Translations under genes and position numbers: made by a program
Notes under the pieces: model-generated
The model's input: the letters and a program-made list of their open reading frames with translations, nothing else
Told to the model about the DNA's origin: nothing
Database searches by the model: none
Source: Planctomycetota bacterium
Lineage (GTDB): Bacteria > Planctomycetota > J058
Reading direction: 5' to 3'
Length of the DNA: 46,722 nt
Assembly (NCBI GenBank): GCA_016765095.1
Contig: JAESQQ010000184.1
Location: forward strand, 1 to 46,722
Shown: piece after piece, positions 1 through 46,722 of the stretch
Layout of the letters: the number at the start of each line of letters is the position of its first letter
How positions within the stretch are numbered: position 1 is the first letter of the stretch

Positions 1-105
1 CCCAAGAAGGCGCCGCCCAAGAAGGCGCCGCCCAAGAAGGCGCCGCCCAAGAAGGCGCCGCCCAAGAAGGCGCCGCCCAAGAAGGCGCCGCCCAAGAAGG
101 CCCCC
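1..105 (+). repeat. Seven tandem 15-bp repeats encoding PKKAP
   Basis: Six identical copies of a 15-base unit (CCCAAGAAGGCGCCG) run from the first base. A seventh copy (91-105) differs only at synonymous positions. The unit is in frame with the following PilT-like gene and encodes Pro-Lys-Lys-Ala-Pro. The array reaches the window edge, so the true copy number is unknown. Such Lys/Pro/Ala-rich stretches resemble histone H1-like tails and flexible basic linkers. The near-identity of the copies suggests recent slippage or unequal exchange. Confidence 0.95.
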
Positions 106-1365
106 GAGGCTGTGGAGGAGAGCAAGTTCCAGGCGATCGTTCCGAGCGAGCTCGCGGAGCAAATGAGGCGCGTGGGCGAGGTGACCGGAGGCCCCGCGTT
201 CGTCCTCGTCCCTGTCTCTCAGTTGAGCGCAGCGCTCGCGAAGAAAATGCTCACCAGCTTCAACTGGGAGCCCAGGGAACAAGCCGAGGAGGAGATCGGC
301 GAGCAGCTACAGCCGGTCGGTGTTCGGACGCCAAGCCCCGCAGGCGAACGCCTCGACGCGATGCTCGAAATGGCGCGCGGCTGTGGCGCCAGCGACCTGC
401 ACCTCGTGGTCGGGCAAGCCCCCCTGGTCCGAGTCAACGGCGACCTACGCTACGCCCAAGAGCCAGTCCTCCAGGCTCCCGATTTGATCGACCTGCTCAA
501 GGGGGGGCTCTCGAAGCCTCAGCTCGGGCGGTTCACCGAGACAGGCGACTTGGACTGGTGTCACATCGTCGGTGACCACCGCTACCGCGCCAACGCGTGC
601 AAAGGCCGAGCTGGGCCGTCTATGACGTTCCGAGTCATTCACCAGAGGATCCCCTCGATCGCCGAACTCCAGCTCCCGCCAGCGATCAACAGGCTGGTGA
701 CTTACAACCAGGGCTTGATCCTCGTGACAGGCCCCCTCGGCGCTGGCAAGACGACGACTCTTGTGTCGCTCGTAGACTTGGTTAACAAGTCCCGTCCTGA
801 CCACATTATCAGCTGCGAAGACCCCGTCGAGTTTTTGATCCGACCGGACAAGAGCCAGGTCAGTCAGCGTGCCCTCGGCGAGGACACGATCTCGTTTGCC
901 AACGCGCTCCGCGGCGCCCTGCGCGAGGACCCAGATGTGCTCATGATCGGCGACTTGCGCGACTACGAGACGGCGAGCCTCGCGATCTCGGCGTCAGAGA
1001 CCGGGCACCTCGTCCTGGCGTCCATGCCGTCCATGAGCGCGGTCAAGACCCTCGACAAGTTGATCGATCTGTTCCCAGCCGACGAGCAAGACGCCACGCG
1101 GGGAATGGTCTCCGAGTCCTTGCGGGGCTTGATTTGTCAGCGACTGATCCCTGGAGTCAGCGGCTTGCGTGAGGTCGCGGTCGAACTCCTGTTCAACTCG
1201 GTCGCCGTCGCCAACGTGCTGAGGGACGGAACCTCGAGCAAGCTCGTCAACGCAATGCAAATGGGACGCAGCCAGGGAATGATCACGCTCGAAGACTCAC
1301 TCCGGGGCCTCCTCGACGCGGGGAAGATCACCGAAGAGACGTTCGAACTCGAGCTCGCTCGATAG
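1..1365 (+). CDS. PilT-family ATPase with basic repeat N-terminus and degenerate catalytic site (5' partial)
   Basis: The frame is open from base 1, so the gene starts upstream; a GTG at 112 would give 417 residues but would cut off the in-frame PKKAP array. Numbering from that GTG, the PilT/GspE ATPase core covers about residues 80-410. It has Walker A GPLGAGKT at 207-214 and a PilT-like C-terminal region near 355-395. Two catalytic features differ from PilT: the Walker B segment reads MIGDLRD, with Asp281 in place of the catalytic Glu, and the His-box HTN is replaced by MPS (305-307). It probably still binds nucleotide but may hydrolyse it poorly. A complete PilT follows 76 bases downstream on the same strand, so the pair may form a mixed motor or a motor plus regulatory subunit. 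The basic N-terminal tail is unusual for this family. A PilU-like role is possible but unproven. Confidence 0.85.
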
Positions 1366-1441
1366 CTATGGAGAAGCGGGGTACGGGAATGAGTTCGAGA
1401 GTCCGATCTGTGCTGAACCAGCCTGCGCAGAAGGTGGCCTC

Positions 1442-2524
1442 GTGGCTGCTCTAGACGTCCTGTTCCGCGAAATGCTGAGCCTCGACGGCTCGGACTTGCA
1501 CCTCCTCCAAGGCCAACCGCCTAAAATCCGCCTCCACGGACACGTCCAAGTCCTCGAGGGTCGGGAAGTCCTCGACGGTCCGACCCTGGAGAAGATGCTC
1601 TCTGAGGTCTGTGGGCCGCGGCGCTGGGCCCAATACAAGAGGACCGGCGACGCCGACTTCGCCTACCAAATGGGCACGGAAGCCCGCTTCCGCGGCAACT
1701 GCTACCACCACACCTTTGGGCACGGCGGAGTGTTCAGAGTCATTCCGACCGAGATCCTCTCGCTCGAACAGCTCAATGCGCCGCCGATCCTGTCCAAGAT
1801 CATGGAGCTGACCATGGGGTTGGTCCTCGTGACTGGGCCCACGGGTTCAGGCAAGTCGACCACGCTCGCGGCCATGCTGAATCACCTCAACGAGAACAAA
1901 GTCCTCAAGATCTTGACGCTCGAGGACCCGATCGAGTTCGTGCACTCAAGCAAGCGCTCGATCTTCCTCCAGCGGGAGGTTCACGATCACACCGAGAGCT
2001 TCTCGTCAGGGCTCCGCGCCGCCCTCCGCGAAGACTGCGACGTGATCCTTGTCGGCGAAATGCGCGACCTGGAGACGATCTCGCTCGCAATCTCCGCAGC
2101 GGAGAACGGCGTCCTGGTCATGGGTACCTTGCACACCAACTCGGCCGCCAAGACAGTCGACCGAATCGTGAACGTGTTCCCCCAAGGGCAACGCGCTCAG
2201 GTCTTGAACATGCTCAGCACCTCGCTGCGCGCGATCGTCTCCCAGCAGCTCTTGCGCAAGAAGGGAGGCGAGGGTCGCGTCGCGGTCCACGAGATCCTCC
2301 TGACCAACACCGCTGCCCGCGCCGCGATTCGAGAAGGCGCGATCGCCAGGCTCAATCAAGTCGTCATGCAGGGCCGCAAACAAGGAATGATCAACTTCGA
2401 CGCGGCGCTCCGAAAGACGGTTGACTCAGGAGCAGTCGGTGCCAAGGACGCGTTCCTCAAGGCGTTCGACAAGAGGAGCTTCCTCGACTTGTTCGGCGGG
2501 AAGGACCCCTTCGAGGTCACCTGA
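1442..2524 (+). CDS. pilT: Type IV pilus retraction ATPase PilT
   Basis: This is a 360-residue protein of normal PilT length. PilT is the cytosolic hexameric ATPase that disassembles type IV pili during twitching. Visible motifs are the Asp-box region RFRGNCYHH at 82-90, Walker A GPTGSGKS at 132-139, Asp/Glu-box LTLEDPIEF at 158-166, Walker B VILVGEMRD with catalytic Glu206, the His-box GTLHTNSA around 228-235, and QGRKQGM near 310. All catalytic positions are intact, unlike the upstream paralogue. The GTG start at 1442 is supported by an AAGGTGG ribosome site just upstream. The 76-base gap after the preceding gene is compatible with one transcript. No pilin or other pilus gene is visible, so a secretion or other surface motor role cannot be excluded. 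Confidence 0.92.
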   Translation: MAALDVLFREMLSLDGSDLHLLQGQPPKIRLHGHVQVLEGREVLDGPTLEKMLSEVCGPRRWAQYKRTGDADFAYQMGTEARFRGNCYHHTFGHGGVFRVIPTEILSLEQLNAPPILSKIMELTMGLVLVTGPTGSGKSTTLAAMLNHLNENKVLKILTLEDPIEFVHSSKRSIFLQREVHDHTESFSSGLRAALREDCDVILVGEMRDLETISLAISAAENGVLVMGTLHTNSAAKTVDRIVNVFPQGQRAQVLNMLSTSLRAIVSQQLLRKKGGEGRVAVHEILLTNTAARAAIREGAIARLNQVVMQGRKQGMINFDAALRKTVDSGAVGAKDAFLKAFDKRSFLDLFGGKDPFEVT

Positions 2525-2557
2525 GCGAAGACGCCCGCCGGAGCGGATCCACCGGTT

Positions 2558-2578
2558 CGGTTCCCGAATTCGGAACCG
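2558..2578 (+). terminator. Stem-loop downstream of pilT
   Basis: CGGTTCC and GGAACCG form a perfect 7-bp stem around a 7-base loop, 34 bases after the pilT stop codon. No U-tract follows, so it may be an RNA stabilising end or a weak terminator. The rest of the gap to 2755 shows no gene. Confidence 0.4.
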
Positions 2579-2755
2579 CTGCTGAAGAAACGACCGATTT
2601 GGGCACCTCGCCAGCTACTGGGCGACGCGTTTAAGGCCTTTTCTCACAGGCCCTTAGGGGCCAAACTCGGTCTCCTGACGTGCGAGACCAGGAAAACGGA
2701 GGGGGCTCGCAGAGGGATCAGGATTCGCTATTGGGCGCTCCTCTAGGGAGGGCTC

Positions 2756-4237
2756 ATGCTCCTAGTCTCGTCTCGCTCCGCCTGTGTTCTTTGGGCGTCG
2801 GTTGTCTGCTCGCTATCCCTGGGTCTTGTGACCACCGGCTGCTCTGGCGGTGGATCGTCCTCGGGTGGGAGCGCGTCGACGGCCGCAGCGACCAACTCCT
2901 CGACCCCGGGCGCGACGACTTCAGGCACGACGGCCCCCGCCGCTCCGGCTCCGTCTCCGATCGCGACCCAGCCGGTCGCGGGCACCTGGTACAAGGGCGA
3001 CCTCCACTCGCACTCCGCGACGCACAGCGACGACGCTCGCCGTCAACTCGGAGACGACATAGCGACCACGGTTCGGGTGGCCGAGAAGACCGGGCTCGAC
3101 TTCCTCGCCGGCACCGATCACCGGACCAACGCCCTCCTGACCGACACCAACTTCAGCTCGCAGACCATGGTCTTGCTGCCAGGCATGGAGTGGGGCGGGA
3201 GCATGCACGCCGGCGCGATCGGCTTCACTTCGCCGATCCCAGTCTCCTCCACGAGCAGCGGCGCCGCGCTCGCACCTGAGATCGACGCGATCGTGAGCAC
3301 CGTTCAAAGCCAGGGCGGGATCTTCGTGCTCAACCATCCCTGCGAGGACGGCAAGCTCTGGGTCGCGGACATCCAGAACTTTGACGCGATTGAAGTCTGG
3401 AACGGACCGTATTCCATGCGCGATTGGACTCCGCTGACCCAGCAGGACCTAGACGACAAGGCAGCTGGCCTGGGCCTGACCGCCGCTGGCGTGGCCCCCA
3501 ACCCCCACATGGTCGCGGCGATCACTGAGCAGCGAGGCGGCCCACAGCTCCAGGCGTTGGCGTTCTACGAGAGCTACCTCAACAGCGGTCGACGAGTGGC
3601 CGCGGTGGGCGGCGGCGATCGCCACATGCTCCTCCCCCAAGGTAGCCCGACGACTCGCGTTTACGCCGCGACTCGTGACCGGAAGGGGATCCTGGACGGG
3701 ATCCGCCAAGGCCGGACCTATATCAGCCGCAAGCCAAGCGGCCCGCTCGTCGACTTCCGCGCGGACAAGGACGGCGACGGCGCGTTCGAGTCCATGATCG
3801 GCGACGAGGTCACGGCGGGGACGCCGGCTGAGTTTCGGATCGTGATCGAGGGGGCACCCGGAGGCCGGGTCGACGTCATCAAGAACAGCGTCGTGATCCG
3901 CAGCGAGCCGATCGTGGGCAACAATTTCGTCCTGACCTTTAGCGACGTACCGGCCACGGGAGATTGGTATCGCCTTGACGTGTTCGAGCTGATCGACCCG
4001 CGCGTCCAGCAGAGCACTGGCCTGATCCTGCGCGCGGCCCAAGCCTCGGGGAAGGACTGGGCCGTCCTCCTGGCCCTGTTCACGACGATTCGCCGGAGCG
4101 CGCTCGACTTCACCTACGGCACGCTGCTCCCGACGTTGCTGCTCCCCGAGGAAGTCGACAAGGTCACCAACGCGAGCCTCAAGGACCCCGGCTACTGCCG
4201 GGGCGCGATCACGAGCCCGATCTACACGTCTCGCTAA
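2756..4237 (+). CDS. Lipoprotein with PHP-type metallohydrolase domain (CehA/McbA-like)
   Basis: A 493-residue exported lipoprotein. Residues 1-28 are a lipoprotein signal ending in TTGC, so Cys29 should be lipidated. Residues 30-75 are a Ser/Thr/Ala/Pro-rich linker. The PHP domain then shows its metal-binding motifs: GDLHSHS at 81-87, GTDHR at 119-123, GMEW at 143-146, an NHPCEDGK segment and GGGDRH. PHP enzymes of the CehA/McbA group hydrolyse ester or phosphoester bonds with bound metals, but the substrate here cannot be told. A C-terminal beta-rich part follows. The ATG has a good AGGGAGG ribosome site. The secreted phospholipase-D-like gene follows 224 bases downstream on the same strand; the two may both act on envelope or external phosphoesters, which is inference. 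Confidence 0.85.
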   Translation: MLLVSSRSACVLWASVVCSLSLGLVTTGCSGGGSSSGGSASTAAATNSSTPGATTSGTTAPAAPAPSPIATQPVAGTWYKGDLHSHSATHSDDARRQLGDDIATTVRVAEKTGLDFLAGTDHRTNALLTDTNFSSQTMVLLPGMEWGGSMHAGAIGFTSPIPVSSTSSGAALAPEIDAIVSTVQSQGGIFVLNHPCEDGKLWVADIQNFDAIEVWNGPYSMRDWTPLTQQDLDDKAAGLGLTAAGVAPNPHMVAAITEQRGGPQLQALAFYESYLNSGRRVAAVGGGDRHMLLPQGSPTTRVYAATRDRKGILDGIRQGRTYISRKPSGPLVDFRADKDGDGAFESMIGDEVTAGTPAEFRIVIEGAPGGRVDVIKNSVVIRSEPIVGNNFVLTFSDVPATGDWYRLDVFELIDPRVQQSTGLILRAAQASGKDWAVLLALFTTIRRSALDFTYGTLLPTLLLPEEVDKVTNASLKDPGYCRGAITSPIYTSR

Positions 4238-4243
4238 CCCCCC

Positions 4244-4279
4244 CAGATCTCCAAACGCAGTCCCCAAACCTGGGATCTG
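4244..4279 (+). terminator. Weak stem-loop after the PHP lipoprotein gene
   Basis: CAGATC (4244-4249) and GATCTG (4274-4279) can pair around a 24-base C/A-rich loop, starting six bases after the stop codon. No U-tract follows. The remainder of the gap to 4461 shows no gene. Confidence 0.3.
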
Positions 4280-4461
4280 CCTCGCAAGCGGTTCTCTATC
4301 GACCCCAGGGGATCGACGAGCGTCCGGGGCGGCACAGCCTCTCGTACTCAACCGTGAGCCAGCTACCCCTTGGATCGAGAGCTTCAGCTTCGGCCCTCTC
4401 CTTGCGCGAGGTTCACCACTGACCGGGGGAGCCTCTCGCCCCTCCGGTTCCTGGAGGAACC

Positions 4462-6255
4462 GTGAGAAACCAGACCCTCAATGGCGCGCTCTGCTTGCTG
4501 GCAGTGTTCGCCCTCTCCCCGAGCCTCGAAGCGGCACCGATCCAAGAGGGCACCTTCACGGCCCGGGGAACCTTCGCGACTTCGGCCACAAAGCGCACGG
4601 CGACCAGGCTCACGCTTCAGTTTCGCAGGCTCACGGCCGATACGTTCGAGGTGACCCGGACCGAGGCCAAGACCGGCGTTTGGCTCGGCCGAGGCAAGGT
4701 CTTGGGACAGTCACTGGTCGTGCAGTTCCGACGCAGACGCGGGATCGCGGCCTCGCTCAGGAGCTCCGCGAGCGCCTCGCGCAGCGCGACGACCCGAGCG
4801 GTCTTCTCCTTCTCAAGCCAGGAGGTGGTCTACGCCCGCTACTACCCAGGGACTCGCTCCCAGAAGCTGATCGGGTTCGAGAAGGGAAGGCGGGCGCGCG
4901 GAGGTGAAGCCAAGCTCGGCGTCAGGCGCTCCAAACTCTTCCAGATCGTCATCCAGGCGGCCAACAGCGCCCCTCTGCCAGGCACGACCGCTGACCAACG
5001 CGCCCTCGTGACCGTCAACAACTGGGCTGGTGTAGAGGTCTTGATCGAGCCCGAGCGCATTTACAAGAAGTATGCCGAGTTGATCGAGGGAGCCGAGCAC
5101 GACGTCGCGCTCCAGACCTTCGCCTGGGACAAGGACTCGCAGCCAGTTGATGAGGTGTTCCGCGGGCTGCAGCGCCTCCAAGAGCGGCGCCGTCAGGCCG
5201 GGGCCACTCGAGCCGTCAAGGTTCGGATCCTGATCGACACCATGACCTCAGGCATGAACATGAACACCAAGACTCAGGACATATTCCTCGAGCTGCGGAT
5301 CATGCGGAGCGAATACAAACTCGACCCTCAGTTCGTCGATCTCCGGGTTGGTGCTTATGACCACAAACTGCTCGGCTCGATGCACTCCAAGAGCCTCGTT
5401 GTGGACGGGCGAGTGGCTGTGCTCACCGGCGCGAACATGAACAAGAACGACAACTGGGACACGGGTGAGCACGACGCTGGATTCGTGCTGGGGGGTGCGG
5501 TCGCGCTCTCCTTGCTGGCCGACTTCGACGACGCCTGGCTCAAGAGTCGAGTCTGGAAGGCAGGTGACTTTGGCTACGGGAACAGGTGGATGCGCGCGCT
5601 CCCTATGGCGGAGGCGACCCGGATCCCCTCACGCGTCGTGCACCGAATCGCGCCCCCCAGGCCAAGCGAGCGGCAGATCCCAATGATGGTCGTCGGCAAG
5701 CAAGCCCGCGACGGCTTGTTCCCCACGCGCAAGACGGGTCATCCGCTCAATCGGACCTACCTGGCCCTGCTCGACAACGCCAAGCGGGAGATCCACATTC
5801 AGACCCCAAACCTGAACGAACGTGAGATCAAGGCAGCTCTGGTGGCGGCTGTGAGGCGGGGGGTGCGGGTCAAGATGGTGCTATCGAAGGGCTACGAGAA
5901 GTTCGCGGAGTCAATGCCCTATCAGGGCGGGACAAATCAGGAGAACGTCGAGGACCTCTACGAGCGTCTCGCTCGCGCTGGCGTCGACTCCCCCAAGAGT
6001 AGGCTGCAGATTCGTTGGTATCGCCACGGCTCCGCGAGCCGCGGTCCGGTCGAGGGGAACTCGGCCAAGGCTAACCACGTCAAGTACCTGGCCGTCGACG
6101 GTCAGATCACGCTCGTGACGAGTCTGAACAACGACACCCAGTCCTGGCGGAGTTCACGTGAGATCGGCGTCGTGATCGACGACGTCGCGACCACGCGACG
6201 GTGGGGGCGTCAGCTGTTTACGCCTGACTTTAGGAACGGCGTCCAAGTCGACTGA
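4462..6255 (+). CDS. Secreted phospholipase D-like protein
   Basis: A 597-residue protein with a Sec signal peptide (about residues 1-24, ending LEAA). The N-terminal region (25-140) is beta-rich and unassigned. Two PLD half-domains follow, each with an HxKxxxxD motif: HSKSLVVD with H308/K310/D315, and HVKYLAVD with H539/K541/D546. Both are followed by the expected Gly/Ser and Asn residues (TGANMNKND and TSLNNDTQSW). This superfamily transfers phosphatidyl or other phosphodiester groups through a phosphohistidine. With a signal peptide and no membrane helix it should act outside the inner membrane. The GTG start follows a strong CTGGAGGAACC site. Substrate could be phospholipid or nucleic acid; the sequence does not decide. 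Confidence 0.88.
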   Translation: MRNQTLNGALCLLAVFALSPSLEAAPIQEGTFTARGTFATSATKRTATRLTLQFRRLTADTFEVTRTEAKTGVWLGRGKVLGQSLVVQFRRRRGIAASLRSSASASRSATTRAVFSFSSQEVVYARYYPGTRSQKLIGFEKGRRARGGEAKLGVRRSKLFQIVIQAANSAPLPGTTADQRALVTVNNWAGVEVLIEPERIYKKYAELIEGAEHDVALQTFAWDKDSQPVDEVFRGLQRLQERRRQAGATRAVKVRILIDTMTSGMNMNTKTQDIFLELRIMRSEYKLDPQFVDLRVGAYDHKLLGSMHSKSLVVDGRVAVLTGANMNKNDNWDTGEHDAGFVLGGAVALSLLADFDDAWLKSRVWKAGDFGYGNRWMRALPMAEATRIPSRVVHRIAPPRPSERQIPMMVVGKQARDGLFPTRKTGHPLNRTYLALLDNAKREIHIQTPNLNEREIKAALVAAVRRGVRVKMVLSKGYEKFAESMPYQGGTNQENVEDLYERLARAGVDSPKSRLQIRWYRHGSASRGPVEGNSAKANHVKYLAVDGQITLVTSLNNDTQSWRSSREIGVVIDDVATTRRWGRQLFTPDFRNGVQVD

Positions 6256-6308
6256 CAGAGCAGATCCGCGTCGAGCCGTGCCGCCTCGCCTACCCAGAGG
6301 AGCGAACT

Positions 6309-6677
6309 GTGGACCCCGTTGGACTTCCCTCGATCACCGCCGTAGGCCGAATGATCGGCACGCCCACGTCCATGTCCCCAGAGCAGGTTCGAGGTCGGCG
6401 AGTTACCCCCGCCGCCGACGTGTGGGGTCTGGGAGTCCTGCTCTATCAGGCGCTGACGCTCGAATTGCCCTTCCAGGGCATCACCGTCTGCGACCTCGCC
6501 GTCGAGATCGTGACCGCCAAGCCCGTCTCTCCGCGGGCGATTGATCCCTACGTCCCTCGCTCGCTCGAGTCAGTGTGCCTCCACGCCCTCGCTCGTCATC
6601 CTGAGGCCAGGCCTCCAGACGCGGGGCCCTTCGCGTCTGCATTGGAGGCTGCCCTGGGGAGCAGCCCATGCCTCTAA
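6309..6677 (+). pseudogene. Remnant of a Ser/Thr kinase C-lobe
   Basis: The frame encodes the second half of a Hanks-type kinase: activation-segment end MIGTPTSMSPEQV, then AADVWGLGVLLYQALT, and the terminal helices ending near SALEAALGS. The glycine loop, catalytic Lys, HRD and DFG are all absent. Immediately upstream the frame runs back into the phospholipase gene without kinase similarity, so the N-terminal two thirds of the domain are missing. It is closest to the Sel1-repeat kinase encoded at 18438-20444, sharing MSPEQV, DVWGLGV and LYQALT and the spacing between them. No membrane helix or outer domain remains. The GTG at 6309 is the first start in frame but lacks a convincing ribosome site. 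Confidence 0.8.
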
Positions 6678-6773
6678 GCGTGGTCTCCATCGGGCTCTTT
6701 TTCGGTTGGCCCGCCCCGCCACCCCAAGCGCTTCCGACCCAGGCCGGGCCGGTCGACGTTCTCGCCTTGGCCC

Positions 6774-8252
6774 CTACTTCCCGCTGAGTCCGTAGCGGTC
6801 GAGCATGCGATAGAAGGTCGAGCGGGGGACATTTAGCTTTCGTGCAGCCGCGACACGACTGCCCTTCGTCTCGAGGAGGGCCGCCACGACGAGATCCCGC
6901 TTGACCTCCTCCAGCGTCCGTGAGGGCTGATCCGGAGCGCCAGCCTCGCGAATCTCACGGGGCAACGCCTCGGGCGTGAGTTCACCCCCAAAGGTCGCCA
7001 GGCGGACGCAGAGGTTGTTGAGTTCGTGGAGGTTTCCCGGCCAGGAATACTGGACCAGCGAGTCGAAGACCTCAGGGGCGACCGGACCGTGACCCGGAGC
7101 CTCACGCCCCAGGAGAAACACAAAGAGCTGAGGGACATCGTCGACGCGCTCACGGAGCGAGGGAACCGAGATCGATTGAAGCGAGAGCAGGCAGCGGAGG
7201 TCTTCAGCGAGCCGGCCTTCGGCCACTAGCTGATCCGGGTCGGAGCTCATGGAGACGACGACTCGGGTCAAGAGGGGCTGGGGGCGATCGCTGCCCACCG
7301 CGCAGAAAGCCCGCTCCTTGAGGACTGTCATGATCTCCCTCTGCAAAGAGAGGGGGATCGAGTCGAGGTCCTCCAAGACAAGCGTGCCCGAGCTCGCTTG
7401 GACCAAGGCGCCGTCCTTGGCGAGGCCGACGAGGTCTAGATGCCCAAACAGCTTCCCTCGCAGGTCGCGCTCGTCGATTCCCGAACAGGGGAGCGAGACG
7501 AACTCACCCTTTCGAATGCTCCGAGCGTGAACCTCTCGCGCGACCGCTGACTTGCCCGAGCCTACCTCCCCCAGGATCAAGAGCGGGGTCAAAGAGCGCG
7601 CCGCGCGATCGACCTCTTCTTGGATCTTGTGCATCGCAGGGGAGTCGCCGACCAGCTCCCCCCGCCGAACTATCGAATCAAGCGTAGGCACGAGCCGCGG
7701 AGCGGGGCTCGGGCTCGGCTCAGCCTCCGCTGCACTCACCACCTTCAACCGAGCTGTCTCTAAGGCCAGCGCTGCTTGATCTGCGAAGGCCCTCAGGCAG
7801 GGCAGATCAGCTTCGGTGAATGCGGCCTTGTCGAAGCGGTGATCGACGTAGAGGACGCCGACTGTCTCGCCTCGGAGTCGCATGGGGACGCACGCGATCG
7901 AGAGCACTCGGCGAGCCTGGACGCTGCTGATCTCGATCAGGTCCTCGTCCTCTTCGTGGGTCGTGACCACGTCTCGGTCGAGGTCTAAGACGCGCTGGAC
8001 GACCGTCTTGGAGATCTTTCCGGCGGGGCTGTTGAGCGCGTCGCCGTCGAACCCGAGCGCCATTTCGACGCGCTTCTTGATTCCGCCCGGCTTCTTCTCG
8101 ACTCGAACGAGGAACCCACGCTCTGCCTCGGTCAGCTGGATCGCTGAGTGCACGATCAGATGAAACAAGGGCTCGAGGCTCTCCTCCCGAGCCAGCGCAG
8201 CCCCCACTTCGCGAAGCCTACGAAGCCAGGCCAATTCTCGCTCACTCGTCAT
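6774..8252 (-). CDS. GAF-AAA+-Fis transcriptional regulator with degenerate AAA+ core
   Basis: A 492-residue protein shaped like a bacterial enhancer-binding protein: GAF domain (about 20-167), AAA+ domain (about 200-420, Walker A GEVGSGKS at 228-235), and a Fis-type helix-turn-helix at the C-terminus (about 445-488, AARKLNVPRSTFYRMLDRYGL). The AAA+ domain has lost several hallmarks. The sigma-54-contacting GAFTGA loop is replaced by DLVGLA, Walker B reads LVLEDL, and the segment that is usually FREDLYYRL reads LAEDLRCLL, without the arginine fingers. It is therefore unlikely to remodel sigma-54 holoenzyme in the usual way, and may bind DNA as a GAF-controlled regulator. The ATG at 8252 has an AAGGGGAC site. 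It is transcribed away from the hairpin-rich gap at 8253-8617. Confidence 0.85.
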   Translation of the reverse strand: MTSERELAWLRRLREVGAALAREESLEPLFHLIVHSAIQLTEAERGFLVRVEKKPGGIKKRVEMALGFDGDALNSPAGKISKTVVQRVLDLDRDVVTTHEEDEDLIEISSVQARRVLSIACVPMRLRGETVGVLYVDHRFDKAAFTEADLPCLRAFADQAALALETARLKVVSAAEAEPSPSPAPRLVPTLDSIVRRGELVGDSPAMHKIQEEVDRAARSLTPLLILGEVGSGKSAVAREVHARSIRKGEFVSLPCSGIDERDLRGKLFGHLDLVGLAKDGALVQASSGTLVLEDLDSIPLSLQREIMTVLKERAFCAVGSDRPQPLLTRVVVSMSSDPDQLVAEGRLAEDLRCLLSLQSISVPSLRERVDDVPQLFVFLLGREAPGHGPVAPEVFDSLVQYSWPGNLHELNNLCVRLATFGGELTPEALPREIREAGAPDQPSRTLEEVKRDLVVAALLETKGSRVAAARKLNVPRSTFYRMLDRYGLSGK

Positions 8253-8366
8253 CCCGTCCCCTTGCTCTCATTGCCGACCTTACCCCCCCCACGACTCGAC
8301 AGTGAGCACGCTGATGGTGGCTCCGACTCCGACCGAGCCACCCCGTTCACCCAGGCCAAGAGAAGA

Positions 8367-8401
8367 GCCCGCGGGGAGCGCCTGAGGGCGTCCCCGCGGG
8401 C
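8367..8401. other. Strong GC-rich stem-loop
   Basis: An 11-bp perfect stem, GCCCGCGGGGA (8367-8377) with TCCCCGCGGGC (8391-8401), continues after a one-base bulge into CGCC/GGCG closed by a TGAG loop. On the minus strand a pyrimidine-rich stretch (TCTTCTCTT) follows, so it could end a minus-strand transcript, although no minus gene lies just upstream. A related hairpin lies at 22305-22342, after the intact TraB-like gene. The gap 8253-8617 has no recognisable gene apart from this and the twin hairpins at 8472-8511. Confidence 0.6.
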
Positions 8402-8471
8402 AAGCGGAAGAGGGGAGTGGTTGGAGAATGAAAACAGAGCTCAGACTTTGGGGAGTCGGGTCTCGTACTAC

Positions 8472-8511
8472 CAGCGCGGAAGCGCTGACTACTGCCAGCG
8501 CGAAAGCGCTG
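8472..8511 (+). other. Two tandem GNRA-loop hairpins
   Basis: Two copies of CAGCGC-(GGAA or GAAA)-GCGCTG occur at 8472-8487 and 8496-8511, exactly 24 bases apart. Each forms a 6-bp stem closed by a GNRA-type tetraloop. The second stem can extend by four more pairs (ACTG/CAGT) past one mismatch. The pattern suggests a structured RNA or a protein-binding site upstream of the TraB-family remnant. Confidence 0.55.
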
Positions 8512-8617
8512 ACAGTGGGAATCGATGTTGCAGTTGTTACGGAACTCGTGAGCGAGCGTTGGCGCCTCGCTAGTCCTGCCAGGACACAGACGGAGCGCGG
8601 TCTGTGCCCACTGGAGA

Positions 8618-9100
8618 TTGGCGGATCTGACCCTAGTCGAGCACCAGGCAGCGCTTGGGATCCCCGCCAGAATGGCCCAGCGGAGCAAGAGACACCCCCT
8701 CCGGCTGAGCGACGTGACCGACACCCGTCGGGCTCGACGACGGCTAGTCCAGCAGTTCGTTGGAATCCGAGCGCAGCTCGCTCGGCTCTCCTCAAAGTTC
8801 CTGATCTCGCAGCGCAACTCCGTCGCGTTTGGCGAGCTCGTCAAGGAGGTCTATCGCGGGGGCAAGCGAATCGCGATCGTGTTTGGGGTCGGCCACATGC
8901 CCGACCTCGAGCGGCGACTACAAGAGGAGTTCGACTACCGTCTGACCAAGACCGAGTGGTTCGACGCGCTCTACGAGGACCAAGACCTCGCTGAGCAAAG
9001 CCGGCTGAAGAGTCGCAATCCAGAGGCTCCCCGTCCAGAGGCTCCCCAGCCAAAGCTCGACCCACCCGGTCGCGAGCGGCCAAAGACTCGTGAGTTCTAG
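8618..9100 (+). pseudogene. C-terminal remnant of a TraB/PrgY-type protein
   Basis: Up to 160 residues can be read from a TTG at 8618; the frame is closed just upstream by a stop at 8549-8551. The readable part matches the second half of the TraB-like protein encoded at 21382-22266: ADLTLVEH against ADLTMDEV, FLISQRNSVAF against ILFDRNDAVM, and IAIVFGVGHMPDLERRL against IAVFYGAAHHPDFEVRL. The N-terminal half, with the signal peptide and the GxxHxGD motif, is missing. The C-terminal tail is Pro-rich (PEAPRPEAPQPK). I treat it as a truncated paralogue; a short functional protein starting at the TTG cannot be excluded. Confidence 0.7.
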
Positions 9101-9389
9101 GCTCTCGTGCGTCAGCGAATCGTTCTCCGAGCCTTCAGGCCAGGTGTCTCGGCTTGGCCAACTGGGAAGGCGCGCCCGGACGATCGTTCGGGCTGGTGCA
9201 AGAAAACGTCCTCGGCGCACATACGGGATCCCGAAACTCGGAGGCGGCGCGTCGCGGCCTGGAGACACTGGCGTCCCCTTCCGATTCTGCCCCTAGCCCT
9301 GGCCAACAAAGAATAGACAGAACAGGGTCCTTTTCCTCCTTGGCGTGGTGCCCGAGACCCTGGTCAACGAGTGGGCGGGGTTGTGGTTC

Positions 9390-9412
9390 GGGTGACCCCT
9401 CGGGGGCCACCC
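9390..9412 (-). terminator. Possible stem-loop after the SH3-domain gene; otherwise empty gap
   Basis: GGGTG and CCCC pair with GGGG and CACCC around a short loop, with one mismatch, 17 bases beyond the stop codon of the minus-strand gene at 9429-12077. No U-tract follows. In the rest of the 328-base gap 9101-9428 I see no gene or repeat. Confidence 0.35.
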
Positions 9413-9428
9413 AGCTTGGGTCGGACTT

Positions 9429-12077
9429 CTAGCGCGAACGTGGGTCGTCGATTGCGAGTGCGGTCCCGCCGCGGACTCCGTCGACGACCTGAATACTCTC
9501 TCCCAGGAGGGATGCGTCGATCGAGATCGCCTCGCGCGGGGCGAGCTCAACGATCGCCGCGACCGCGTAGAGGTCGTAGCGAGCGCTGTTGGCGATCCAC
9601 TTGAGAGCAGACGCGCGCTGCACTGCGGTTGAGGCCCCCGCGAGGCGGTGAACTTGGTTCGCAAACCTTAGGGCTCGTTTGAGCTGAAACCTGGCCGCCT
9701 TGTAGCGATCGCGCTGCCGGACTCCTGGACGACCGTGCCGCTTGTCGGCGTCGGCCATTTTGCTCAACCCCAAGGACGTGGACCAGATCGGTGGCTCACC
9801 CTCGATCACCTCATAGGCCCGGGTGTAGGCAGCGAGGAGTTCACCTTCAGATCGGTTCAGGATACTGGCCAGGCCTCGCTCGCTCACCTGAACATCGACT
9901 CGGGCCGAGGTCTTACCGTAGCGACTCAAGAGCGGCCCTCGATCGGGAAGGGGAAGGCTGCTCCCCCCGTCGAGGCGCCATGCACGGAGGAGGCGCTGAA
10001 AGGCCTGCGCTTCGCTCTCGCGGGTGATCGGATCGACGATTTCGTAGCGGAAGCGCAGCGAGCGGGAGACCCGCTCCGCCCCGGTCTCGTCGTGGCGGAG
10101 CTTTCGGATCATCTCGACGTCGACCCGCTTGTGCCGCTCGTGGTCGAGCACTTCGAACTTGAAGTCGCGCTGAAAGCGCCACACCTCATACTGAGTTCGC
10201 CCCGATTCATCTTCGACAGAGAGGTCTTGGAGGCGGATCTTGCGGCTGGCGGAAATGCTTAGGATGCTCAGGTCGAGCGAGGCCGCCAGGTGGGTCGTGG
10301 TCTCGGCATCGAGAACCCTGTGATCGAGGACGACCCCACTCTGAGAGTCGAGGGCGAGCTTGGCCGCCCGGGTCATGTCGCCCCGAATCGCCCGTTCGTA
10401 TGCCTCTCGAGCGGGTGCGCGCTGGAGGTCGAAGCGAAAGGCCAAGTCGAGTTCGTCGTCCTCGGTCTGAGTCGCGCTCGCCTTGATCTGAATCCGGATC
10501 ACGCGCCGAATGATCTTCTTGGCTCGCTTGATCGCGGCCCCTTCGGCCTCCTCTATGACTCGGGCGCGAAGCTTCGGCGAGAGCTTGGTCAAGTCGACCA
10601 AGGCTTCGTCTATGTACTCAATCGCGGGCGCGAGCTGCCGACTCGCCTGGCCGCCGTCGAGCGTTGCCCCGATCAGGAGATCGGCCGTGAGCCCCCGCTT
10701 CCTCTTCTTGCCGCGGCTCAAGCGAACCCGAACGCGCTCGCGAGGGAGCCGCTCGACTTCGAGACGAGCGCGGCCGCTGATCTTGTAGAAGCCTCCAACC
10801 CGCGCCGAGGCTCCGATCCTGAGGACGTCATAAACGTTGGCCACTTCGTGTCCGACTGAGAGGTTCCCTGAGACCGCTATGTCGGCCCGCCCTTCGAAGA
10901 CCCGCACCGCGCCGACCGTCATTCGACGCGCCTCCTCTGCGTCTAGAGGGAGATCGAAGCTGCGAGCGGCGACTTGGCGGAGATCGGCGAGCGCGGTCTT
11001 GACGTCCTTGACCCCCTTCGGCATGGGGTAATGGTCTGTGACGCTGTAGTCGACTCGGGCACCGGCGCTGAAGCCGAGCCCGATCGAGACGTATCCGACC
11101 GGGATCGAGGTCGAGAGGGCCACGCGTGGGCCGCCGTGCACGTTGCTCTTGATCCAAACGTGATTTGGCTCGAGACGACTGGTCTCGGCCTGACTCGGGC
11201 TCAGTTCGGCGGGTGCAAGCGCCCTTAGCTTCCCTCCGACGCCCACGTGGAAGAAGCTGCCTAGCCCGAAGCTCTCGTCGAACTTAACGCCGTCGTAGGC
11301 GAGCTTCTTGCCCTTCTTCTTGACCTGGGCGCGAACCTCGCGGTCCGCGATCGCGATCAAGTGGCGTCCGCGCTGGAGAATCTTGCCCGCGAATCCGGGC
11401 TCAGCGCTCGTGGCCTCCGCTTCCAGGGGCGGAGCCGCCCGGCGCGAGCTCCCCTTCGCGTGTCCGACGCCTCGGCGCGAGCGGCTGCGAGTCTCGAGGG
11501 ACCCGTCGGGGCCCAACCACAGCTTCATCTCGAAGGAGCCCCGCTGTTCTCCTGCGAGGATTCCTCGAGCGCCGACCGCCTCGTCGATTCGAACTCGAAG
11601 CTCCCCGGCCTCAAGCGAGCCGAGGCCGCGGTGCTGTTCTTTGGCGCCGTTTGCGTACGTCGCCTGCCGGGTGATCTCGACACCCCGGCCCGGCAGACCC
11701 ACGAGGGTAACGAGGAGCGTGTAGTCGCCGCGAACCGAGTCGGTTCCCTTGAGGTGGTAGGTCACCTTGCTCGTCGAGATCCCCTCGGCCGAGCCCGCCC
11801 TGAGGTAGCTGGCCTTCACGAAGCGGACTCGCCCGTTGAACATCAGGCTCGCCCAGCCCGCGTTGATCCGGATCACCTCCACGCTGGCGCCCTTGGCCAG
11901 AAAGCCAACCGGGGTCGAGCGAGCGGAGGCTCCGCTGCGCACGGTCAGCTTGGTGGTGACCACGAACGCGCCCTCGTTGAGCCCGGCGCGTCGGTGTGGA
12001 GCCGGCTGAGCGAGTGCGGGCGAGATCCCCAGCGCGCTGAGGCTGAGAAGGAAGGTCAAAATGGTTGGACGGTTCAT
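9429..12077 (-). CDS. Large secreted protein with N-terminal bacterial SH3 domain
   Basis: An 882-residue exported protein. Residues 1-23 form a signal peptide ending ALAQ. Residues 38-93 look like a bacterial SH3 (SH3b) domain: LTVRSGASARSTPVGFLAKG followed by a Gly-Trp and a KASYL end, the pattern seen in envelope-targeting SH3b modules. Residues about 95-215 form a beta-rich segment (GDYTLLVTLVG...VEITRQATYANG) resembling the N-terminal regions of the phospholipase-D-like and dihaem cytochrome proteins nearby. The remaining 650 residues are rich in Arg and Lys and are not recognised. The ATG has a GGAGAG site. No membrane helix is seen after the signal, so a periplasmic or extracellular location is likely. 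Function unknown. Confidence 0.8.
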   Translation of the reverse strand: MNRPTILTFLLSLSALGISPALAQPAPHRRAGLNEGAFVVTTKLTVRSGASARSTPVGFLAKGASVEVIRINAGWASLMFNGRVRFVKASYLRAGSAEGISTSKVTYHLKGTDSVRGDYTLLVTLVGLPGRGVEITRQATYANGAKEQHRGLGSLEAGELRVRIDEAVGARGILAGEQRGSFEMKLWLGPDGSLETRSRSRRGVGHAKGSSRRAAPPLEAEATSAEPGFAGKILQRGRHLIAIADREVRAQVKKKGKKLAYDGVKFDESFGLGSFFHVGVGGKLRALAPAELSPSQAETSRLEPNHVWIKSNVHGGPRVALSTSIPVGYVSIGLGFSAGARVDYSVTDHYPMPKGVKDVKTALADLRQVAARSFDLPLDAEEARRMTVGAVRVFEGRADIAVSGNLSVGHEVANVYDVLRIGASARVGGFYKISGRARLEVERLPRERVRVRLSRGKKRKRGLTADLLIGATLDGGQASRQLAPAIEYIDEALVDLTKLSPKLRARVIEEAEGAAIKRAKKIIRRVIRIQIKASATQTEDDELDLAFRFDLQRAPAREAYERAIRGDMTRAAKLALDSQSGVVLDHRVLDAETTTHLAASLDLSILSISASRKIRLQDLSVEDESGRTQYEVWRFQRDFKFEVLDHERHKRVDVEMIRKLRHDETGAERVSRSLRFRYEIVDPITRESEAQAFQRLLRAWRLDGGSSLPLPDRGPLLSRYGKTSARVDVQVSERGLASILNRSEGELLAAYTRAYEVIEGEPPIWSTSLGLSKMADADKRHGRPGVRQRDRYKAARFQLKRALRFANQVHRLAGASTAVQRASALKWIANSARYDLYAVAAIVELAPREAISIDASLLGESIQVVDGVRGGTALAIDDPRSR

Positions 12078-12247
12078 GGCTGCTCTCCGGGGGGCCTAGC
12101 GCAAGCGGAGAACCTGGGCGCAGCGCGTCGCTAACGTCTTTGTCGGGCGCAGAATCCCAGAATCGCGACCCACCCGGGACGGCTGACCAAAGCCGCGGAG
12201 CAAGTACGTCTTAGTCGGTTCCAGTTCGTCGCAGCGCGTTCGCTCCC

Positions 12248-12481
12248 TCAGGCAGAGTCGAGGACGACTTCCGCCCGCTCGGAACTGCGAGTTCCAGCTC
12301 TCAAGCGCTGGAGGACTCGCGAGGTGTCGCTTCCGAGGAAGAGCACGGCGTCGAACTCCCGATCCCGTGAGGTCCTGCTCATGACGTTGAGTTGGTGGCC
12401 CTGGGCGCAGATCTCGCGGCAGAGCCCGTCAAACTCTGGAGCGTCCGAGCCAGGTCCGAGGACCACTGCGATTCTTGCCAT
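12248..12481 (-). CDS. Small hypothetical protein, 77 residues
   Basis: The product starts MARIAVVLGPGSDAPEFDGL and has alternating beta/alpha character (IAVVLGPGSD, HQLNVMSR, FDAVLFLGSD), as in short Rossmann-like or flavodoxin-like folds. It is too short for a complete known domain. The ATG is preceded by AGGGGGATAAG, a good ribosome site, which supports expression. It lies between two minus-strand genes, 89 bases downstream of the dihaem cytochrome stop codon. Function unknown. Confidence 0.6.
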   Translation of the reverse strand: MARIAVVLGPGSDAPEFDGLCREICAQGHQLNVMSRTSRDREFDAVLFLGSDTSRVLQRLRAGTRSSERAEVVLDSA

Positions 12482-12570
12482 GACTTATCCCCCTGGGTGT
12501 TTGGTTCGATTGTGGATCCACCTACGAGAAGAGCCCAGAGCCACAAGACCCTGGGCTCCCCCGAGTGGCG

Positions 12571-14562
12571 CTAGAGCGACTTCAGATACTCGATCAGGTC
12601 GGTTCGCTCACGGGGAGAGAGCCTGCGTCCGATCACGCCGCGGGAGCGGGCCCCGTTGCGGAATTCGTGGCCTGCGTTCGAGTTTCCAGTCTTGGTCGTG
12701 TCGAACAGGAAGGTCCCAGCGCCGCTGGGGAGGCTCTGAAGACCAACCTTGTCGACATCAAACACCTGCTTGGCTCCCAGGCGGAAGGTCCGGCTGCGCT
12801 CCGCGACTGGGCTCAACAGCTCGTACAGGTTGAGGACCGAGCCGTTGTGAAGGAAGGGCCCCGTGGCCCAGACTCCGTCGAGGGGGCGCGCTCGGTAGGC
12901 GAGGGGCGCGCGGTAGTCGTTCGGGCGTCCACCCGTCATCTCTCGCTCCTGAGCAGGCGTCAGGCGAAGCTCAGCGAACTGACGGTTCATGACCCCGTCG
13001 GTCACCATTTTGAGGGCCTCCCCAGCGCTGATCGTCCCGCGGTTCATGGCCCCCGTGTCAATCAGGCGGTTCCGAAAGAGCGTCGCCGTAGAAGGGTCGG
13101 TCCCGATCACGTCTAGGCTGAAGAGCTTGACGTCGAGGAGGCGCTTGCCGTAGGCGTTGGGGAGGGTCAGGTCCAGGTCGTGGCAGTTCGCGCAGTTTTG
13201 CCTGTAGAGCCTGCGACCTCGGCGCCAGCGGCGGGAGTCAATGAACCCCGGCCACTTGGGTGCAGCGATCGCCGCTCGCGCCAGCTCGGTCTGGTGAAGC
13301 GCGCGAATGTCAGCACCCGTCTTGAACAGGTCGGGGTCGGTGGGATTGGTCAAGACCGGTGTCGCGCCAGCGGCCGTGGCGGCGGCGACGTTTCGCCCGA
13401 GGGGCTGGGTGATCGAGCCGTTGTACTGGACCCAGTTGAGACGAGTGATTCCCCACATGTGAGGGAGTCGAACCGGTCCGTTGGCAGGCGTCAGGTTGCT
13501 GAGGGCCAAGCCGCCAAAGAGGCCGTTGCCGCCTCCGGTCAGCGCGTCCAGTCGTCCGAAGCCTCCTTCGGTGGCCTGATCGAGGCCGAAAGCCGCCGCC
13601 GCGTCGTTCTTGGCCTTGCCCGCTTGCAGCACTGCTCCCAGTTGCTGGCCGAGGGCCGCAGCTGCTGCTGGGTCGTGGTTCTGTCCAAGAACGCGGGTCG
13701 CAAAGCGCTGGAACTTGGCCGGGTCAAGGGCCGTGGCGCCGAGCGCCTGACCAAGCGTGGTCCGGAACGCCCCGAGGTCGACGCTCCCGCGTCCACCTTC
13801 AATGCGCAGCGGCTTCCCCTGGAACTCGACCTCAGCGGTGTGGCAAGCCCCGCAGCTGAGCCCGACGGTCTTAACCTGGCTGGTGGGGTCGGTCTTGGTC
13901 GAGAAGCCCACCGGGAGCCGCTCGGGGTCACTGGCCTGGGTCGGATCGGCGAGGAAGCCGAAGGCCCCGAGCGAGTCCTGGTCGCTAAAGAGCTGTTGGC
14001 TGGTCGGCCGCTCGAGGGCCATGAACCACGCGTAGGGCAGGGTCACGATCCCAATGTCGGTCCGGTGCCACGTGCGGCGCTGGTCGCTGGTCCAGCCAGC
14101 GTTGGGGACGGTCGGGTCGAGGTTCCCCGTGGCCGTGGCCAAGACGGTTCGGCAATCGGACGCGAACAGGGTCAGAGTCACGGTGCGTGCGTTGAGGGCG
14201 ACTTGGAGGTGGTGGCCTTGCGCTCCACGGACGCGAACGAAAGCGCGTCCACGGTGCAGCCGGCCTCTCGCTCGCAGGACCGCGGTCGTCCCACCGGTGA
14301 AGGTCATGCGGAGATTGAAGCGCGCCGATCGGCCTGGAAGCCGATAGCGCACGTCGAAGGACCCTGTGAAAGGCCCGACGCGGGTGTAACTCCCCGAGTC
14401 GAGCAGGTAGCGAACCGTTCGACGGCTCGACGCGGCGCGCTCGCGATCGACAGCGCTGCCGGTTTGGTGATCCGCAAACGCAGGCGCAGCCGATAACAGG
14501 GCGGCCAAGCCGATTCCGAGGGCTAGGGTTGGGACAGGGAGGGCTCTGGGGGCTCTCTTCAT
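12571..14562 (-). CDS. Secreted dihaem cytochrome c, RoxA-like
   Basis: A 663-residue protein from the ATG at 14562, chosen over an upstream in-frame start because it has an AAGAGGAACC site and opens a clear signal peptide (residues 1-30, ending AFA). Two haem-binding CxxCH motifs are present: CGACH at 237-241 and CANCH at 457-461. The stretch with RARPLDGVWATGPFLHNGSVLNLYELL (near 557-583) is typical of dihaem cytochromes of the MauG/peroxidase/RoxA group. Length and haem spacing (220 residues) are close to rubber oxygenase RoxA, a secreted dihaem dioxygenase cleaving poly(cis-1,4-isoprene). Residues 31-150 are an extra beta-rich region. It could be a peroxidase-like electron acceptor or an oxygenase; the sequence does not settle this. 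Confidence 0.85.
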   Translation of the reverse strand: MKRAPRALPVPTLALGIGLAALLSAAPAFADHQTGSAVDRERAASSRRTVRYLLDSGSYTRVGPFTGSFDVRYRLPGRSARFNLRMTFTGGTTAVLRARGRLHRGRAFVRVRGAQGHHLQVALNARTVTLTLFASDCRTVLATATGNLDPTVPNAGWTSDQRRTWHRTDIGIVTLPYAWFMALERPTSQQLFSDQDSLGAFGFLADPTQASDPERLPVGFSTKTDPTSQVKTVGLSCGACHTAEVEFQGKPLRIEGGRGSVDLGAFRTTLGQALGATALDPAKFQRFATRVLGQNHDPAAAAALGQQLGAVLQAGKAKNDAAAAFGLDQATEGGFGRLDALTGGGNGLFGGLALSNLTPANGPVRLPHMWGITRLNWVQYNGSITQPLGRNVAAATAAGATPVLTNPTDPDLFKTGADIRALHQTELARAAIAAPKWPGFIDSRRWRRGRRLYRQNCANCHDLDLTLPNAYGKRLLDVKLFSLDVIGTDPSTATLFRNRLIDTGAMNRGTISAGEALKMVTDGVMNRQFAELRLTPAQEREMTGGRPNDYRAPLAYRARPLDGVWATGPFLHNGSVLNLYELLSPVAERSRTFRLGAKQVFDVDKVGLQSLPSGAGTFLFDTTKTGNSNAGHEFRNGARSRGVIGRRLSPRERTDLIEYLKSL

Positions 14563-14988
14563 GGGTTCCTCTTGGGGGGTTGTGTAGTTCGCGCGTGAAG
14601 CGCTGAGTGATGACGCAACGCGCAAAGCGAACTCCAATTGACGACCGGAGACCAAGGGCTTAGCCCTAGGTTTGGTGGACTGCCCGCCGTCTCGATTCGG
14701 ACGAGGGTCCGCGTCTTTTGCCTGAGGCTTGCGCTCAGATTCCGGGAAACAGGTCGAGCGACCGAATGCAAGGGGCTTCGCGGCCCCACCTCGCAAAGTC
14801 CGAGGTGTCCGACTCGCTGGCTCCCTGAGCGTGCCACCTACGAACCAAAAGGCTCGCTAGCGAACCAGAGCTGGGACACCCCCCTGGACAAGCGTCCGTT
14901 TCGGGACCGGAGGCCGGGTTGAGCTTGGCGTTTCCATGGACTTAGTGCGAGCCCCCCCTTTGGCGCGGAGTCTGCGCGAGCCCCTCCC
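14563..14988. other. Divergent intergenic region
   Basis: These 426 bases separate the minus-strand cytochrome gene from the plus-strand lipase remnant and should hold promoters for both. A perfect 10-base palindrome, TCGCTAGCGA, lies at 14854-14863. I see no gene, no clear sigma-70 or sigma-54 promoter and no longer repeat. Confidence 0.5.
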
Positions 14989-15430
14989 ATGAAGAACACG
15001 CCCCTCGTCCTGACGTTCCTCTCCCTCGCGCTCCTAGCGGCCCCGGCCAGCGCCCAGCCCCTCGCGCCAATGCCTCCAGTCGGCGCTGGGTCCTTCGAGG
15101 ACCTCTTCGCGCCTCAGCCGGCGCGAACCTACTTTCAGCACGCCGATCGGTTTCCCTTCAGCCAGGACAAGGCTGGGAAGTTCGACGCCGTCAACGCGTG
15201 GTGGCTGGCGGAGGCCTCATTGGGGGCCAAGTCCATGGCGGATTCAAGGCGGCCTTCGACTCGATCTGGCCCGACGTGGAGCAATACCTCAAGACAGCTC
15301 CGAGCGACGTCTGGTTCACCGGCCACAGCCTTGGAGGTGCGGTCGCGACCCTCGCCGCTGCCCGTCATGGATCGTCTGCACGGCTCTACACCTACGGATC
15401 CCCACGCGTTGGGACCCCAGCCTTTCGGCC
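14989..15430 (+). pseudogene. Decayed secreted class 3 lipase
   Basis: The gene starts as a normal exported protein: a signal peptide ending ASAQ, then FEDLFAPQ and a segment ending NAWWLAEAS at about 15215. In a different reading frame from about 15225, lipase class 3 sequence resumes: VHGGFKAAFDSIWPDVEQYL, the nucleophile elbow GHSLGG, and LYTYGSPRVGTPAF near 15425. The roughly 60 residues normally lying between these parts (including the oxyanion RGT region) and the C-terminal third with the catalytic His are missing. An internal deletion with a frameshift plus a 3' truncation explain this. It is very unlikely to make active enzyme. Class 3 lipases hydrolyse triacylglycerols outside the cell. 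Confidence 0.85.
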
Positions 15431-15656
15431 GGCTTGCATAAACTGGCGCTTCGCAGCTCGCACCCCAGCCAGGAGCACCGAGCCGGCCCGGGCCCGTTAC
15501 CGAGTCGGCGAAAACACCCTCCGAGGAGAGTCCCAGGCCCTCGGGGGAGCGGTGACTCAAGAGCGCCTTCGGCGGGCCAGGTAGGCAGTCGATCGGCGAT
15601 CAAGTCACAGCTCGCCGGAGATTGCGCCCCAGGGGGGCGCTACGGACACTAGGCCA

Positions 15657-18437
15657 GTGACTTTCGGCGCATATCTCCCCGGCCCGGGCGACGTGGTGGA
15701 CTCCACCTACCGGATCGAGGCCCTCCTTGGCGAGGGGGGCATGGGCAGGGTCTATCGCGCCTACGACTCGGGCCGAGGCCACGAGGTAGCGCTCAAGATC
15801 CTGCACCCGCGCCTGGTGACGGACTTGATCCTCAAGCGCTTTGAGCTCGAAGCTCTGCTCTTGGCCCGCCTCGACGAGGGGGGCGGGGTCGTTCGGGTCT
15901 ACACCTCAGGCTCTTGGCTCGGAATGCCCTATTACGCCATGGAGCTCGTCGAGGGGAGAGACTTGTCTGCGGTGATTCGCGAGGGTGCCTCACCCCACCA
16001 AGTCGCCAAGATCGTTCTGAAGCTCGCCCGGATCCTAGAAGAGTGTCACGGCGCGGGAGTTCTGCACCGTGATCTCAAGCCGGCCAACGTCCTGATCGGG
16101 GAGACTGGGCAGGTCAAGCTCGTCGACTTCGGAATCGCAAAGGACATTGAGCACTCGCAAGTCGAAGCGCTCACCCAGACTGGAGAGGTCAACGGATCCC
16201 CTGCCTACATGGCACCCGAGCAAGCGCAGGCTTCGTTCGGGGCGCAGGGACCCCGCACAGACGTCTATGGCCTAGGCGTGATTCTCTACGAGGGGCTCGC
16301 GGGCAGGCCGCCCTTCGGTGGCTCGTGGATGGCCGTCCTCTCGAGCGTCGTCGCAGACGTGCCTCCCTCGCCCTCGAGCCTGCGAGCGGGAGTCCCTCGC
16401 GACTTGGAGCGCGTGTGCCTAAGGGCCATGGCCAAGCGCCCGGAGGATCGCTACTGCAGCGCCGAGGCCTTCGGAGACGATCTCGCTGAGTTTCTCAAGG
16501 AGGGCTCGGTCCAAGTCGAGCGGTGGTCCGGTCCTAGCTCGCCAGGGGTCTGGTTACGAGCTGGAGCCCTTCTAGTTGTAATGCTCTCTGCGCTGCTCGT
16601 TGGTGGGTGGGGCTGGAGCGCGAGGCAGGCCGCCGAAGGGCGACAGCTCTTGGAGCGAGTCGCCGAGTTCGACGGGTATCGCTGCGCGAGCGACTCGAGC
16701 CAGTGCCAGGGCGGGGACCACACCTTGGCGAACTGGGCCTTCGGCCTGTCCCCAGGTGAGGCTGAGCCGAGCTCCGCCGAGCTGGAGCAGGCGTTGGAGG
16801 ACCTCTCCCGAGCGGCCACGCTCGGCGCGCGCTCCCCTGAACTCGAGGACCGCCTCGAAGCTCAGCGACGGTTGCTGGTGCTCCGCAGCGGAGGAAGAGT
16901 CAGGTCCCCATCGGGATCCAAGGGCGATCGACTCACCGTGCCCACTCTGGTGTTTGCCCTCGTCCTTGAGCACGAGGGCAAGCACCTCGCAGCACTCGAG
17001 GAATGCGCGCGCGCCCGCAGGGCTGGGGATCGCCCTTCGCTCACGATGAAGGTCTCACGAGAGACGCTCGCGCGCGCTTACCTGGCACGCGTTCGGGGCG
17101 CTCCGAAGCTCACCGCGGCACGGATCCGTCGATCGCTCGACGAGGTGCTGCAGTGGACGACCGAACTACGGATCTCGGACGCCGACCTACCCGAGCTGTT
17201 AGCGGCCCGTAAGCAAGCAACCATTGAAGCCACAGCCCCGCTCTGGGAGGCGGCTCTCCCAAAGCGCCCCCTAAGTCAGGCGGCGCGTGAGTTCACGATT
17301 CGAATCGGGACCCTGCTCAAGGATCAAGTCCCGATCGACCCGGGGCCCTCGCTCAATCACGTCTTGGAGCGACTGGAGGAGCCCTTCCTAGCGGCGGCCC
17401 AAACCAAGAGAGACCTGACGAGCGTCAGCGCAGCGGCTGCTCTAGACAACGAGCTCTCTTACTGGGCCTCCACGACGAGGTCTATCCCCGAGAGGTTGCG
17501 CGAAGCAGCCCAGGCCATGATCACGACTGGGAAGGGCAGCTCGGATCCAGAGATCTTTGTGCTCTACCTTCGCGGGGGAGGAGACGTGTTCAACCACAGC
17601 CGACCCCACTTCTTCCTCAAGCACCTAGGGGATGCCCCGCTCAAGGTCCTCCTCGAAACACGACCCGGGAGTCAGGCCCTCCACTACTGGAGGTTGCTTG
17701 AGGCCGAGCGAAGAGCAAGCGGGGGGAGCGGGAGGGAGGCTGTCTTCCGAGAGCAGGGACCGCAGCTCTTTGCGTCGCGGGTCAAGGACCTCGCGACCGA
17801 CTTCCTCGTTGAAGCCCACCGGGACCTGAGCGACGCCTGGCTAGACGACGGGGATCGGACGGACCGATTGTCCAGCTACGAGGAGGGCCGCAAGTGGGCG
17901 TTGGCGGGCCAGGCATTGCTCTCAGGAAGGGGGTCGGGGGTGTGGGGCCTTCTGCTCGCGGAGGCCCGGGCGATACGCGCCCTGCGAGGTGCCAAGGAGG
18001 CCGACGAGTGGCTCCGACGAATTCGAGAGCAGGCCGGCCCGCGCTTTTCACGAGGGGATCCAATGCTGCGTGAACGCACCAAGGCGGCGACGCTCTGGGT
18101 GCTATCGGCCGTGTGGCTCGCGGAGGGAGGCCGGGAGGAGGAAGCCCTGCGGGTCGCAGAGGAGGGACTCGAGCTCGGCAGGCGTGGCGGGAGACCAGAC
18201 ATCATGTTCTTAGGCAGGGCGACCTGCGCTGGCATCTACCGTCGCCGCGGAGACCTCGAGCAGGCCCAGGAGGCTCTCGGGAGCATTGACATAGACCGGG
18301 GGATTCGACTCTCCCCTCCCTTCGCGATTGAGTCCGTTCGCCTGGCACGAGCCAGCGGCGAGCCGGAGGAAGCCAAGCGCCGGTTAGCGCTTTCCGTCGC
18401 GCATCACTCCCGCTTGGAGATCCCCAAGGAGGAGTGA
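15657..18437 (+). CDS. Membrane Ser/Thr protein kinase with large helical C-terminal domain
   Basis: A 926-residue receptor-type kinase. The kinase domain (about 18-280) is complete: glycine loop GEGGMGRV, Lys47, HRDLKPAN at 137-144, DFG at 157-159 and MAPE at 185-188. One membrane helix spans about 300-321. The last 600 residues are predicted mostly alpha-helical with repeat-like character (for example EEALRVAEEGLELGRRG), as in TPR-like solenoids, and should face the periplasm. Such kinases phosphorylate Ser/Thr on partners in response to the outer domain. The start is a GTG at 15657 without a strong ribosome site, but no better start precedes the glycine loop. The TGA stop directly abuts the stop codon of the next gene on the opposite strand. 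Confidence 0.9.
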   Translation: MTFGAYLPGPGDVVDSTYRIEALLGEGGMGRVYRAYDSGRGHEVALKILHPRLVTDLILKRFELEALLLARLDEGGGVVRVYTSGSWLGMPYYAMELVEGRDLSAVIREGASPHQVAKIVLKLARILEECHGAGVLHRDLKPANVLIGETGQVKLVDFGIAKDIEHSQVEALTQTGEVNGSPAYMAPEQAQASFGAQGPRTDVYGLGVILYEGLAGRPPFGGSWMAVLSSVVADVPPSPSSLRAGVPRDLERVCLRAMAKRPEDRYCSAEAFGDDLAEFLKEGSVQVERWSGPSSPGVWLRAGALLVVMLSALLVGGWGWSARQAAEGRQLLERVAEFDGYRCASDSSQCQGGDHTLANWAFGLSPGEAEPSSAELEQALEDLSRAATLGARSPELEDRLEAQRRLLVLRSGGRVRSPSGSKGDRLTVPTLVFALVLEHEGKHLAALEECARARRAGDRPSLTMKVSRETLARAYLARVRGAPKLTAARIRRSLDEVLQWTTELRISDADLPELLAARKQATIEATAPLWEAALPKRPLSQAAREFTIRIGTLLKDQVPIDPGPSLNHVLERLEEPFLAAAQTKRDLTSVSAAAALDNELSYWASTTRSIPERLREAAQAMITTGKGSSDPEIFVLYLRGGGDVFNHSRPHFFLKHLGDAPLKVLLETRPGSQALHYWRLLEAERRASGGSGREAVFREQGPQLFASRVKDLATDFLVEAHRDLSDAWLDDGDRTDRLSSYEEGRKWALAGQALLSGRGSGVWGLLLAEARAIRALRGAKEADEWLRRIREQAGPRFSRGDPMLRERTKAATLWVLSAVWLAEGGREEEALRVAEEGLELGRRGGRPDIMFLGRATCAGIYRRRGDLEQAQEALGSIDIDRGIRLSPPFAIESVRLARASGEPEEAKRRLALSVAHHSRLEIPKEE

Positions 18438-20444
18438 CTAATCTTGGCTGAGGAGCTCTTGGAGGAGTTCTTTGGCCTTGACATCCCCCCTCCCAGCCGC
18501 CTCCTCAAGCCAGCGCCTCGCCTCGGGAGGCCCGGCTTGCCTGAGCAAGAGCCCTAGCCGTCGCATCGCCTGGAGGTCTCCGCCCTTCGCCGCCCGGCGA
18601 TACCAGGCGATCGCCTTGGAGAGGTCCCGGTCGACGCCAGATCCGGTCTCAAAGAGGGCAGCCAGGTAGGTCGCCGCGACCGGATCCCCTCGCTCTGCGC
18701 TCGTGCGATACCAATGCGCGGCTGCGGTCAAGTCCTGAGCTGTTCCCTGACCGAGTTGGAGCAGTGTTCCGCAAGAGCGCATTCCGCGGGCATGCCCCGC
18801 CTTGGCAGCAGCGTGAAACAACTTGAACGCTTGGCGATCGCTCCGGATCTCGCCCAGGCCCTTGAGGTGCAGGGCCGCGAGATTGCACATCGCCTCCGCG
18901 TCCCCGGCCTTCGCGGCCTCCCGATACCACTCGACAGCTCGAGCTTGATCGCGAGGGGTGCCGGTTCCCGACTCGAGCATGTAGGCCAGATTGCTCATGG
19001 CCAACGGATCCCCTCCCCTGGCTCCCCGCTCGAACCAGGCCACGGCCTCGGTCAGGTCCCGAGCTCCCCCGCGGCCTCGCGCGAACATGTCACCGAGGAG
19101 AACCATCGCCTTTACCTCACCCGCCTCCCCGGCCTTGGCATACCAATCGCGAGCCTTCCTCTCGTCGCGCGGCACTCCTCGACCGGCCTCCAGCATCACA
19201 CCCAGGTTGTACATGGCGCCTGGACTGCCGAGGCCCGCAGCCCTTTGGTAGAGACTGGCTGCTTCTACGAACTCCCCGTCGAGATAGCGCCGCTGCGCGA
19301 GGGCCACCAGCGCAGCTGGGTCTCCGCGTTCGCCTCGTTCTTCTAGGAACCGAAGAGAGGAAGTGGGTGTCGGACTGAGCTCTGACTGGGGTGAGGCGCT
19401 GGCCCTGGCGCCGGGCTGCTCCTTCCCCGAGGCGAGCGCCTCATCAGGAGTCAACGGAGCCAACAGGGCGAGCACCAGCCCGCCGGCCACGAGGCTCACC
19501 AAGAGCCCACCCACGACCGCCCGGGTCGAGAGCCCACGCCGTGGCGACGCGGCGAACGCAGACTCCAGGGCATCCGCAAATCGGCTCCCGTCTTGGTAGC
19601 GGCGCGAGGGGGCTTTCTCCAACGCACGCAGACACACGGAGGCGAGCTGCGGGGACACCCCCCTTGTCAGGGAGGGACTAGGCGGGGACTCCCAACAGAT
19701 CTCCGCCGCAAGATCTGCGAGTGTCTCCCCTTGGAAGGGGAACCGGTCGGTGAGCGCTTGATAGAGCATTACGCCCAGACCCCACACGTCAGTCCAGGGC
19801 CCGAACTCGTCGCGCTTGGCCGCGACTTGCTCTGGAGACATGGCGAACGGGGTCCCGACCATGGCATTGGAGCGGGTCAGGCGGCTCAGGCCCGAGGCAG
19901 CCGCCAGCCCGAAGTCGGTCAGGCGCGCGCGACCCTCGCCGTCGACGAGCACGTTCTCGAGCTTGACGTCCCGGTGAAGGACGCCCCGCTCGTGCGCATG
20001 ACCGAGGGCCCGCGCAGTCTCAAGAACGAGCCGAACACGTTCGTCCCGTTCGAATCGCGGGAAGGCGTCTAGGAGGGTCCTGGCTCCGCGAACCAACTCA
20101 TAGACCAGGTAGGGAGGGGTGGTGTCACCTAAGTCGACCAGTCTCACGATCCCAGGATGTTCGAGCTCCTTCACGATCTGCCCCTCGCGGAGGAAGCGCT
20201 CAAGACGCTTTGGATTGGCGTCGGCGTCGAGCAAGAGCTTGACGGCGACGTGCAGGCCGTCGCGCTGGAGATCCTGAGCGCGGTAAACGACCCCCATTCC
20301 CCCGCGCCCCAACTCCGCGAGGAGCTGATATCGATCCCCGACGACTTGATTCGAGGGAAGGGGGGGAGGAGATGCGACCACACCGCATTGTGGCGCGCGC
20401 CGACGACGCGGTCCACTCCTCCCGGCACCGCTCGCGCTTCCCAT
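18438..20444 (-). CDS. Membrane Ser/Thr protein kinase with Sel1 repeats
   Basis: A 668-residue protein: kinase domain at about 38-290 (GRGGMGVV, DFG, MSPE), a membrane helix at about 309-330, a Ser/Pro-rich linker, and about eight Sel1-like repeats at 370-660 (for example AMYNLGVMLEAGRGVPRD, then WYAKAGEAG). Sel1 solenoids bind proteins, so the repeats probably sense or scaffold outside the membrane. The catalytic loop reads HRDVKLEN: Asp, Lys and Asn are kept, but the usual Pro is Leu. The N-terminal start is uncertain; the ATG at 20444 has a poor ribosome site and a GTG about 22 codons in is an alternative. It is divergent from the ECF sigma factor gene, and its stop abuts that of the preceding kinase. 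Confidence 0.88.
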   Translation of the reverse strand: MGSASGAGRSGPRRRRAPQCGVVASPPPLPSNQVVGDRYQLLAELGRGGMGVVYRAQDLQRDGLHVAVKLLLDADANPKRLERFLREGQIVKELEHPGIVRLVDLGDTTPPYLVYELVRGARTLLDAFPRFERDERVRLVLETARALGHAHERGVLHRDVKLENVLVDGEGRARLTDFGLAAASGLSRLTRSNAMVGTPFAMSPEQVAAKRDEFGPWTDVWGLGVMLYQALTDRFPFQGETLADLAAEICWESPPSPSLTRGVSPQLASVCLRALEKAPSRRYQDGSRFADALESAFAASPRRGLSTRAVVGGLLVSLVAGGLVLALLAPLTPDEALASGKEQPGARASASPQSELSPTPTSSLRFLEERGERGDPAALVALAQRRYLDGEFVEAASLYQRAAGLGSPGAMYNLGVMLEAGRGVPRDERKARDWYAKAGEAGEVKAMVLLGDMFARGRGGARDLTEAVAWFERGARGGDPLAMSNLAYMLESGTGTPRDQARAVEWYREAAKAGDAEAMCNLAALHLKGLGEIRSDRQAFKLFHAAAKAGHARGMRSCGTLLQLGQGTAQDLTAAAHWYRTSAERGDPVAATYLAALFETGSGVDRDLSKAIAWYRRAAKGGDLQAMRRLGLLLRQAGPPEARRWLEEAAGRGDVKAKELLQELLSQD

Positions 20445-20616
20445 AACCCGGTTTTGGTCTCAAGAAGACGAACAACGGATCTGTCAGCTGAGGCGCGCAC
20501 CCGGGACGGGCGTCCGATCCGGGAGCGTCTTCCGACGCGTCTCGCGGCAAGAAGGGACTTCGGAGTCACGGAGAGTCTCGTGCTCTCCCCGCAGGCTCGG
20601 GGACGGAGGACCCTCA

Positions 20617-21312
20617 ATGAAGCCAAACCGCATTCCCCCAACTCGAGGTGTCCGCTCACGTCCGACGGATTCCGAGTTGGCCGCAGCCGCGCTCGATGGT
20701 TGCAACGACGCGTTCCGCGTTCTGGTCGAGCGCCACCAGAAGGGGGCCTTTTGGCTGGCTCGGGGAATGTTGAGGAATGATGACGACGCGCGAGACGTGA
20801 GCCAAGAAGCGTTCATTCGTGTCCACCGCTCGCTGGTCAAGTTCGATCCGAAGCTCAGGTTCAAGAGCTGGCTGAACCGGATCGTGGTCAACCTCTGTAT
20901 CGACTCGCTTCGTTCGCGAAGGTGCAGAGTCGCGGTCGACCTGTCGAGTATCGGGGAGCCCCGAGACCCTCGAGCGACGCCCGACCGACTCGAGGAGGAA
21001 GAGCTCAAGGAGCGCGTCGCCCAGATCCTCGATCAGCTACCGGATCGGTACAAGACGATCATGGTCTTGCGTGATCTCCAGGGGGTCTGCGCGAAGCGAA
21101 TCGGAGAGATCACGAACACTTCGCACGCCACGGTTCGCTGGCGACACCACCGCGCACGACAGCTTTTCCGAGAGGCCTGGGAGAGGACCTACGGGAAGGA
21201 GCCGACGCTCTCCCTGGCCGGACTCGCCCTGCCGCTTGGCGAAAAAGTGCTTCAGATCGGTCGCTGTGTCCGAGTTGACTCGAGATCCAAGGAGGTTGAC
21301 CACCCGTGGTGA
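20617..21312 (+). CDS. ECF-type RNA polymerase sigma factor
   Basis: A 231-residue sigma-70 family protein. Region 2 lies at about 20-95 (FRVLVERHQKGAFWLARGML, then DDARDVSQEAFIRVHRSL) and region 4 at about 128-185 (LPDRYKTIMVLRDLQG, then ITNTSHATVRWRHHRARQLF). Region 3 is absent, as expected for extracytoplasmic-function sigma factors, which direct RNA polymerase to specific stress or envelope genes. About 45 extra residues follow region 4. A GGAGGA site precedes the ATG. No anti-sigma factor gene follows; the next gene is an exported TraB-like protein. Given the surrounding membrane kinases, control by kinase phosphorylation is possible, but this is inference. Confidence 0.9.
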   Translation: MKPNRIPPTRGVRSRPTDSELAAAALDGCNDAFRVLVERHQKGAFWLARGMLRNDDDARDVSQEAFIRVHRSLVKFDPKLRFKSWLNRIVVNLCIDSLRSRRCRVAVDLSSIGEPRDPRATPDRLEEEELKERVAQILDQLPDRYKTIMVLRDLQGVCAKRIGEITNTSHATVRWRHHRARQLFREAWERTYGKEPTLSLAGLALPLGEKVLQIGRCVRVDSRSKEVDHPW

Positions 21313-21381
21313 GGATACGACCCGTCAAACAGCCCCTGCGGACCTCGCGTAAGAAGCGCAACTCAGCCGAAAGGGTACCCC

Positions 21382-22266
21382 GTGAACCGCTCTCTACTCC
21401 TCGTCCTCACTCTCCTCGCTGGAATGCATGGCGCATTTGGCGAAGAATCCTACGTTCGATACTCACAGAGTCCGACGTCCTCCCGCGACGCCGCGCTCCA
21501 GACCGCCGTCGGCCATTTCTCGCACCCAGACCACCCCGGGCTAGAGATCGTGCTCTACGGCGTCGTGCACGTCGGCGACCTCGACTACTACAAGTCGGTT
21601 CAGAAGGACCTCGACAGCTACACGACCGTCCTCTACGAAATGGTCCTCCCCGGCAAAAACTACAAGCCGACCGAGGACGACAGGCTCTTCAAAGAGATGC
21701 AAGACGGAATGGGCAAGATGCTCGGATTGACCTCCCAGAAGGTGATCGACTACACACGCAAGAACCTCGTGCACGCCGACCTCACGATGGACGAGGTCAA
21801 GAAGGCCATGGGCGGCGAGTCATTCAGCCCAATGGGCGGAATGGTCGATAAGAGCCAGCTCCGGCAAATGCTCCCCATGATGAAGTCGATGCAGCAGCTC
21901 GGTGCAGGGATGCAAGACAACCTCAAGCGCATGATGGCCCGCCAGCTTGCGACCGCAGGGACCAAGGCCATGCCAGGTAAAATGGGCAAGGTGATCCTCT
22001 TCGATCGCAACGACGCCGTCATGAAGGTCCTCTCCAAGCAACTCAACAAGACGACCAAGGGCGAGATCGCGGTGTTCTATGGCGCCGCTCACCACCCCGA
22101 CTTCGAGGTTCGTCTGGCCAAGCTCGGTTGGACGAAGCAGAGCATGCGGTGGATGACCGCCTGGAAGATCGGCGCGGGTCTCGAGGCTGAGGCCGGCAAG
22201 ACGCAAGAGCCGACCGCCCCCAAGGCCACCCCGGCTCCCGCCAAGCCCAAGGCCCGCTGGTTCTAA
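21382..22266 (+). CDS. Secreted TraB/PrgY-family protein
   Basis: A 294-residue protein with a signal peptide (about residues 1-20). The TraB/GumN-like core shows LYGVVHVGDLDYY near 58-70 (the GxxHxGD motif), a conserved VLYEMV segment, an RND segment (LFDRNDAVM) and FYGAAHHPDFEVRL near 230. These His and Glu positions are the suspected metal-binding site of this family, some members of which act on peptides. A Met-rich stretch lies in the middle and an Ala/Pro/Lys tail at the end. The GTG start is preceded by GAAAGGG. It follows the sigma factor by 69 bases on the same strand, so the two may be cotranscribed. A truncated paralogue lies at 8618-9100. Confidence 0.78.
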   Translation: MNRSLLLVLTLLAGMHGAFGEESYVRYSQSPTSSRDAALQTAVGHFSHPDHPGLEIVLYGVVHVGDLDYYKSVQKDLDSYTTVLYEMVLPGKNYKPTEDDRLFKEMQDGMGKMLGLTSQKVIDYTRKNLVHADLTMDEVKKAMGGESFSPMGGMVDKSQLRQMLPMMKSMQQLGAGMQDNLKRMMARQLATAGTKAMPGKMGKVILFDRNDAVMKVLSKQLNKTTKGEIAVFYGAAHHPDFEVRLAKLGWTKQSMRWMTAWKIGAGLEAEAGKTQEPTAPKATPAPAKPKARWF

Positions 22267-22304
22267 GCTGTCAGCGCCTCGCAACAACTCACCGTTGAAC
22301 CTTT

Positions 22305-22342
22305 GGCCCGCGGGGGTGCTCCTGAGCGCACTCCCGCGTGCC
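22305..22342 (+). terminator. Strong stem-loop after the TraB-like gene
   Basis: GGC-C-CGCGGG pairs with CCCGCG-T-GCC, with further inner pairs (GGTGC with GCACT, including one G-U), 38 bases after the stop codon. The following ATTGTCTTGGTT is moderately T-rich, so it may act as a terminator. It resembles the hairpin at 8367-8401 in sequence. The rest of the gap to 22489 holds no gene. Confidence 0.55.
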
Positions 22343-22489
22343 ATTGTCTTGGTTGGGAGCGAGCTCCGCGCGTCTTCCCGAGACAACTGCACCTTGTTGG
22401 CCTCGCCGCACGCTCGGAGCGAGCATTTCTACCGCCCAGTTGCGACCTCTCGCGCTCGCCTCCCTGGCGTTGCCCGGTAGGTTGGTGGG

Positions 22490-24271
22490 GTGCCCAACGA
22501 GTCCTGGTCATTCGCCTCTCGCGTTCCAACCGAGAAGGAGCAGCTCGCCGCCGGCCCGCGACCTGCCCTCGGAGATCGCTATCGCCTCGAGGAGGAGCTC
22601 GGCCGGGGGGCCATGGGGGTCGTGTGGCGAGCGACTGATCTCGAGCTGTCGCGTGAGGTCGCGATCAAGGTCCTGAGCCGGGCAACTCCCCGGGGTCGGG
22701 CGCGCTTTCTCCTCGAGGCGTCTGCGATCGGGAAGCTCGATCACCCCAACGTGGTTCGAATTCACTCGATCGGAGAGAGCGAAGGCCAACCCTATCTCGT
22801 CCTGCAGTTGATCGAGGGCGCGACGACTCTGGACGTCGCGAGTCGCATAATGTCGGTCGCGGACGGCTTAGGCGCGATCTTGGTCACGGCGCGGGCCCTC
22901 GGCCACGCTCATGAGAGAGGACTCGTCCACCGAGACGTCAAGCCAGGGAACGTGCTCTTGGACTCCAAGGGACAGCTCTTCCTCAACGACTTTGGGCTCG
23001 TGCTCGACCGAGAGGCAGACCTGGAGCGGTTGACGCTGTCGGGGGTGTTTGTGGGAACTCCCTGCTACATGGCCCCCGAGCAACTCGAGGCCAAGCGTGA
23101 CCTCGTCGGACCGCACTCAGACGTCTACGCCCTGGGCGTCATGCTCTACGAGGTGCTCACAGGGACCCGCCCGCACCCCAGCAACAGCCTGCCTTCGCTG
23201 ATGTGGGCGATCAAGCGGCCTCCCAAGATCCCCTCCGCCGTCGCCGCCCACCCCTACCCGAGCCTGGATCGGGTGTGCTTGCGAGCGCTCGCGACGAACC
23301 CGAGCGATCGCTACCCTGACGCCTCGGCCTTTGCCGCAGCGCTTCACGCTGGAATCCAAGACCCAGGAAAGCGGGGGAACTCACGACCCCTGGTCTATGT
23401 AGCGATCCTCCTCGCGGTTTGGGCTGGGCTGGCCGTCGTCGGTGGACCCGAGCAGACTCCTCGTGGAGCCGCCCTCTCCCCCAGCCCCTCCGCTGAGACC
23501 TCTCCGACCCAGAGCCCGCAGACTGCGCTCGTGGTCTCCACGACCCCCCCAGGTTCTCTGCCGCTCGACCTTCCCCCTGGCTTGACGCGGACAAAAACCC
23601 AAGGCGTGGTCCGCAATGCTCGAGACGGCAGCGAACTTGTCTGGATCCCTCCCGCCAAGTATCGAGTTCGATTCGACGCCCTCTCCAGTCGGACGATTCA
23701 GCTCTCAGTGGGGTTCTACCTGGGGAGATACGAGGTCACCTGGGCCCAATACGGGGCGTATTGCAAGGCGGAGGGCATTCGCCTACCTCCGCGTCGGATC
23801 CGAGACTACGTCGCGGGTGAGCAAGACCCCGTGTTCAACGTCTCCTGGGACGCCGCGCGGGCCTATTGCGCTTGGGCTGGGCTTCAGTTGCCAGCTGACG
23901 CTCAGCTCGCGTGCGCCGCGGGCGAGTGGGTCGACCCTCCGCGAGGAAACTTCGTCGGGGACGAGGACGGCTTCCCCTTCCTCGCTCCTGTCGGACAGGC
24001 TGGGGACCTGAGCCCCACCGGATGCTTCGATCTTTGGGGGAACGTCTCGGAGTGGACGGCCGATCCGAACTGGATCCCGCTCGGCAAATTTCTGCGCGAC
24101 CCCGTCCCTCCGCGCTCGGGGCAAACCAGACTGATTCGAGGTGCTCACTGGAGTCTCCGGCCGACGCCTCGCCGGAGCGAGCGCTGGCCAGGCACTTTGA
24201 CGAACTCGATCGGGTTTCGGGTCTCGCTCGGGATCGGGGCTGTGTTGCCGCTGGAGGACAAGAGGGACTAG
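22490..24271 (+). CDS. Membrane Ser/Thr protein kinase with FGE/SUMF1-like domain
   Basis: A 593-residue protein: complete kinase domain at about 30-290 (GRGAMGVV, Lys60, HRDVKPGN at 147-154, DFG, MAPE), a membrane helix at about 299-317, a Pro/Ser/Thr-rich linker, then a formylglycine-generating-enzyme (SUMF1) fold at about 370-580 (ELVWIPPAKY, FYLGRYEVTWAQY, VSWDAARAYCAWAGLQLP, GCFDLWGNVSEWT, LIRGAHWSL, and GFRVSL). The segment where true FGEs carry catalytic Cys (after RGxxW) has none here. The outer domain is therefore more likely a ligand-binding sensor than an enzyme. The GTG start follows a G-rich stretch. A second kinase of the same design lies at 28948-30726. Confidence 0.88.
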   Translation: MPNESWSFASRVPTEKEQLAAGPRPALGDRYRLEEELGRGAMGVVWRATDLELSREVAIKVLSRATPRGRARFLLEASAIGKLDHPNVVRIHSIGESEGQPYLVLQLIEGATTLDVASRIMSVADGLGAILVTARALGHAHERGLVHRDVKPGNVLLDSKGQLFLNDFGLVLDREADLERLTLSGVFVGTPCYMAPEQLEAKRDLVGPHSDVYALGVMLYEVLTGTRPHPSNSLPSLMWAIKRPPKIPSAVAAHPYPSLDRVCLRALATNPSDRYPDASAFAAALHAGIQDPGKRGNSRPLVYVAILLAVWAGLAVVGGPEQTPRGAALSPSPSAETSPTQSPQTALVVSTTPPGSLPLDLPPGLTRTKTQGVVRNARDGSELVWIPPAKYRVRFDALSSRTIQLSVGFYLGRYEVTWAQYGAYCKAEGIRLPPRRIRDYVAGEQDPVFNVSWDAARAYCAWAGLQLPADAQLACAAGEWVDPPRGNFVGDEDGFPFLAPVGQAGDLSPTGCFDLWGNVSEWTADPNWIPLGKFLRDPVPPRSGQTRLIRGAHWSLRPTPRRSERWPGTLTNSIGFRVSLGIGAVLPLEDKRD

Positions 24272-24452
24272 GTCTATTGAGTAGCTCAGCACCTCGCCCG
24301 AATCCGGTCCCAAGCGGAGTTCCGGAACCTCCAGCGGGTACACGCTCTCGCGATCGTCGCCTAGCGAGGCTGGACGGAGGCGAGGGCGGTGGTTCGGTGG
24401 TGTGATGGCTGGGGTCTCCAGGTTCTCGACTCAGCGAGCGAGCAAGGCGCGG

Positions 24453-25523
24453 CTACTTAAACCGAAGCGAGCGCATCACTCCGCGCGCGAGCGCCTCTCC
24501 GTCTGGCGAAGTCTCGCTGGAAAGCACGGTTCGGCGAACCTCGACTTGAATCATGTATTCCCCGCGCGAGACTAGGAGCACATAACAGCGCAGACTTAGG
24601 TCTGCGTCCCCTTGAGGGGGCAGGGCGCGCTGGGACTCGTAGACGATCGCGTCCTCAGCCATCCAGCGATCACAGAGATCATCTGGAACAAGGTCGCCCA
24701 GGGCGGGGAGGCGAGAGGCCTGGCCGTGCTTGAGCGAAAGTCCGAACCGCACGGCGTTGAGCCCCGCTTCGGGCAAGTCCAGGACCCGGACCTCGACCAC
24801 GTCCTCACCCTCAGGCGCTCTCCACCTCGCGCAGAGGGGCTGATTGCGCTTTTGGGCCCGCCAACCCGAGGGCGCCTTAATGCTGAGCAAGCCGAGGCCG
24901 AAGCGACGGAGGTGGGGCGCAGGCGGAACGCTGGGGTCAATGGGAATCGCCCCTGGGAGGAGGGGATGCGCCTCTCCAACCTGGCCTTCGACCCAGTCCG
25001 GCGTGGCGAGTCCCGGAGTCGTGACCACCCTTTGGTTGGGACGAACCGACTTGCGCAGCCAGACGGGAACGTCGCTTCGCTCGCGCCACACTCCGTAGAG
25101 CGCGACCTTCCCCTCCTTCACGTGGAAGAAGATGCCTAGGTGGGGGAAGGTCAGGGACACACAGCCAGGGCCGAACTCCTCTCGCTCCGCCTCGCCGTAG
25201 GTCCGAAGGACGTCAGCACAGGAGTGACCGATACGAACTCCCTCGACCGTGGGCGGAGCCCCAGGCCCGCTGAGAACAAAGGACTCCACACAGGGGACCC
25301 CCACCTCGTCGTCGACGCTCGTGGTGATCCTGACCAACCACTCCGAAAACTCGTAACTGAAGAAGGCCTGGTCGCCGTCGGGGCCCAAGTAGTCTGGACG
25401 GCCGTGAAGATCCATGACCCTCGCGAGCGACCAGCCGGTCTCGAAGAGGCCTAGAAATCCAACGCCGGGGAGAAGGGCTTCGCCCCGAAGGCGACGATCA
25501 GAGACTGCAGGCTGAACCATCAT
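24453..25523 (-). CDS. Hypothetical protein, two-part, 356 residues
   Basis: The start is the ATG at 25523 (followed by a second ATG), because GGGAGGGGTCCC lies just upstream; a longer in-frame reading up to 25733 is less likely. No signal peptide or membrane helix is seen. The N-terminal part contains VMDLHGRPDYLG and VRIGHSCADVLRTYGEAEREE, a repeated helix-glycine pattern found in many bacterial proteins of unknown function. The C-terminal part (from about IKAPSGWRAQ) resembles the DUF1795/DcrB-like fold. It is divergent from the small atypical kinase, sharing its promoter region, so it may belong to the same pathway. Function unknown. Confidence 0.7.
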   Translation of the reverse strand: MMVQPAVSDRRLRGEALLPGVGFLGLFETGWSLARVMDLHGRPDYLGPDGDQAFFSYEFSEWLVRITTSVDDEVGVPCVESFVLSGPGAPPTVEGVRIGHSCADVLRTYGEAEREEFGPGCVSLTFPHLGIFFHVKEGKVALYGVWRERSDVPVWLRKSVRPNQRVVTTPGLATPDWVEGQVGEAHPLLPGAIPIDPSVPPAPHLRRFGLGLLSIKAPSGWRAQKRNQPLCARWRAPEGEDVVEVRVLDLPEAGLNAVRFGLSLKHGQASRLPALGDLVPDDLCDRWMAEDAIVYESQRALPPQGDADLSLRCYVLLVSRGEYMIQVEVRRTVLSSETSPDGEALARGVMRSLRFK

Positions 25524-25597
25524 TGGGACCCCTCCCGGCTGCTGCCAAGGTCGACTGATTCGGTGAGGCTCGGCTGGGGAAAAAACACGCTCATGGG

Positions 25598-26596
25598 TTG
25601 CTCTCCTTCTGGGAGGTCCCTGCGCATGCCACAACCCAAGCCATAAGTCCTTTGTTACAAACGAACCGTCCCGGCTTAGACTCCAGTTTCGACCGACAGT
25701 GTCCATATCTTGGACACCTTGGCCTGGCTGCACTTGCAGCGGGGTCCGAGCCTTGGTTCGATGCCAAGGTGGACTCGACTCTCTCTAGACGCGATCAAGC
25801 CCTCGTGGCGCCGGCGGGCTACGAGCTGGAGCGCCTGGTGGGGCGAGGCGCAAACGGAAGGGTCTACTTGGCACGAGCCCAGGGAGACCGCCCCGTCGCA
25901 GTCAAGATTCTCGAACCCCTGAGTGTCGAGAGCCGGCGGCGGTTTGCTCGTGAAGCTGAGCTAGGCCGCCAGCTTAGGCACCCCGCCCTGGTCGAAACCT
26001 ACGACTCGGTGCTGCTCGAAGAGGGGGCCTTCCTTGTCCTCGAATACGTCCCTGGCCGACCTCTCTCAGAGGCCATCGCAGGTGGAGCGATTGGGGTCTT
26101 GGGGACGCTCGGATTGATCCGAGACGTGGGAGGTGCGCTCGCTTACCTGCACGGCGTCCAAGTCGTGCACCGGGACGTGACCCCTCGCAACATTCTTCAA
26201 ACCAAACTCGGGACTCGACTCTGCGACCTCGGTCTAGCGAGACCCCTAAACGTGACCACTCTGCTCACCGACGCTGGCTCACTGGTCGGGACGCTCGAGT
26301 ATCTCGGACCGGAGCTCGTGAGAGGCGAGGATGCTCAGCCAGCCAGCGACGTGTATGCACTCGGTGCCAGCGCATACCATGCCCTCGCAGGACGACCCCC
26401 CTTCCTGTTCGAAAGCCTCGTCTCCCTCGCAAACTCAATCTCCTTCAACGCCCCGCCCGATCTGCGGCGGACGTGCCCGTCTGCTCCTCCCAAGCTCACG
26501 GAGTTGATCCAGAGCATGCTGGAGAAGGACCCGACCGACCGGCCGAGCGCGCTAGAGGCCGTCACCTTGGCGCGCGGAATCAACCCAGAGGTCTAG
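25598..26596 (+). CDS. Small soluble Ser/Thr kinase with altered catalytic motifs
   Basis: Up to 332 residues. Only residues from about 74 onward match a kinase (GYELERLVGRGANGRVYLA, Lys103, HRDVTPRN at 191-198, CDLGLA at 209-214, and GPE in place of APE). The catalytic loop has Thr where most Ser/Thr kinases have Lys, and DFG is DLG. The catalytic Asp, Asn and metal-binding Asp are kept, so activity is plausible. There is no membrane helix or extra domain. The start is uncertain: the TTG at 25598 gives an unassigned 70-residue N-terminus, and GTGs at 25769 and 25805 lie nearer the domain; none has a strong ribosome site. Its stop overlaps the ribosome site of the next gene, an FHA-like regulator, so the two are almost certainly cotranscribed. 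Confidence 0.82.
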   Translation: MLSFWEVPAHATTQAISPLLQTNRPGLDSSFDRQCPYLGHLGLAALAAGSEPWFDAKVDSTLSRRDQALVAPAGYELERLVGRGANGRVYLARAQGDRPVAVKILEPLSVESRRRFAREAELGRQLRHPALVETYDSVLLEEGAFLVLEYVPGRPLSEAIAGGAIGVLGTLGLIRDVGGALAYLHGVQVVHRDVTPRNILQTKLGTRLCDLGLARPLNVTTLLTDAGSLVGTLEYLGPELVRGEDAQPASDVYALGASAYHALAGRPPFLFESLVSLANSISFNAPPDLRRTCPSAPPKLTELIQSMLEKDPTDRPSALEAVTLARGINPEV

Positions 26597-26600
26597 GAGG
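26595..26600 (+). promoter_or_regulatory. AGGAGG ribosome site abutting the GTG start
   Basis: A perfect AGGAGG overlaps the TAG stop of the small kinase and touches the GTG at 26601 with no spacer, whereas 5-9 bases is usual. Either initiation relies on coupling to the upstream gene, or the true start is further down. The FHA-like fold begins within about 12 residues of this GTG, which favours it. Confidence 0.6.
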
Positions 26601-28868
26601 GTGCCCTATCTGATTCAGCGCTCTCCACACCAGGTCTACCCTCTCGCGCAGGGGGTGATCTCGATCGGTGGAGGACCGCGAGACGAGATACGAGTGCCGG
26701 GCGCGCCTCCCTCGACCTGCCTCCTCAGCCTCTCGGTAGCAACTGGCTATCTGGTGTCGGTGCTGGACGAGGAGCGTCGCCGCCACGTTCGACTCGACGA
26801 CGTTCAGCTTGCGCTCGAGCCGACCGCTCTTCTCGGCAATGCTGAGCTGGTCGTGGCCGGGACAGAGTTCCTGTTCTTCGCCGGGGACGCCTGTCCGATC
26901 ACGAACCTGCCTCCTGACTCAACCTTGGACGCCCTAGTTCCGCTCCTCCTCCAGCGGGAGGGAGTCGCGACCCTGCTCTGCTTTGAGATTCAGCACTTCG
27001 GGCTGCTGGCTGATCTCGGAGGGCTGGAGGCTACGAGTCGCCTCTCTCGCGCTGTCGCTCGCGCCCTGCACGACGTGCTCCCCGAGAGCGCGGGAAGATC
27101 GGGGGGGGCCTTGGGAGCCTTCTCGGCGGCCGTGGCCCTTCCGCCGGACCGCGCGCTCAAGCTCGCCGAGCGAGTTCGCGGACGTGTGCGCACCCTAAAG
27201 CTGGCTTGGGCCGACAAGGAGTTGGAGCCCTCCCTGGTCGTGGGCCTGGCGCCGGTCAGCCAACCCCTGCCGCTCGCCGTGCGCACCAGTCGCTGCGAGG
27301 CTGCGGCGGGTCTACGCCAAGCGAGCCGCGGGGGAGCGAGTTTCGACTCAGACGATCCCGCGGGGGACGCGTCGCTGCTCCTCTCGCCCGACGGCTTGGC
27401 GCTGCTCGGCGTCGTCGAGAGCATTCTGAGCGCAGGCGAAACCGCGGCCTGCTTGGACTCGCTGCTCCACTTGGTGGTCAAGCAAACGAAGGCCGAGCGG
27501 GGCTTGCTCTTCCAACAGGAGCCCGACGGAGAGCTCGTCGTCGCCGCCAGCCTGGACCTGACCGAAGACCTCCTCTCCAGCTCACCTGCCCTGGCGGTCA
27601 GTCGAAGCTTGATTAACGAAGTCGCGCGAACCCAGCGCACGATCCTGGTCGACGACGCCCTCAGGGACCCGCGCTACCAGGATCGAGAGAGCGTCGTCCT
27701 CAGTGGCCTCCGCTCGGCGTTGGTCGTGCCCCTCTCGTCTGGCCAGGACACGATCGGCGTGATCTACCTCGACAGCGGCCAAGTCAGCGCACGCTTCACG
27801 AGAGTCGACCGCGATCTCCTCCAAGCGTTCGCCGCGCTGATCAGTGGACCGATCGATCGCCTTCGGAAGGCCGGTCGGGATCGCGCCAGGCTCGCCCCCC
27901 CCGCTCCGGCTCCCCAGGTCTCGGCGTCGGTTCGACGGGCGCTCGTGGGCGAAAACCCCGCCTTCCTCAAGCTCCTCGAGCGGATCGATCGCTACGCCGC
28001 GACCGAAGCTCCCGTCGTCCTCGAGGGGGAGAGCGGCACCGGGAAGGAGATCGTGGCCCGGGCCTTGCACCTCGCGTCCGGCCGCCCAGGGGCCTTCGTG
28101 GCCGAGAGCTGCACTGCGATTCCGCCCTCGCTGCTGGAGGCGACGCTCCTCGGGCACGAGCGCGGCTCGTTCAGCGACGCCCACGAGGGGCGGGCGGGCC
28201 TGTTCGAGCAAGCACACCAGGGCACACTCTTGCTCGACGACGTCGATCACATGCCGCCGCCTATGCAGGCCGCCATTTTGCGGGTGCTCGAGGGAGGTGA
28301 GGTGCGACGTGTGGGCGGAGTCGAGACCCACCCGGCAGCGTTTCGGCTCCTGATCTCGACCCAGCAGCCGCTCACCAACCTCGTCAAACAGGGACGCCTC
28401 CGCCAGGACCTCTACTATCGCTTCAACGTCCTGGGCCTGCGGCTCCCGCCCCTGCGCGAGCGCCCCGACGACATCCCCCTCTTGGTTCGCCACTTCATAG
28501 AGGTCTACGGGGAAGAGAGCCGCGGACTCCAATTTTCGCAAGCTGCGATGGCCCTCGTCAGCGCGTGCAGTTGGCCAGGCAACGTGCGACAGCTCGAGAA
28601 CGAAGTTCGCAGGCTCCTCTTGGTCCATGGGTCCACGCCCGTCGAACCTGCCGACTTGGCGCTCGAGATCCGGCAATACGCCGGGCTCCTCCCAAGCGTC
28701 GTGCTCGGCGAAGGGTCGACCCTCAAGGACATGGTTGCGGCCCTCGAGCGGAAATCGATCGTCGCCGCCGTTGAGGGAAGCGGTGGGAACAGGGCGCTGG
28801 CGGCCCGTCGGCTCGGAATCAGCCGGTCACTCCTGTATCTCAAGCTGGATCGCTACGGGCTGACCTAG
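26601..28868 (+). CDS. FHA-like / degenerate GGDEF / GAF / AAA+ / Fis transcriptional regulator
   Basis: A 755-residue multidomain regulator. Residues about 13-95 look like an FHA domain (YPLAQGVISIGG...DEIRV), but the phosphothreonine-contacting Arg and His are not conserved. Residues about 108-240 resemble a GGDEF domain whose signature is broken (GGALGAF). A GAF domain lies at about 262-415. The AAA+ domain (445-670) has Walker A GESGTGKE at 475-482, Walker B LLLDDV, and the arginine-finger segment RQDLYYRF. The GAFTGA loop is replaced by GSFSDA, so sigma-54 contact is doubtful. A Fis-type helix-turn-helix ends the protein (ARRLGISRSLLYLKLDRYGL). Immediately after the atypical kinase, it is the natural phosphorylation target. 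Inputs may include phosphorylation, a nucleotide, and a GAF ligand. Confidence 0.85.
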   Translation: MPYLIQRSPHQVYPLAQGVISIGGGPRDEIRVPGAPPSTCLLSLSVATGYLVSVLDEERRRHVRLDDVQLALEPTALLGNAELVVAGTEFLFFAGDACPITNLPPDSTLDALVPLLLQREGVATLLCFEIQHFGLLADLGGLEATSRLSRAVARALHDVLPESAGRSGGALGAFSAAVALPPDRALKLAERVRGRVRTLKLAWADKELEPSLVVGLAPVSQPLPLAVRTSRCEAAAGLRQASRGGASFDSDDPAGDASLLLSPDGLALLGVVESILSAGETAACLDSLLHLVVKQTKAERGLLFQQEPDGELVVAASLDLTEDLLSSSPALAVSRSLINEVARTQRTILVDDALRDPRYQDRESVVLSGLRSALVVPLSSGQDTIGVIYLDSGQVSARFTRVDRDLLQAFAALISGPIDRLRKAGRDRARLAPPAPAPQVSASVRRALVGENPAFLKLLERIDRYAATEAPVVLEGESGTGKEIVARALHLASGRPGAFVAESCTAIPPSLLEATLLGHERGSFSDAHEGRAGLFEQAHQGTLLLDDVDHMPPPMQAAILRVLEGGEVRRVGGVETHPAAFRLLISTQQPLTNLVKQGRLRQDLYYRFNVLGLRLPPLRERPDDIPLLVRHFIEVYGEESRGLQFSQAAMALVSACSWPGNVRQLENEVRRLLLVHGSTPVEPADLALEIRQYAGLLPSVVLGEGSTLKDMVAALERKSIVAAVEGSGGNRALAARRLGISRSLLYLKLDRYGLT

Positions 28869-28947
28869 TGGGGTGTCAGGAGGCGAATCGGCTACATTGC
28901 GCCAGGGGTCTCGGTCGACGGCCCTCTCCGCGAAGGAACTAGGACTG

Positions 28948-30726
28948 ATGCCCCCTCGCCCGCAGTCACACCACTCCGGAGATCAAATCGCAGGCCGCTA
29001 CGACCTGCGAGAGGAGTTGGGGCGAGGCGGAATGGGCGTCGTCTTTCGTGCCTTCGACCCAGAGCTAGGGAGGGAAGTCGCTCTCAAGCTCTATCGGGGG
29101 CCCCTGACCGAATCTGATGCACTCGAACGCTTCGAGCGCGAGGGTCGGATCGCCGCGAGGCTGCGTCACCCGCACATTGTGCCCGTTCATGACTTCGGCC
29201 TGTTCGAAGGGCGACCCTACCTCAGCTTCGCCTTGATCGAAGGAGCTCGCAGCGCTGACCAGTGCTTCGAAGAGTTGAGCGTCGCCCAGCGGGTGGCGCT
29301 CGTGCGAGACGCAGCGACAGCCCTCGGTTACGCCCACGCCCTCGGCGTGATCCACCGCGACGTGAAGCCTGAGAATCTTCTCGTGGACCCTTCCGGGCAC
29401 GTGTGGGTCACCGATTTCGGAGTCGCCCGGGCAAGCGGGGAGTCTCGCTTGACTCGGACAGGTCAGTTCGTGGGGACTCCGACCCACATGGCGCCCGAGC
29501 AGTATGCAGGCAGCGCAGGCGAGATCGGTCCTCCGGCCGACGTGTGGGCGCTCGGAGTCGTCCTCTATCAGTCCCTCTGTGGGCGCCTGCCCTTCGAGGC
29601 CAACAACTTGCTCGCCCTCGTCTCGCTGGTCGCGACCACGACGCCTCCCAAACCTAGCGAGCTCGATTCGCAGGCGCCGAGGGCTCTAGACGAGGTCTGC
29701 CTCTCAGCGCTCGATCAAGATCCAACGCGGCGCCCTCGTGACGGGGCGGCACTCGCGCTCGAGCTCGACCGATACCTCGCGGGCGAGCTCGCGCCCGATC
29801 GAAGTCCGGTTCTGCGCACTGGGGCGTTCCTCACCCTGATCGCGATCGGACTCGCGGTCTGGGCGGCGACCCTTTCGCGAGGAGAGCCAAGCCTCCCCCC
29901 TGGCCCCTCCAGTCCCAGGTCCGAAGTCGCCCCCCCATCTCCTGGCCCCCCGACTCCGCAGTGGTGGACTCTAACGCCGGCAGATCGGCGCCCCCCCTTG
30001 CCTCTCCCCGAGGGGGTCACCCGAGCCGCCAGGTCGTTCGTCCTGACGCGGCGCGGCCTGAAGATCCCCTTGGTGTGGGTTCCTCCTGGCACCTTTCGAA
30101 TGGGCTCCGACCGTGACGTCAGCGAACGCCCCGTGCACAGCGTTCAGATCACCCGGGGGTTCTTCCTCGGCAAGTTCGAAGTCCGAGTCAGCGACTACGA
30201 GCGGTTCTGCGAAGCGACCGGCCGGGGCCCCCCCTCGCGGCCCTACTTCGACCAGGAGCAGACCCACCCCGTCGTGGGGGTCAGCTGGGAGGACGCCGCG
30301 TCGTTTTGCACCTGGCTGGACGCCCGGTTGCCGACCGAGGCGGAGTGGGAGTGGTCGGCTCGTGGTCCGAAGAGTCTGCTCTACCCATGGGGGAATCAAC
30401 TGGCTGGGCCCAGGCACGCCAATCTCCGCGGGCACGAGGACCGCTTTCGGACGACGTCTCCTGTCGGCTCCTTCCCAAAGGGCGCCTCCTGGATCGGGGC
30501 CTTCGACTTGGCAGGGAGTGTGTGGGAGTGGGTTCAAGACCACGACCACGTTTTCGTCGCGAGTGACCAGATCGACCCAACCGGTCCGCGAGAGGGAGCG
30601 CTGCGGATCCGCAAGGGGGGGTCCTACTCCAGCCAAGCGAGAAACCTCACCGCCACGAACCGCAATCCGACGGCTCCGGGCAAGATCCAGTTTGACCTGG
30701 GGTTTCGAATCGCCTTCGGCTCGTGA
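28948..30726 (+). CDS. Membrane Ser/Thr protein kinase with FGE/SUMF1-like domain
   Basis: Read from the ATG at 28948, which has AAGGAA nine bases upstream; a GTG at 28873, five bases after the previous gene, would add 25 residues without a ribosome site. The product is 592 residues. The kinase domain (about 18-275) is complete: GRGGMGVV, HRDVKPEN, DFG and MAPE. A membrane helix lies at about 290-312, followed by a Pro/Ser linker and an FGE-like domain (VWVPPGTFRMGSDRDVSE, FFLGKFEVRVSDYERF, VSWEDAASFCTWLDARLPTE, FDLAGSVWEWVQD, RKGGSYSS, and GFRIAF). The FGE catalytic Cys pair is absent. It follows the FHA-like regulator by 79 bases or less, so the kinase, regulator and receptor kinase form a likely operon. 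Confidence 0.88.
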   Translation: MPPRPQSHHSGDQIAGRYDLREELGRGGMGVVFRAFDPELGREVALKLYRGPLTESDALERFEREGRIAARLRHPHIVPVHDFGLFEGRPYLSFALIEGARSADQCFEELSVAQRVALVRDAATALGYAHALGVIHRDVKPENLLVDPSGHVWVTDFGVARASGESRLTRTGQFVGTPTHMAPEQYAGSAGEIGPPADVWALGVVLYQSLCGRLPFEANNLLALVSLVATTTPPKPSELDSQAPRALDEVCLSALDQDPTRRPRDGAALALELDRYLAGELAPDRSPVLRTGAFLTLIAIGLAVWAATLSRGEPSLPPGPSSPRSEVAPPSPGPPTPQWWTLTPADRRPPLPLPEGVTRAARSFVLTRRGLKIPLVWVPPGTFRMGSDRDVSERPVHSVQITRGFFLGKFEVRVSDYERFCEATGRGPPSRPYFDQEQTHPVVGVSWEDAASFCTWLDARLPTEAEWEWSARGPKSLLYPWGNQLAGPRHANLRGHEDRFRTTSPVGSFPKGASWIGAFDLAGSVWEWVQDHDHVFVASDQIDPTGPREGALRIRKGGSYSSQARNLTATNRNPTAPGKIQFDLGFRIAFGS

Positions 30727-30914
30727 GCAGGGGCCAGTCGAGAACCGTCTCGATCCGGACGCCGGTCCGAACGCCTGAACCGAAGGCCGAGACCTACCTG
30801 GGCCCAGAGCGAGACGGCCTTGAAGCCGACCGAACCCTATCGCGCTGGAATCACAGGGGTTAGCCGAACGGCCCGACTCGTGCAAAGCCTCGGGCAACAG
30901 CAGGAGTCACGATT

Positions 30915-31991
30915 GTGAACACAACCCCCCTTTGGACCGCAGCCCTCTTCTCCCTCGCCTTGCTCAGCCCTCTCCAGGAGGCTCACGCCGAGAGCTACGT
31001 CGTGATGCGCCTCGTGGACGGCCCCGCTGAGACCCGCGTTTTAGGGGTCAGCAGAAAGAAGTTCCCCGACTGGGCCAAGTCAGCCCGGCGCCAACTTGCG
31101 AGGCGCGTCGAGAGCGCTGGCGGCCAGATCCTCAGCGCAGGCGTCGCTATGGACCCCGACTGGCGGCGCTTCAAGCTCCCCGCGGCGATTGAACTCCCGC
31201 TCGGGAACCAAGGCTCGATCAAGCTGCACGTGGATCGTCGTCACTGTCGAGTCGACGTGGTCTTCGAGTTGAATGGCCCGCTGCCATCCACCCTCAAGGG
31301 CGCGGTTCAGCTCTCACCCAAGAGCCTGGTCGACGTGGCGATCCGCGCCTATCGCGAACCGTCGGAGCCAAGACGAGGAGGCTCCACGGGTCGGGAGATC
31401 CGAGCCCGCATGACGCTCGCGGAGTTCGCGCTCCTCCAGCGCGATCGCAGCGCCTTCTTCGCGACCGGGGCCGGCGCTGGACTCCTCGGCAAGTGGAATC
31501 GCCTCCTCGGAGACTGGGCGAGCGAGTCCGAGCTGAGCGAGATCCGTGCGCGCCTCTCCTTCCCGCAGCTGAGAGACGTCAACGGGCGACCGATCTTGGT
31601 CGAAGGGGCCGTCCTGAGCGAGAAGGCCGCTAAGCGAATCCTGGGTGTCTCTCGCATGTTCTGGCAGGACGCTCCCAAGGTCAGCGCCAGCAAGGCGGAT
31701 CAGGACCTCCTCAAGCAGGCCCTGCAAGCCGCGAGTCGTGCGGAGGGGACCCAGGCTTGGAAGACCGTTCAAGACCTGCGCTTGCAGCCCTTCGCCAAGC
31801 TCTCTAAGCGAGACCTCTCGACCCTGCGTGAGATCGCCGACTCCCGCTCGAAGGGGATCGGAGTCAAGCTGAGCGACGTCGTGGACGGACTCACGGGCAA
31901 GATCTATCGCAAGTTGGCTCAACCGGTCGCCGGCAACCCGAGCAACAGTCTGAGTGACGCCTACAAGGGGCTGATCGACAAACTCAAGTAG
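30915..31991 (+). CDS. Secreted hypothetical protein, 358 residues
   Basis: A signal peptide (about 1-25, ending AHA) precedes a chain with no domain I recognise. Features are an N-terminal beta-rich half (SYVVMRLVDGPAETRVLG, then VDRRHCRVDVVFELNG), a middle helical part, and a Lys-rich C-terminal half with short helices (LSTLREIADSRSKG and so on). No lipobox, membrane helix or catalytic motif is evident. The GTG start has AGGAG eight bases upstream. A strong nested hairpin follows the stop, so this gene probably forms the end of a transcript. Function unknown. Confidence 0.72.
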   Translation: MNTTPLWTAALFSLALLSPLQEAHAESYVVMRLVDGPAETRVLGVSRKKFPDWAKSARRQLARRVESAGGQILSAGVAMDPDWRRFKLPAAIELPLGNQGSIKLHVDRRHCRVDVVFELNGPLPSTLKGAVQLSPKSLVDVAIRAYREPSEPRRGGSTGREIRARMTLAEFALLQRDRSAFFATGAGAGLLGKWNRLLGDWASESELSEIRARLSFPQLRDVNGRPILVEGAVLSEKAAKRILGVSRMFWQDAPKVSASKADQDLLKQALQAASRAEGTQAWKTVQDLRLQPFAKLSKRDLSTLREIADSRSKGIGVKLSDVVDGLTGKIYRKLAQPVAGNPSNSLSDAYKGLIDKLK

Positions 31992-32003
31992 CCCGACTCA
32001 AGC

Positions 32004-32071
32004 CCCGATCCCAGCGCGATCTCCCCCCTCGATCTCGAGGTGGGAGATCGTTCCGTTTTCGGGATCGGGGC
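32004..32071 (+). terminator. Nested double hairpin with internal T-rich stretch
   Basis: An inner hairpin pairs CGATCTCCC (32018-32026) with GGGAGATCG (32043-32051), and inside it CCTCGA with TCGAGG, giving 15 bp with one mismatch. It is followed by TTCCGTTTTC. An outer pair of perfect 10-base arms, CCCCGATCCC (32004-32013) and GGGATCGGGG (32062-32071), encloses all of this. The inner hairpin plus T-rich run fits an intrinsic terminator for the preceding gene. The outer arms are unusual and could form an alternative fold. The rest of 31992-32252 holds no gene. Confidence 0.65.
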
Positions 32072-32252
32072 CGAACTCCTCCAACCCAATCGAAACGCTA
32101 GGGAGACCCTTCCTGGGTCCATGGTCCAAGCTGAGACAGGCGGCGGGTTCGGGGCACCAGAGCGGGTGGCCTTGCGTCCCCACGCGCTCGAGCGGAGTTT
32201 GATTTGCGTTTTCCCTCGCGACAACCATCCACATGCGCCGGGAGAACCTCAG

Positions 32253-33017
32253 GTGAACACACGACCCCCCCGCTACCTCCAATACCGAACGATCAACCTC
32301 GAGTTCGAGGAGGACGTTCTGACTCCTGCGATGGGGGTGATCCGCACGCCTGAAGAGGCGGCTTGGCTCTCTTCTGCGCTACCGAGTGGGCTCTGCCCCT
32401 CGCCAGAGCGTCCCCTCTTGCTCCTCAGCTCGGGGTCCTGGCTCCAAGCAGTCACGATCACGCGGGTCGAGGTCACGGGTAGCCACGCGATCGTCGCCTA
32501 CCGAGTCGGCTCGGCCTTCACCAACCCCGACGAGGGTCGAGAGGAGGAGAGCGTGCACTTGGTGCAGCTCCTCGAGCCCCTCCCCGAGCGGATCGATTTC
32601 GTGCAAGAGGAGCCTGAGTATTTTCGGGCTACGGCCAGACTCTGGGGAAAAGTCGTTGTGTTCGACCAGGTTTGCTGGCTTCGGGGCGCCGAACTGAGGG
32701 TCCGTAGAGGCTCGTTCTCAGCCTTGCTCTCAGGGGCGACTCCATTGCCGGGCCTGCCGGGGGCCCAGCTCTCGCTCGACCTTGGCGATGCCTGCAGCCC
32801 TCGCCTCTACACTCGCGATCCGAACCTTGTTCGAGTTCTGCAAACGCTGGGCTGGCAGGGGAGAGTACAGGGCAAGATCCGCAAGCGGGCAGGGGCGCGC
32901 TCGGGCTCCGTTGAGGTGCTCTCCCTTTGGGACGAGATCGGCGAGGTCTACAGCCGCAGGCGCCGCGCTCTGCGAAACGCCAGCAGCTCCCACCGCGGAC
33001 TCCTCCAGAGGGCATAG
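32253..33017 (+). CDS. Hypothetical protein, 254 residues
   Basis: Read from the GTG at 32253, which has GGAGAA six bases upstream. A longer in-frame reading from 32040 runs through the terminator hairpin and is rejected. No signal peptide, membrane helix or known domain is seen. The sequence has alternating beta-strand character (YLQYRTINLEF, AVTITRVEVTGSHAIVAYRVG, AELRVRRGSF) and ends in an Arg-rich tail (YSRRRRALRNAS). It lies 92 bases before the kinase gene at 33110 on the same strand. Function unknown. Confidence 0.65.
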   Translation: MNTRPPRYLQYRTINLEFEEDVLTPAMGVIRTPEEAAWLSSALPSGLCPSPERPLLLLSSGSWLQAVTITRVEVTGSHAIVAYRVGSAFTNPDEGREEESVHLVQLLEPLPERIDFVQEEPEYFRATARLWGKVVVFDQVCWLRGAELRVRRGSFSALLSGATPLPGLPGAQLSLDLGDACSPRLYTRDPNLVRVLQTLGWQGRVQGKIRKRAGARSGSVEVLSLWDEIGEVYSRRRRALRNASSSHRGLLQRA

Positions 33018-33095
33018 CCAACAAGGAGGTGCCCCCTCGGATCAACTCACGGGGGGTTAGGCTGAGGGTTGGAGCCAGGGAACAGAGGGGCTCCG

Positions 33096-33110
33096 CTCGA
33101 GGAGCTCGAG
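33096..33110 (+). promoter_or_regulatory. Ribosome site inside a small hairpin
   Basis: AGGAG (33100-33104) lies five bases before the GTG at 33110 and decides the start of the kinase gene. The same bases are part of CTCGAG-GAG-CTCGAG, a 6-bp stem with a three-base loop that ends on the first base of the GTG. Folding could hide the site and lower translation. Confidence 0.5.
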
Positions 33111-35050
33111 TGCGGGACCGCGTCCCCCCCACCTGCGTGAGCGAAGTCTCCGGCGGCCACCCCTTCGACCTGCGAGGCGACTCTCCCGAGTGTGGCGAGC
33201 TGCTCGAGGGACGCTTTCGCTTGGAGGGCCCCCTCGGAGTGGGCGGAATGGGGACCGTGTTTCGGGGCCGCGACGAGGGGCTCGATCGGCCCGTCGCGAT
33301 CAAGGTCCTCTGGCTCAAGGGTGAGCGCGCGCGGCTGCGCTTTCGCCGCGAAGCGGAGGTGACGGCCCAGCTCAACCACCCCAACGTGATTCGGATCCAC
33401 GGCTCGGGTGAAGTCCGTGGCCACCCCTACTTGGTCTACGAACTGCTCGAGGGGGCAGAGCCGCTAGGAAAAGCCTTCGCACGTGCTCCGCTCGAAACGC
33501 GCCTGGATCTCCTCGAGCAGGTCGCGGCAGGCGTCGCTCAGGCTCACCTCCAAGGAGTCGTGCATCGAGACCTCAAGTCCGAGAACGTCCTCGTTCGTGT
33601 GGGCGGAGAGGCGGTCGTGCTCGATTTCGGTTTGGCTGGGCTCGAAGAGAGTCGACTGACCCAAACCGGGCACACCCTCGGCACGCCTTCCTGCATGTCC
33701 CCAGAACAAGTCAGGGGGCAGAAGGTCACAGCCACCTGCGACGTGTGGGCCTTAGGCGTGATCCTCTACATGGCCGTCTACGAGCGACACCCCTTCCTGG
33801 AAGAGGCCCGCGGAATCCACGAAATCCTGGCCATGATCCACGAAGCTCAGGTCGAGATCCCAGCCGGGCCCTCTGCGGCGATCCGGCGACTCCTCACCGC
33901 GACGCTCTGCGTCGAGCCCACTCGGCGCCCGCGAGACGCCGGTGAGTTCTTGCTCAAACTCCGCGCGGCCCGCGTCAGAGGACGCTCGGCGCCTCCGCTG
34001 CTGCTCGTCGCAGGGATCTGCCTCGGACTAGCGGCCCTGGGCGGACTCGCAGCGCTCTCGTCCCGTGCGCCGGAGTCGGCTCCTTCCGGCGCACAGGCGA
34101 GCCTTAACAAGCAGGCTTCGCCTGAGGCGTCCATCCCAGCGCTCCCAGTCACGCGGCCCCTCTCTGATCCCCATTTTCGGATCGAGTTCAAAGGGTGGGC
34201 CAAGGATTCTAAGGTGAACTTCGTCAGCGAGGAGGAGGTCCTCTACACGTCGGTGGACGGAGAGGCCCAACACTGGAGCCTCGTTGGCGTACCAAGAGCG
34301 CTCGGACCGACCTGGATCCTGCCCGCGACGAAGGGCCCGACTCGTGTCGTGACGCTCGGACGACGCGTCGTCGTGGCGACTGGCAAGACCTGCTGGACTC
34401 TGCTCCTTCCCCACACAGACCTCGTTCCGCTGCCGTCGCTCAGCTTCGCGCCTAGCCAGCTCGTGTTGACGGCCCACCAAGGGCAGGCCTACCTCGTCGC
34501 CATGGGAGGTGGCGGAGTTGCTGTGGGCCCCCTGGGCGGCATTATGTCCAGCGTCGACCTATCGGGCCGGTGGCCCGACGAGATCGCGGTCGGGGGAGGC
34601 AAGGTCGGAATCGTCTCCCACAAAGCCGGCCAGGGGAGCTGGCTGACTCTCCTCGACCTCAACGGAGATCCCATTCAGGCCTGGAGCCTGAGCAGTCCTC
34701 CGACCACCCTGGCGCTCTCTCCACGCGGAAATCGAATCTTGCTGGGCGATCGCGAGGGCCTCCTTCAGGTGGGAAGTGCAAAGCCGAACGCCCTCCAAGA
34801 GGCGCTCGGCGAAGGCCATGGCGGAAAGCGGATTCGCTCTGCGGTGTGGGCAGAGCGTGGGGAGCGCTTGGCGGCGGTCTCCCAACAACTGATCACGATC
34901 TGGGACGCCCGCTACCCGCAGCTCCCCCTCTACAAGGATCGCTTGCCCTTGGGCAGCAAGGCGGATCGGGTTCAGCTCTCACCCTCGGGCGCGACGGTGA
35001 TCGTGAGCCGAAACAGAGAACATCTCGGCTGGCGGCTCCGTCGCCCCTAA
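33110..35050 (+). CDS. Membrane Ser/Thr protein kinase with beta-propeller-like domain
   Basis: Read from the GTG at 33110 (646 residues), since AGGAG lies five bases upstream; longer readings overlap the previous gene. The kinase domain (about 32-285) has GVGGMGTV, VAIK, HRDLKSEN (Ser replaces the usual Pro), DFG and MSPE. A membrane helix lies at about 295-316. After a Ser/Pro/Ala linker, residues about 370-640 show repeated beta-strand blades (LTLLDLNGDPIQAWSLSS, LALSPRGNRILLGDREG, SAVWAERGERLAAVSQQLITIWDARYP, VQLSPSGATVIVSRNREHLG), typical of WD40- or YVTN-like propellers. The outer propeller probably binds a protein or peptide. Confidence 0.87.
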   Translation: MRDRVPPTCVSEVSGGHPFDLRGDSPECGELLEGRFRLEGPLGVGGMGTVFRGRDEGLDRPVAIKVLWLKGERARLRFRREAEVTAQLNHPNVIRIHGSGEVRGHPYLVYELLEGAEPLGKAFARAPLETRLDLLEQVAAGVAQAHLQGVVHRDLKSENVLVRVGGEAVVLDFGLAGLEESRLTQTGHTLGTPSCMSPEQVRGQKVTATCDVWALGVILYMAVYERHPFLEEARGIHEILAMIHEAQVEIPAGPSAAIRRLLTATLCVEPTRRPRDAGEFLLKLRAARVRGRSAPPLLLVAGICLGLAALGGLAALSSRAPESAPSGAQASLNKQASPEASIPALPVTRPLSDPHFRIEFKGWAKDSKVNFVSEEEVLYTSVDGEAQHWSLVGVPRALGPTWILPATKGPTRVVTLGRRVVVATGKTCWTLLLPHTDLVPLPSLSFAPSQLVLTAHQGQAYLVAMGGGGVAVGPLGGIMSSVDLSGRWPDEIAVGGGKVGIVSHKAGQGSWLTLLDLNGDPIQAWSLSSPPTTLALSPRGNRILLGDREGLLQVGSAKPNALQEALGEGHGGKRIRSAVWAERGERLAAVSQQLITIWDARYPQLPLYKDRLPLGSKADRVQLSPSGATVIVSRNREHLGWRLRRP

Positions 35051-35052
35051 GT

Positions 35053-35325
35053 TTAGCGCAGCGAGGTTCCCTCGCCGGGCGGCAAGACAAAGAGCGCGCT
35101 CGCAACTCGGTCGCCCTTCTTTCCGCGTGGAATGTTGCGAGTCGAGCCACCTGCCCAGAGCGTCGAGGAGGGCCCGCCGTCGAGGTTGAGGGCTTCCTGA
35201 CAGCCAAGCTCTTTGAGGACCTCTGCGAACTCGAGCATGGTCAGGGCCCCTCCAGCCTTCTTGATCGTGGTCACGAGGAGCACGTGTTCGTCATTGAACC
35301 CGATCGCGGTCCGTCCGTAGCGGCC
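35053..35325 (-). pseudogene. C-terminal remnant of a phosphodiester glycosidase (NAGPA-like) gene
   Basis: About 90 residues can be read: YGRTAIGFNDEHVLLVTTI, then GGALTMLEFAEVLKELGCQ and EALNLDGGPSSTLWAGG, ending SALFVLP. This matches the end of the NAGPA/DUF2233 family, whose members remove terminal N-acetylglucosamine phosphodiesters or similar groups. A TGA at 35326-35328 closes the frame upstream and the N-terminal domain is gone. The stop lies two bases from the end of the kinase gene on the other strand. Not likely to be functional. Confidence 0.78.
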
Positions 35326-35350
35326 TCAACCATGGGTTCAGAGCAGCAAG

Positions 35351-35370
35351 CTCCGCTCCGCTCCGCTCCG
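35351..35370. repeat. Four tandem copies of CTCCG
   Basis: A perfect 5-base repeat, CTCCG repeated four times, lies just beyond the 5' end of the glycosidase remnant and 84 bases before the next kinase start. It may be a slippage site. Confidence 0.8.
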
Positions 35371-35454
35371 CTGTCCTGGCAGTGAATCGAGTTGAGGGGG
35401 CGTACACGGGGAGCCGCTTCGCCCGTCTGGGCAGGTTCGGCTACCGTGACCGGG

Positions 35455-38406
35455 ATGCTGTCTGACCCACGAGCTGAGCGCGCCGTCCTCATCTACGCCC
35501 TCGAGCGGCGATACCTCTCCCGCGAACAAGTCAACACCGCTCAACGCCGGGCGTCCTCGGGTCAGGGAGACTTCCTAAGCCTGCTCCGGCCGCACCTCAG
35601 CGACGTCCAAGTCGAGGAGCTGGCCTCTGTGTATCGGGCCAGCGCTTCGCACGCGCCACCCTTGGATCTCGAGTCGGCGACGACTCCCTCAGCCCAGCCT
35701 CCGATCTGGGTGATCGAGACGGCGGACGTCGCCGGCAATCGTGGGCCAACGGCAGACTTGGTGGAGCCTCTGGGCGCTGCTCAGGCGTCAACCACCGCTG
35801 GGTCTGGGTCTGGGTCTGGGTCTGGGTCTGGGTCTGGGTCTGGGTCTGCGAGGTACGACCTGACCCCTGGAAGTGTCTTTGCGGATCGATTTCGGATCGA
35901 AGGCGTGCTCGGCAAGGGCGGCATGGGGATCGTTGTTCGTGCCCTCGATCTCGAGCTGAACCGCCAGGTCGCGATCAAAGTCCTCAGTCACAAGCTCACT
36001 GACGCGCGACGGGACCGCTTTCTGCGCGAAGGGGAGGTCACCGCCAGGCTCGCGCACCCGGGGATTCTCCGAATCCACGGCTGCGGGGTGACCGGGGCGA
36101 ACCTCCCCTACTTGGTCCTGGAGTTGGTCGAGGTGGCGCTACCCCTCGACACGGTCTTGAACTCGGACCCTATTCAAGCCGTGGAGCTCATTATCGAGTT
36201 GGGGCGAGCGGTGGGGTTCGCGCACGAGCAGGGCGTCGTTCACCGGGACTTGAAGCCGGACAACGTCCTGCTCGACGCGGACGGGAGACTTCGGGTGTGC
36301 GACTTCGGGCTGGCCTGGGTCGCTGAGGGCGAGCGGCTGACCCAGACCGGGGCAATGCTTGGGACTCCGCTCTACATGCCACCAGAGCGATTCTCTCCGC
36401 AGCCGGGGCGGAGCGCGGATCCGACCGCGGATGTCTGGGCGCTGGGGGCCATGCTCTACGAAGCCCTGACGGGCCAACACCCCTTTGAGGACAGCCCTAC
36501 ACTCCCAGCGCTTGTGGCCAGGATCGCCCAAGGCTCCTTTGCCAAGCCGCGGGTCCTCGCCCCGGGCGTGTCTCCCAATCTCGAAGCGGTGTGCCTTCGC
36601 GCGCTCGCGATTCGCCCAGGCGATCGCTTCCCCAACGCGAACGCCTTCGCCCACGCGCTCGCCCTCGCCAACGTCTCCGGTGAGACACCACGGAAGACGG
36701 GGGTCCTCCTGGGGCTGGGTGCGGTGGCGCTGGTGTTGTTGCTCGTGGGCGGGATCGCGGGGTTCGCCCGAAGCGAGCACAGCTCCCCCGAGCCGGCGAG
36801 CCCAGAGCCGAGCTTGAGTCGACTCGACCCAGGGCTTTCCGAGCCCAATCAGGCTGCCCAGGCCTTGGCTGCCCTGCTGCCCTTAGCTCACGAGGCGACA
36901 GGATTCAGGGAAGAGGTGCTCCAAGGCTTCGAGGACGCGGCTGCCCTCTGTGCCGACGACGCCGATCTGGCGAAGCGCATTGAGTTGGAGCGACTGGGCT
37001 ACCTGTATCGCCGGGGCCGCTGGGTTGAGGCCGTCAAGGGCACGGAGCCCTTGGAGGCCGATCCCCGCTACGGAGATCGCGCTGTGCTCCTCCACGGATT
37101 CGCAGCCTACTCTCTGCGAGTCGGGCACCCCGCGCTTCGCGCCCAGGCTGCCGCGCGCTGCCAGCGCCGGTGGTTGCAGGCGCCTCCCAAGAAGACGGCG
37201 CTCCACCTCGCGGTCGGAGCGTTGGCCGCCTACCTCGACATGGACTACCCGACCGCGGTCGAGCGGAGTCGGCAGGCCAAACTCCTAGACCCTGACTTGG
37301 TGCCAGCTCTGCTCGTCGAGGGCATGGCCGAAGGCGTCCAGCTGAACATGGCGACCTCGGCCGATGCTATCCGGAAGGCGTGGGCCCTCGACCCCGATGA
37401 CCCAATCGCCTGCTGGGCCTTCATGACGGTGCTGACGAAGTTAGATCGATCGGAGGAGGCCCTGGCGATCTCCGAGAAACTCCTGGTCTTGCTGGGTCCG
37501 CGTCCACCGAGCGTAACGCTGACGGATCATTGGGTTCGATTGAACAACCTCGGGCGCCACGATCAGGCCCGGGTTCTCTTGGAGGGAGCCCTGTCCTACA
37601 TGCCGGGAGACCCAGAGTTCACCTATCGCCTCGGCTGCACAATGCTCAGCCTGGGCAAGAGGCACACCTACGCAGCCTGGTTAATGCGTGATGCCCACCG
37701 CAAGGATCCGCAGCTCGTAGAGGAATTCCTAGACGAATTCCCTGGGCAAATGTCGACTCGCTACCGGAGGCTCCTAGAGCCCCTGACTCCGGTGCGAACC
37801 CCGGCCGATTGGTCGCACCACATGGGGGAAGAGGCGCTGCGGTCTGGCGAGCATGCAACGGGTCTCCGCCTGCTCCGTGAGGCGATCGACCAGGGATCTA
37901 GCGGGGCAATGCTCTCCCTCGGGCTCGCCTTCCAGCAGGGGACCGGAGTGAGACGCGACGACGCGGAGGCGGTGCGCTGGATTCGAAAGGCGGCGGACGC
38001 TGGATACCCTCGCGCCATGCACAACCTCGCCGTTCGGCTCGAGAACGGAAGAGGAGTTCGCAAGAGCGCGGCCACAGCCTCTGACTGGTATCGCAAGGCC
38101 GCGACGGCGGGGATCACGATCTCGATGGTGAATCTCGGGATCGTCTTGGTCAAGAGCCCGGAAGCCTCGAACCAGAGCCAAGCTGCAGCCTGGTTTGAGA
38201 AAGCGGCCAGGGCTGGGAATCCGAAGGGAATGTTCTATCTCGGTCGCTGCCACCTCTACGGGTTAGGCGTCTCGAAGGATCCGGCCCAAGGCGTCTCTTG
38301 GTTCCGCAAGGCGATCGCGAAGGTTGACGATCCGCAACTGCGGGCGCAGGTGATCCGAGAGCTCAACGCGGCCCTGGTCCGAGACCCGGCGCTGCGAGAG
38401 CGCTAA
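35455..38406 (+). CDS. Membrane Ser/Thr protein kinase with N-terminal GspE-like domain, TPR and Sel1 repeats
   Basis: A 983-residue protein read from the ATG at 35455. An upstream in-frame GTG (35392) gives 1004 residues but no better ribosome site. Residues 1-62 (AVLIYALERRYLSREQVNTAQ, then SDVQVEELASVYRA) resemble the GspE N-terminal fold. A long linker contains (Gly-Ser)8. The kinase domain lies at about 145-400: GKGGMGIV, HRDLKPDN, DFG and MPPE (Pro-Pro for Ala-Pro). A membrane helix follows at about 415-437, then TPR-like repeats (about 475-760) and Sel1 repeats (about 795-965: AMLSLGLAFQQGTG, AMHNLAVRLENGRG, GMFYLGRCHLYGLG). It is the largest kinase here. Confidence 0.9.
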   Translation: MLSDPRAERAVLIYALERRYLSREQVNTAQRRASSGQGDFLSLLRPHLSDVQVEELASVYRASASHAPPLDLESATTPSAQPPIWVIETADVAGNRGPTADLVEPLGAAQASTTAGSGSGSGSGSGSGSGSARYDLTPGSVFADRFRIEGVLGKGGMGIVVRALDLELNRQVAIKVLSHKLTDARRDRFLREGEVTARLAHPGILRIHGCGVTGANLPYLVLELVEVALPLDTVLNSDPIQAVELIIELGRAVGFAHEQGVVHRDLKPDNVLLDADGRLRVCDFGLAWVAEGERLTQTGAMLGTPLYMPPERFSPQPGRSADPTADVWALGAMLYEALTGQHPFEDSPTLPALVARIAQGSFAKPRVLAPGVSPNLEAVCLRALAIRPGDRFPNANAFAHALALANVSGETPRKTGVLLGLGAVALVLLLVGGIAGFARSEHSSPEPASPEPSLSRLDPGLSEPNQAAQALAALLPLAHEATGFREEVLQGFEDAAALCADDADLAKRIELERLGYLYRRGRWVEAVKGTEPLEADPRYGDRAVLLHGFAAYSLRVGHPALRAQAAARCQRRWLQAPPKKTALHLAVGALAAYLDMDYPTAVERSRQAKLLDPDLVPALLVEGMAEGVQLNMATSADAIRKAWALDPDDPIACWAFMTVLTKLDRSEEALAISEKLLVLLGPRPPSVTLTDHWVRLNNLGRHDQARVLLEGALSYMPGDPEFTYRLGCTMLSLGKRHTYAAWLMRDAHRKDPQLVEEFLDEFPGQMSTRYRRLLEPLTPVRTPADWSHHMGEEALRSGEHATGLRLLREAIDQGSSGAMLSLGLAFQQGTGVRRDDAEAVRWIRKAADAGYPRAMHNLAVRLENGRGVRKSAATASDWYRKAATAGITISMVNLGIVLVKSPEASNQSQAAAWFEKAARAGNPKGMFYLGRCHLYGLGVSKDPAQGVSWFRKAIAKVDDPQLRAQVIRELNAALVRDPALRER
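35800..35847 (+). repeat. Hexanucleotide microsatellite (GGGTCT)8 inside the kinase gene
   Basis: Eight perfect copies of GGGTCT, in frame, encode (Gly-Ser)8 in the linker between the N-terminal domain and the kinase domain. Copy-number changes would lengthen or shorten the linker by two residues per unit without breaking the frame. Confidence 0.95.
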
Positions 38407-38415
38407 ACCGGAGGC

Positions 38416-38491
38416 CACGATCCTGAGAGGTCGCCCAAAGTGTGGTCTCACGCCCCCCCTCGCTAGGAAGGCGACCCCGGTCAGAATCGTG
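38416..38491. repeat. Nested inverted repeat, copy 1
   Basis: CACGATCCTGA (38416-38426) pairs with TCAGAATCGTG (38481-38491) except at one position. Inside it GGTCGCC (38429-38435) pairs perfectly with GGCGACC (38470-38476) around a 34-base loop. It lies between the convergent ends of the large kinase and the acyltransferase gene. See also 38520-38597. Confidence 0.7.
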
Positions 38492-38519
38492 CTCCGCTTT
38501 ACTAGATTCAATCTCTTAG

Positions 38520-38597
38520 AAACGGAATTCGTGATTCGGTCGCCACGCGAGAACGTGTCGGTGCTGCGCAACCACTCAGAATCACGAACTTCCGTTT
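38520..38597. repeat. Long inverted repeat, copy 2
   Basis: AAACGGAATTCGTGATTC (38520-38537) pairs with GAATCACGAACTTCCGTTT (38579-38597), with one base bulged, around a 41-base insert that has its own small stem (CACG/CGTG). Both this and the previous element contain GGTCGCC followed by TCAGAATC in the same order, so they look like two diverged copies. It could work as a two-way terminator between the convergent genes. Confidence 0.75.
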
Positions 38598-38608
38598 AGG
38601 AGGAGCCC

Positions 38609-39313
38609 CTAGCTTGGCGGTGACTTGGCTCGCGCGACACACTCGGCGACGGCCGCTTGGACCTCCCCTGCGCGCAGTCCAGCCTCGTCGGCCGACCACA
38701 CCTGAGTCGAGACGGCTTGTCCGACTTCGATTCTCACGACGCCGGGACGAATCAAGCCCGGGGCGCGCGGGAGCGTGCGCGAGTCGGCCACGACGCCCAA
38801 GGGGATCACGGGCAGCCTGAGCTGAGTCGCGAGGTGCACGACGCCCTTCTTGAAGGCTTGCAGCTCTCCGTCGGGTGAGCGGGTCCCCTCCGGGAACACA
38901 GCGACGGACCACCCCGGCGGGAGCGCGTCCAAGGCGTCGCTGAGGGCCGCTCGAGCCGCGGACGGATCGCGGCGATCGATGTAGATCGCGCAGGCGCCAA
39001 AGGCGGTCCCCAGGATCGGGACGCGCCGGAACTCTGCCTTGGCGACCCACTTGGTCTGAACGGGGAGCACGGCGGTCAGGAGCATTGGATCGAGGAAGCT
39101 CTGGTGGTTGGCCACGAACACCGCCGGCCCGACCAGATTCACCTCGCCACCGACTTGGATCTCGACGCCGCAGATCCGCATCAGGCTCCGCGCCCAGCGG
39201 TGCCCCATCAGCTCCCAGGCCCGCGACGGGCCCCGCACCCAGGACAGGATCACGACCAGGCCCGCGGCCCAGAGCGTGAACGCCAACCCAAGGGCGAATC
39301 GGAGGATTCTCAT
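38609..39313 (-). CDS. plsC: 1-acyl-sn-glycerol-3-phosphate acyltransferase (PlsC family)
   Basis: A 234-residue PlsC-type enzyme. Residues 5-26 form an N-terminal membrane anchor. The catalytic motif NHQSFLD lies at 69-75 (NHxxxxD) and the substrate-binding motif EGTRS at 142-146. A conserved VIPLGV segment follows. This family transfers an acyl chain from acyl-ACP or acyl-CoA to lysophosphatidic acid, making phosphatidic acid at the inner membrane. The length is typical. The ATG follows a GCGAGG site. It is flanked by kinase genes and not obviously part of a lipid operon, so this may be a second copy. Specificity for another lysolipid cannot be excluded. Confidence 0.9.
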   Translation of the reverse strand: MRILRFALGLAFTLWAAGLVVILSWVRGPSRAWELMGHRWARSLMRICGVEIQVGGEVNLVGPAVFVANHQSFLDPMLLTAVLPVQTKWVAKAEFRRVPILGTAFGACAIYIDRRDPSAARAALSDALDALPPGWSVAVFPEGTRSPDGELQAFKKGVVHLATQLRLPVIPLGVVADSRTLPRAPGLIRPGVVRIEVGQAVSTQVWSADEAGLRAGEVQAAVAECVARAKSPPS

Positions 39314-39428
39314 GGACCTCGCCTCTGACCTCGCTCGTGCCGGGAGGACCCTCCTCTCCGGCTGCTCCGGTTGAGTTCACACGTTCGGGGCCTTTAGCGG
39401 CGTGGCCGGTTCCAGCAAGAAAGTCACC

Positions 39429-41537
39429 CTAGCGAAGACTGGCGCGAACCGTGGCCGATACGCGCTCCGAGAAGGCGTCTGCCTGGGCTTGGGTCCAAGG
39501 CAGATTCGCGTGCACCATCTCCAAGCAGTAGGGGCCGACTTGGAGGATCGTGGAGAAAGAGACCGCGCGCTCGGCGGGGGAGTCATACACGATCCGAAAT
39601 CGAAACCCACTCGCGCGAGGAGCCCCTGGGTAGTCGGAGAGAGACGCGGTGCACTTGCCATCCTTCATTGTTGCGGCCTCGAGTTGCTTGCCCCGCTCCT
39701 CCAGCAGCTCCCTCTCCAGCGCTACCATTCGGCGCGCTCCCGCTTCGTCCTGATACGCGAACAGGCAAACGCTGCTAAAGCCCGCTCCCGTGCGCAGTCG
39801 TCCGACGACGACCCAGAGTTGACGCAGCCCGCGCTGGCTGTCCTTGACGGCCTCGGGGCCCAGGGGCGCAAACACCGCCCCGATCATGCCAGGACTGCTC
39901 TTGGTCACCTGGACGTGAGTCGTCTTGCTCTCGAAGCCACCCGCGAGGTCGTGCATCAGCTGCGCGATTCCGGTCAGGCGTCGTGGACGGGTGTATTCCT
40001 TCTTTGGGACCTTGTAGAGACTCTCGCCGAGCTGCTCGGAGCCACCCAAGACGTCTCCTTGACCTTGCAGGATCACGCCGCGCGAGGACTTGGCCATCCT
40101 GTTCGCGGGGTCGAGCTCCAGCGCTCGATTGAAGTCCTCCAGAGCGCTCTCGTGCTTCAGGAGGGTCATCCGAATTCGACCGCGGTGTGCGTAGGCTTTG
40201 GCGCTCTGGGGGTCGAGCTGCAGCGCCCGCTCGACGTCCCTCAGCGCCTCGTCATAGCGCGCGAGCCCAAAGTAAATCGAGCCCCGGCGGATCCAGGCTC
40301 CGGTGTAGTTGGGATCGCTCAGAAGAGCGGCGGTGTAGTCCTTGAGCGCCCCCTCCGAATCCCCTAGGCCGTTGCGGTTCCAAGCGCGGCTGTTGAGCGA
40401 TCGTGCGTCTCCAGGCCGCAGCGCGATCGCGCGATCGAGGGCCTGGATCGCCCGGTCGTGGTCCCCCTTGGCCTCCCACTCGTCGGCTCGAGCGCACCAC
40501 CCAGCGACGGTGGTCGGCTCCTCCTCGACGGCGGGCGCCTCGGCGTGTGAAGAGGGAGTCGGCGAAGGGATCGCTGTGGCGCTCGAGACGGTGGCGGTCG
40601 CGAGCGGCGAGGCCGAGTCCGCCGAGGCAGGCGCGTCACGCCCCGTCCAGATCGCGGCGAGGGTCAGCACGAGGATCGAAGCCAGGACGACCAAGGCGAC
40701 GAGGGTCAGGACGAGCCCCCTGCCACCCGGTCCAACCTCTTCCCAATCGAGGAGATCGCGCTCGACTTCACCGGCTGAGGCGTAGCGGTCCGCGGGGTCC
40801 TTCTCAAGGCAGCGGAGGCAGATCGCGTCGAGCTTGCGATCGATCCCGGGGCGCTGGGGGCGCTGCTCGCGAGTCGCGATCAAGAGCTCCATGTAGGAGT
40901 CACCCTTGACCGGCGTGTCTCCCGTCAGCGTCGCGTAGAGGGTCGCGCCCAGTCCATAGACGTCGGTCGCGGGTCCGATCTCAGCGAGCTTGCCGCCGGC
41001 CTGCTCGGGCGCCCAGTAGCCAGGCGTCCCGTAGGCCATTCCAGTCCGGGTCAGGCTGTCCTGATCTCCGTCGAGGAGCTTCGCGAGGCCGAAATCCGCG
41101 AGCCGGGGTTCACCCTCGGCGTCCATCAGAATGTTCGCGGGCTTGACGTCTCGGTGGAGGACGCCTTGGGAGTGCGCGTATTCGATGGCTTGGGCGAGCT
41201 TGCGGATCAGGCTCACCGCGACGCCAGGCGCGAGCGGACCCTCCCGCTCGATGCGAGCCTCAAGCGACTCCCCATCGACCAGATCGAGGATCAAGTAGGG
41301 CTTGCCTTCGAACTCGCCCCCCGCGTGCGCGGCGACGACGTAGCGGTGGCGAAGGCGCATCAGCGAGTCGACCTCGCGTAAGAAGCGCGCGCGCTGCTGA
41401 CTGCTCGAGGCTGAGAGGACTTTGAGCGCGACGTCGCGCCCCATGCGCGTGTCGTGGGCGCGGTAGATCACCCCCATTCCGCCGCGAGCCAGCTCCCCCA
41501 GGATCGCGTAGTGCTCTATGTGTCCTTGCGCTTCCAC
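39429..41537 (-). CDS. Membrane Ser/Thr protein kinase with TPR domain
   Basis: Read from the GTG at 41537 (702 residues); longer readings up to 41663 overlap the neighbouring VOC gene. The kinase domain (about 8-265) has ARGGMGVI, VALK, HRDVKPAN at 128-135, DFG and APE. A membrane helix lies at about 273-296. After an Ala/Ser/Pro linker, three to four TPR repeats (about 343-500) are clear: WEAKGDHDRAIQALDRAIAL, LGDSEGALKDYTAALLSDPN, FGLARYDEALRDVERALQL, and LLKHESALEDFNRALEL. A C-terminal 180-residue domain follows with a repeated beta pattern. The TPR part should bind protein partners outside the membrane. Confidence 0.88.
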   Translation of the reverse strand: MEAQGHIEHYAILGELARGGMGVIYRAHDTRMGRDVALKVLSASSSQQRARFLREVDSLMRLRHRYVVAAHAGGEFEGKPYLILDLVDGESLEARIEREGPLAPGVAVSLIRKLAQAIEYAHSQGVLHRDVKPANILMDAEGEPRLADFGLAKLLDGDQDSLTRTGMAYGTPGYWAPEQAGGKLAEIGPATDVYGLGATLYATLTGDTPVKGDSYMELLIATREQRPQRPGIDRKLDAICLRCLEKDPADRYASAGEVERDLLDWEEVGPGGRGLVLTLVALVVLASILVLTLAAIWTGRDAPASADSASPLATATVSSATAIPSPTPSSHAEAPAVEEEPTTVAGWCARADEWEAKGDHDRAIQALDRAIALRPGDARSLNSRAWNRNGLGDSEGALKDYTAALLSDPNYTGAWIRRGSIYFGLARYDEALRDVERALQLDPQSAKAYAHRGRIRMTLLKHESALEDFNRALELDPANRMAKSSRGVILQGQGDVLGGSEQLGESLYKVPKKEYTRPRRLTGIAQLMHDLAGGFESKTTHVQVTKSSPGMIGAVFAPLGPEAVKDSQRGLRQLWVVVGRLRTGAGFSSVCLFAYQDEAGARRMVALERELLEERGKQLEAATMKDGKCTASLSDYPGAPRASGFRFRIVYDSPAERAVSFSTILQVGPYCLEMVHANLPWTQAQADAFSERVSATVRASLR

Positions 41538-41628
41538 ACACCAGTGTGATCCCGGCCGCCCAACATTTTCAAGTCGCCTGGACTCCGCCTCTGGCGGCGT
41601 GCCCAGTTTGGCTTGCTGGCTCGCGCCT

Positions 41629-42102
41629 TTAGTCCCCCGCGGACGTTGCACTGGCGTTCGCATGGTAGGCCTTGATCATGTCGAACCCCTTCTCCCTCCG
41701 CTCGGCCAAGTGCTCGTACCAACCCTTGTTCAACTGGGTGAACTCAAGGAGGTTGCCGTCAGGATCCTTGAGCGCGGTGATCGTCATCGGTCCCATTTGC
41801 TTGGGCGGGTAGAGGGTCTCGATCCCCTTCGTCTTGAGGTGGGCGAGGAACCCGTCCATGTCGAAGACCTCGAAGGCCATTTTGACGGAGCCAACGCCCG
41901 ACCCTGAGTCCTTGAAGTTCTCGACCGGGTGGATCGCGAAGTGGAGGTCCCCCAGTTCGCAGCCGTAGTGGAGCGCCGTGTCCCCGTGCTGTTCCTCCTC
42001 GAGGGGGAACTTCAGCGTGTTCTTGTAGAACTCATAGAGACGAGCTGGGTCCTCTGAGGTGATCAGGACCGCCGAGAAGTAGCCGATTCCGGTAAACGCC
42101 AT
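41629..42102 (-). CDS. VOC-family (glyoxalase/dioxygenase-like) protein
   Basis: A 157-residue cytosolic protein with the vicinal-oxygen-chelate fold. The two beta-alpha-beta-beta-beta halves begin YFSAVLITSEDPARLYEFYKN and KMAFEVFDMDGFLAHLKTKG. Candidate metal ligands lie in LHFAIH and LLEFTQL. VOC proteins include glyoxalase I, dioxygenases and drug-binding resistance proteins; the substrate cannot be deduced. The C-terminal 30 residues are extra. The ATG has an AGGGAG site six bases upstream. It may share a transcript with the kinase downstream on the minus strand. Confidence 0.88.
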   Translation of the reverse strand: MAFTGIGYFSAVLITSEDPARLYEFYKNTLKFPLEEEQHGDTALHYGCELGDLHFAIHPVENFKDSGSGVGSVKMAFEVFDMDGFLAHLKTKGIETLYPPKQMGPMTITALKDPDGNLLEFTQLNKGWYEHLAERREKGFDMIKAYHANASATSAGD

Positions 42103-42213
42103 CGTGTGCTCCCTTGCTTGGACCCGCGATCTCTTCGCGCGGGCTCGGGAGGAGCCTAAGGCCTTGCGGCGGCGTTTGTTACGAGAAGAGCGTTACGGCC
42201 CCCCCCTTCTCGT

Positions 42214-42384
42214 CGTGAGTGGAGCGAGGTCGAGGTCACCCTCGAGGCCTTGGCAGACAACGCCAGGCAAGGCAAGCGCGTCGCTGACAACGACCTCATG
42301 GGCTACGTCGCCCTCCGCGCGCCCAAGGGCGTCACTCTGGAGTTGAGCGAAGTGATCGTGCTGGAGCGGCCCCGCTCGCGCTGA
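42214..42384 (+). pseudogene. Small coding remnant of a beta-sandwich (DUF1080-like) domain
   Basis: Fifty-six residues in one frame, REWSEVEVTLEALADN, then DNDLMGYVALRAPKGVTLEL and SEVIVLER, ending at a TGA. The pattern resembles the C-terminal strands of the DUF1080/concanavalin-like fold (WNEVEVTVEG ... GYIALQ ... FRNIRI). There is no start codon or ribosome site in front, and the preceding sequence has no match. I treat it as a broken gene end. In the remaining bases of the gap (42103-42213 and 42385-42575) I see no gene. Confidence 0.4.
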
Positions 42385-42575
42385 GCCCCGGGTGTGATCT
42401 GTGGAGTCGTGCCCAAGGGCGAGCTTCCAGGCGTTCAAATCTCGACACGTCAACTCGAACGCAGAGAGCCAGACGCCTGGAGACGCCCAAACGACGGCCC
42501 GCGCGGTTCGCTGGAGCTAAGGTCCCGAGTTGCATGGCGAAGCCTTGTTGGCAGCCAGCCTGGGGACGGATCAGC

Positions 42576-44663
42576 ATGAGACACACGCAGCGCAGACGAC
42601 TCGCCATGGCCGGGCTGGCCACTCTCCTTGTCTGTGGCTGCAGAAGCTCTGTTGACGACGCCCCTGCGCACGCCGGGGAAGAGTCCCGAGGCGAGCTCGA
42701 CGAGCTGGGAGGCCTGATCGTTGAACCTCGAGCGCTGCCCAGGGGAGCGATCGCGCGCCTGGGGACCTCCGCCCTGGGCTCGGGTGGGTATGGGCTGGCT
42801 TTCTCTCACGGAGACCGTGTCCTCTGGTCCCGTGGAGGGAGCGAGTACTCCCCCCAAGCATTCGAGTTGACCTCGGGGCGCGCAGTGCGGATCCCCGGCG
42901 AGCGGACCTGGATGGGGACCCCCATCTTCTCAGCGGACGGAACGGCCTTCGCGGCTCACCTAAAGGGTCACGAGGCTGGGGTCGGCTGTTGGGAGACCGC
43001 AACGGGCAAGCTGCTCGCCGACGTCCGAGACAAGGTGCGCATCGACTCATTCGACCTCTCGAGCGACGGCCGGCTGCTGGCCGTCGCGAGCTCGAGCCTC
43101 GAGACCAGGGTTCGCTCGAGCCGGCAAGTCTTCGAGGTGCTCAGCACCTCCTCGGGCAAGAGGCTCTGGAGAGCTCGCCGCTCAGGAGAGGAGAACTTGC
43201 AGCGCGTGGCCTTCTCGGGTCGAGCCAAAGTCGTAGCTGGCGTCACACGAAAGGGCGCCCTCGCGGTCTACGACGCAAGTGGCGGCGACTTGATCGCGAC
43301 GTCTCCAGCGCCAACCGCCGAGGGCCTCGGGTTTCTTGGCTCGGGGCTCGTCGCTCAAGTGGCTGGCGCTACCAAGACACCCGCTGCGGCGGTGCTCGAG
43401 GCGAACGGCACTTGGACCCTAGTTCCTCTCTCCTTCGCGGGACTCGGCAGCCCACGCTCGTTCGCGGTCTCCCGTGACGGGCGCCACGTGGCCTATGCGC
43501 CGCGCCCGATCGACACCCAGACGCCGGGCACGGTCTTCATTCATGACCTGGCCTCGGGGCAGATCGTCCAGGAGATCCAAGCCCACACCCTTCTCGTCAA
43601 CTCGATGGCCTTCTCAGCAGACGGCCAGACCCTCGCGACCGGCGGAGGCGATCAGTCCGTCAAGCTCTGGCGGGTCGCGACCGGGGAGGACCTCAACCCG
43701 AGCCTCAGGCACTGGTCGTCGGTCACGGACGTGAGCTGGAGCCCCGACGGGAAGGCGATCGCGACCGTGGATCGCAGCGGGACGCTGATCGTGTGGAGCT
43801 CCGAGTCCTTCCAGCCGATACGACGCGTTCAGCCCGAGCCCCTTCAAGTCGCTGAGGCCGGCTCCAGCGCTCTCTCCTGGTCTCCCGACGGGGCCGTCCT
43901 AGCGCTCTCGCTGAGCGGGTCCTCCGGCACTCGACTCAACGCGCGCGTCGACAGCGTTTGGCTCTTCGAGACCAAACCCTGGAGAGCGCGCGCGCCCTTG
44001 CCTGGGTTTGGAAAAACAGCGCCGGGATCCCTCGAGTTCAGCGCCGGTAGTCGGGAGCTGACCTTCGCACCCAGCGCCGGCTTCAAGGCCTGGACCCAGC
44101 GCGTCGACAACTCCACGAGCCCGGTTGAGTCCGCTCGCTACTACCCTCTGGCTGACACGGTCGTCGAGCTCGACGACACCGGGTGGGTCCTTCGCAAGCG
44201 GGGCGGCCCCCAGACTCGCCGATTGCCGGCGAGCCTTCTCGGCGGTGGGGGGAGCGTGGTCCCAAACACCCTCTCGCCCGACGGTCGCCTCGCCGTTCAT
44301 TTCAACGGACGAGGGCAAGAGGACCTGCTTCGAGTCGTTGACCTCGACGCGAAGGGATACGTGATCACCGTCCCTCGTCCAGAGCCTGACGACGGTTTTG
44401 TGCGGGTCACCGACGCGGCCTTCAGCTCGGACGGAGGTCGCTTGGCGGTCAGCTTTAGCAGCGGCGAGATTCGCGTGTGGTCCACGGCCACGGCCTCGGG
44501 GGATCCAGCGAGACCCTTTCAGGCCACAGCCAAAGAGCTCGTCCGCTTCAAGCTCCATCCAGGCCAATACGCGGGGAGGTTGGCGTTCTCACCCGACGGA
44601 ATGAGGTTGGTCACCGGCGGCCTGTGGGGCGCAGTCCACGTCTGGAAGATCCCCGCTGAGTGA
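42576..44663 (+). CDS. WD40 beta-propeller lipoprotein
   Basis: Read from the ATG at 42576 (695 residues), which opens a lipoprotein signal with lipobox VCGC and Cys at about 22. A longer reading from 42534 lacks this signal shape. The mature protein is almost entirely WD40-like blades (for example AFSADGQTLATGGGDQSVKLWRVATGE, DVSWSPDGKAIATVDRSGTLIVWSSE, AFSPDGMRLVTGGLWGAVHVWK). It should be anchored on the outer face of the membrane, and could present a binding surface to the receptor kinases or their ligands; that is inference. Its end is antisense to the tail of the kinase-Sel1 remnant. Confidence 0.85.
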   Translation: MRHTQRRRLAMAGLATLLVCGCRSSVDDAPAHAGEESRGELDELGGLIVEPRALPRGAIARLGTSALGSGGYGLAFSHGDRVLWSRGGSEYSPQAFELTSGRAVRIPGERTWMGTPIFSADGTAFAAHLKGHEAGVGCWETATGKLLADVRDKVRIDSFDLSSDGRLLAVASSSLETRVRSSRQVFEVLSTSSGKRLWRARRSGEENLQRVAFSGRAKVVAGVTRKGALAVYDASGGDLIATSPAPTAEGLGFLGSGLVAQVAGATKTPAAAVLEANGTWTLVPLSFAGLGSPRSFAVSRDGRHVAYAPRPIDTQTPGTVFIHDLASGQIVQEIQAHTLLVNSMAFSADGQTLATGGGDQSVKLWRVATGEDLNPSLRHWSSVTDVSWSPDGKAIATVDRSGTLIVWSSESFQPIRRVQPEPLQVAEAGSSALSWSPDGAVLALSLSGSSGTRLNARVDSVWLFETKPWRARAPLPGFGKTAPGSLEFSAGSRELTFAPSAGFKAWTQRVDNSTSPVESARYYPLADTVVELDDTGWVLRKRGGPQTRRLPASLLGGGGSVVPNTLSPDGRLAVHFNGRGQEDLLRVVDLDAKGYVITVPRPEPDDGFVRVTDAAFSSDGGRLAVSFSSGEIRVWSTATASGDPARPFQATAKELVRFKLHPGQYAGRLAFSPDGMRLVTGGLWGAVHVWKIPAE

Positions 44664-44765
44664 AGGCCTGGATCCAGCAACCGGAGCGAGAGAGGGGGTC
44701 AGGGTCAGCGAGATCAGCGGGGTGAGCGCCCCAGCCGCTCGAGCGCAGCTTTGGACAACTTTCAT

Positions 44766-45319
44766 CACCCCCAGGTTGATCATCCCGTCGGGAACGCCTT
44801 GCTCGGAGATACGGCGATACCACTTGGCGGCCTGAGCCTCGTCCTGGGTCACGCCTTGACCTCGCTCCAGCCTACCCGCCAGGCTGTACATGGCCCTCGC
44901 TAAGCCCTTCTCTGCAGCGCAGCGGCACCACTCCACGGCCAGCGCCTCGTCTTTGGCCACGCCCCGACCCTGCGCCAGCATCAGCCCTAGGTTGTGCATT
45001 GCGTCCGGGACGCCTTGCTCGGCGGCGCGCCGATACCACTCCGCGGCCTGCGCTTCGTCTTTCGTCACGCCAGCACGAGGAAGGGCGCGCCCTGCTCCTC
45101 GCCCTCGTCCAGCAAGCGAACCACGTTGGGGCGGTCGACCTTCGCAAGCGCTCCAGCCTCGCGGTCGAAGCGGGTTCGCTGGTAAGGGGTCGCATCGCGC
45201 CCCTTGAGGAGGACTTTGATCGCGACTTCGCGCCCCGTCTGCGGGTCGCGGCACCGATAGACCGCGCCCATGCCACCGCGACCGAGCTCAGCGAGGACTT
45301 CGTAGCGTCCGATCTGCAC
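44766..45319 (-). pseudogene. Broken Ser/Thr kinase with Sel1 repeats
   Basis: From a GTG at 45319 the first 84 residues are an intact kinase N-lobe (GRYEVLAELGRGGMGAVYRC, VAIKVLL, NVVRLLDEG), ending in PFLVLA at a stop near 45065. In another frame Sel1 repeats follow directly (VTKDEAQAAEWYRRAAEQG, AMHNLGLMLAQGRGVAKDE, AMYSLAGRLERGQGVTQDE), down to about 44766. The kinase C-lobe, membrane helix and linker, several hundred residues in the intact homologue at 18438-20444, are missing. A deletion with a frameshift explains this. Confidence 0.85.
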
Positions 45320-45472
45320 GAAGCCAGACTATCAACCGGCGGGTCTAAGGCGTTCCTACAACGGAACTTGAGAGACGCGCCCCCATTTCGCCCACCAGCG
45401 CTGTGTAGGTCTCTAGAGGGTCGCCCCCCACGAGCCTCCGCCTTCTTCAACGACACCCACCGCGAGTGAATC

Positions 45473-46399
45473 ATGAGCCGTCTCCTAAACCCCTTGGGCT
45501 TCCCTCTCTGGTGCGGGGCTCTCGTCCTCTGCCTCTCGCCCGCCCACGCCCAGGCCTGTGTGACGGAGGAGGCGACCCGAGCGCACTACTTCTACAGAAT
45601 CCGCAGCACGCTCCTCGAGCAAGCCAATCAGCTCACGGTCAGCGGGGCCAGCGTAGGGATCCCCGGGAAGCCCGGGGCTTTCTTCCAGTTGGTCGGCCAA
45701 CTCGCGGATTCAGGCGAGCGGACCGCGTTGCTCGCGCTGATCAAGAGCAAGAACGTCGTCGTGCGGGCTGCCGGAATGTTCGCCCTCGCGAAGAACCACC
45801 CCCAAGAGGCGCTCGTGGCGATCAAGGCCCTCCGAAAGAGCAAGGCTATGGTTCCCCTTCAAATCCAGGGCTGCTCGGTGCTGATCACCACCGAGGGAGA
45901 GCTCGTGAAGGCCTTTCTCGGCAACGCACACCTCCTCACGCCCATGAAAAAGCCCCGATCACTGAGGCAGGTCGCCAAGGCGAAGGGACGCGCCGACACC
46001 GCCCGGGCGGCTCTCGTCAAGGAGGCTGATCAACTGACAGTCAGCGGGGAGGCAGTCGGCCGCGGTAGGCAGCCGGGCCGGTTCTTCAAGCTGGCTTCGC
46101 GTCTCGCCGAGAACGGCGACAAGGCAGCCTTGCTCGCGCTCCTCAACGACGAGCATGTCGTGGTTCGCGCTGCGGGAATGTTCGCCCTCGCCCAAAAGCA
46201 CCCCCAGGACGCTGTGAGGGAGTTGAAGGCCCGCGAAGGGAGCCAAGTCAAGCTCAGGCTGCAGGCTTCCGGCTGCGGCGTTCAGGTCGTCACCGAGGGG
46301 ACGCTCGCGACCCGGTTCCTCCGCAACGCCAACCTCCTCAACTCGCTCCAGCCGCCTCGGCCGCTGGGCGACACTCCGAAGGAGACCAAGAAGCGTTGA
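45473..46399 (+). CDS. Secreted protein with duplicated HEAT-like domain
   Basis: A 308-residue protein with a signal peptide (about 1-27). The mature chain is two copies of one domain, at about 45-157 and 180-292. Both contain (E/K)xAxQLTVSGxxVG, then LLALxxxxxVVVRAAGMFALA, and a GCxVxxxTEGxLxxxFLxNAxLL end; the 12-residue VVVRAAGMFALA is identical in both. The helical pattern resembles HEAT repeats, which bind proteins. No catalytic motif is seen. The ATG lacks a strong ribosome site. Function unknown. Confidence 0.8.
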   Translation: MSRLLNPLGFPLWCGALVLCLSPAHAQACVTEEATRAHYFYRIRSTLLEQANQLTVSGASVGIPGKPGAFFQLVGQLADSGERTALLALIKSKNVVVRAAGMFALAKNHPQEALVAIKALRKSKAMVPLQIQGCSVLITTEGELVKAFLGNAHLLTPMKKPRSLRQVAKAKGRADTARAALVKEADQLTVSGEAVGRGRQPGRFFKLASRLAENGDKAALLALLNDEHVVVRAAGMFALAQKHPQDAVRELKAREGSQVKLRLQASGCGVQVVTEGTLATRFLRNANLLNSLQPPRPLGDTPKETKKR

Positions 46400-46450
46400 G
46401 GCGCGCATAGCGCCACTCGCTGGCGAGGTCTGTCTTGGGGAAGCACACTG

Positions 46451-46633
46451 AGCGAGTGGACACCCAAATCGGCTCTCGGCTCCTACCGGATCCTGCGCGA
46501 GATCGCCCGAGGCGGGATGGGCCGGGTCCTCCTCGCGCAAGACGAGACCCTCGGACGAGAGGTCGCGATCAAGGTCTTGCTCAGCGCACGACACTGCGAG
46601 GAGCACCGACGAAGGCGCTTTGGGTGCAGATGA
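46451..46633 (+). pseudogene. N-lobe fragment of a Ser/Thr kinase, cut off at the right edge
   Basis: The frame reads [20 protein letters not shown], then [18 protein letters not shown], and [11 protein letters not shown], a normal kinase start, then GCR and a TGA at 46631. Sequence after about 46622 no longer matches a kinase, and a different coding strand begins. This looks like a kinase gene interrupted by an insertion or deletion. No start codon with a ribosome site is visible upstream. Confidence 0.8.
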
Positions 46634-46645
46634 CGTGAATCCACC

Positions 46646-46722
46646 TCACGCCGCCTTGCTGGGTGGCTTGGCACCGAAGCTGGGAAGCGGGGACGGTTTG
46701 GCGGCTTGCAGCCGGATCGGAG
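46646..46722 (-). mobile_element. End of an inserted element or gene running in from the right edge
   Basis: A minus-strand frame open at the window edge ends at 46646 with PIRLQAAKPSPLPSFGAKPPSKAA. It begins about 24 bases beyond the break in the kinase, an arrangement seen when a transposase gene ends close to the border of an insertion sequence. The product is too short to assign, so this is a suspicion only. Confidence 0.35.

Follow-up and report, generated by a model that had tools for sequence, protein, structure and literature searches.

Three adjacent genes, coding for a small Ser/Thr kinase (K1), a multidomain transcription regulator (REG) and a membrane kinase (K2), raise the question of whether kinases and regulator act together, and how. 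The genes are located in the window, i.e., the whole stretch of 46,722 nucleotides analysed, which derives from a Planctomycetota MAG encoding eukaryote-type kinases by the hundred. An earlier note on this DNA proposed that K2 senses the envelope and that phosphorylation is relayed through K1 to REG, which would change transcription without ordinary sigma-54 contact. Its description of the genes was borne out: all three are on the + strand with gaps of 4 nt, and judged by strand and spacing alone they likely form one transcript, that is, an operon.

25598-26596, + strand, K1 open reading frame as listed (start TTG 25598)
25769-26596, + strand, likelier extent of K1 (start GTG 25769)
26601-28868, + strand, REG, FHA-like/GGDEF-like/GAF/AAA+/Fis regulator of 755 aa
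28873-30726, + strand, K2, membrane Ser/Thr kinase with an FGE-like outer domain

The TTG start of K1 overlaps an open reading frame on the opposite strand and GTG 25769 aligns with the GTG start of the ortholog in genome G006, so that K1 probably starts at this GTG.

Adjacent orthologs of K1 and REG were found in a second genus (G006, contig JAMLIC010000014.1, ACE_NR_PLAN1), where they are spaced by 10 nt compared to 4 nt in the window. K1 and the neighbouring kinase of G006 are sisters in the kinase tree (support 0.969) and reciprocal best matches among the kinases compared; likewise, REG and its G006 ortholog are sisters in the AAA+ tree (support 0.934). Identity between the two genera is about 40% for K1 and 53% for the C-terminal two thirds of REG. 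At the sequence level, these comparisons establish K1 and REG as a real co-inherited kinase/regulator pair across two genera, and with the unit conserved in this way a coupling from kinase to regulator is a reasonable reading. Of the gene order that was to be followed by co-occurrence, the K1-REG part is retained in both genera and K2 is not. A query with the N-terminal part of REG gave a match in 2 of 10 genomes of the order, and no further K1-REG pair turned up in the order or in a sample of 392 genomes from the phylum; G001, of the same genus as the window genome, lacks the pair as well, the assemblies being fragmented. Searches of the genome contigs with REG alone found nothing, and the GAF alignment retrieved the G006 contig only. 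The best-scoring K1 match in G003 was rejected, being an FHA-kinase with no REG adjoining. A frameshift near L016:8190, in a GC-rich stretch, splits the REG ortholog of G006; faulty assembly or real decay may be the cause.

As had been noted from the letters, K1 is a soluble kinase, of the Hanks Ser/Thr type (Pfam Pkinase, PF00069, E 2.6e-42), in which Thr replaces the Lys of HRDxKPxN.

25895-25906, + strand, VAVK of K1
26168-26191, + strand, HRDVTPRN of K1
26225-26233, + strand, DLG of K1
26306-26314, + strand, GPE of K1

According to motif searches, from which all genome kinase counts given here are taken, this is the sole HRDxTPxN in its genome compared to 381 HRDxKPxN, and the G006 ortholog of K1 has the Lys. 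Across 10 genomes of the order HRDxTPxN occurs 21 times, and at many of these loci a G-loop, VAxK, D[FL]G and APE-type motif can be made out nearby in the same frame. The idea that K1 is a pseudokinase was dropped because many of the other HRDxTPxN kinases look normal otherwise; judging from these motifs, Thr for Lys does not by itself make K1 a pseudokinase. It retains the Lys of VAxK, the Asp of HRD and the DFG-type Asp (in DLG), and from the remaining motifs we infer that K1 is an active kinase despite the substitution. In G007, a genome of 12.3 Mb from the same order, there are 835 matches to HRDxKPxN (0 in the control), a motif count and not a set of curated kinases, which exceeds the 525 Ser/Thr kinases of Ca. 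Uabimicrobium amorphum (PMC11032199).

In a rival explanation, a small ligand acts on REG as on any GAF-controlled sigma-54 activator, and K1 and K2 are mere neighbours that do not signal to it. Both the window and its genome are kinase-rich (eight or more Ser/Thr kinases within 46.7 kb, and about 381 HRDxKPxN motifs in the genome), so neighbours will often be kinases; moreover, the cousins of REG with a canonical FHA domain (L011-L013, described below) have no adjoining kinase. This explanation sits less well with the K1-REG adjacency being kept across two genera despite their divergence, and with a second kinase/GGDEF-GAF-AAA+ pair that is kept in 4 genomes. We consider it rather unlikely.

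The kinases of the window start at 15657, 18438 (Sel1), 22490 (FGE), 25769, 28873 (FGE), 32927, 35392 (Sel1) and 39429 (TPR), and near this cluster are an ECF-type sigma factor (20617-21309) and a pair of T2SSE ATPase genes (112-2524). Genome-wide, a kinase is found within 800 nt of 12 of the 49 enhancer-binding proteins (EBPs), compared to a rough estimate of about 10% (p about 0.003); that kinases adjoin EBPs more than expected is suggestive only, because kinases cluster.

The second pair belongs to a set located elsewhere in the window genome (G000:C686, L197:393-6620), where an FGE receptor kinase, a soluble kinase and a GGDEF-GAF-AAA+-HTH regulator stand in tandem, in a gene order different from that of K1-REG-K2. 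Its regulator, which is not orthologous to REG, has canonical motifs (GAFTGA and DE). The adjacency of soluble kinase and regulator is divergent in three of the 4 genomes that keep it.

REG itself comprises the following domains and motifs.

26601-26888, + strand, FHA-like domain (Foldseek PDB matches; alignment to three intact FHA cousins)
26946-27335 (approximate limits), + strand, GGDEF-derived domain (paralog alignment; PF00990 match of the ortholog)
27099-27122, + strand, SGGALGAF in place of GG[DE]EF
27447-27845, + strand, GAF domain (PF01590, E 5.6e-17, residues 283-415)
27942-28676, + strand, AAA+ sigma-54 activator domain and lid (PF00158, E 3.9e-52; PF25601, E 7.5e-19)
28026-28049, + strand, Walker A GESGTGKE
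28104-28118, + strand, ESCTA, with Ser at the Asn64 position (PspF numbering)
28164-28181, + strand, GSFSDA in place of GAFTGA
28227-28241, + strand, Walker B LLLDD in place of DE
28737-28856, + strand, Fis-type helix-turn-helix (PF02954, E 1.2e-9, residues 713-752)

The domains assigned by Pfam (GAF, Sigma54_activat, AAA lid and Fis HTH) include the AAA+, lid and Fis HTH of a sigma-54 EBP. Neither FHA nor GGDEF was detected by Pfam at E<=0.1. The N-terminus was modelled with AF2 (residues 1-265, two-row alignment), giving a mean pLDDT of 46.5, with about 55-74 over residues 1-90. In a Foldseek search against the PDB nearly all matches listed for this model are FHA or FHA-like (best E 4.5e-4, target TM about 0.7), mycobacterial FhaA being on top, and the viral fold library yielded nothing at E<=0.001. 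The structure prediction that the earlier note had called for thus returned an FHA-like fold, and an FHA fold of the N-terminus is supported by this low-confidence model together with the alignment. A full-length AF2 model was set aside (pLDDT 40). The next region aligns with paralogs bearing real GGDEF domains, and for the REG ortholog PF00990 gives a match at E 1.9e-4, narrowly under the cut-off of Pfam.

Three further proteins of the order, L012 (FHA_G009, in G009), L011 (G004) and L013 (G006), have the FHA-GGDEF-GAF-AAA+-Fis architecture and keep the canonical FHA motifs including SREH and NGT. In the AAA+ tree REG, its G006 ortholog, L002 and L012 form one clade (support 0.988), L011 and L013 being more distant from REG. 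Since REG aligns with this family of the order, its architecture is not new, and the alignments and tree place it as a divergent member of a planctomycete FHA-GGDEF-GAF-AAA+-Fis EBP family. A large protein of G089 was rejected as a distant ortholog, for its N-terminal part differs (TPR/GAF-like by reading) and it is related in architecture only. The window also encodes a second GAF-AAA+-Fis protein (6774-8252, - strand), in which the GAFTGA stretch is missing and Walker B reads LED; it may be a more degenerate EBP.

That the FHA residues, GG[DE]EF and GAFTGA of REG are each changed, as had been observed before, holds on alignment. The residues of GR, SxxH and NGT, which serve phosphothreonine recognition and are intact in the three cousins, are all replaced in REG (SIGG, PPSTC, RRHV) as well as in its ortholog, and the FHA domain of REG presumably no longer reads phosphothreonine. 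The GG[DE]EF signature is absent from both proteins (SGGALGAF in REG and RGGAF in the ortholog). Because the FHA-intact cousins also have GGGKF or AGGKF at this position, the loss of cyclase activity in the family is probably old.

The AAA+ domain carries two sets of changes. GSFSDA differs from GAFTGA at three positions, with the Phe kept and Thr changed to Ser. Among about 60 AAA+ matches GAFTGA was counted 37 times, GSFTGA 8, GAFSGA 4 (including the REG ortholog) and GAFTDA 3, so that each change is found singly in paralogs, and these have an intact Walker B; by this comparison GSFSDA looks like a mild variant. The second set, which the earlier note did not mention, concerns the glutamate switch, altered in REG and its ortholog alike: Walker B DE is changed to DD and Asn64 to Ser. 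This combination occurs in no other AAA+ match, the N/E pair being kept in 44 of 62, and the only other Walker B of the DD/ED type is that of the degenerate protein at 6774. REG has STQ at the sensor I position and an intact Walker A, Arg-finger region and sensor II motif (WPGNVRQLE).

The sigma-54 independence proposed earlier is not supported, because each of the GAFTGA changes is found alone in paralogs and the genome carries rpoN. In NorR, a Gly-to-Asp replacement at the corresponding place in GAFTGA (G266D) keeps sigma-54 activation and escapes repression by GAF (PMC2941729). No phosphosite or promoter target was found, and -24/-12 sites are not enriched, the two-mismatch matches in the window numbering 5 compared to 12.65 expected. 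Most likely, as far as its domains tell, REG still binds DNA via Fis and remodels sigma-54 RNA polymerase.

It could be argued that REG has given up sigma-54 activation altogether and is a DNA-binding repressor or a scaffold, given that GSFSDA, the DD Walker B, Ser for Asn64 and the STQ sensor I coincide in one AAA+ domain and that PspF E108 variants have lowered ATPase (PMC4132715). We hold this to be improbable: the other AAA+ motifs named above are intact, the ortholog has GAFSGA, the GAFTGA changes are single in paralogs, rpoN is present, PspF E108D has reduced ATPase and still engages the closed complex (PMC4132715), and NorR G266D still activates.

The reading that we prefer, tentatively and at somewhat less than an even chance, is that K1 gates REG, a slow-ATPase activator of sigma-54, without canonical FHA docking. 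REG would be bound to DNA through Fis and would remodel sigma-54 RNA polymerase, its ATPase being slow because of the altered glutamate switch, an effect extrapolated from PspF E108D. K1 would phosphorylate REG or dock on it and thereby gate the GAF-controlled AAA+ ring. Since the recognition residues are gone in both orthologs, this coupling would proceed without canonical FHA-phosphothreonine recognition, and the FHA and GGDEF regions would be scaffold or dimerisation modules instead of a phosphopeptide reader and a cyclase. A broader proposal would be a class of kinase-paired EBPs in which a phosphothreonine-blind FHA and a switch-altered ring have been selected, the kinase docking on or phosphorylating the ring and activation being slow or dependent on a second activator subunit; this is speculative and has, in our view, a small chance of being right.

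The third gene, K2, has the make-up first described for it, a kinase (PF00069, with HRDVKPEN) and an FGE-like domain (PF03781, E 4e-47) with one hydrophobic segment between them.

29818-29874, + strand, hydrophobic segment of K2 (hydropathy)
30070-30714, + strand, FGE-like outer domain of K2 (PF03781)

The FGE active-site cysteine pair, which we take to sit near the C-terminus, is missing: the last Cys of K2, 617 residues long, is no further on than residue 479. Nothing distinctive was found in K2 compared to other planctomycete FGE-type kinases. The conserved three-gene order expected earlier fails in the only ortholog found: no FGE kinase adjoins REG in G006, where a kelch-type lipoprotein-like gene (by reading) follows the REG ortholog and the K1 ortholog is preceded, at a distance of 71 nt, by a WD40 receptor kinase. 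Receptor kinases are numerous nearby, and K2, one of them, is not a fixed part of the pair. A single relay from K2, sensing the envelope, through K1 to REG can draw on the 4-nt spacing, the differently ordered C686 set and the WD40 receptor kinase of G006, but it is very improbable and as a fixed unit not supported, with no FGE kinase beside the REG ortholog or beside orthologs of the C686 regulator, and no REG adjacent to the close K2 homologs checked elsewhere. In the preferred reading, where K1 gates REG, K2 may feed the pair from outside the fixed unit.

Planctomycetota have hundreds of Ser/Thr kinases with mostly unknown outputs, and K1-REG offers a small, specific test system: a conserved kinase/transcription-regulator pair lends itself to tests of kinase-to-sigma-54 signalling, and its naturally varied FHA pocket and glutamate switch can be set beside those of intact cousins of the same order. 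The novelty of REG is that of a variant of FHA-type enhancer-binding regulation. Jelsbak, Givskov and Kaiser reportedly proposed in 2005 that FHA-domain EBPs connect Ser/Thr kinases with the sigma-54 regulon in Myxococcus xanthus (cited in PMC12288465). Like REG, those proteins are sigma-54 activators with an N-terminal FHA domain; REG differs by its additional GGDEF-like and GAF domains, the adjacent dedicated kinase gene, an FHA domain without the phosphothreonine-binding residues and the altered glutamate switch. L011, L012 and L013 share the five-domain order of REG, L012 even the supported AAA+ clade, whereas their FHA motifs, GAFTGA and Walker B DE are intact and no kinase is a neighbour. 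The Bdellovibrio protein DgcB, which also has FHA followed by GGDEF and whose gating is ascribed to an upstream kinase, provides a precedent, but it acts as a cyclase, its FHA domain works and it is without AAA+/Fis output (PMC6733907). K2, finally, has the architecture of single-pass Ser/Thr kinases that have been described as common in Planctomycetota and whose outer domain is of the sulfatase-modifying-factor type, which ranks third in abundance among the accessory domains of such kinases (PMC11032199).
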